Origin: Oscillospiraceae bacterium
Lineage (GTDB): Bacteria > Bacillota > Clostridia > Oscillospirales > Ruminococcaceae
Assembly (NCBI GenBank): GCA_009782265.1
Contig: WRJM01000006.1
Span: 1-35,287 of the forward strand
Direction: 5' to 3'
Length of the DNA stretch: 35,287 nucleotides
Part shown: piece by piece, positions 1 to 35,287 of the stretch
How the letters are laid out: every line of letters begins with the position of its first letter
Numbering within the stretch: the stretch's first letter is position 1
The notes under the pieces: model-generated
Seen by the model: the letters and a program-made list of their open reading frames with translations, nothing else
Told to the model about the DNA's origin: nothing
The model's database searches: none
Translations under genes and position numbers: made by a program

Positions 1-615
1 TACAACAACTTCTTCCGCTTCAAACCCGTGAATCACAGTGTTTTTATGGTTGTATCTTTCCGTTTGTTTCAAAATTCTGCCGTTTTCCGATACAGTATAG
101 AAACTGCCCATGTATTCAATATCCGCCATTTCCGACGCGCCGTTAATTTGAATCACTATTTTATCCGGTAGGCTTTTCCTGATTTGAACGCTGTCTATAT
201 AAACAAGGCTGTCAATGATTCTTTTTTTACATTCTTCCGTATCGAACCGCAGAAGATTCACGCTTGTTTTGACATTAGCCGCCGCTAATATTTCTTCTTC
301 CGAGTAAATACAATCCCCTTCGGTTTGGATTTTTTCCAATTTAAAAAGCACCGTCACCGATAAAATCGAAAAAATCACAATCCCCGTAAGCAGAAACATC
401 ATATAATAAATCACCATGTTCTGCTTGCGGCGGCGGTTACTGTTCGCTGTATTTGCCGGTTTTACGGGTTTTATTGGCTTTACCGGTTTTTCGGTTCTTA
501 TCGGTTTTATATTCTTCTGCGCTTCCTGTTTACTGTTATTTTTCACTGTCGGAACAGGATAACGGTAATCATTTTCCGGTTTCTTCCGCCTTTTAGGCGC
601 GTGTAATTCAGGCAT
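1..615 (-). CDS. ftsQ: Cell division protein FtsQ/DivIB (POTRA), 3' end truncated by window edge
   Basis: Reverse-strand translation from ATG at 615: MPELHAPKRRKKPENDYRYPV...NRRRKQNMVIYYMMFLLTGIVIFSILSVTVLFKLEKIQTEGDCIYSEEEILAAANVKTSVNLLRFDTEECKKRI...; basic N-terminus, one TM helix, POTRA-like segment; sits downstream of murG/murA in the dcw cluster. Confidence 0.85.
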   Translation of the reverse strand, partial: MPELHAPKRRKKPENDYRYPVPTVKNNSKQEAQKNIKPIRTEKPVKPIKPVKPANTANSNRRRKQNMVIYYMMFLLTGIVIFSILSVTVLFKLEKIQTEGDCIYSEEEILAAANVKTSVNLLRFDTEECKKRIIDSLVYIDSVQIRKSLPDKIVIQINGASEMADIEYMGSFYTVSENGRILKQTERYNHKNTVIHGFEAEEVVV

Positions 616-632
616 ATTTAAAATTCCTTTTA

Positions 633-1916
633 TTATTTATTTTCTATATCAGCTCCGATTTTCCGCAGATTGCCGACAAGGTCGTCATAACCCCTGTCAA
701 TATGCGAAATACCGGTGATTGTGCTCGTTCCTTCCGCAAATAACGCCGCCGTAACCAACGCTGCGCCGCCTCTTAAATCAGTGGCTTCCAAATCCGCGCC
801 GGTCAGCCTTTCCACGCCCTCAACAACCGCAACGCGGTTATCCACGCTGATTTTCGCGCCGAGCCTTGAAAGCTCCTGTGCGTGGCGGAAGCGGTTGTCA
901 AAAATCGTTTCCACAAAAACCGTAGTGCCTTTCAAAGTTGACGCCAATGCCATAATCATAGGCTGTGCGTCAGTCGGAAACCCGGGGTGAACCGAAGTAA
1001 TGATTTTATGCGGTGCGCGCAGGTTTTTGCTTGCGTTTATATAAATCCGGTCTTTTCCGTAGGTGTAAATACTGCACCCCATTTGTTCAAACGCGGGTAT
1101 AACCGCGCTGATATGGTTAAAATCGGCGTTTTTAAGCAATAATTCACCCCTTGTAATCGCCGCACAGCATAAGTAAGTCGCCGCGACGATTCTGTCGGGG
1201 ATTACGCTGTGCTGTGCGCCGCCGAGTTTGGGGACGCCTTCTATTATAATAGTACCCGTTCCCGCTCCCGTAATCTTCGCCCCGCATTTGTTCAGGAAAG
1301 CCGCAAGGTCTACAATTTCCGGTTCACGGGCGGCGTTGTTGATTTCTGTATTACCTTTAGCGGTTACAGCCGCTAAAATAATATTCTCCGTTGCGCCGAC
1401 TGAGGGAATGGAAAGCGAAATATGCGCGCCGCGAATCCCTTTCGGCGCGTTACAGTCTAAGTAGCCGTGTTCTTCTTTTATGTCAACGCCCATCTTACGT
1501 AGCGCGAGAATATGCAAATCAATCGGACGCGGTCCAAGCTCGCACCCGCCGGGGAACGACAGCCGGCAATGCCCCGCCCTGCCGAGGATTGCGCCGAGAA
1601 AAACAATAGAGGAGCGCATTTCGCGCATAAGCTCTAAGGGGACGTCTGTATTAACAAGCTGTTCGGAATTAATTGAAATGCTGTTTTGCTCTCTTTTGCA
1701 TTTACAGCCGAGACAATTTAAAATTCTGCAAGCCGCGTCGGCGTCTGTTAAATGGGGGCAATTATGTAAAACAGATTCTCCCCGGCATAGCACCGTACCG
1801 GACAATAACGGGAGGATGCTGTTCTTGGCTCCCTGTACCTCAAGCTCTCCGCTGAGCCTTTTTCCGCCTCCTATCACCAGCCTTTGTGCTCCGGATAAAA
1901 CCGCCACTCCCAACAC
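633..1916 (-). CDS. murA: UDP-N-acetylglucosamine 1-carboxyvinyltransferase
   Basis: 427 aa; GGKRLSGELEVQGAKNSILPLL, catalytic-Cys loop FPGGCELGPRPIDLH, HPGFPTDAQPMIMAL; GTG start. Confidence 0.96.
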   Translation of the reverse strand: MLGVAVLSGAQRLVIGGGKRLSGELEVQGAKNSILPLLSGTVLCRGESVLHNCPHLTDADAACRILNCLGCKCKREQNSISINSEQLVNTDVPLELMREMRSSIVFLGAILGRAGHCRLSFPGGCELGPRPIDLHILALRKMGVDIKEEHGYLDCNAPKGIRGAHISLSIPSVGATENIILAAVTAKGNTEINNAAREPEIVDLAAFLNKCGAKITGAGTGTIIIEGVPKLGGAQHSVIPDRIVAATYLCCAAITRGELLLKNADFNHISAVIPAFEQMGCSIYTYGKDRIYINASKNLRAPHKIITSVHPGFPTDAQPMIMALASTLKGTTVFVETIFDNRFRHAQELSRLGAKISVDNRVAVVEGVERLTGADLEATDLRGGAALVTAALFAEGTSTITGISHIDRGYDDLVGNLRKIGADIENK

Positions 1917-1938
1917 AACCTTTCAAATAAAGCATTTG

Positions 1939-1960
1939 GTACTAAAATTAATTTTAGTAC
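1939..1960. promoter_or_regulatory. Perfect 22-bp palindrome upstream of murA (operator-like)
   Basis: GTACTAAAATTAATTTTAGTAC equals its own reverse complement; lies 23-44 nt 5' of the murA start. Confidence 0.45.
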
Positions 1961-1999
1961 ATTTCATAATATGCCTTTTAAAAGAATTGTGTTATTTTA

Positions 2000-2067
2000 T
2001 AGGGAACGCATTAATGCGTTCCGATTATAAACCCTTTTTTAGCGGAACGGATAAATCCGTTCCCTAC
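2000..2067. repeat. Short dispersed palindromic element, copy 1 (TAGGGAACGCATTAATGCGTTCCG...CGGAACGGATAAATCCGTTCCCTAC)
   Basis: Same double-hairpin arrangement as 24669-24725; contains the perfect palindrome GGAACGCATTAATGCGTTCC and hairpin GGAACGGAT-AA-ATCCGTTCC. Confidence 0.9.
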
Positions 2068-3170
2068 GTTTTGATTAAATCTAACATTTCCCCAAGGATT
2101 TTATCCGCCGCATAGTCCGACGACATTTTTTTTGCCTGTTTCTCCATTTCTCTTAATTTTTGCGGGTTTTTGCATAATTCCGACACTTCTTCGGTTAGTT
2201 TCTGCGGTGTTAAGTCCTTGTCCTTGATTAAAACCGCCGCGCCGTCTTTTTCCATTGCCAAAGCGTTGTAATACTGGTGATTTTCCGCCGCGCCCGACCA
2301 CGGAATCTGAATAGAAGCCCGCCCCGCCGCCTTGATTTCGGTCTGGCTCATAGAACCCGAACGTGAAATAACCAAATCCGCCGCCGAAAGGCAGGTGTAC
2401 ATATTGCTGATATATTCTTTTATAATCGTTCGTTCCGGGTTTGTTTCAACCCCTTCAAACGGATTCCCTCTTTTCCGTCCGTATGAATGAATGTGATTGA
2501 TACCGCCGACTTCGTTTTCCCACTCGAGCAATGTGATAACAGCGTTCGTAATCGGATTTGAACCGTTACTGCCGCCGGACGACAATATCGTCAGCCCATC
2601 CGGCAGTCCGAGCTTTTTGCGTGCAGATTCCCTGTCCTCAAACTTCAAATTACTGCGTAGGGGATTCCCTGTAATCACACACTTTTCCGGCTCTGAAATA
2701 TGCTTTTTCATTTCTTCGTCAGCCGCAAAAACTTTATCAACAGCTTTCGACAGCATTTTTACCGCCGCCCCGGGGATTGAATTGCTTTCATGGACGGCTG
2801 TTTTTATTTTCATTTTTGCCGCCGCTTTCACGACCGGTACGGATATATACGCACCCATACCGACGACTATATCGGGTTTGAAATTCTTTATGATTTCTTT
2901 TGACTTAGCGCCCGCGTTTATATATAAGTAAGCCGCTTTTGCGTTTCTGGCTATATTTTTCGGGGTTAATTTCCGTTGTAAACCCGCCATTTTAACTGCC
3001 GTGAATTGATAACCGGCTTCTTTTATTAATTTGGCTTCCATACCGTCCGGCGTACCTACAAATAAAACCGCGCTTTCCTTGCCGGGGTAGACTTCTTTAA
3101 TTTTATCGGCAATAGCAAGCCCGGGGTTCACATGCCCCGCAGAACCGCCCGCGGCTATAATCACTCTCAT
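2064..3170 (-). CDS. murG: Undecaprenyldiphospho-muramoylpentapeptide beta-N-acetylglucosaminyltransferase
   Basis: 368 aa; GGSAGHVNPGLAIA, SGGSNGSNPITNAV, SRSGSMSQTEI; dcw context. Confidence 0.96.
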   Translation of the reverse strand: MRVIIAAGGSAGHVNPGLAIADKIKEVYPGKESAVLFVGTPDGMEAKLIKEAGYQFTAVKMAGLQRKLTPKNIARNAKAAYLYINAGAKSKEIIKNFKPDIVVGMGAYISVPVVKAAAKMKIKTAVHESNSIPGAAVKMLSKAVDKVFAADEEMKKHISEPEKCVITGNPLRSNLKFEDRESARKKLGLPDGLTILSSGGSNGSNPITNAVITLLEWENEVGGINHIHSYGRKRGNPFEGVETNPERTIIKEYISNMYTCLSAADLVISRSGSMSQTEIKAAGRASIQIPWSGAAENHQYYNALAMEKDGAAVLIKDKDLTPQKLTEEVSELCKNPQKLREMEKQAKKMSSDYAADKILGEMLDLIKT

Positions 3171-3193
3171 GGAACTAAGGCTCCTTGTTTTAT

Positions 3194-4630
3194 TTAATCT
3201 ATCGCCGCTCTTCTCGAAATATTCAATATAACTCCGATTTCCGCAAGCTGCATAATCAATGCCGAACCCCCGTAACTGAAAAACGGCAGAGAAATACCTG
3301 TATTGGGGATACTGTTGGTGACGACGCCGATATTGAGCAGGGATTGGATTCCGAGGTGCGATGTAATCCCCACCGCGAGCAGCATACCGAATCTGTCTCT
3401 TGCTTTAAGCGCTATAAAAAATCCTCTTAATACAAATAATATAAACAGTAAAATCACTAAAATCGCGCCTACAAACCCTAATTCTTCACAGACAATGGAA
3501 AAAATAAAGTCATTATGCGATTCGGGCAGATAGGAATATTTTTGCCTTGAATTCCCGAGCCCCAGCCCGAAAAGCCCCCCTGAGCCGATTGTAATCAGCG
3601 ATTGATAGGTTTGAAAGGTTGAACCTCTGATGTCAGCTTCCGGATTTTGCCAGCCTGAAATTCTCGCGCCGAAATAATCATGCCCCATCGCTTTTAGTCC
3701 GAGCAGTCCCATGCTTAATAAAATCGCAAACACTAAGAGCATGATGATTATATGTTTAATGTTGCAATCACCTATAAACATCATAATTAAACCGATGGTA
3801 AAAATAATAATGGTTGCCGACAGGTGCGACTGCATAAGCGTTAATCCGCATCCTGCCATTAAAAATAATAAAAAAGGTCTGAACCCGTATTTTAGTTCTT
3901 TGAGCCTGCCGTATCTTGTATGTACAAAATAAGCAAAAATAACAATTACTACGAATTTTAATATTTCTGACGGCTGTATACTGATACCGCCGATATAAAA
4001 CCAACGGTCTTTCACAATAAAAGTTGTGTAAAGCATAAGCCCCGCCGCAATACCCGCGCCTAATTTAATGATGAACTTATTCAGCATGATGCGGTAATCC
4101 ATAATGGAAAACGCAAGCATAGCCGCAAGCCCGATTCCGATAAAGGTAAGCTGTTTAAAAACATAATAGTAGCTGTCGCTGAATTTTCTGAACGCATAAG
4201 CGTAACTTGCCGAAAACATCATTACAATGCCGAAGCATAATAAAACAATAACGATAATAAAAAAAGGAAAATCAATTTTAGGCAGTTTTTCATACCTTAT
4301 TTTATGCTTTATTTTTTTTGAAGCAACCGCTGCTCCTCCATGCGAGCCTGATAACGCCGTTCTTTTTGATACACATTTTGCGTTTCTCCTTGTTGAAAAC
4401 GCTTTTCCGGACATGTCCGTGCTGTTCCGGTTTTTTGCAGGAAAATTCTGATTATCAGAATTTTCCTGCGTGACCGAAACTTCTCTGTTTTGCAAAGCCG
4501 CGCCGATTTCCGCCATTTTTTCTAAATGTGCCTGTCTTGCAGGCGATACAGGCGGCATCGAACGCTGTTGTTTCCCCTTGTTTTGGGTAAACATTTCATT
4601 TTTACTGTTACTGTTTTGCATATATCTCAA
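3194..4630 (-). CDS. ftsW: SEDS-family peptidoglycan polymerase FtsW/SpoVE
   Basis: 478 aa, polytopic; IQPSEILKFVVIV, ESHNDFIFSIVCEELGFVGA, PFFSYGGSALIMQLAEIGVILNISRR; long polar N-terminal extension. Confidence 0.92.
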   Translation of the reverse strand: MRYMQNSNSKNEMFTQNKGKQQRSMPPVSPARQAHLEKMAEIGAALQNREVSVTQENSDNQNFPAKNRNSTDMSGKAFSTRRNAKCVSKRTALSGSHGGAAVASKKIKHKIRYEKLPKIDFPFFIIVIVLLCFGIVMMFSASYAYAFRKFSDSYYYVFKQLTFIGIGLAAMLAFSIMDYRIMLNKFIIKLGAGIAAGLMLYTTFIVKDRWFYIGGISIQPSEILKFVVIVIFAYFVHTRYGRLKELKYGFRPFLLFLMAGCGLTLMQSHLSATIIIFTIGLIMMFIGDCNIKHIIIMLLVFAILLSMGLLGLKAMGHDYFGARISGWQNPEADIRGSTFQTYQSLITIGSGGLFGLGLGNSRQKYSYLPESHNDFIFSIVCEELGFVGAILVILLFILFVLRGFFIALKARDRFGMLLAVGITSHLGIQSLLNIGVVTNSIPNTGISLPFFSYGGSALIMQLAEIGVILNISRRAAID

Positions 4631-4658
4631 TTCCTCTTTCGGAATTTTTATCGGCTGA

Positions 4659-5681
4659 TTAATGAATCAAGCTGTTTACTAAGTATATTGCGGCAATACC
4701 CGCAAGCGCGGCAAGTGCTGAAAAAACAAATACAATTTTAACTTCCTTCCACCCGCGAAGTTCAAAGCTGTGGTGAATGGGGGTCATTTTAAACAGCCTT
4801 TTCCCGCCCGTTGCTTTAAAATAGGTTACTTGAATTAAAACGGTCAGCGCTTCCCAAATGTAAACCGCCGCCGCTACAACCATGATGACCTCACAGCCCG
4901 CGCCTATTCCGAGCGCGCAGACAATTCCGCCTAAAAACATCGAACCGGTGTCCCCCATAAAGACCTTCGCGGGGTGGAAGTTCCATATCAAAAAGCCCAA
5001 ACACCCGCCCGCAACGGCAACCGATAAAACCGACAGTTCAAAAAAGCCCAGTATAGAGCAAACCGTCATAAACGCCGCGCAGTAAATTAATGTTACACTG
5101 CCGCAAAGCCCGTCAATGCCGTCGGTTAAGTTCACCGCGTTCACAAGGTACAGGATTGCCAAGCCCATAATCACATAATAAAAATACCATAAATCAAGCT
5201 GTCCCAAAAACGGAAAAGTAATCACGGTTGAGGTATCGCCCGATATAACCCGCGCTGTAAAATACGCCGAAATAATCATAATCTGAAAGATTACTTTTTG
5301 ATTTGCCGTAAGCCCTTCGTTACGCTTTTTCTTTACTTTTATAAAATCGTCAAGGAAACCCACGAACGCAAAGCAAACAGCCATAATCATACCGGATATG
5401 CTTTTAAAAAAGTTTACAGAACCCGCCGCTTCAAAGCTGATGAACCCCTTAGCCCATAAAATACCCAGCCCTGCTCCGAAGCCGATTACAGAACCCGCAA
5501 TGAACAGCACGCCGCCCATCGTCGGAATTCCCTGCTTTTTTTCTTTATGCCAGACAGGACCGATGTCTAAAATCGTCTGCCCGTATTTAAGGCGGCGAAG
5601 TGCCGGAATGATGAAAAATCCCAGCAGAACCGTCACAACTAACGATATAGCCGCCGCGGCAAGGGTTGCGGTTAAATCCAT
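4659..5681 (-). CDS. mraY: Phospho-N-acetylmuramoyl-pentapeptide-transferase
   Basis: 340 aa; GIPTMGGVLF, FVGFLDDFIKVKKKRNEGLTANQK, NAVNLTDGIDGL, FMGDTGSMFLGG, TPIHHSFELRGWKE. Confidence 0.97.
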   Translation of the reverse strand: MDLTATLAAAAISLVVTVLLGFFIIPALRRLKYGQTILDIGPVWHKEKKQGIPTMGGVLFIAGSVIGFGAGLGILWAKGFISFEAAGSVNFFKSISGMIMAVCFAFVGFLDDFIKVKKKRNEGLTANQKVIFQIMIISAYFTARVISGDTSTVITFPFLGQLDLWYFYYVIMGLAILYLVNAVNLTDGIDGLCGSVTLIYCAAFMTVCSILGFFELSVLSVAVAGGCLGFLIWNFHPAKVFMGDTGSMFLGGIVCALGIGAGCEVIMVVAAAVYIWEALTVLIQVTYFKATGGKRLFKMTPIHHSFELRGWKEVKIVFVFSALAALAGIAAIYLVNSLIH

Positions 5682-5717
5682 ATAACACTAAGCTCCGTTT
5701 CGGAATTATAGTTATTT

Positions 5718-7115
5718 TTACTTCTTTTCATTGATAAAATTTAAAACAATTTCTCTTTCATCAAAAGGCATGTATTCGTCGCCTATCACCTGATAGGTTT
5801 CATGCCCTTTCCCGCAAAGCGCGATTATATCGCCTTTTTCTACTCGTTCTAAAGCCGCTGTAATTGCCTGCTCGCGGCAGGTGTAAGTTTCATAAGGAAC
5901 GCTTTCAATCCCCTTGCACACCTGCGAAATAATTTTCTCCCGGTCTTCAAATCTCGGATTATCCGAAGTAACAATGATGAAGTCGGCATACCTTGCCGCC
6001 GCTTCCCCCATTAACGGGCGTTTCATCACATCTCTTTCGCCCGGCGCGCCGAAAACACAGATTAATCTGCCGTTTGCGGAGCTTTTTATGTTTTCAAGAA
6101 ATTTTACAAGCGCGTCCGGGGTATGCGCGTAGTCGCGGATTACCGTAAAGTTTTCGTTATAGATTACTTCGCTTCTGCCTTTAACGCCTTTAAAATCCGC
6201 AAGTGTTTTGATTGCATCTTCAAGATTAATGCCCATTTGTACACAAACGCTGATGGCGGCTATGGAATTCGCCGCGTTATAACTGCCGGGGAGCGATAAT
6301 TTTACCTGATAGGATTTTTTTTCTTTCTCAGAAGAAAACCAGTAGGAAACGCCCGTGTTATTCAGTTTCAAATTCACCGCATAATGAGATGCGAAATCCT
6401 TCACGGAATAAGTTATAAGCGGTATTTCTTTGGTTGCTTTTATATATTGAACAAGTCTTTCGCCGTATTTATCGTCAATGCACACCACTGCGCTTTTAGA
6501 TATATCAAATAATGAACGCTTCGCTAAAAAATAATCTTCCATGGTCTTATGCCAGTCAAGGTGGTCTTGCGTTAAATTCGTAAAAACCGAGCAAGCAAAA
6601 CTTTCTTCCGCGAATCTGTCCTGTGACAACGCCTGTGATGACGCTTCCACCACGCAATATTCTGCTCCGTTGTCCGCCATTTCTCTGAAAAGCCTGTATA
6701 ACTCGTTTTGGCGCGGCAGGGTTAGATGCGCTTCATAGAATTTCCCGACCGTGTCATACCCGATTGTTCCGATTGAACCGGTTTTTTTTCCTTGCTTTTC
6801 TAAAATATGTTTAATCAGCGCGATTGTGGTGCTTTTCCCGTTTGTGCCCGTGGCGGCGAGCAGTTTTATATTTTTAGTAGGATTCCCGTAAAAATCTGAT
6901 GATAATTTAGCAAAATGTTTACGGCTGTTTTCAACAATGATTTGTTTGGGCAGGTTCAAATCTCTTTCGGTAACAATTGCAGAAGCACCCTTTTCGAGCA
7001 TTTCGCCCGCAATGCTGTGCCCGTCGAAATTTTCGCCTTTTATGCAGACAAAAATATTATTTTCTTTAAATTCCAAAGAATTATCCGTAATCCCGCTAAC
7101 CCCGTCAAAATTCAT
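5718..7115 (-). CDS. murE: UDP-N-acetylmuramoyl-L-alanyl-D-glutamate--2,6-diaminopimelate ligase
   Basis: 465 aa; ATGTNGKSTT P-loop, E-A-S-S-Q motif, DNPR motif (VTSDNPRFED) typical of meso-DAP-adding MurE, GKGHETYQ. Confidence 0.95.
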   Translation of the reverse strand: MNFDGVSGITDNSLEFKENNIFVCIKGENFDGHSIAGEMLEKGASAIVTERDLNLPKQIIVENSRKHFAKLSSDFYGNPTKNIKLLAATGTNGKSTTIALIKHILEKQGKKTGSIGTIGYDTVGKFYEAHLTLPRQNELYRLFREMADNGAEYCVVEASSQALSQDRFAEESFACSVFTNLTQDHLDWHKTMEDYFLAKRSLFDISKSAVVCIDDKYGERLVQYIKATKEIPLITYSVKDFASHYAVNLKLNNTGVSYWFSSEKEKKSYQVKLSLPGSYNAANSIAAISVCVQMGINLEDAIKTLADFKGVKGRSEVIYNENFTVIRDYAHTPDALVKFLENIKSSANGRLICVFGAPGERDVMKRPLMGEAAARYADFIIVTSDNPRFEDREKIISQVCKGIESVPYETYTCREQAITAALERVEKGDIIALCGKGHETYQVIGDEYMPFDEREIVLNFINEKK

Positions 7116-7126
7116 AATCCAAATCC

Positions 7127-9565
7127 CTATCCTGCGTATCCGTCCACGAATATAAATTTCACTTCTATGACCGTGCCGGACGCCACCTTTGTTCCCTCCG
7201 GCAGACTTTGCGAATACGCCGTAGCCCTGTCGCTGTAAATCGTACCCGTTAGTTTTACGTTCAGCCCCGCGTTGGTCATAACCTCGTTTACTTTTGCCGG
7301 GCTAAGCCCGTAAACATTAGGGACAGTGCTCATATTATATTCTTCTTCAGCCATATAAACCACCACTGTGCCGTTCGGGGCAATCGGCTGACCTCCCTGC
7401 GGAACGGTATAAAGTACGCGGTTTCCGCTTCCGAGTCCTTGGAAGTTCGCAGTTAAGCCTGCTTCCGCAAGCTTATTTAACGCTTCCGTTTCGGTCATAT
7501 CTTTCAAATAAGGCACTACGGTGTCTTGCATAGCAAGCTCTTCTTCGCTCATTTGCGACGGATAAATTTCAAGATACGGCAGGGTTTCTTTGAACACGGC
7601 GGAAACCACAGGCGCGGCAACCGCACTTCCGTAGTAAGAACCGCCGGTCGGCTGGTCTACTATAACGAGCATGACAATTTCGGGGTCATTGGCGGGCGTG
7701 AACGCGCAGAACGAGCCTACGTACAGTTCATGCCCCTCCCCGTAATCGGGATGGTCGATTTTCTGGCTGGTTCCGCTCTTCCCGCCGATTCTGTAACCTG
7801 CGATATAAGCGTTATTTTCGCGGTTGACTTCAACTACATCTTCCAATATTTGACGCATAAGCGCGGAGGTTTCTTCGCTGATTACCTGTCTTTTAACATT
7901 CGGCTGTGTGCTTTGAATGACGTTGCCGTCGTTATCTATAATTTTATCCACGACATAAGGCGTTACCAAATAACCGCCGTTAATCGCCGCGGCATACGCT
8001 GTAATCATCTGTAAAGGCGTAATTTTATTTGCTTGACCGAAAGAGGAAACCGCAAGGTCAACTATGCCCATATTTTCTCTTTTATGGAAGTAAGGCGCGG
8101 ATTCGCCGGGTAAGTCTATTCCTGTTTTTTTCGTGAATCCGAAAGCGTCGAAATAATCCGAGAACCGCTCCACACCCAATAATTTTCCGATTGAAACAAA
8201 TGATGGGTTACAGCTTTTAGTAATCGCTTCTGTTAAATTGGCAATTTGACCGTGTCCGCCCGTGCTCCAGCAATTGATTTTCTCGCCGCCCTCAATGACA
8301 TGACCGGGGCAGTAAAACCCTGTATTAAGCCCTACGACGTGTTCTTCAAGCGCGCTTGCGCAGGTAATTACCTTAAAAACAGAGCCGGGGAAATAAAGCT
8401 CGCTGATTGCCTTGTTTTTCCACTGCGTTTCCCGCATAACACTGCGCATGATGTCAATATCACTGTTGATTTTTTCAACCTGCTCTGATGTTAAATCCGC
8501 TTCCGTACCGATTTCAAAGCCGCTCAGAATCAGCGTATCGTTGATTTTTTCCTGCCTGATGTCTTCAAGTTTTTGATAATCAAGGTCGGAAAGCGTTGAG
8601 GGTTCGTTCAAATCAAAGCTCGGATAGGTTGCCATTGCTAAAACCGCTCCGGTGTTGGCGTTCATAATAATCCCGGTTGCCCTGTTTTCAGGCTTATGCT
8701 GTGATACGGCGATTTCAAGGTTTTTTTCCAAATAATGCTGTAAAACCTCATCAATCGTAAGAATCAAGCTGTTGCCGTTCTGCGCTTCGTAACGCATTTC
8801 ATAATCGTAAGGCATAGCTTGGTTATATGCGTCTTTTGCCATGACAAACAGCCCGTCAACGCCTTTCAAATAATCATCATACTGCGCTTCGATGCCGTAA
8901 ATACCGATATTATCGTAATTCGTGAACCCGATGACGTTCGCCGCAAGATAGCCGTTTGGGTACAGTCTTTTAGTGTCTTCAATTTTATAAACGGAATACG
9001 TTCCGATTCCTTTTTCCTTTTTAAATTCGTCAAGCTTGTCAATTTCCGCTTTTTCCACTTTTTTTACAACGATTTCATAACCAAGCTCCGAATCCTGACA
9101 GGTTTTTAAAAGCTTTTCATAATCAAGCTCAAAAATATCCGCAAGTGCGCGGCAGATTTCTTCTGCTTCATCGTAAACAATCCCCGAAACAGGCAAATAA
9201 GCGGGAAGCCCGTCATTAATATTTTTATGATATTCGTTCATCGCCGCGATTTCACGCTGTGTTTGGTACACTTCTTTATTTTTCCAAATCGCGCTCGGCG
9301 ATAAAATAACCGTCCAAACCGTTTTGCTCTGCGCTAATATTTTCCCGTTGCGGTCATAAATTGTCCCTCTGTTCGCGTTAATCGTAAAAGGACGCAATTG
9401 CTGGTTATTTGCTTTTGCGCGGTAATACTCCGCTTTGATGACAGCGGTGTCAAAAAGCTGTGTACTTATATACACTGTTAATGCTAAAATCAATGCGAAA
9501 GCCGCTTTGAGCTTAAACTGCATTGACTTAGCCGGTGACGGATTATTTTCAGACCTTTCTGTCAT
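7127..9565 (-). CDS. Class B penicillin-binding protein (SpoVD/PBP2-like) with C-terminal PASTA domains
   Basis: 812 aa; N-terminal TM, NRGTIYDRNGKILA, SELYFPGSVFKVIT (SxxK), KSGTSQKID (KSGT), two PASTA-like repeats (TVVPYLKDMTETEALNKLAEAGL; TVPNVYGLSPAKVNEVMTNAGLNV). Confidence 0.94.
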   Translation of the reverse strand: MTERSENNPSPAKSMQFKLKAAFALILALTVYISTQLFDTAVIKAEYYRAKANNQQLRPFTINANRGTIYDRNGKILAQSKTVWTVILSPSAIWKNKEVYQTQREIAAMNEYHKNINDGLPAYLPVSGIVYDEAEEICRALADIFELDYEKLLKTCQDSELGYEIVVKKVEKAEIDKLDEFKKEKGIGTYSVYKIEDTKRLYPNGYLAANVIGFTNYDNIGIYGIEAQYDDYLKGVDGLFVMAKDAYNQAMPYDYEMRYEAQNGNSLILTIDEVLQHYLEKNLEIAVSQHKPENRATGIIMNANTGAVLAMATYPSFDLNEPSTLSDLDYQKLEDIRQEKINDTLILSGFEIGTEADLTSEQVEKINSDIDIMRSVMRETQWKNKAISELYFPGSVFKVITCASALEEHVVGLNTGFYCPGHVIEGGEKINCWSTGGHGQIANLTEAITKSCNPSFVSIGKLLGVERFSDYFDAFGFTKKTGIDLPGESAPYFHKRENMGIVDLAVSSFGQANKITPLQMITAYAAAINGGYLVTPYVVDKIIDNDGNVIQSTQPNVKRQVISEETSALMRQILEDVVEVNRENNAYIAGYRIGGKSGTSQKIDHPDYGEGHELYVGSFCAFTPANDPEIVMLVIVDQPTGGSYYGSAVAAPVVSAVFKETLPYLEIYPSQMSEEELAMQDTVVPYLKDMTETEALNKLAEAGLTANFQGLGSGNRVLYTVPQGGQPIAPNGTVVVYMAEEEYNMSTVPNVYGLSPAKVNEVMTNAGLNVKLTGTIYSDRATAYSQSLPEGTKVASGTVIEVKFIFVDGYAG

Positions 9566-9640
9566 TGAACTCTCCTAAATAATAAAACAATTTATAAAAC
9601 TTAACGAACTGTCAACAGCCTGTCTGTTAATTAATATATT

Positions 9641-10117
9641 CTACCTGAAGCCTAAAAATTCCAGCGTATTTGCAAACCATTTTGATACAAAGACAACAGG
9701 GCTGTCGTTGATTTCAGCTATATCGGTTGTTCCGCCGGTGTCAAGAGAAACGTATTTGCCCTGATTGGTTGCCACTTTCTGCATCCCGAGTTCCTTGGCG
9801 TATTCTTCAACCTTCGCTACGGTAACAAGGTTGTCAAGCTCCGCCTGAAGCCTTGAATTCTCGCTTTCTGCCTTTTCCAAAGCCATGCTTTCTTCGCTGA
9901 TTTTCACTGAAAGCTCGGATAATTCAACCTTGCTGACAAGCAGATAAACCGGAAGCGTAATCGCGCAAATCGCCAAAAGCAGAGTTTTAATCACACTGCC
10001 GCTTCGTGCGGCGGCAGGTTTATTAAGAGGTTTGGGATTCATTTTAATTTTCTTATCCTCCCGTTCTTCAAATAAGGAAAAGTCATGGGCTTCACTGGTT
10101 CTGTTTGGCAGCATCAT
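9641..10117 (-). CDS. ftsL: FtsL-like septum formation protein
   Basis: 158 aa; one TM followed by coiled coil (ELSVKISEESMALEKAESENSRLQAELDNLVTVAKVEEYAKELGMQK); between rsmH and the PBP gene. Confidence 0.75.
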   Translation of the reverse strand: MMLPNRTSEAHDFSLFEEREDKKIKMNPKPLNKPAAARSGSVIKTLLLAICAITLPVYLLVSKVELSELSVKISEESMALEKAESENSRLQAELDNLVTVAKVEEYAKELGMQKVATNQGKYVSLDTGGTTDIAEINDSPVVFVSKWFANTLEFLGFR

Positions 10118-10139
10118 AAGTTTTTTACCCCTCGTTTAT

Positions 10140-11132
10140 TTATATTTTTTCAATTACCCTCAGTTTTGCGCTTCTGCTGCGAATATTATTTTCAAGCTCA
10201 GCTTGTCCGGCTGTGACCGGCTTTTTATACACAAGCCGTCCTTTCGGTTTATTTCCGCAAACGCAGACCGGAAATTCCGGCGGACAGATACATCCTGTTG
10301 AAAGCTGTTTGAAACTGTTTTTAACGATTCTGTCTTCAAGCGAATGAAATGAAATCACCGCAAGCCTTCCGCCGGATTTTAAAAGTTCAAACGCTTCCGG
10401 TAAAGCTTTTTCAATATTTTCAAGCTCGCTGTTGACCTCTATCCTGATTGCCTGAAAGGTTTTCCTGCACGGGTTCTTCTCTTTGCGGATTTTTAAAGGA
10501 ACATTATTTTTAATAATTTCCGCAAGCTGATTTGTGGTTTTTACGGGGGATTCTTCGCGGGCTTTTATGATTCCGCTTGTAATCCCTCTTGCGAACTTTT
10601 CTTCGCCGTAATGAAATAATATCCTTGTCAAATCCTCCGCGGAATAGGTATTCACCACATCATAAGCGCTTAAATTACCTTCTGCGGGGTTCATCCGCAT
10701 ATCAAGCGGCGCGTCCTCATGGAAAGAAAATCCGCGCTCCGCGCTGTCAAGCTGATGGGAAGAAACCCCTAAATCCATCAGAATCCCGTCTGCGTCCGTA
10801 AACCCTTGTTCCGAAGCGTGTTTTTTTATATTCGTGAAATTATCATTAATTAAAATCACAGGGAAATTTGCTAATTTTATTTTCGCGGCTTCTATTGCTT
10901 GCCGGTCTTGGTCGAGGCAGAGGAGGGCGCCTGATGTTCGTTTTGGGTTTGGGTTTGCCCTTAATGTTCTTTTGGAGAAGTCAAGTTTACCCGCAATTTC
11001 AAGGCTGTGCCCTCCGCCCCCTACCGTGCAGTCTATATAAACGCCTTGCGGCATTACCTGTAAGGCTTCAATGCTTTCTTTCAAAAGCACCGGTGTATGC
11101 GAAAATTCCGGAAATTTTAATATATCAGACAT
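10140..11132 (-). CDS. rsmH: 16S rRNA (cytosine(1402)-N(4))-methyltransferase RsmH
   Basis: HTPVLLKESIEAL, YIDCTVGGGGHSLEIAGKL, GILMDLGVSSHQLDSAERGFSFHEDAPLDMRM, SFHSLEDRIVK; start taken at MSDILKF; carries an unusual 16-aa insert. Confidence 0.96.
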   Translation of the reverse strand: MSDILKFPEFSHTPVLLKESIEALQVMPQGVYIDCTVGGGGHSLEIAGKLDFSKRTLRANPNPKRTSGALLCLDQDRQAIEAAKIKLANFPVILINDNFTNIKKHASEQGFTDADGILMDLGVSSHQLDSAERGFSFHEDAPLDMRMNPAEGNLSAYDVVNTYSAEDLTRILFHYGEEKFARGITSGIIKAREESPVKTTNQLAEIIKNNVPLKIRKEKNPCRKTFQAIRIEVNSELENIEKALPEAFELLKSGGRLAVISFHSLEDRIVKNSFKQLSTGCICPPEFPVCVCGNKPKGRLVYKKPVTAGQAELENNIRSRSAKLRVIEKI

Positions 11133-11133
11133 A

Positions 11134-11568
11134 TCAGAAACCAATTTCTTCCGCTATATCCACCAGCATGTCCATGCTTTCGTCGTCGGTGGCTTTCTCC
11201 CAGTTCGCTTTGCTCCAAATTTCAGCGCGCGCGCCAAGCCCCACAACAACCACTTCCGATTCAATTTCAGCGTATTTCCGTAAATACAGCGGCAGTATAA
11301 TCCTGCCCTGCTTGTCCGGTTCTGCAGGTTCAGCAGTTCCGAAAATCCCTCTTAATAAAGGTGCGGTTTTATTTTGCGGCAGTTCATTCAGCTTTTCCGA
11401 TAAAGCGTTCCAGTCAGCGGTTGAATACACTTTAAGACACTTTACATTATTATCAATGGCTTTAGCGACGATGAAAGCTTCTCCCAGTTCATCGCGGAAT
11501 TTTGCCGGAAAATTCATTCTGCCTTTTACGTCAACTGTCGATTTAGATTGTCCGAGAATTGCTTTCAC
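11134..11568 (-). CDS. mraZ: Transcriptional regulator MraZ
   Basis: 144 aa; STVDVKGRMNFPAKFRDEL and DKQGRIILPLYLRKYAEIESEVVVVGLGARAEIW: two AbrB/SpoVT-like MraZ repeats; first gene of the dcw cluster. Confidence 0.95.
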   Translation of the reverse strand: MKAILGQSKSTVDVKGRMNFPAKFRDELGEAFIVAKAIDNNVKCLKVYSTADWNALSEKLNELPQNKTAPLLRGIFGTAEPAEPDKQGRIILPLYLRKYAEIESEVVVVGLGARAEIWSKANWEKATDDESMDMLVDIAEEIGF

Positions 11569-11607
11569 CCCCTGTTCAGAAGTTATAGTCGAGGTTATCT
11601 GTTAAAT

Positions 11608-11654
11608 TTCAACCACTTTTAACCCAATTCGTGAATTTTTAACCATTTTTCACC
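11608..11654 (-). promoter_or_regulatory. Candidate MraZ-binding repeats (TGGTTAAAA / TGGGTTAAAA / TGGTTGAAA) in the mraZ 5' region
   Basis: Three similar TGG(G)TTRAAA direct repeats on the minus strand between the promoter and the mraZ start. Confidence 0.45.
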
Positions 11655-11666
11655 GCCGATAAACTT

Positions 11667-11695
11667 ATTATACACTTTCTGAACTAAAAAAGCAA
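11667..11695 (-). promoter_or_regulatory. Sigma-A-type promoter of mraZ/dcw cluster
   Basis: Minus strand TTGCTT-17 nt-TATAAT about 100 nt upstream of mraZ. Confidence 0.75.
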
Positions 11696-11752
11696 TTCAT
11701 TTTTTAAAACTTTATCAGAAAACTTTTTGCCACTTTTTTAGTAATATTGCAC

Positions 11753-11781
11753 AAAAAGAACCCTCAAAATTAGAGGGTTCT
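11753..11781 (-). terminator. Rho-independent terminator after the GHKL gene
   Basis: Minus strand AGAACCCTC-TAATTTT-GAGGGTTCT followed by TTTTTG; lies between the GHKL stop and the mraZ promoter. Confidence 0.75.
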
Positions 11782-11838
11782 AACAAAAATTTTTACAATA
11801 TATTGTGTTGCTATTTGTTACCTTTATACTACATGTCG

Positions 11839-14800
11839 TTATTTTTTATTGTTTCTGCCGCTTTTATTGTCCTTATTTTTTTCTACCCAGTCCGCCGCCG
11901 CCAAAGGCGACAGAATCATTTTAACCGTTTTCTTGGTTGCTGACAGTTTTCCGGAAAAACTTTCTTCGCTGTCGGGCATATCGTGGGTGATTTGCTCACG
12001 GTAAGTCAGCGTGCACTGTAAAAGCTCAGACGTAATCCTTTCCGCTTTCTGGATTTTGTCAAGCCATTCAAACGGCGGCATACCGCTTATGGAAAGGTCG
12101 TCGAAAACCCAACTGTCGCATAACGCTGTATCATCAGCGCAGAGGTAAAGCGAAAAGTTAAAATGCCGTTCATGCTCACCGTACATGATTTCCACTTCAA
12201 AATCCCGTACCGTAAAGCCGTTAATCCCTTCCGACTCAAACCCGCAGAAAGAACAGCTCCCGCCGTATCCGAATAATTTAGCGTTTACGTCCTTTGCAAA
12301 ATAATTCCGCGCATTAAGCTCATTTTCGGTTATATCACGCGCAACCGAGCGCAAAAATCCGAATTCTTCCTTACTGAAAGACGGTAACGGTTTCAAATAA
12401 AACGCAAGCTGATCGGGAATGACAATCTTCGCGCCTGCTGCACCCATATAACGCCGGCGCATAAGGTTTTTATTTTCACCGGTAATGATTATTTCGATGA
12501 TGTCCGCGAATTCTTCTTTCAAATAATCTTCACGCAGAATAATGTACTTTTGGGTTAAAGCGCGTTTTTCCGCGTCTATACCGTTTTGAATGTCAACAAT
12601 GTCAACAATAACATCATTTTCACCTAACAGAGCAACTTTATTTGATTTTAACTCCGCAACTTGAATTTTACCGAACAAATCAACAATATCCGCTTCCGCA
12701 AGCTCGTCGGACGCAAGAATTTTAACAACTTTCTGCGGCTCAAAGTTATAACGCCCCTTGTCGTAAATAAACCCGAATGTTCTGCCGTTCAGCACGCCGC
12801 TTTTGATTAAAGCGTTAATATCGCCGATGATTTCAATCAGTTCCGCGTTGGTTATTTCGGGGGAAATCATAAACATGGTTTCATAAACCGAGAAGCAGTA
12901 GTTGTTGTCAATATCGGGCTGAACGGTGATTTCCGCGCCCTGTTCTTTAAGTGCGCGCAAAAATTCCGCAACCGGTCTGCCCTCCGCGAAAGCGTCAAGC
13001 ATTAATTTCACCGTTTCGCTGTAATCCTGATACGTCAGGAACAAACGCTTATGCTTTTGCAATATTTTAATCAGCTTCTGTATGTCTTTTACTTTAACAT
13101 TGCTTGTTTCAATCGGGAATTCGTCGGTGGAAAGCAGAACATAAAGCTTGCCGTCTTTTAAAGCAATCCGGTATTCGCCGTGGTACATATCGTCAAGCGA
13201 CGCCAGCAGTTTCTCGAATTGTTCGCCGCTTTGCAGTGAATCGCCGCCGTTTAACGCTTCGCTCAAGACGCGCTCCGCTAAGCTCATAAAGCCGTCGAAC
13301 AGGTCGTAGTCAGTGAAAGCGGGGTTATTCTCAGAGCTGATGTACATAACATTTCCGTCTTTATGAAATTCATAAAGATAAGTTACGCCGCCTTCGTTAC
13401 CTTCCTGCAGTTCTTCGCCTTCCGCTAACACGGGCGGTTCCCACTCATAACCGGCGTAAAGGATTCTGTGGGACAGGCTTCCGAGCATGCGGTTCATGCT
13501 TTCAAGCTTCGCATTGATGAATTCCTGATAAGCCGCGCCGTTCCAGTGGCTTTCGTTAGGAACTTGCTTGATACTGCTGAAATACGCAAGCTTCTGCATA
13601 TCCGAATAATGCAAGGGTTCTTCCCCTTTGTTATACCTGAGCGAAACAGCACCCAAAAAGCTTTTCCTAAGCTCTTCCGGAAAGTTTCCGGTCAGAATAA
13701 AGTTTTTAATAAACTCAAATGCGTAGGATTCGGGAAGCAAATGATAAAACCCGTCGCCGTCCGCGTTGGGGTGCAGTCCCAGTACAAAAAACCGCTCATA
13801 ATCGGAAATAATTTTCTTCACGCTTTCCTCAACATGCGAAATCACCTCAAACTCTCTATCCGGACGTATACCGGTACGGAACGAGGTAATATGTCGGTTG
13901 GGAACACTGATGAAAAACGCCGAAAGCTTCCGCTCGTTAAAGCCGGTGTCTTCGCTTTTAATTAAGCCTGTAAGCTCATAAGTTGAAAAGAAGTTGTATT
14001 TCTCCGTCAGAAGCTTCACCATATCGGCGCGCTTAGACATTGCCAGCGCAAACGGAATCAAGTAAACAAAGCCGTCGTTTTCGTAGCAGATGAAGTCAAC
14101 CACGCTTTTACCGCCTTGGGTAAAGCGCACTACATTGACGTCAACGGCTTTATTGTAATGATTATAAACCTTATAAAATTCAATCAGCTTACCGTTATTC
14201 ATCACGGCTATATTAAAGGTACGCTTGTCATTCATTTCGGTTGATTTTTTATTGTTAAGGATTTTCTTGCGGTTAAACGCGAAGCAGAGTTCAACAAGGC
14301 TGATATAATCGCCTTTGTCAGACGTAAGATTAATAAAGTTTTCTTTGATTCTTTTATGCTGTTCGGGGTCAACCTTAATGACGATTTCCGTACCCTTGAA
14401 AATCGGGCGGCGCAGGTTGATGTCGGTGATTTTCAATAAACCGTCGTTGTTCATAATGCAGAAGCTGAAATTATTGGAACGCATAGAAAGCCATTCAACA
14501 TTCATAAAGACGCTCTTCGCGCCTACGCCGAAACGTCCCTCACTGCTCGCGGCGTTTTTGGTATTCCGCCCGAAGCTGAGGTAAAACATGAACTGCTCTA
14601 ATATAAAGCCTACCTCGTTGTATGAAATGGAAATGGTGTGATTATCCTTGAAGTTGACCGCGATTTTTACGTCATCCTCGTCATAATCGCAGTCGAAGGC
14701 GTTCTGGAAAAGCTCCCTGATGATGCTTTCCACCGGATAATCCTTGAGGTTGAGGAGCGTGTTGAAAGCGGTACGCCCGCTGAACATCTCATTGAAATAC

Positions 14801-14949
14801 GCCATGAACTCAGCGTGCTCGTCCTCTCCCGTCATCAGCAGAGCGTCAAGCGTTTCAAGCGTGGTTGACATCTTGTAGAAGTCTTTATTGGCGTGCCCTT
14901 CATAAAAGTCGCCGATAAGCGCCGTTACTTTCCCGGTATTTCCCGCCAC
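11839..14949 (-). CDS. Large HSP90/sacsin-like GHKL ATPase-domain protein
   Basis: 1036 aa, GTG start with AAGGAG RBS; N-box ELFQNAFDCDYDED, atypical G1 box ISYNEVGF, G2 box GRFGVGAKSVF; C-terminal CSFCG...C-x5-C cluster. Confidence 0.8.
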   Translation of the reverse strand: MAGNTGKVTALIGDFYEGHANKDFYKMSTTLETLDALLMTGEDEHAEFMAYFNEMFSGRTAFNTLLNLKDYPVESIIRELFQNAFDCDYDEDDVKIAVNFKDNHTISISYNEVGFILEQFMFYLSFGRNTKNAASSEGRFGVGAKSVFMNVEWLSMRSNNFSFCIMNNDGLLKITDINLRRPIFKGTEIVIKVDPEQHKRIKENFINLTSDKGDYISLVELCFAFNRKKILNNKKSTEMNDKRTFNIAVMNNGKLIEFYKVYNHYNKAVDVNVVRFTQGGKSVVDFICYENDGFVYLIPFALAMSKRADMVKLLTEKYNFFSTYELTGLIKSEDTGFNERKLSAFFISVPNRHITSFRTGIRPDREFEVISHVEESVKKIISDYERFFVLGLHPNADGDGFYHLLPESYAFEFIKNFILTGNFPEELRKSFLGAVSLRYNKGEEPLHYSDMQKLAYFSSIKQVPNESHWNGAAYQEFINAKLESMNRMLGSLSHRILYAGYEWEPPVLAEGEELQEGNEGGVTYLYEFHKDGNVMYISSENNPAFTDYDLFDGFMSLAERVLSEALNGGDSLQSGEQFEKLLASLDDMYHGEYRIALKDGKLYVLLSTDEFPIETSNVKVKDIQKLIKILQKHKRLFLTYQDYSETVKLMLDAFAEGRPVAEFLRALKEQGAEITVQPDIDNNYCFSVYETMFMISPEITNAELIEIIGDINALIKSGVLNGRTFGFIYDKGRYNFEPQKVVKILASDELAEADIVDLFGKIQVAELKSNKVALLGENDVIVDIVDIQNGIDAEKRALTQKYIILREDYLKEEFADIIEIIITGENKNLMRRRYMGAAGAKIVIPDQLAFYLKPLPSFSKEEFGFLRSVARDITENELNARNYFAKDVNAKLFGYGGSCSFCGFESEGINGFTVRDFEVEIMYGEHERHFNFSLYLCADDTALCDSWVFDDLSISGMPPFEWLDKIQKAERITSELLQCTLTYREQITHDMPDSEESFSGKLSATKKTVKMILSPLAAADWVEKNKDNKSGRNNKK

Positions 14950-14966
14950 TCAAATCACTCCTTTAC

Positions 14967-16628
14967 TTATACTTTATTATAAAGCTCAATAAACTTTTGA
15001 TACGTTCTGGGAATTTTAAGTTCATATTTGCAATGCTTCCAAATCCCGATTAACGCGGCGAGCTTCATATTATCGGACAGCGCGCTTGTTTCTTCCGCGA
15101 TAATCTTGAAGTCGGTTTCCTTGCCGGTCAGTTTCCGTGCGGCTTTTAACGCTTCTCTTATTTCGGGAATATTGGCTTTGATGTCTTTTTCCGGTTTTTC
15201 GGGCAGGTCATCCGCTGTATGCAAAACCATGTTTTCGTCAAGGAAAACCCTTTTATTCCTAAATACCGCGATTTTTTCGGTGATTTCCCCGAAAACCCGC
15301 TCCCCGTCTATTTCATTCTCTTTTAAAATATAAGCTAAATCCAACATGGGCAGCAGTTTCTGCAATTTTTCTTTCCCTGCTTCGCCCGCGACAAATTTTA
15401 AGTCTAAAATCAGAACCGTTAAATGCTCTTCAATATCCGGAATGTCAAACAACAGGGATTTATCGGGAATGTGCCCGCAGAACATCCGTATTGATTCGCT
15501 CAGGATGGATTCACGCAGGATTTTACCGTCTGTTTTATATTCTTCATCACAGAAAAGATAAAACACGGGATTCTCTTTTGCGGCTTTTCTGCCGCCTCTT
15601 GCGTATCTTTGTTCCAAAACCGCGGGGTTTTCAGGGTATTCATAGTTAATGATATGCGTGATTTTTTCTGTATTAATGAACATTGTACCGCAAAGGTCGT
15701 TGGTGATGATGATTTGCGGCTCTGTAATACTTTCGCCTTTAAATTCGCCGCTTATAAATTCGGCTTCGTTCACGCCGCTGTCGTAAACGCATATACTCTT
15801 GCTGTCTTTATAAAACTCGGATAAAGCGTTTTTAACCAAGGTTACGGTATTTTGCGCCGTGCAGTAAATCACCGTGCGGTTCTCCGGGTTTGACAGAATG
15901 GTTTCTGTTTCTTTCAGGAACGCGCCGGTTTTATTTTCCCCTTTGTAGCTGATGGTTTTTACCGTGTAATTCCCCTCCATGTTTCTGCCCGCGATAATGG
16001 AATCTTTCAGCTCGTCAGCGGAGAAATCGGCTTCTCTTCTTTTTTTCTCGTTGCGTTTCAATAAATGCTTCACAAGCGTTGATAAATTTTCGCAGGTTTC
16101 ACCGAAATCATCGGGCGCGGGTGCGTTAATCAGCAGTTTATCCGCTTTTATACCGATTGCGTTTATATAAGCATCTGTGTTAATCTTGCAGGAAAAAGGA
16201 AGGTCAATAACCATTAAATCCCAAACGAACTTTTGATTTTCCTTTACCGTTTTTGCGGTTATAGAATTTCCTTTGCTTTTAATCAGCGACTCCGAAGTCA
16301 TCATGCAGAGGTTAGAAATTGACGGTGAAATCAATTCCGGCGTTTTATCGTTCACGCTTAAATACTTGAATTCAACGCCCATATCCCACAGGAACGCAGA
16401 ATACCAGCTTTTCACCAAATGTTCAGGCGCAATCACAATGATGTTGGGTTTTTCCGTTTTAGTTAAAACGTCATTAACGCAAAGCTCCGCCGCCTGAATC
16501 TTTTTGGTTTCCAGCCGGTTTATCATCAGCGCGTAACCGTGTCTGGAAAGCCTTTCAGGCAACGACAGCACTTCAGCGTCTATTTCCGCATTGTTGAGCC
16601 AAAGCCATTCTATGTTACTCATAAGCAC
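14967..16628 (-). CDS. SNF2/SF2-like helicase with degenerate Walker A/B (putative pseudo-helicase)
   Basis: 553 aa; IIVIAPEHLVKSWYSAFLWD (motif Ia-like), WDLMVIDLP at the DEAH position, INAPAP at the TATP position, IIITNDLCGTMFINTEKITHIINYEYPENPAVLEQRYARGGR (motifs V/VI). Confidence 0.7.
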   Translation of the reverse strand: MLMSNIEWLWLNNAEIDAEVLSLPERLSRHGYALMINRLETKKIQAAELCVNDVLTKTEKPNIIVIAPEHLVKSWYSAFLWDMGVEFKYLSVNDKTPELISPSISNLCMMTSESLIKSKGNSITAKTVKENQKFVWDLMVIDLPFSCKINTDAYINAIGIKADKLLINAPAPDDFGETCENLSTLVKHLLKRNEKKRREADFSADELKDSIIAGRNMEGNYTVKTISYKGENKTGAFLKETETILSNPENRTVIYCTAQNTVTLVKNALSEFYKDSKSICVYDSGVNEAEFISGEFKGESITEPQIIITNDLCGTMFINTEKITHIINYEYPENPAVLEQRYARGGRKAAKENPVFYLFCDEEYKTDGKILRESILSESIRMFCGHIPDKSLLFDIPDIEEHLTVLILDLKFVAGEAGKEKLQKLLPMLDLAYILKENEIDGERVFGEITEKIAVFRNKRVFLDENMVLHTADDLPEKPEKDIKANIPEIREALKAARKLTGKETDFKIIAEETSALSDNMKLAALIGIWKHCKYELKIPRTYQKFIELYNKV

Positions 16629-16646
16629 GCTCCTTTATAATCATTA

Positions 16647-17528
16647 TTATAAATAATAAACGCCTTTTATCCGGGTAGTTGCCTTGCCGCCGAAAAGAAT
16701 CCGGCTGTTTCTGTAAGAAAGATTGACCGTGTTGAAAATTCTGTCTGCGCCGCCTTGTTCAATGGTTACGGGACTGCCGTCCCATAATTGATTCTTCATC
16801 ATGTAATAACCAAACGCGCTGTTCCCAGAACCGGTCGCGGGGTCTTCCAAATAACCGAACTTCGGAGCGAAAACCCTTGTATGCGCGATATTATCTTTAT
16901 TTTCCGTTTTAAGTGAATAAATTAAAATAATGTCAATGCCGTTATTCAAACAAAACTTTTTAAGGATTTGTTCATTAGGGAAAATATTAATTTCATCTTG
17001 AAAAGCCGCAATCGGTATAATTAACGTTTTTAATCCTGCGTCGATTATATCTGTTGGCTGAGCATTTGAAATTTGACTTACACTGAGGGACATGTTCTCC
17101 GCTATTTCGTTCAAGGTAAGCTTTGTTCCGATATAAACCGGATTCGGTGCGGTGATGTAAACCGCGTCCCATGTTTCAATCTCATTATATACAGTCAGCG
17201 CGCCTTTTTGATTGGTATAAATGATTATTTCTTTTTGATTCTGTAATTCCGGGGTTTCTTGAATCAAATGATACATGCACGCAATCGTCCCGTGCCCGCA
17301 GAAATCCACTTCGCACTCGGATGAATAATACACAAGCTTAAAAGCATTTTCCGTTTCCGGCGTAATGTATATAACCTCTGAAACAAAGCCTTTATGCTGT
17401 TTTGCGATATAAAGCATTTCCGTTTCTGTCAGGAATTGCTCTTGTTTTAAATAAATGCAGGCGGCGGGATTCCCTAAGGAATTTTTGGATGTAAAAGCGT
17501 CGATTTTCCTGTATTCAAGCGTTCTCAT
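16647..17528 (-). CDS. PhzF family phenazine biosynthesis-like isomerase
   Basis: 293 aa; YRKIDAFTSKNSLGNPAACIYL, ECEVDFCGHGTIACMYHL, FGYLEDPATGSGNSAFGYYM. Confidence 0.93.
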   Translation of the reverse strand: MRTLEYRKIDAFTSKNSLGNPAACIYLKQEQFLTETEMLYIAKQHKGFVSEVIYITPETENAFKLVYYSSECEVDFCGHGTIACMYHLIQETPELQNQKEIIIYTNQKGALTVYNEIETWDAVYITAPNPVYIGTKLTLNEIAENMSLSVSQISNAQPTDIIDAGLKTLIIPIAAFQDEINIFPNEQILKKFCLNNGIDIILIYSLKTENKDNIAHTRVFAPKFGYLEDPATGSGNSAFGYYMMKNQLWDGSPVTIEQGGADRIFNTVNLSYRNSRILFGGKATTRIKGVYYL

Positions 17529-19104
17529 TCTTTTTAATCATCGCCTTTTCCCATGAAGCAGGCGTTTCTAACCCGAACATCTTCGCAATCGTCGGCGCAA
17601 CATTCGCCAAACCGTAGTTCCCGTCAATGATTTTATACTCTTTTTCTTTATCGTAAATAATAAAAGGCACTTTGTTGAGCGAATGTGCGGTACGTACCGC
17701 CAAATTGCCTTTTTTGTCTTTTTCAAGCATTTCGTCAGCATTGCCGTGGTCGGCAGTAATAATCAAAGTAACGCCGCACGCATCGCAGACCTTCATTAAC
17801 CGCGCCAATGACAAATCCACCGCTTCAACGCCTGTAATTGTAGCGTCAAGGTTACCCGTATGCCCCACCATATCGCCGTTCGGGAAATTACAGCGCAGAA
17901 AATCATATTTTCCGGACTTTAAAGCTTCAATTAAATCGTCGGTTATATCAGCCGACTTCATCCACGGACGTTCGTCAAAGCTGACTTTATCGGACGGAAT
18001 TTCCTTATAAGTTTCTAATTCATCGCTGAACTTTCCGCTTTTATTGCCGTTCCAAAAGTAAGTTACATGCCCGTATTTTTGCGTTTCAGAAACAGCGTAT
18101 TGTTTTATACTATTCTTCACGAGCAGTTCCGAAAGGGTGTTATGTATTTCAGGCGGGTTTACAAGAAAACGCTCCGGAAGCTTTAAATCCCCGTCATACT
18201 GCAACATGCCCGCATAAATTACATCGGGATTGGGTAAATCCCGGACGAAGTCCGGCATACCGGCGGCGGCTCGCTGCTCAAACGCCATAGAAATTTCAAT
18301 GGCTCTATCGCCCCGGAAGTTGAAAAGAATTACGCTGTCGCCATCTGTAATACCTGTTTCGTCAATAACGAAAGGCGGCAGGTCTTGGTCAATTATACCC
18401 GCGTTCTCGCCGCGCAGAGCTTCAATGGCTTCCTTAGCGGAAGCGAACTTTCTGCCTTCTCCTAAAACATGCGTTTTCCAGCCGCGTTCAACCATGCTCC
18501 AATCTGCCTGATACCTATCCATGGTGACTTTCATGCGTCCGCCGCCGGAAGCGATTCTGCCGTTAAAATTACCGTCGTTAAGCTCGGAAAGCACGTTTTC
18601 TAATTTTTCAACGTATTCCAAAGCTGAAGTCGCCGGAACATCGCGCCCGTCAAGTAAAATATGCACCCGCGCTTGTTTCACACCGTTGTTTTTGGCTTCT
18701 TTCAGCATGGAAAACAAATGCGCGATATTTGAATGGACGTTTCCGTCCGATAAAAGTCCTATAAAATGTAATGTATTATTATTCTTGCAATTATTAATCA
18801 GCTCGTTCCATGTTTCGCCTTTAAATAATTTACCGCTTTCAATGGCTTCATTGACAAGCTTTGCACCCTGCGAATACACCTGCCCGCACCCGAGCGCGTT
18901 ATGCCCGACTTCGCTGTTACCCATATCGTCGTCACCGGGCAGTCCGACAGCTTCGCCGTGGGCTTTAAGCCTTGTATTCGGACATTCGGCAAGCAACTTG
19001 TCCAAAACCGGCGTGTTCGCCAATGTAACCGCGTCGCCGATTCCGGTTGATGAAAAGCCGATGCCGTCCATGACTACAAGTAAAACAGGTTTAATTTTGT
19101 CCAC
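17515..19104 (-). CDS. gpmI: 2,3-bisphosphoglycerate-independent phosphoglycerate mutase
   Basis: 529 aa; LLVVMDGIG, GDDDMGNSEVGHNALGCG, HILLDGRDVPATSA, FNFRGDRAIEI, ITADHGNADEM. Confidence 0.97.
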   Translation of the reverse strand: MDKIKPVLLVVMDGIGFSSTGIGDAVTLANTPVLDKLLAECPNTRLKAHGEAVGLPGDDDMGNSEVGHNALGCGQVYSQGAKLVNEAIESGKLFKGETWNELINNCKNNNTLHFIGLLSDGNVHSNIAHLFSMLKEAKNNGVKQARVHILLDGRDVPATSALEYVEKLENVLSELNDGNFNGRIASGGGRMKVTMDRYQADWSMVERGWKTHVLGEGRKFASAKEAIEALRGENAGIIDQDLPPFVIDETGITDGDSVILFNFRGDRAIEISMAFEQRAAAGMPDFVRDLPNPDVIYAGMLQYDGDLKLPERFLVNPPEIHNTLSELLVKNSIKQYAVSETQKYGHVTYFWNGNKSGKFSDELETYKEIPSDKVSFDERPWMKSADITDDLIEALKSGKYDFLRCNFPNGDMVGHTGNLDATITGVEAVDLSLARLMKVCDACGVTLIITADHGNADEMLEKDKKGNLAVRTAHSLNKVPFIIYDKEKEYKIIDGNYGLANVAPTIAKMFGLETPASWEKAMIKKNENA

Positions 19105-19131
19105 GCTGTTATCTCCTTTTTGCGGTTGTTT

Positions 19132-19296
19132 TTATTTGTTTTCCGCTTCTAACTTCTTTTGCATTTCCTCATAAGCCGGTAATTGCAAACCTTCCACGCT
19201 TGCCGCGTTTTTTATAGAATTATATATTTCCTTTGTGTTTTTCGCTTTTGCCGCTTGTTCAGCTAACAGCGCGAGGATTACTTTTGTTTCGTACAT
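19132..19296 (-). CDS. Small hypothetical protein (about 54 aa) between tpiA and gpmI
   Basis: ATG at 19296 preceded by AGAAAGGG RBS; MYETKVILALLAEQAAKAKNTKEIYNSIKNAASVEGLQLPAYEEMQKKLEAENK. Confidence 0.65.
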   Translation of the reverse strand: MYETKVILALLAEQAAKAKNTKEIYNSIKNAASVEGLQLPAYEEMQKKLEAENK

Positions 19297-19313
19297 TTCG
19301 CAACCCTTTCTTT

Positions 19314-20081
19314 TCAAACACTTGCCGCTTTAATAATTTCCCCGAAATCCGTTGCTTTCAGTGACGCACCGCCGATAAGACCGCCGTCCACATCTTCTTT
19401 AGCAACCAATTCCGCCGCGTTCGCCGCGTTCATGGAACCGCCGTACTGGATTGTAATCGAATCCGCAATGTCTTTGCCGTAAAGCGTACAGAGCCGGTCA
19501 CGAATCAGCTTGCAAGCTTCCTGCGCCTGTTCGGAAGTGGCGGTTTTCCCTGTGCCGATAGCCCAAACCGGTTCATACGCGATTACAACTTTCGCTGCGT
19601 CCGCCGCGCTGATTCCGAAAAAAGCAAGTTTTATCTGACGCGAAACCACTTCTTCAGTAATGCCGGTTTCCCGCTCCCATAATAATTCGCCCACGCAGAC
19701 AATCGGGATTAACCCGCCCGCCAACGCCGTTTTTGTGCGTTTGTTTACGGTTTCATCGGTTTCCCCGAAGTATTGCCTGCGTTCGCTGTGCCCGATGATG
19801 ACATAACTGACGCCTATTTCTTTCAGCATACTTACGGAAATTTCACCCGTGAAAGCACCGTTTTCTTCAAAATGTACATTCTGCGCGCCGACTTTTATGT
19901 TTGTGCCTTTTACCGCTTGGACTGCGGTTTCAAGGTTGGTGTAAGGTACGCACACAACTGTTTGGCAATCAGCGTTCTGCGATAAAGGTATAATCTCGTC
20001 AATCAATGCTTTCGCTTCCGAACGGGTTTTATTCATTTTCCAGTTCCCCGCGATGATTGCTTTTCTAATGTCTTTTTTCAT
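19314..20081 (-). CDS. tpiA: Triosephosphate isomerase
   Basis: IAGNWKMNKT, YVIIGHSERRQYFGE, AYEPVWAIGTGKTAT, GGLIGGASL; start taken at MKKDIRKAIIAGNWK. Confidence 0.97.
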   Translation of the reverse strand: MKKDIRKAIIAGNWKMNKTRSEAKALIDEIIPLSQNADCQTVVCVPYTNLETAVQAVKGTNIKVGAQNVHFEENGAFTGEISVSMLKEIGVSYVIIGHSERRQYFGETDETVNKRTKTALAGGLIPIVCVGELLWERETGITEEVVSRQIKLAFFGISAADAAKVVIAYEPVWAIGTGKTATSEQAQEACKLIRDRLCTLYGKDIADSITIQYGGSMNAANAAELVAKEDVDGGLIGGASLKATDFGEIIKAASV

Positions 20082-20088
20082 AATACAA

Positions 20089-20403
20089 TTATTTATTGTC
20101 AAAAAAGCCGCTTGCTTTCTCGTCAAATTCCTCTCTTGTTATTTCTCCTTGGTCCAGCATAATCCTATACTTTAAAACTTCATCGGATTCCTCCATCAAT
20201 TTTAAATAAATTGATTCGCGGTCTTCCTTGCAGAAGTTATAAGTATCGGATATATGTGTTTTAATGTCTGCCCAAGATTCCTTGTATTCCCCTTCTTTAA
20301 GACATTCAAGGCACAGCCATCTCTCACCGTTGATTTTATACAATCCGCGTTTAGTGCCGCAGCGCGCGCACTCCGATGTTAAAAAACTAAATAAGGTGCT
20401 CAT
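20089..20403 (-). CDS. Small zinc-ribbon protein with C-terminal SHOCT-like motif
   Basis: 104 aa; CARCGTKRGLYKINGERWLCLECL (CxxC...CxxC) and LDQGEITREEFDEKASGFF (SHOCT-like). Confidence 0.7.
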   Translation of the reverse strand: MSTLFSFLTSECARCGTKRGLYKINGERWLCLECLKEGEYKESWADIKTHISDTYNFCKEDRESIYLKLMEESDEVLKYRIMLDQGEITREEFDEKASGFFDNK

Positions 20404-20426
20404 TATTATTAACCCTCTAAAATTGC

Positions 20427-20798
20427 TTAATCTGTATCGAACTTCTTTTTCTTTCTCATTCTTTCTCTCAGCATTATATTCTCGTCGATTCCGATTTGAA
20501 TATCCGGACTTATGTTAATAAAAGAAACCCCGTAAACAAACTGTTCGTTTTCTTCGTCTTCCTGTCTGCGGATTACACCTTGCAGTTTCATCTGATGCTT
20601 AGATAAAAACTCGGGTATATCAAGGTCAAACCATAAATTTTCATCCATGTCAAAGATGATGTTCGTCACAAATTTTAATCCGCCCGCTGAAATATCATAA
20701 ACAGTGGCGCTGTGCCAAATCCTGCCGTCAAGGCTTACCTTTGCGTCCGTACAAAAATTCGTGTCGCGCTTATAAGACCTCCTGTTGCTGCCTTCCAT
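20427..20798 (-). CDS. PilZ domain protein (putative c-di-GMP receptor)
   Basis: 123 aa; RxxxR (RRSYKR) followed by DISAGG (D/NxSxxG), beta-rich core. Confidence 0.8.
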   Translation of the reverse strand: MEGSNRRSYKRDTNFCTDAKVSLDGRIWHSATVYDISAGGLKFVTNIIFDMDENLWFDLDIPEFLSKHQMKLQGVIRRQEDEENEQFVYGVSFINISPDIQIGIDENIMLRERMRKKKKFDTD

Positions 20799-20845
20799 TG
20801 CGAAATCCTCCTTAATTTATGATTTGTGATAATATTAAAATCCGA

Positions 20846-20871
20846 GCGGGGAGTTTTTATACGCTCCCCGC
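20846..20871 (-). terminator. GC-rich hairpin downstream of pgk
   Basis: GCGGGGAG-10 nt-CTCCCCGC between pgk stop and the PilZ gene; weak downstream T-tract on the minus strand (TCGGATTTTAAT). Confidence 0.5.
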
Positions 20872-20890
20872 GCATATGCAGGTGAATTCA

Positions 20891-22105
20891 TTACTTATCC
20901 TGTATAACCTGGATTCCGGGAAGAACATTGCCTTCAAGATATTCTAAAGACGCGCCGCCGCCGGTTGATATATGCGTCATTTTCTTTGCGAAGCCAAGCT
21001 GCGTAACAGCCGCAACGCTGTCGCCGCCGCCGATAACCGTAACCGCGTCCGCTTCCGATACTGCCCACGCCAGTTCAAGCGTTCCTTTGGCAAGCTGAGG
21101 GTTTTCAAAAACGCCCATCGGTCCGTTCCATACAATCGTTTTTGCTGTTTTAACCGCGTCTGAGAACAGCTTTCTTGTTTCCGAGCCGATGTCAAGCCCC
21201 ATGCAGTCTGCCGGGATTCCGTCCGCGGGAACGGTTTGAATTTCAATCGGCGCGTCAATCGGGTTGGGGAATTCTTTCGCTACAATATCATCAATGGGAA
21301 GAAGCAGTTTTTTTCCTAATTTTTCAGCTTTCGTGAGCATTTCTCTGCAATAGTCAAGCTTATCGTTGTCAACAAGCGATTTGCCTACTTCCTTGCCCTG
21401 CGCTTTCAGGAAGGTATACGCCATGCCCCCGCCGATAATCAGCGTATCGCATTTTTCAAGCAGATTGGCGATTACGTTCAGCTTATCCGCGACCTTTGCG
21501 CCGCCGAGAATCGCCACAAAGGGTCTTACGGGGTTTTCAACCGCATTGCCGAGGAACTCGATTTCTTTTTCCATGAGATAACCGACGGCAGTTTCACCCT
21601 TGACAAAATCAGTAACGCCGGCGGTGGAGCAATGTGCTCTGTGCGCCGAGCCGAACGCGTCATTAACATAAACATCGCAGATTTCAGCCAATTCCTTGCT
21701 GAAGGCTTCGCCGTTTTTGGATTCTTCCGCTCTGAAGCGCGTATTTTCAAGTAAAACCACATCGCCGCTGTTCATTTCGCCGATTGCTTTTTTGGCGTTT
21801 TCACCGATTACGCTGTCGTCCTTGGCAAAAACCACTTTTTTGTTTAAAAGCTCCGAAAGCCTTTCAGCCACGGGTGCTAACGAGAACTGCGCTTCAGGTC
21901 CGTTTTTAGGTTTACCGAGGTGAGAGCAGAGAATAATCTTTCCGCCGCCCTCAATCAGCTTTTCTATGGTCGGCAGAGCCGCCGATATTCTTTTGTCGTT
22001 GGTGATTGCGCCGTTTTTAATCGGCACGTTGAAATCACAGCGGACAAGCACTTTCTTGTCCCTTACGTTTAAATCGTTTACACTTTTTTTTGTCAGTTTT
22101 GCCAT
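20891..22105 (-). CDS. pgk: Phosphoglycerate kinase
   Basis: 404 aa; [69 protein letters not shown]. Confidence 0.97.
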
Positions 22106-22146
22106 TTTCTGATGTTTCCTTTTCTTTTTATTTAGCCTTTTATATT

Positions 22147-22175
22147 ATTTTACCACTTTAAATTAAAAATTTCAA
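22147..22175 (-). promoter_or_regulatory. Sigma-A-type promoter of pgk
   Basis: Minus strand TTGAAA-17 nt-TAAAAT upstream of pgk. Confidence 0.6.
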
Positions 22176-22212
22176 GTGTTTATATTCAATTAATTTAAAA
22201 ATTCGTTTATTT

Positions 22213-23088
22213 TTAATTTCTTGATTTACCGCGGATAATCACGCCGATAAACCGTACGCCCGCGTTGGAAGACACTGCCGCGCCGCTTACGCTGTCCATT
22301 GCGGGCGGTTTTCCGGTTTTTTTGGTCATTTCGCTCAGCATATAATCCTCGGATTCGGCGCAGGTTGACCGTAGGAGCAGCCACGGCGTTTCCGGAATCA
22401 TGCGCTCCATAATCGTAGAAACCGCGTCGTCAACGGCGTTTTTCTCCCCTCTTGACTTCTTCACGACCGTTGTTTTATCGTCAATCATTGAAATTACGGG
22501 CTTTAATCCCATCATTTCGCCTAAAAAGCTTGCCGCCGCCGTAATTCTGCCCGACTTTTTCATATGGCGCAGGTCAAACCCCAAAAGGTAAATCTCGCAG
22601 CAGTTGAACCAATCCTCAAGGTAGGCGGCAATACTTTCCGCACTTTGCCCCGCCGCCGCTTTCTTAGCGGCTTCAACCACCGGATACCCGTAACCTATGG
22701 AATAACAGCGGCTGTCAATGATACGGATATTCATGTCTCCGATTTTACCCGATTCTGTCAGAAGTTTTTTTGCGTGAACGGCATTTTCGCAGGATTTTGA
22801 ACCCGCTCCGTTAATCGAAACGTAAATTACGTCCTGAACGCCTTTTTCAGCATATAAAAGAAACTTTTCCTCAAAACGCTCTACTGTAATTTGATTTGTT
22901 TTCGGGATTCCGGGGGAGTTTTTTGCTAATTCAAAAAATAAATCCGGTTTTATATCTATTCTTTCCCAGTATTCCTTGTCGTCTATCAGGATATTGAACG
23001 GCATGATGTCGATGTTATAGGTGTTTTCCCAACCTTCGGGGATGTCGCAGCCGCTGTCCGTAATAATTTTAATTTTTTCGTTTTTCAT
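22213..23088 (-). CDS. DegV family fatty-acid-binding protein
   Basis: 291 aa; KIITDSGCDIPEGWENTYNIDIMPFNILID, SPGIPKTNQITVERFEEKF, VIYVSINGAGSKSCENA. Confidence 0.9.
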   Translation of the reverse strand: MKNEKIKIITDSGCDIPEGWENTYNIDIMPFNILIDDKEYWERIDIKPDLFFELAKNSPGIPKTNQITVERFEEKFLLYAEKGVQDVIYVSINGAGSKSCENAVHAKKLLTESGKIGDMNIRIIDSRCYSIGYGYPVVEAAKKAAAGQSAESIAAYLEDWFNCCEIYLLGFDLRHMKKSGRITAAASFLGEMMGLKPVISMIDDKTTVVKKSRGEKNAVDDAVSTIMERMIPETPWLLLRSTCAESEDYMLSEMTKKTGKPPAMDSVSGAAVSSNAGVRFIGVIIRGKSRN

Positions 23089-23091
23089 TTT

Positions 23092-23607
23092 TTAATTTTC
23101 TCCTTCCGGATATAATTCTTTAAATTTACCGAAATTATGCAATTCCGGATAATTCCATTGCCTTAATACTTCATAAACTCCGATTGCTACGCTGTTTGAA
23201 AGGTTCAGACTTCTTGCCTCTCCAATCATGGGAATCCGCACGCAATGACTTAAATTTTCCTGTAAAAGACTCTCGGGTAAACCTTTATCCTCTCTCCCGA
23301 AGATTAAATAAGCGTTATCGGGATAAATCACGTCTGTGTGCGTTTGCGGTGATTTCGTGGAAAAATAAAACTTTTCACCGTCTGTTTGCTTTAAAAATTC
23401 TGCCGTGCTGTTGTAAACCGTAATATCAAGCAGTTCCCAGTAATCAAGTCCGGCGCGTTTCAGCTTCGCGCTGTCGATTTCAAAGCCGAACGGTTTAATC
23501 AGGTGCAGTCTTGCACCCGTCGCCGCACAGGTGCGTGCAATATTCCCGGTATTCTGCGGGATTTGCGGTTCTGTAAGCACGATATTCAATGTTTTGGCTG
23601 TTTTCAA
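23092..23607 (-). CDS. trmL: tRNA (cytidine(34)-2'-O)-methyltransferase (SPOUT)
   Basis: 171 aa; LTEPQIPQNTGNIARTCAATGARLHLIKPFGFEID, IFGREDKGLPESLL, RSLNLSNSVAIGVYEVLRQ. Confidence 0.94.
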   Translation of the reverse strand: MKTAKTLNIVLTEPQIPQNTGNIARTCAATGARLHLIKPFGFEIDSAKLKRAGLDYWELLDITVYNSTAEFLKQTDGEKFYFSTKSPQTHTDVIYPDNAYLIFGREDKGLPESLLQENLSHCVRIPMIGEARSLNLSNSVAIGVYEVLRQWNYPELHNFGKFKELYPEGEN

Positions 23608-23645
23608 AAACTTCTTCCCACCGCCTATACAATTTGTCCCGTTAT

Positions 23646-23674
23646 ATTATACTATATATTGTAAAAAATTTCAA
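23646..23674 (-). promoter_or_regulatory. Sigma-A-type promoter of trmL
   Basis: Minus strand TTGAAA-17 nt-TATAAT upstream of trmL. Confidence 0.65.
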
Positions 23675-23675
23675 G

Positions 23676-24524
23676 TTAAAATTGAATATATTTTGAAAAA
23701 AAGTTATCAGCCGGAAGCAAATGCAGGATTTCTTCAAAGAAAACGCCGTTTCTGGGCAGGGTTTTTCTGTTGAAAGTCAGTTTCACCGCCTCCTGCGTGA
23801 AAGCGGTCGCCATGCTTACGGAATCGGGCAGGTTTTTACCTTTAAGCAGTCCGCCGGTTAAAACCGCCGTAAACAAATCGCCGGTTCCGGGGTAATTCTG
23901 CGGGACGTAATCGCATTTCACAAGCCATCTGCCGTCCGGATTCCCGCCGATATTCACGACAGTATTATCTGTCAGCGCGACGCCGGTAATCACAACGGTT
24001 TCGGTTATTTTCATCAGCCGCTCAAGCTTATCCCCTGCTTCTTCCGCCGTCAGAACGGCTTTATATTCGTCATTAAGCAGAATTGCCGCTTCTGTCAAGT
24101 TCGGCGTAATCACGTCCGCCGCGTGCGCCAGCTCGCTCATTCTGCGCACAAGCTCTTTTGTGTAGGTGCTGTAAACCTTGCCGTCGTCGCCCATAACGGG
24201 GTCTGCGACTTTCAAGGAATCCGGATAGCTTTTAAAAAAATCAAGGCAGTGGTCAATTTGCGCCGATGAAGCAAGAAATCCGCTGTAAACCGCGTTAAAA
24301 CCTATTTCTAATGCCTTGTATTTTTCAAGGCATTTTGGTATAAAATCAGTTAAATCCTGCATAACGGCTTCACCGAAGCCGCCTGTGTGCGTAGCTAAAA
24401 CCGCCGTCGGGACGGGGCAGACCTGAATCCCCATTGCCGACAGAACCGGCAGAATCACTGTCAGCGAACACCGCCCGAAGCCGGACATGTCATGTATTGC
24501 AATAATTCTTTTTTGTTCGTGCAT
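23676..24524 (-). CDS. Pyridoxamine/pyridoxal kinase (ribokinase family)
   Basis: 282 aa; IAIHDMSGFGRCSLTVILPVLSAMG, VADPVMGDDGKVYSTY, ITPNLTEAAIL, YPGTGDLFTAVLTGGLLKG. Confidence 0.9.
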   Translation of the reverse strand: MHEQKRIIAIHDMSGFGRCSLTVILPVLSAMGIQVCPVPTAVLATHTGGFGEAVMQDLTDFIPKCLEKYKALEIGFNAVYSGFLASSAQIDHCLDFFKSYPDSLKVADPVMGDDGKVYSTYTKELVRRMSELAHAADVITPNLTEAAILLNDEYKAVLTAEEAGDKLERLMKITETVVITGVALTDNTVVNIGGNPDGRWLVKCDYVPQNYPGTGDLFTAVLTGGLLKGKNLPDSVSMATAFTQEAVKLTFNRKTLPRNGVFFEEILHLLPADNFFSKYIQF

Positions 24525-24566
24525 TTTTTCTCCTACGTGTTATAATTATATTTATAATGTAAATTT

Positions 24567-24651
24567 GTAGGGGACGACACCCACGGCGTCCCGCCGTATC
24601 ATAATGGCGGTGTTATCACATATACGGGCGACCACGCAGGGTCGCCCCTAC
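24567..24651. repeat. Palindrome-rich intergenic element (GTAGGGGACGAC...GTCGCCCCTAC)
   Basis: Inverted termini GTAGGGGACGAC / GGTCGCCCCTAC with internal ACGGGCGACC and GGCGTCCCGCC half-hairpins. Confidence 0.7.
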
Positions 24652-24668
24652 ATTGCTGATATTTCGTT

Positions 24669-24725
24669 GTAGGGAACGCATTAATGCGTTCCGTTACATT
24701 GCGGAACGGATAAATCCGTTCCCTA
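24669..24725. repeat. Short dispersed palindromic element, copy 2
   Basis: GTAGGGAACGCATTAATGCGTTCCGTTACATTGCGGAACGGATAAATCCGTTCCCTAC; hairpin arms identical to 2000-2067 with a different spacer. Confidence 0.9.
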
Positions 24726-25127
24726 CGCTTTATACCGATAAACAACCGCGTCGTCGTCCCCGTAATAATTCTTCCTGAGCCCGATTTGTTTGAACCCCGC
24801 GCTTTCATAAAGCCTGATTGCCGCCGCGTTTCTTGAACGTGTTTCAAGAAATACATCACCCCCGCATTTTTCAATGAAACGCAGAAGAAGCTCCTTCGCA
24901 AAACCCTGCCGCCTGTATTCGGGGAGCACGGCAATACGGTACAATTCGCTTTCTTCACCCATTCTGAGCCCTGTCGCATACCCCGCCGGAACAGCGTTCA
25001 CGGTTTTGATTACGGTAGAAGCATGTGTATTATTTAATTGCAATGATATTACCGCCTTACTCCAAGGCTCAGAAAAGCATTTCTGCTCTAATTCATAAAT
25101 AATATCAACAGTTAAAAAATTTTTCAT
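24723..25127 (-). CDS. rimI: Ribosomal protein bS18 alanine N-acetyltransferase-like GNAT
   Basis: 134 aa; LEQKCFSEPWSKAVI, IAVLPEYRRQGFAKELLLRFIEK, DVFLETRSRNAAAIRLYESAGFKQIGLRKNYY; 4-nt overlap with polA. Confidence 0.92.
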   Translation of the reverse strand: MKNFLTVDIIYELEQKCFSEPWSKAVISLQLNNTHASTVIKTVNAVPAGYATGLRMGEESELYRIAVLPEYRRQGFAKELLLRFIEKCGGDVFLETRSRNAAAIRLYESAGFKQIGLRKNYYGDDDAVVYRYKA

Positions 25128-27490
25128 TTAGCGTCAAACCATGTCTTCCCGCTTTTTACATCTACCTGCAAAGGAACAGAAAGCTTCACTGCCGCTTCCA
25201 TTTCTTCTTTCAGTAATTTTTCAACCGCCAGCATTTCGTTCATCGGTGCTTCTACAATGAGTTCATCGTGCACCTGTAAAATCAACCGCGCTTTTAAATC
25301 CTGCTCTTTAATTCTATGAAACACACGAATCATCGCAAGTTTTATTATATCTGCCGCTGTCCCTTGAATCGGTGTGTTCATGGCGATTCTTTTTCCCGCC
25401 GCTTCAATATTTTTATTGGTTGAGCTGATTTCCGCGATTAGTCGCTTGCGCCCGAATAAGGTTGAAACCCCGCCGGTTTTTTTCGCGTCCTCAACCACCT
25501 TATCCATATAGGTTTTTACGCCTTTGTATTTCGCAAGATAGCTTTTAATATAACTATCCGCTTCGCTGACAGTTACGCCGATGTCCTTACCAAGCGAGAA
25601 CGCGCCGATTCCGTAGACAATCCCGAAGTTTACGGCTTTCGCGGCAGTTCTGAGCTCGGGTGTAATCCATTCCGGCGGCTGACCAAACACCTGCGATGCC
25701 GTAATGGTGTGAATATCCTCGTTTTCCGCGAACGCTTTTTTCATAATCTCATCGTCCGAAATATGCGCCAATACCCGCAGTTCAATTTGCGAATAGTCCG
25801 CGTCAACTAACATACAGCCGTTTTTGGCACGGAAAAATTTCCGCATCTGCCGCCCCCGCTGTGTTCTGACCGGAATATTCTGTATATTCGGCTCAACGGA
25901 GGAAATGCGCCCCGTCCGTGCAATGGTCTGCATAAAAGTGGTGCGGATTCTGCCGTCCTCACCCACAAGCTTCATTAAACCCATGACATAGGTAGAATTT
26001 AACTTTGCCAATGTGCGGTATTCCGTGATTAACGGAATAATATCATGCTTGTCCGCTAAAAATTCAAGCACGTCCGCGTTGGTTGAGTAGCCGGTTTTTG
26101 TCTTTTTTCCGGTGGGAAGCATAAGTTTTTCAAATAAAATTTCACCAAGCTGTTTCGGGGACGAAATATTGAATTTCTCACCCGCGTATTCGTATATTTC
26201 AGCTTCAAGCCGCTCAATATCGCGGCGCAGTTCTTCGCCGAATGATTCAATACCGTCTCTGTCAAGTTCTATTCCCTCATGCTCCATATTCACCAAAACT
26301 TCAGTCAGCGGAATTTCAATATCCGTTAAAACTTTCATCATCTTTTCTTCCGCAAGTTTTTCGTAAAGCCGCTCATAACCGTAATCTTCAACATTTACGC
26401 CAAGCAGATAAGCCGCTAAAACATTATCAAACACGACATTTTTTATTTCAATACCGCTATCAAGCGCGTAATTCCATAAATCTTTCAGGTCATGGGTTCT
26501 TTTAGGTTCGCCGCCGCTTAAAAAATCCGGCGTGCTTTCGCGGGTTGCGAGGGGGTATTCGGGTACATCGGTAGTAATAGAATTTTCTTCCGCACGTTCA
26601 AGCGGAGCAGTCAATTCTGACAGCGCGGTCACCGCGTCTACATTAAATTTTTTTATAAAAGAAAACATTTCAAGCTCTGTTAAAATCCTTGCAAGCTCTG
26701 CTTCATCGCGCCCGTGCAAAATATAATCGGACAACGCGGCTGAAACAGGAACATTCGTTGCGATTTTGCCGAGTTCACGGCTTAAAAAGCACATTTCCCT
26801 ATCATCGGTCAGCTTCTTTTTTATACCCGTAGTAATATCAAGTGTTTCTAAATTTTCGTAAATAAATTCCACACTGCCGAATTTTTTAATTAAATCAAAC
26901 GCGCCCTTCTCGCCTATCCCTTTCACTCCGGGGATATTGTCGCTTGAATCGCCCATAATCGCCTTAACATCAAGCATTTGCGCCGGTTCTATTCCGTAGG
27001 TTTCCCGAATCAGCTCAGGCGTAAAAACCGTGTCGTCGTTGGTTTTAGCAAGGTTGACGCAAACCTTGTCATTCACAAGCTGAAAAGCGTCGCGGTCGCC
27101 CGTTGCAATGACGCACTCACTGTCTGCGGCAGTTGCAATACCGGCTAATGTCCCCAGAATGTCGTCGGCTTCAAAGCCCTCACATTCTAATACTTTTATA
27201 CCGAGCGCGGCTATAATCTGCTTAATATAAGGCATTTGCACAGCTAAGTCTTCCGGCATACCTTTACGGTTAGCTTTATACACAGTGTATAATTCCGCTC
27301 TGAAGGTTGGCTTTTTCACATCAAAAGCGACAGCAACGGCATCCGGATTGAACTGCTTCATTAATTTCAGGTAAATATTCAGAAAGCCTGTTGTGGCGTG
27401 GGTAAATACGCCTTTTTTATTGGAAAGCGGGCGTATGCCGTAAAAGGCGCGGTTGGCTATACTGTTGCCGTCAATGACTAATAGTTTCAT
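25124..27490 (-). CDS. polA: DNA polymerase I with truncated 3'-5' exonuclease region
   Basis: 788 aa; 5'-3' exo (LLVIDGNSIANRAFYG, EADDILGTLA, GDSSDNIPGVKGIGEKGA), polymerase motifs A/B/C (DADYSQIELRVLAH, RTAAKAVNFGIVYG, QVHDELIVEAP). Confidence 0.97.
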   Translation of the reverse strand: MKLLVIDGNSIANRAFYGIRPLSNKKGVFTHATTGFLNIYLKLMKQFNPDAVAVAFDVKKPTFRAELYTVYKANRKGMPEDLAVQMPYIKQIIAALGIKVLECEGFEADDILGTLAGIATAADSECVIATGDRDAFQLVNDKVCVNLAKTNDDTVFTPELIRETYGIEPAQMLDVKAIMGDSSDNIPGVKGIGEKGAFDLIKKFGSVEFIYENLETLDITTGIKKKLTDDREMCFLSRELGKIATNVPVSAALSDYILHGRDEAELARILTELEMFSFIKKFNVDAVTALSELTAPLERAEENSITTDVPEYPLATRESTPDFLSGGEPKRTHDLKDLWNYALDSGIEIKNVVFDNVLAAYLLGVNVEDYGYERLYEKLAEEKMMKVLTDIEIPLTEVLVNMEHEGIELDRDGIESFGEELRRDIERLEAEIYEYAGEKFNISSPKQLGEILFEKLMLPTGKKTKTGYSTNADVLEFLADKHDIIPLITEYRTLAKLNSTYVMGLMKLVGEDGRIRTTFMQTIARTGRISSVEPNIQNIPVRTQRGRQMRKFFRAKNGCMLVDADYSQIELRVLAHISDDEIMKKAFAENEDIHTITASQVFGQPPEWITPELRTAAKAVNFGIVYGIGAFSLGKDIGVTVSEADSYIKSYLAKYKGVKTYMDKVVEDAKKTGGVSTLFGRKRLIAEISSTNKNIEAAGKRIAMNTPIQGTAADIIKLAMIRVFHRIKEQDLKARLILQVHDELIVEAPMNEMLAVEKLLKEEMEAAVKLSVPLQVDVKSGKTWFDAK

Positions 27491-27524
27491 GGTTGTTTTT
27501 CCTTTATCGGTTAATGTGAATTCC

Positions 27525-29717
27525 CTACCTCTTTTTCCATTTAAACAGTCTTGAAAACCACGATTTCCTTTTGGGCTTCATGCTTCGTCCCTCACTGCGG
27601 ACAGCGCGTTCATACGCGGTTTTATATAACTCAACCTGTATGTCCTTATCATCAGGGCTTGGAGCGGGTTTTATATAATGCCCGTCGCTGTTTTGAACCC
27701 TCACTTTTGTATTGTTTTCTAAAAGCGCGTAAAAATCCTCTAAAATAAGTTCTTTTACTCTGCTGTCCCGAATGGGTGCGGCAACCTCCACCCGCTTTTC
27801 GGTGTTGCGGGTCATAAAGTCGGCGGAGGAAATGTAAACCCTCTGTCTTTGCGCTCTGCCGAAAATATAAATCCTGCTGTGTTCCAAGAACCGCCCGACC
27901 ACGGAGGTTACGGTGATGTTTTCGGTTTCGCCGGGTACACCCGCAATCAGACAGCAGATTCCGCGTACTAAAAGCTGAACTGTGACGCCTTTTTTGCTTG
28001 CTTCCACTAACTTTGCGATGATGTCGCGGTCAGTTAATGAATTGAGCTTTAAACCGATATATCCGTTTTCACCGTGAACGATTTCTGTATCAACCATTTC
28101 CACAACACGCGCTTTTAAGCCTTTCGGCGCAACCAAAAGCGCGCCCGTGTTCCCTACCGCAACGCCCACCGAAAGCGCGTTGAAAATCAGCGATGCGTCC
28201 GCGCCTATATCCTGCGCGCTTGTCATCAATGTCAAGTCGGTGTAAAGCCTTGCCGTGCGTTCGTTATAATTCCCCGTTCCGATTTGTGTGTAATATTTAA
28301 TTCCGGAACCGCTTTTTTTGGTGATTAATAAAAGCTTTGAATGAACTTTCAGGTCGTCCAGCCCGTACATGACGTTTACGCCCGCTTCTTCAAGCCGCAT
28401 TGACCAGCCGATGTTGTTTTCCTCGTCGAACCGCGCACGCAGCTCAACCAAAGCCAGCACGTCCTTACCGTTTTCGGCGGCGGTAATCAGCGCGTTAATG
28501 ATTTTGCTGTCCCTTGCGACGCGGTAGAGCGTAATTTTAATCGAAAACACATCGGGGTCATTGGCGGCTTCTTCAAGAAATTTAATAAATGTTGAAATGC
28601 TTTCATAAGGATAAGATAAAAGTATATCGCCTTTATCAAGCTGTTTGAGAATTTTTTCGTCCGGGTCTGCCATCACCGCTTGCTGAGGATTTAATTTCCC
28701 GAAAAATAATTCCGGACGGTCTTTCAATTTTTCTTCAAGCTCGTTTAAAAATGAAAAGTTGAGCGGCGAGTTAAGTAAAAAAGTGAATTTTTCGCCTATT
28801 TTTAAGTTTAGTTTTGAAACGATTTTATTATAATCTTCCGGTGTGTTTTCTCCTGTAAAATCAATCCGCACCGGCGTCAGCTTTTTGCGTTTTTTCAGCA
28901 TTTCTTCCATAATTTCGCGGAAGTCAAGCTCCATGTCCTCATCATAAACCGCTTCGTTTATGTCTAAATCCGCGTTTCTGGTAATCTTAAAAACAGTTTT
29001 ATCGGTAACAGCATAATTGGAAAAAACCTTGTCGATATAATATAAAATCAAATCTTCCGCTAATATAAAGCGGATAATGCCGCTTTCCGACGGCAGGTAA
29101 AACACGCGCTTAAACACATTCGGCGACAGAACCGGCACAATCCCGACCATGGTATTGCCTTTCTGAGAACCGTCCGCACCGGCTTTTTTCAAAACAGCGG
29201 CGGCGTAAACCTCAAGGTTTTTCAGAAAATGATTGGGGTGCCTTTTGTCAATGACCGACGGCGTAAGCAAAAGCAACAGCTCATTTTTAAACTGCTCCGA
29301 AAGGTATCCCCTGTCGCTTTCGGACAAGGCGGTCGAGCCGGGCGTGCAGTAGGAATTTTCGGGTCTTACCTGAACTAATATTTTTTCTTTTGCGAAGCTT
29401 CTCATAATCTCGCTGTAAGCGTTCGTGAACCGCGGAATCAGTTCTTTGGTTCTTTTTGAAATCAAATCCAACTGTTCTGCCGCGCTCAGGAAAGTTTTAG
29501 TATCAAGTTTTTCTTTTTTAAATAAGGTTTGGTCATGTAATGCACCCACTCTAATCATAAAAAACTCATCCATATTCGAGCGGAAAATGGAAAGAAACCG
29601 CAGTCTTTCAAAAAGCGGAACAGTAACATCCTCCGCTTCCTCCAAAACGCGGGTGTTGAATTTGAGCCATGAAAGTTCTCGGTTATCCATGTAGGGTTTT
29701 ACGGATTCTGTACTCAT
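27525..29717 (-). CDS. ppk1: Polyphosphate kinase 1
   Basis: YMDNRELSWLKFNTRVLEEA, SILFRSNMDEFFMIRVG-like segment (SIFRSNMDEFFMIRVG), KITLYRVARDSKI, HSKLLLITKK, GTGNYNERTARLYTDL, SSADFMTRNTEKRVEVAAPI; start taken at MSTESVKP. Confidence 0.96.
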   Translation of the reverse strand: MSTESVKPYMDNRELSWLKFNTRVLEEAEDVTVPLFERLRFLSIFRSNMDEFFMIRVGALHDQTLFKKEKLDTKTFLSAAEQLDLISKRTKELIPRFTNAYSEIMRSFAKEKILVQVRPENSYCTPGSTALSESDRGYLSEQFKNELLLLLTPSVIDKRHPNHFLKNLEVYAAAVLKKAGADGSQKGNTMVGIVPVLSPNVFKRVFYLPSESGIIRFILAEDLILYYIDKVFSNYAVTDKTVFKITRNADLDINEAVYDEDMELDFREIMEEMLKKRKKLTPVRIDFTGENTPEDYNKIVSKLNLKIGEKFTFLLNSPLNFSFLNELEEKLKDRPELFFGKLNPQQAVMADPDEKILKQLDKGDILLSYPYESISTFIKFLEEAANDPDVFSIKITLYRVARDSKIINALITAAENGKDVLALVELRARFDEENNIGWSMRLEEAGVNVMYGLDDLKVHSKLLLITKKSGSGIKYYTQIGTGNYNERTARLYTDLTLMTSAQDIGADASLIFNALSVGVAVGNTGALLVAPKGLKARVVEMVDTEIVHGENGYIGLKLNSLTDRDIIAKLVEASKKGVTVQLLVRGICCLIAGVPGETENITVTSVVGRFLEHSRIYIFGRAQRQRVYISSADFMTRNTEKRVEVAAPIRDSRVKELILEDFYALLENNTKVRVQNSDGHYIKPAPSPDDKDIQVELYKTAYERAVRSEGRSMKPKRKSWFSRLFKWKKR

Positions 29718-29770
29718 TTTTAAGTCCTTCTTTATAATGAAAATGTTTATAATGTGCAGGTTTTCCGCCT

Positions 29771-30053
29771 GTTGGCGGGAACAGCGGGACTTCGTCCCGC
29801 AAACGGAGGACTGTACTTTTTGTTCGCACAAAAAGTACCAAAAATGCGCGCCTGCGGCGGGCTTATCCTCTTTTTCAAAAGATTCCTTCTTATAAGATTA
29901 TACACAATGACTGCTACAGATAAGTTTACGCTGACTATGATTAGGTTTAAAGTAGGATTGACTCCTAATAAGAGGACGTAGCCCTCTGCAGGAGCGTGTT
30001 TTGGTTACTTTTGCACGGGCAAAAGTAACAACCCCCGCGGGGAAATCCCCGCA
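29771..30053. repeat. Array of perfect hairpins between ppk1 and the DUF6734-like gene
   Basis: GCGGGAC-TTC-GTCCCGC (29784-29800), GTACTTTTTGT-TCGC-ACAAAAAGTAC (29813-29838), GTTACTTTTGC-ACGG-GCAAAAGTAAC (30004-30029), GCGGGGA-AA-TCCCCGC (30037-30052). Confidence 0.8.
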
Positions 30054-30080
30054 ACATCGCATTATATAAATAATCACATT

Positions 30081-30938
30081 TCATTTAATATTTTCAATTA
30101 AATCTGTCAAATAAACATATTCAGGATAATCCCGCCGGATTCTGTCCGCGCACCGCTGACAGAATTTGATTTCCTCCTGCCTGTCATCACGCATAGCCTG
30201 CTTCGCGCCCCAAAGGTGGGTAAAATCATTCTGCGGTTCAAACAGCCTATCCTTGTCAAGCAAGGTTTCAACCGGCTGTTTCAGCCTGTCCGCACACAGC
30301 GCAAGCAGTCTTTGCTCCGCATAAACCATATAGCACAATACATCACCCGTATCTTCCGCCGACTTCATAAAATCAATTGCCATATTGACATAATATTGCT
30401 TAAAGCTTTCATCAGGTAAATATAAAAACGCTGTATTTAGCGGCAGAGCCACGGGTAAAACCGCAGGCTGGGTTTTATAATTAAATCTGCCGTCAAAATT
30501 ATAACCGGATTTCATTTGAAAATAATCTATATCCGGATAAACATTAGGGTTTAAGTCCTCTCTGTGCGCAGCTGTGATTTTAATGTTAAGGTCAAGCTTC
30601 TTCCAAACGATAAAGTCCGTGTCAATCATAACAACAGGGGACGGCGTTTCCCGCAGGGCTAACAGCTTCCCCGCCGCCCAGAACATCACCGGATTAATCC
30701 CCTCCAAGTCATCGGGAAGAATCGCTTTAACTTCATTCCATATTGAAGTTATACCGATTTTTTTATAATAATCCGCGGAAGCTAAGTCGCAGACTAAATC
30801 AATTTTACCGTTTTTTTTTCGCCACGTCAATGCTGATAAAACCGTGTTGTATAAATCGAATTTTTCTATTTTTAACTTAGCATTTATGCCGTTTTTTGCA
30901 AAGAAAGGCGCGAATGAATTCACATGGATTGCTCTCAT
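30081..30938 (-). CDS. Putative glycosyltransferase-like protein (DUF6734-like)
   Basis: About 285 aa from ATG at 30938 (MRAIHVNSFAPFFAKNG...); DxD-like VVMIDTDFIVWKKLD; start codon overlaps upstream gene stop (ATGA). Confidence 0.6.
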   Translation of the reverse strand: MRAIHVNSFAPFFAKNGINAKLKIEKFDLYNTVLSALTWRKKNGKIDLVCDLASADYYKKIGITSIWNEVKAILPDDLEGINPVMFWAAGKLLALRETPSPVVMIDTDFIVWKKLDLNIKITAAHREDLNPNVYPDIDYFQMKSGYNFDGRFNYKTQPAVLPVALPLNTAFLYLPDESFKQYYVNMAIDFMKSAEDTGDVLCYMVYAEQRLLALCADRLKQPVETLLDKDRLFEPQNDFTHLWGAKQAMRDDRQEEIKFCQRCADRIRRDYPEYVYLTDLIENIK

Positions 30939-31441
30939 ATAATATGCACCCCGTACCCGCCGAAATGATTCAGTGCACAGCTTCCGAAGGCATATGAACC
31001 AAAGCTCCCGTAATGCCCGAAACTTCCGTAACTCCCGAATGAACCTGAACCGAACCGGTAAGAATCGGATGTATAAAACGAGCCCGAGCTGTAGGATTGA
31101 AAGCTTCCGGTCAGCCATAAACCGAAACTGCTTTTCAACGGCGTGGTTAGATGTATTAAAGGCGTGTTTTGATGTATTGACGGCGGGTTAAATATTACTA
31201 TTTTATAATCTTCCGGCGGTTTTTCACTTAATCCGAAAGCGTAGGCAAGACGTGCGTTTAAGTCATTGCTGTAGGCTGTTTGGGTTAATTTACGGACATA
31301 AAGCTCGCCGCCGTTGGCGATTAACCAAGGCATAAGACTGCCGCCCGATAAATACCCGCGCAGAGAGGTTATATCGAAATTGCTTTTTATATCTTCGGCG
31401 TGCCAAATCTTAACCCCGTTTAGCCATAGACAGCAGTTCAT
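30935..31441 (-). CDS. Hypothetical protein with folded N-terminus and Phe/Gly/Ser/Tyr low-complexity repeat tail
   Basis: 168 aa; NFDITSLRGYLSGGSLMPWLIANGGELYVRKL N-terminal module, then SIHQNTPLIHLTTPL and GSFGSYGSFGHYGSFGSYAFGS repeats. Confidence 0.7.
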   Translation of the reverse strand: MNCCLWLNGVKIWHAEDIKSNFDITSLRGYLSGGSLMPWLIANGGELYVRKLTQTAYSNDLNARLAYAFGLSEKPPEDYKIVIFNPPSIHQNTPLIHLTTPLKSSFGLWLTGSFQSYSSGSFYTSDSYRFGSGSFGSYGSFGHYGSFGSYAFGSCALNHFGGYGVHII

Positions 31442-31463
31442 TTTTTTCTAATCTCCAATAAAA

Positions 31464-31491
31464 ATTATAAGAGCCTGTTTATTTATGATAA
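31464..31491 (-). promoter_or_regulatory. Candidate promoter of the repeat-tail protein gene
   Basis: Minus strand TTATCA-16 nt-TATAAT immediately upstream, overlapping the end of the CCA/PAP gene. Confidence 0.4.
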
Positions 31492-32870
31492 GCTTGCCGC
31501 ATGATTTTTTCGGCGGCATTGAGTAATCTTGTCCGTGTATTGAAAGCGGGCGAATCAATGACCATGTCAAGCAGCCTCTCCAATACCGCCGTTGCCTGTT
31601 CGTCACTGCGCACAATATTTTTCTGCATTAAATCATAACGGTTTACCGCAAGCTGACCGGGCGTATAACATTCCTTCATCGTCACAATTTCATTAATTAC
31701 GTCAACCTGTCTTTTGCACTGCATGGCGGCGTCCTCAAATTCCGGCGACTGCGCTTTTAAATCCGCATGCCGGAACTGCAAAAGCAATTTTAGGCGTTCC
31801 GGCGGCATTTCCCGCAGTTTTAACTTTAAAGAACGGCGGTCGGGTGCGATTTCAACATGTTGATTACGGATAATAAAACCGACTTCTCTCGTTTCATCTT
31901 CTGAAAAACCCATGCGGCGCATAATTCTGCGCGCATATAACCATGAACGTTCCGCGTGCCCGTAATAATGCCCCTTGCCGCTTTTATCCGCCGAAAAACA
32001 ATCAGGCTTCCCAAGCGCGTGAAACAGCATGGCATATCTTAATGTCAGCACAGGCGACGCATAGCCTACGCTTCTGAATGTGTGAACAAGCGCGTCATAA
32101 TTGTGTTCAGGGCGTTTTAAATCAAATCCGTCAAGGTTTTCAAATTCCGGAATGAGTTCAATAAAAATTTCTTTGTATTCCTCTAAAACCGTGCTTACTT
32201 TTTTCCCGCGTAAAACCCAGCTTAATTCTGTTCGCAGGTCGGCTTCCGGTATTTTTTTAATATACGCTTTATCTTTAAGCAATGCTTCACGGGTTTCTTC
32301 GCAAATCGCAAAATCACCCGACGAATAATATCCTAACGCTTGCAAAATCGCTACGGGATTACGCTCAAAAGTTGAAGGCTCTTCTTCTTTATTTAATTTT
32401 TCTTTCTGCTCGCTGATTTGCTCTTCGTGAATGATTCTGACAATTGCTTCTTCCCCTTCAAGGCAGTCGATTCCGCCGAACGGGTCAATAAAGCCTTCTC
32501 GCGGGTTATAAGCAATCGCATTGAAAGAAAAATCCCGTCTTTTTAAATCATCTGTTAAATTATCGGTATAAACCGGGCTTCCGCCGCTTTTAAATCCTTT
32601 TCTGTAAGGTGCGATTAAAACGGGCAGTCCCTGAACGGTGACAATGACCTCTCCCTTTTCCATATTATCAATATTCACGCTGTAAATTTCAAAAATAGCG
32701 CGGATTCTCTCTAACTCAGCGTCGGTAATGATATCAAAATCAACAGTCCCCTGCCCGCCGATTAATTCCCTTACGCATCTTCCCACAATATAGGCATGGT
32801 AAGAATAGGCATTGAGCCGGTTCAGCAGTTCTGTGATTTGCGTCGGTAGTTCGATATTAAGGTTAAGCAC
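31479..32870 (-). CDS. CCA tRNA nucleotidyltransferase / poly(A) polymerase family protein with HD domain
   Basis: 463 aa; AYIVGRCVRELIGGQGTVDFDIITDA, RRDFSFNAIAYNPREGFIDPFGGIDCLE, RYAMLFHALGKPDCF...GHAERSWLYARRIMRRMGF. Confidence 0.9.
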   Translation of the reverse strand: MLNLNIELPTQITELLNRLNAYSYHAYIVGRCVRELIGGQGTVDFDIITDAELERIRAIFEIYSVNIDNMEKGEVIVTVQGLPVLIAPYRKGFKSGGSPVYTDNLTDDLKRRDFSFNAIAYNPREGFIDPFGGIDCLEGEEAIVRIIHEEQISEQKEKLNKEEEPSTFERNPVAILQALGYYSSGDFAICEETREALLKDKAYIKKIPEADLRTELSWVLRGKKVSTVLEEYKEIFIELIPEFENLDGFDLKRPEHNYDALVHTFRSVGYASPVLTLRYAMLFHALGKPDCFSADKSGKGHYYGHAERSWLYARRIMRRMGFSEDETREVGFIIRNQHVEIAPDRRSLKLKLREMPPERLKLLLQFRHADLKAQSPEFEDAAMQCKRQVDVINEIVTMKECYTPGQLAVNRYDLMQKNIVRSDEQATAVLERLLDMVIDSPAFNTRTRLLNAAEKIMRQAYHK

Positions 32871-32901
32871 TTCTTTCCCTCCTGTCTATATTCACGGTTT
32901 T

Positions 32902-33648
32902 TTATCTAAATCCCCATTTATCTGCGCCGTTTCTTCTGAGCGCGCCGAATATCCGCTGTTTAAACCCGCTGTCCTCTTGTTCTTTTTCTGCCAAAAACTC
33001 CTTAACGCGCTGTCTTTCCGTGGATTTATCCGCCGGACAGGGTGATTTCACCACTTCAAAGCCGTTTCGCATGCAACAACCCAAAACTTTTTGTTCCGGT
33101 GCGAAGACGAGCGGTCTGATGAGCGTTAAATCCTTTCGGGAAAGATAGCTTTTCGGTGAAAAACAGCCGATTCTGCCCTCTTTAAAAAGGTTCATAATAA
33201 AAGTTTCAATCACATCGTCATTATTATGCCCGAGCGCGATTTTATTACAATCCGCGGCTTTTGCCGCGTCATGGAGCGCACCGCGTCTGAGTTTGGCGCA
33301 AAGCGAGCAAGGATTCTTTTCTTTGCGTATATCGAAAACAATTTCGGCAATGTTTGTCCGCAAAAGCGTAAAAGGGATTCCGAGTTTTTCGCAAAGACGC
33401 GCAACGGGCGTAAAATCCCCGTCCTCCCCGCCGAAGCGCGGGTCAAGCGTAATCGCATGAAGCTGATACTTTTTTTCAAAGAAAATCCGCATTTCCGAAA
33501 GCCCTGCAAGTAAAACAAGGCTGTCTTTCCCGCCGGAAACACCCACGGCGATTCTGTCGCCGTCTTCTATTAAATTAAATTCCTGACAGGCTTTACGGAT
33601 AAACCCAAGGATTTTTTGGATTTCAAGTTTTTCGTTTTTAAAACACAT
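32902..33648 (-). CDS. TtcA-like PP-loop ATPase / tRNA 2-thiolation family protein
   Basis: 248 aa; AVGVSGGKDSLVLLAGL PP-loop, NPCSLCAKLRRGALHDAAK (CxxC), ALGHNNDDVIETFIMNLF, SPCPADK. Confidence 0.88.
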   Translation of the reverse strand: MCFKNEKLEIQKILGFIRKACQEFNLIEDGDRIAVGVSGGKDSLVLLAGLSEMRIFFEKKYQLHAITLDPRFGGEDGDFTPVARLCEKLGIPFTLLRTNIAEIVFDIRKEKNPCSLCAKLRRGALHDAAKAADCNKIALGHNNDDVIETFIMNLFKEGRIGCFSPKSYLSRKDLTLIRPLVFAPEQKVLGCCMRNGFEVVKSPCPADKSTERQRVKEFLAEKEQEDSGFKQRIFGALRRNGADKWGFR

Positions 33649-33654
33649 ATAATT

Positions 33655-33683
33655 ATAATAACATTTTTTTTAAAATTTTTCAA
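33655..33683 (-). promoter_or_regulatory. Candidate promoter of the TtcA-like gene
   Basis: Minus strand TTGAAA-17 nt-TATTAT just upstream. Confidence 0.5.
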
Positions 33684-33740
33684 CCTTTTTTTGACAAACG
33701 CCGAACCGGCGTCGGTAATATCACCGCTTCGCGACGTAAA

Positions 33741-33774
33741 AAAACGCTTAAAGAAGCGTTTCTTTAAGCGTTTT
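33741..33774 (-). terminator. Rho-independent terminator of the amidohydrolase gene
   Basis: 15-bp perfect stem AAAACGCTTAAAGAA/TTCTTTAAGCGTTTT with 4-nt loop, followed by T-run (TTTTTTTACG) on the minus strand. Confidence 0.85.
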
Positions 33775-33776
33775 GT

Positions 33777-34580
33777 TTATATTTCCAAAATTTCAGCCGC
33801 ATTTTTGTAAAAAATCATGTCTTTTTCGTTTTCGGTTAAATTCAAGGTTTGAATCAGCTCTTTTTCCGCCGCCGGTTCATGCCAAGGGCAGTCGCTGGCG
33901 AATAAAACCCTGTCCGCGCCGTGCTTTTTAATGATTGTTGTCAATAATTCCGGTTTGATATTCCCCGCAATATAAGCGGTGTCAAGCCAAATTTGCTTAC
34001 TGCTTGCAATATAATGCAAAACCTCTTCAAAAGCATACATACCGCCCAAATGCGCGGCAATTATTTTCAGCTTGGGATATTTTACGGTTATTTCCGGCAA
34101 ATGAGAGGGCATAGCGTGACGGATAATAACCGAAATCGGGTCGTAGCCCATATGCAGAATCACCGGCAGGTTTAATTCCTCACAGCGTTTGTAAATCACC
34201 TGCATTTTATTTTCAAACAGAAAGGTTTCCTGATAATCGGGGTGAAGCTTAATGCCTTTCAGCCCTAATTCCTTGATTCTGCCAAGCTCTTCGGCAATAT
34301 CGGGCGCGTCGGGGTGAACGGTTCCGAAAGCTATCAGATTGCCTTTGTTTTCGCTTGCCGCCCAGTTATTAATGGTTTTCTGCTGGGTAGGTTTCGTAGC
34401 AATGGGGAGCATTACGCCGTAATTTATGCCGCACGCTTTCAGCTTTTCGCGCAACCCCCCTGCTGTGCCGTCTGTACAGGGTTTTTCAGGGGAATCATCA
34501 GAAGCTGTTTCGTATAACCTTGCCATTGCCCTTTCGGCGATTTCATCCGCGAACGCATGTGTGTGAAAATCAATAAACAT
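33777..34580 (-). CDS. Amidohydrolase family protein (TIM-barrel metal-dependent hydrolase)
   Basis: About 267 aa from MFIDFHTHAFADEIAERAM; GLKGIKLHPDYQETF, LPVILHMGYDP, KIIAAHLGGMYAFEEV, RVLFASDCPWHEP. Confidence 0.88.
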   Translation of the reverse strand: MFIDFHTHAFADEIAERAMARLYETASDDSPEKPCTDGTAGGLREKLKACGINYGVMLPIATKPTQQKTINNWAASENKGNLIAFGTVHPDAPDIAEELGRIKELGLKGIKLHPDYQETFLFENKMQVIYKRCEELNLPVILHMGYDPISVIIRHAMPSHLPEITVKYPKLKIIAAHLGGMYAFEEVLHYIASSKQIWLDTAYIAGNIKPELLTTIIKKHGADRVLFASDCPWHEPAAEKELIQTLNLTENEKDMIFYKNAAEILEI

Positions 34581-34584
34581 TATA

Positions 34585-35073
34585 TTATGTCTGAATATCA
34601 AGCTTGGGCTTTTTATTATCGTCGCCGACAACATTCTGCACAAAGTTGATTTTCTTTTTATCCTTCTGCATATTTTCAAGTTCTTCCCGAACCTCGTCAT
34701 ATTTCCTTTTAAAACGGGTTTGATTGCTGTTATCTTTGTTAATAATATCGCTTTGAAGCGAGCGCAGGGAAATAATGCTTGCCTGAACGGCTTTCTCGTC
34801 GTCCGCAAAGTCGGACACAACGGTTTCGCCCAACAGCATTTTTCGGATGGCGGCGGCTTTTTCGGGCGTTTGTTTGTCTATAATTTCTGTAATCTGCGGA
34901 TTTAAAAGTTTCATTTTTTGAATCATTTCTTCGCGCTCAGTAAAAATAGTTTCTGTTTCATCAACAAGCTCAGCGTCCGTTGACGAAAGGCGGGCGGTCA
35001 GCTCGCCGTATCGGGTAAGCAGTGCTTCAAGCTTACCGAATTTTTCGATAAGTAAGTTTATATCGGTTATCAT
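34585..35073 (-). CDS. Coiled-coil protein, possibly FlgN-like flagellar chaperone
   Basis: 162 aa from MITDINLLIEKFGKLEALLTRYGELTARL; all-helical, ends 4 nt before the amidohydrolase start. Confidence 0.5.
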   Translation of the reverse strand: MITDINLLIEKFGKLEALLTRYGELTARLSSTDAELVDETETIFTEREEMIQKMKLLNPQITEIIDKQTPEKAAAIRKMLLGETVVSDFADDEKAVQASIISLRSLQSDIINKDNSNQTRFKRKYDEVREELENMQKDKKKINFVQNVVGDDNKKPKLDIQT

Positions 35074-35152
35074 TAAATTTTCTCCCGTTTTTCTAAAACA
35101 CACAGGGCGGGAAAACCCCGCCTGTGTATTTTTATTTTATCTGATTAAAAAG

Positions 35153-35287
35153 CTAAATCGCCTGTCCTTGATTCTGCATTTCCTGCAAATCGATTTGTTC
35201 TTTAGACATTTTAGAAATCTGCGAAAAAGCGTCTTTCAGCTCGCCCATCATGGCAATAACGCCTTTAAGTTTTTCTGCGTCTTTTTT
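35153..35287 (-). CDS. C-terminal fragment of an unidentified small protein (5' end outside window)
   Basis: Minus strand reading ...KKDAEKLKGVIAMMGELKDAFSQISKMSKEQIDLQEMQNQGQAI-stop. Confidence 0.6.
   Translation of the reverse strand, partial: KKDAEKLKGVIAMMGELKDAFSQISKMSKEQIDLQEMQNQGQAI

Follow-up and report, generated by a model that had tools for sequence, protein, structure and literature searches.

The window, by which we mean the whole 35,287-nucleotide stretch of DNA that was analysed, contains two adjacent minus-strand genes, the first for a helicase-like partner protein and the second, 17 nt downstream of it, for a GHKL ATPase. The features of the unit, from the lowest coordinate upward, are as follows.

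11752–11781, minus strand: intrinsic terminator with a 9-bp stem (11781–11757), a loop of 7 and a TTTTT run, which ends the unit before mraZ
11839–14949, minus strand: GHKL-S5 ATPase of the sacsin/HSP90 type, 1036 aa, GTG start (ORF call)
14958–14964, minus strand: Shine-Dalgarno sequence AAAGGAG of the ATPase gene, inside the 17-nt intergenic gap
14967–16628, minus strand: partner gene, a predicted SNF2-fold pseudo-helicase (553-aa frame from GTG)
16630–16636, minus strand: Shine-Dalgarno sequence AAAGGAG of the partner gene, 5′ of the ATG at 16622

The partner likely starts at the ATG at 16622, which gives a protein of 551 aa, because AAAGGAG precedes this codon and many homologues start with MSN or MND at the same place. 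A PhzF-like gene and gpmI lie 5′ of the pair; the PhzF-like gene (16647–17528), located between gpmI and the pair, is absent from that place in the relatives examined. We found no nuclease, HEPN or methylase domain within the pair or in the adjoining genes, and no methylase gene adjoined the pair in the loci read. The architecture proposed by a sequence-only reading of this DNA, namely two minus-strand genes with a 17-nt gap, a ribosome binding site and a terminator, forming a unit without a visible nuclease or methyltransferase, is borne out by the open reading frames, the AAAGGAG in the gap, the terminator's stem and TTTTT run, and the genes beside the pair. Its description of the 1036-aa ATPase as ‘giant’ was an overstatement.

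Motifs and folds of the two proteins

The ATPase has the Bergerat-fold boxes of GHKL ATPases (the N-box glutamate and asparagine, G1, the G2 glycines and GT). The boxes of the window protein are RELFQNAFDC (residues 78–87), YNEVGF (110–115), EGRFGVGAKSVF (137–148), KGTEI (185–189) and RTGIR (358–362), and an alignment of 60 ATPase relatives shows RELxQN, YNExGF, EGRFGxGxKSVF, GTE and RTGI to be near-invariant. The G1 box has an asparagine (YNExGF) where an aspartate is usual; YNEVGF is likewise found in a sacsin-type relative from the same genus (locus L081, described below). Pfam's HATPase_c_3 and SACS both match the window ATPase below their cut-offs. The NCBIfam sacsin ATP-binding domain (NF047352) matches 21 of the 21 aligned members, all with E < 0.001, and the window protein scores 35.1 bits against it (E = 1.3e-8), under the curated cut-off of 50. 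The ATPase is thus a relative of the sacsin-type NF047352 family that falls short of its curated membership cut-off. No Pfam or NCBIfam family spans the full length of either protein, and the ATPase profile, run against PDB sequences, returned nothing meaningful. In the AlphaFold model of the ATPase (pLDDT 76, pTM 0.52), the N-terminal and middle domains match HSP90 (HSP90B), TRAP1, MutL and GyrB (Foldseek, E 1e-10 to 1e-6), and the top matches are HSP90, TRAP1 and GRP94.

The partner scores above the Pfam cut-off for Helicase_C, and a profile built from 20 of its relatives has RapA as its top PDB match, spanning both RecA domains (E = 6e-7). Its predicted structure (pLDDT 81, pTM 0.85) best matches RapA and other SNF2 ATPases, including eukaryotic chromatin remodellers, with E-values between 1e-12 and 1e-9. 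Structure prediction therefore yields both of the folds that the sequence-only reading had named, GHKL and SF2/SNF2, and confirms that the GHKL boxes are real and that the upstream gene is helicase-like. Unlike RapA, an active ATPase of ~970 residues that recycles RNA polymerase, the partner is shorter by 300–400 residues and without the catalytic residues. It matches HmaA-type and DrmD-type SNF2 proteins about equally, and the assignment of a single nearest SNF2 subfamily was dropped, since these relatives score alike.

The partner combines a two-RecA SNF2 fold with the loss of the catalytic set (GxGK[TS], DEAH and QRxGRxxR). In the window protein, ETKKI replaces GxGKT in motif I and DLPF replaces DEAH in motif II. 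Across 55 distinct partner proteins, GxGK[TS] occurs in 13 and the catalytic glutamate (DE) in five, the latter confined to two neighbouring genera, and not one protein has both. The earlier term ‘degenerate helicase’ was right as to a degenerate SNF2-like protein and understated the extent of the loss, because the motor has gone across the whole family. Other residues are kept: the Walker A lysine in 48/55, the motif II (Walker B) aspartate in 55/55, and the first and second motif VI arginines in 55/55 and 50/55. Judged by these residues, the partner is a family-wide SNF2-fold pseudoenzyme that is predicted to be catalytically dead. Nucleotide binding without hydrolysis may fit the same pattern, and the partner may bind nucleotide as a switch, because the Walker A lysine, the Walker B aspartate and the motif VI arginines persist.

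Partner length varies from 437 to 700 aa across the family. The window copy is without a conserved inter-domain linker of ~71 aa (the GLPLYxxGGNxFEEY region) and has lost a further ~25 aa. All other relatives keep this linker except two short partners of 437–438 aa from two other species (L085, 5948–7264; L086, 5739–7052).

These folds could also be accommodated by a role in protein quality control, with the ATPase as a sacsin/HSP90-like chaperone and the SNF2-fold partner as a client or co-chaperone platform that contacts no nucleic acid. The prominence of HSP90, TRAP1 and GRP94 among the ATPase's fold matches and the loss of the DNA motor from the partner both speak for such a role. However, the ATPase also matches GyrB and MutL, the partner's RecA cores are still recognisably SNF2, and published bacterial GHKL–SNF2 pairings are DNA-related (PMC2292703), and we regard a quality-control role as improbable.

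Distribution, selection and genomic neighbourhood

The two genes are adjacent and on the same strand in all 55 distinct loci where both are in view, with a median gap of 1 nt; homologues do not occur alone, as the pairing proposed from sequence had required. Within the window's genus the ATPase is present in 69 of 71 genomes (41/41 of those of good quality); it is also present in 41 of the 43 genomes of a second genus (27/27 of good quality) and in the single genome of a third. The partner profile matches proteins in 67/71 genomes of the window's genus, a few of which are other SNF2 proteins. Beyond these genera the ATPase is rare: 11 of 299 genomes of the family have a match, including a weak HSP90-type match in genome G183, and a survey of 391 genomes of the class found it in two only, both belonging to the window's genus. 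The wide spread across the Oscillospiraceae that had been envisaged is not supported by these counts. G183 (L011/L031) was considered as a divergent member and rejected, as its locus encodes a protein of the HSP90 type and, after it, an unrelated one.

In a few species the ATPase is truncated or the partner undetectable, and the pair is therefore not indispensable everywhere. Through large in-frame losses, the ATPase of G1040 (L089) is without the G2 box region and that of G1044 (L088) consists of the C-terminal half only; G1070 (L090) and G1071 (L087) are further exceptions, G1071 having an ATPase with no detectable partner alongside. Each of these may be a true reduction or an artefact of metagenome assembly.

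Mobile or accessory systems are expected to be patchy and to lie in islands, and the near-universal presence of the ATPase in two genera follows neither pattern. Searches of plasmids and of viral contigs for the pair gave no match, and on this evidence and the distribution we rejected an origin of the window copy in a mobile or defence island. One record with the GenBank label ‘Bacteriophage sp.’ (MT835670.1; L139) was also considered. It is a human-faecal contig that is 98.5% identical over 13 kb to the chromosome of G133, a member of the same genus; we therefore treat it as a mislabelled bacterial contig and reject a phage origin, and its source places the genus in the human gut as well.

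Both genes are maintained jointly under strong purifying selection. Among close relatives, dN/dS (Nei-Gojobori) is 0.02–0.11 for the ATPase and 0.05–0.16 for the partner, which is the faster-evolving of the two proteins, and the pairwise identities of the two are closely correlated (r = 0.97). These values bear on whether the partner is an eroding remnant that is nearing loss, so that the ATPase alone matters. The shortened window copy, the two 437–438-aa versions and the solitary ATPase of G1071 would be consistent with erosion, but the partner's frames stay open across dozens of species at the dN/dS values given, and we consider such a remnant very improbable. The prediction of a fixed cellular component stands on the same selection, on the distribution above and on the scarcity of defence-type helicase kin described below.

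Many species have the pair between gpmI and mraZ; in others, including several lineages of the window's genus, it is located elsewhere. In the second genus (L023, L025 and L028) it lies 81–106 bases upstream of a run of genes in the same orientation, which in L028 encodes RnfC, NQR2/RnfD-type and FMN-binding proteins. Neither gene has a constant neighbour except its fellow member of the pair. The location of the pair beside the dcw cluster is incidental, and the functional link to a dcw or housekeeping operon that had been drawn from it is not supported by the comparison. We likewise rejected the gpmI–dcw linkage as an ancestral arrangement, since no other genus sampled from the family showed gpmI and rsmH linked.

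Defence-type relatives and a proposed role

Two genomes of the window's genus contain, beyond the core pair, an intact pair in which a HEPN_Swt1–SNF2 helicase gene is followed by a gene for a sacsin/TmtA-type ATPase.

L081 (G1050:C55), 5786–14150: intact helicase/ATPase pair
L082 (G1063:C96), 1775–8782: intact helicase/ATPase pair

These pairs share with the core pair the same two protein classes, the gene order, a near-zero gap (1 and 3 nt) and the genus. Their helicases, in contrast to the core partner with its dead motor and no HEPN domain, have about 1190 aa, a HEPN domain and the live motifs GVGKT, DEAH and QRIGRIDR. One of the two ATPases has two GHKL domains, and one of the two loci adjoins a type III methylase and a restriction gene. 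By profile, the core proteins match their counterparts, the ATPase in its GHKL core and the partner in its helicase C-domain. A shared C-terminal zinc motif in the ATPases was proposed from cysteine spacings that are alike by eye and was discarded, as hhalign gave no significant alignment between the C-terminal Cys motifs. Relatives of the live helicase occur in 4 of the 71 genomes of the genus, whereas the core ATPase occurs in nearly all of them. We found no name for this type of pair, which is possibly an unnamed defence system.

Named defence systems match the core pair in part. The sacsin-type N-terminal GHKL domain of TmtA (PADLOC), which we take to be Tiamat, matches residues 69–163 of the window ATPase (E = 1.7e-7). 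This match covers the ATPase domain only, ~100 positions of a 1655-position profile (TmtA profiles are 1063–1782 positions long), and does not extend to the full length; Tiamat is, moreover, a single-gene system. HmaA and DrmD give partial domain matches to the partner, and no companion methylase gene, as in the Hma and DISARM systems, adjoins the pair in the loci read, which places the pair outside both. Prokaryotic MORC and paraMORC operons, which are laterally mobile loci of restriction type, contain a GHKL-S5 ATPase gene adjoining a SWI2/SNF2 (SF2) helicase gene and mostly encode nucleases and methylases too (PMC2292703). The core pair shares their GHKL-S5 and SNF2 components, but it is without the nuclease and methylase and is vertically fixed.

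The main rival to the reading we develop below is that the pair is still anti-phage and has become fixed in these genera as an immune component; the GHKL protein would then be the effector or switch, and the pseudo-helicase the sensor of phage DNA or protein. Among named proteins, the closest relatives of the two all belong to defence systems (TmtA, HmaA and DrmD), and the same-genus pairs of the same design sit in defence-type surroundings. On the other hand, no good-quality genome of the two genera is without the ATPase, whose dN/dS is very low, while the defence-type helicase is patchy, and the pair neither contains nor adjoins nuclease, HEPN or methylase domains. Weighing these, we consider a fixed immune role unlikely, though it is the strongest of the alternatives.

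We judge it somewhat probable that the pair is a lineage-specific core putative complex with kinship to a defence-type SNF2-helicase/GHKL-ATPase pair, and that it probably arose from one by domestication. Descent from a HEPN–SNF2/sacsin pair specifically is plausible and is not proven, because the partner also matches HmaA- and DrmD-type SNF2 proteins. From the retained residues and folds we infer a cellular role in which an SNF2-fold adaptor without motor activity would work alongside a GHKL switch. The GHKL switch is kept, the motor and the nuclease context are absent, and the pair is core; the reading that needs the fewest assumptions is that it was domesticated as a cellular remodeller. 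A more specific version, which we offer tentatively, is that a domesticated immune-type pair has become a core machine of two gut genera, with an active HSP90/MutL-like ATPase and a nucleotide-binding, non-hydrolysing SNF2 pseudo-helicase forming a DNA- or polymerase-targeted remodeller that has neither motor nor nuclease. Like HSP90 and MutL, the GHKL protein would bind ATP and close as a dimer by way of its N-terminal domains, and it would hydrolyse ATP with Glu79 of the N-box and perhaps Arg358. The partner would be unable to translocate, would possibly bind nucleotide as a switch, and would use its SNF2 cleft to bring the ATPase to the target, either a duplex nucleic acid or a nucleoprotein. 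Acting on DNA or on RNA polymerase complexes, such an assembly would serve as a clamp or remodeller and not as a nuclease or restriction system.

No paper on this ATPase/pseudo-helicase pair came to light in our literature searches. GHKL–SNF2 pairings have been described in mobile restriction and defence loci; the present one is core in more than 100 species of two genera. A helicase that is predicted to be dead family-wide, beside a near-invariant ATPase, provides a bacterial test case for an SNF2 pseudo-helicase as an adaptor, and the pair offers a bacterial test of whether immune-type ATPases can be domesticated to core cell functions. Separately from these pairs, two further loci (L083, G1054:C37; L084, G1061:C87) encode Hma-type systems whose HmaC ATPase has an N-terminal HEPN_Swt1 domain.

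Follow-up and report, generated by a model that had tools for sequence, protein, structure and literature searches.

A DUF6734 enzyme of predicted GT-A fold and a serine-rich, C-terminally tagged protein as a candidate enzyme-substrate pair of Clostridia

Introduction

Two overlapping genes in a 35,287-nucleotide stretch of an Oscillospiraceae genome (the whole stretch is called the window here) raise the question of whether a small protein with a Gly/Ser/Tyr/Phe tail is the substrate of the enzyme encoded directly after it. An initial annotation of the sequence had suggested such a relationship, possibly of a RiPP-like kind, with the N-terminal module of the small protein serving as a leader or docking domain, and had offered a phase-separating or adhesive tail as the alternative. 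Its authoring model knew of no described system of this composition, and our search of the literature, which covered DUF6734, related systems and the motifs of the tail, agrees: nothing was found on the two proteins together, and the pair is undescribed so far as the literature searched shows.

Results and Discussion

Gene layout

The features of the locus are as follows, all on the minus strand.

30935..31441 (-): tail gene, 168 aa, encoding an N-terminal module, a Ser-rich tail and a C-terminal tag (ORF, homologs, co-occurrence with the enzyme)
31226..31441 (-): N-terminal module (CLWLNG..NFD..LRGY..GGSL..WL), residues 1-72, predicted to be folded (AlphaFold pLDDT about 96; profile A7)
30980..31108 (-): Gly/Ser/Phe/Tyr tail, residues 112-154, predicted to be disordered, candidate acceptor region (pLDDT below 50; repeat statistics)
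30938..30958 (-): GYGVHII, the C-terminal tag, for which the family has the consensus GYG[ILV]xx[IV] (alignment A6; genome-wide tag search)
30935..30938 (-): ATGA stop/start overlap of the tail gene and the enzyme gene (sequence; tcat on the plus strand)
30081..30938 (-): DUF6734 enzyme gene, 285 aa, predicted GT-A glycosyltransferase with DTDFIVW, LNTAFLY, AEQRLL and THLWGAKQ (Pfam, AlphaFold, Foldseek against the PDB, conservation)
31453..31456 (-): GGAG, a Shine-Dalgarno-like site 11 nt before the ATG of the tail gene (read in the sequence)
31464..31491 (-): promoter-like site TTATCA-16-TATAAT, 10/12 consensus match, near chance expectation

The four nucleotides shared by the two genes, reported before, were verified, and a -4 overlap is likewise found in 21 of the 79 relatives' loci. 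The enzyme frame opens at 31118 in the list of open reading frames (345 aa), while relatives and the gene overlap indicate 30938 as the start. A promoter belonging to the unit itself had also been proposed; the site is present, but it is weak evidence because chance would give 4.4 such sites in 2 kb and seven were found.

Elsewhere in the window (11839-16628, minus strand), a protein of 1036 aa has an HSP90/gyrase-like ATPase region that PADLOC matches weakly to TmtA (best 1.7e-7); it adjoins a 553-aa helicase-C protein with an HmaA match of 1.3e-8. These two genes lie next to the cell-wall (dcw) gene cluster and, going by these matches, could possibly encode a defence pair.

Co-occurrence of the two genes

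As a search model at the phylum level, the Pfam family of the enzyme (PF20508) recovered the window genome alone and is therefore too insensitive, so profiles built in this analysis were used instead. Scanning named genomes with the enzyme profile yielded 80 loci, nearly all in metagenome-assembled genomes of Oscillospiraceae, Ruminiclostridium or Clostridia. A tail protein is encoded upstream on the same strand in 79 of them; the remaining locus (L080) lies at a contig end with only 285 bp of upstream DNA. A search for tail proteins beside other DUF6734 genes had been proposed as a check, and they recur there almost without exception.

Other samples, which partly overlap, gave the same picture. 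Among 299 genomes of the same family, we found nine clear homologs of the tail protein besides that of the window, and all ten genomes with this direct type carry the enzyme; in five of the six other enzyme-bearing genomes the tail protein begins with an N-terminus of another type. One further match to the tail protein, in G118 (L011), was judged spurious (E 5e-4, an internal stop and no N-terminal match). Matches of the enzyme profile extend to further families of the order and, beyond the order but still within the class, to two more. A tail protein was found in 34 of 35 order-level loci inspected and in all seven enzyme-bearing genomes outside the order, in two of which the tail gene is located elsewhere on the chromosome.

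The enzyme gene follows the tail gene directly in most loci of the homologs, while in one clade the two are 0.6-2.1 kb apart; gaps exceed 500 nt in 28 of 79 loci. The intervening DNA in one clade encodes, in the case tested, a DUF6709 membrane protein. Such membrane proteins, often in two copies, separate the pair in L078 (3336-3998) and similar loci, and genes for zinc-ribbon, TPM-like and sirtuin-like proteins lie downstream in the same clade. Since they are present only in this subset of loci, the membrane proteins were rejected as a core component.

Part of this co-occurrence would be expected if a fixed gene neighbourhood were passed on by vertical inheritance. As the whole cause, such inheritance appears to be spoken against by the spread over four families, the different gene neighbourhoods and the two dispersed cases. 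An origin in phages or plasmids was likewise rejected, as we found no phage match for the N-terminal module and neither a phage nor a plasmid match for the enzyme.

The serine-rich tail

The tail protein of the window has no Pfam match. Its homologs share about 72 N-terminal residues and a C-terminal ending with the consensus NRFGYGIHLI, while the middle varies freely in length, keeps GSF, GSY and TSF and often includes an EYEYEYE or EWEWEWE stretch. Many tails (L002-L010 and L051-L130) have one or more of these alternating stretches amid GSF repeats. Across the relatives' loci the proteins range from 72 to 350 aa, and their tails either repeat [GST]-S-[FY] every 4-5 residues or consist purely of GSGSGS. 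In 76 tails of the f1 type we counted 14.7 serine-aromatic steps per tail compared to 5.8 in shuffled sequences, most commonly five residues apart; in 19 tails of family f13 the values were 7.3 and 2.7, and the steps are mostly four residues apart. The window tail uses four Gly codons and six Ser codons, a diversity that rules out repeat expansion at the DNA level as its origin; the tail is thus no DNA-repeat artefact.

Serine is the residue common to all tails. Pure (GS)n tails occur at the loci L154, L179, L181 and L182; the genomes with such a tail include G011 and those of f192. In these repeats no residue other than serine carries a hydroxyl group. Two of the nearest relatives of the window (L053 and L055) have GSGS tails in which aromatic residues are almost absent, that of L053 being nearly pure. 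Among close relatives, retention of serine equals that of Gly and Phe and does not exceed it. These results show a low-complexity tail conserved in its chemistry, with a serine every few residues, though its sequence drifts freely. AlphaFold predicts the window protein to be disordered beyond residues 1-72. A pentapeptide-repeat solenoid was considered and rejected: only 5 of 29 members match PF01469, the f13 repeat is four residues long, and the window tail is predicted to be disordered.

One possible reading of these tails is that of a low-complexity scaffold forming condensates or a network through aromatic stickers, with the enzyme as a client or acting on some other target. The predicted disorder of the window tail and the regular serine-aromatic spacing in tails that are mostly Gly/Ser/Phe/Tyr would fit this. 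However, several members with pure GSGS tails have no aromatic residues and still keep the enzyme and the tag, and we consider such a scaffold unlikely. The aromatic-free tails, together with the lack of any signal peptide or wall anchor apparent on reading the tail-protein sequences, weaken the phase-separating or adhesive alternative of the initial annotation as well.

The DUF6734 enzyme

The enzyme of the window is a member of PF20508 (E 2.2e-9; 37.6 bits against a cut-off of 27; residues 25-276 aligned). All 49 aligned relatives match this family at E<=0.01, although the f13 relative tested scores 20.2 bits, below the cut-off. While searching the PDB by sequence gave no significant match, an AlphaFold model based on 49 sequences (pLDDT 95.8) points to a GT-A-type fold, in line with the glycosyltransferase fold expected from the first reading. 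The best PDB matches of the model in Foldseek are LtpM with UDP, LicC, RmlA-type nucleotidyltransferases, GlyE and glycogenin. LtpM has an E-value of 3.8e-5 and a probability of 1.0, which GlyE and glycogenin also reach; these two rank below LtpM, as do XXYLT1 and UGGT. TM-scores to known glycosyltransferases are modest, about 0.33-0.43 over the query.

The DxD-like motif first noticed in IDTDFIVW is borne out by conservation, D106 and D108 being invariant in a set of 28 relatives and again in 49. Little or no variation was seen in the alignments at DTDFIVW, NTA, AEQR and H-x-W-G-x-K. The order of these motifs (DxD, Asn, (D/E)Q and H..G.K near the C-terminus) is that of GT8 enzymes.

These matches also raise the possibility of another GT-A-fold enzyme, for example a nucleotidyltransferase adding a nucleotide or phospho-group to the tail. 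RmlA, LicC and IPCT share the fold of glycosyltransferases and are among the top Foldseek matches. Nucleotidyltransferases typically have a glycine-rich N-terminal nucleotide loop, but this loop was not seen in the enzyme alignment, and the DxD and H..G.K motifs are invariant. An activity of this kind seems to us quite improbable; the predicted structure, the GT8-like motif order and the missing loop favour a glycosyltransferase.

A constant C-terminal tag and exchangeable N-termini

If the enzyme modifies the tail protein, some part of that protein may guide it. For the N-terminal module of the window, AlphaFold predicts with confidence a small fold (residues 1-72), which matched no known fold in the PDB by sequence or by structure. 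The N-terminus differs widely among relatives: f13 proteins carry one or two copies of a ILAMDPEHYREIDGVVFDLDSYAKH unit, genus g76 a 140-aa QKEKYRFAG module, G011 and f156 a module of the LCxxxFxIP...YxxIG kind and f192 a FFNERCYTY module, while in some relatives the N-terminus is reduced to a short FIDxxYK segment. The state of the N-terminal module changes at least six times on a tree of 59 enzymes, and the short form nests within the clade carrying the 72-residue module. Whatever its N-terminal type, the protein closes with a Ser-rich tail followed by GYG[IL]xx[IV]. Several unrelated modules have thus replaced one another at the N-terminus in four families of the class, while tail, tag and enzyme are constant.

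The window-type module also recurs in two larger proteins (L133 and L134; genomes G806 and G691) from another family of the phylum, accompanied there by an IP/IG-type module (LCxGxYxIPL..YIGIG). No Pfam name was found for L133; L134 runs on into repeats that look Sel1-like, and an AAA-ATPase-like gene lies nearby on L136. The joint presence of the two modules in L133 and L134 hints that they may belong to one set.

The C-terminal tag behaves differently from the N-terminus. GYG is invariant in the tail-protein alignment, while L050 has Phe in place of the conserved Tyr of the tag. The tag motif closes 78 of the 2311 open reading frames in 79 of the loci, a single one wherever a tail protein is encoded. 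Whole genomes were searched with a degenerate DNA pattern for GYG....-stop, and with the first pattern 15 of 18 genomes had a single match, always in the tail gene paired with the enzyme. It missed the window because the tag there has Val; a second pattern matches it. Two f156 genomes (G1099 and G1055) have no tail gene near the enzyme, and each encodes a tagged, GS-tailed protein on another contig. In two enzyme-positive genomes, G366 (L139) and G010 (L155), tag patterns and local reading found no tagged tail protein; the G010 enzyme is divergent, with DRD for DTD. No tagged, tailed protein was found in 13 enzyme-negative genomes, judging by the stop codons that were matched and by the loci inspected. 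Nearly all enzyme-positive genomes searched therefore encode one tagged tail protein.

The C-terminal tag is conserved and linked to the enzyme; the N-terminus is not conserved. The tag is more likely to be the recognition element than the N-terminal domain, and a leader or docking role for the module, as first assumed, is disfavoured by the swapping and loss of this part.

Hypervariable middles flanked by conserved ends, in a small two-gene unit with overlapping genes, would also suit a RiPP-like cassette, in which the tail would be the core peptide, destined for glycosylation, cleavage and export, and the conserved C-terminus a follower peptide. Yet the modules at the N-terminus are unrelated and form no single leader family, and sizes span almost a fivefold range. 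No peptidase or exporter family is common to the neighbours of the 79 loci; these neighbours vary from clade to clade, and most of them are housekeeping genes. This lack of a conserved protease or exporter makes the strict RiPP reading weak, and we regard it as very unlikely.

Comparison with known systems

The function of PF20508 has not been described, and the tail partner is no part of that family. Like the enzyme studied here, LtpM and GT8-type enzymes such as glycogenin and GlyE have a GT-A fold, a DxD motif, Asn and (D/E)Q motifs and, near the C-terminus, H..G.K; here, in contrast, the candidate acceptor is encoded by a gene of its own, as a protein bearing a tail and a tag. Glycogenin resembles the proposed enzyme in attaching sugar to a protein, but it is a single self-glucosylating protein with a Tyr acceptor. 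A bacterial glycogenin analogue, with the multivalent Ser tail bearing many starting sugars for a growing storage glucan, would suit the glycogenin match in Foldseek, but it is highly improbable: glycogen synthase (glgA) is above the cut-off in 37 of 38 genomes whether the pair is present or absent, so that there is no association of glycogen with the pair, and the tag Tyr is no strict primer because it is Phe in L050.

Serine-rich repeat adhesins also combine a Ser-rich low-complexity substrate with glycosyltransferases encoded alongside it. These adhesins are large, exported by the accessory Sec system and wall-anchored. The tail proteins, in contrast, are small and end in the tag, with neither an export signal nor an anchor apparent, and no Sec genes are among the conserved neighbours of the loci. 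Glycocins and other glycosylated RiPPs share the dedicated glycosyltransferase adjoining a ribosomal substrate; they differ from the present pair, where no leader family, protease or ABC exporter is common to the loci and the candidate substrate has a predicted folded N-terminal module. Two of 29 members show a weak match to HxsA4 (NF038313) in the repeat region (best 4e-6), and the window protein scores 14.6 bits against a cut-off of 55. This match is compositional; there are no His-Xaa-Ser repeats, and the partner is no radical SAM enzyme.

Proposed function

Comparison of sequences and structures shows that tail, tag and predicted GT-A-type enzyme are retained together, with an exchangeable N-terminus, in nearly all genomes examined. 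It is probable that the two proteins are a dedicated enzyme and its substrate and that the enzyme, guided by the tag, glycosylates the serine tail. The enzyme would bind the C-terminal tag GYG[IL]xx[IV] and, with a metal held by its DxD motif, would move sugar from a nucleotide sugar to serines along the tail in the cytosol; the chemistry would most likely be O-glycosylation. The pure (GS)n tails point to serine as the acceptor. Speaking against the proposal are the modest TM-scores, the nucleotidyltransferases among the top structural matches, the enzymes of G366 and G010 for which no tail protein was found, and the retention of serine at no more than the level of Gly and Phe. Overlap or closeness of the genes may keep the enzyme and the tail protein in step. 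Whichever N-terminal module a lineage uses as the working or anchoring end would thereby come to carry a tail glycosylated at multiple sites. The main idea of the initial annotation, that the tail is a substrate of the coupled putative glycosyltransferase, thus survives on the strength of co-occurrence and the predicted GT-A fold, without docking through the N-terminal module and without a RiPP in the strict sense. More tentatively, and with slightly less than even confidence, the pair could represent a new class of intracellular modification in which a tag and a Ser tail make a module the substrate of a dedicated GT-A enzyme, the modules themselves being swappable.

Conclusions

If this is true, common gut Clostridia have a cytosolic protein-glycosylation system whose substrate is marked by a short C-terminal tag. 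The proposal assigns the uncharacterised family DUF6734 a role that can be tested directly, and the tag and enzyme together could serve to attach sugars to chosen proteins.
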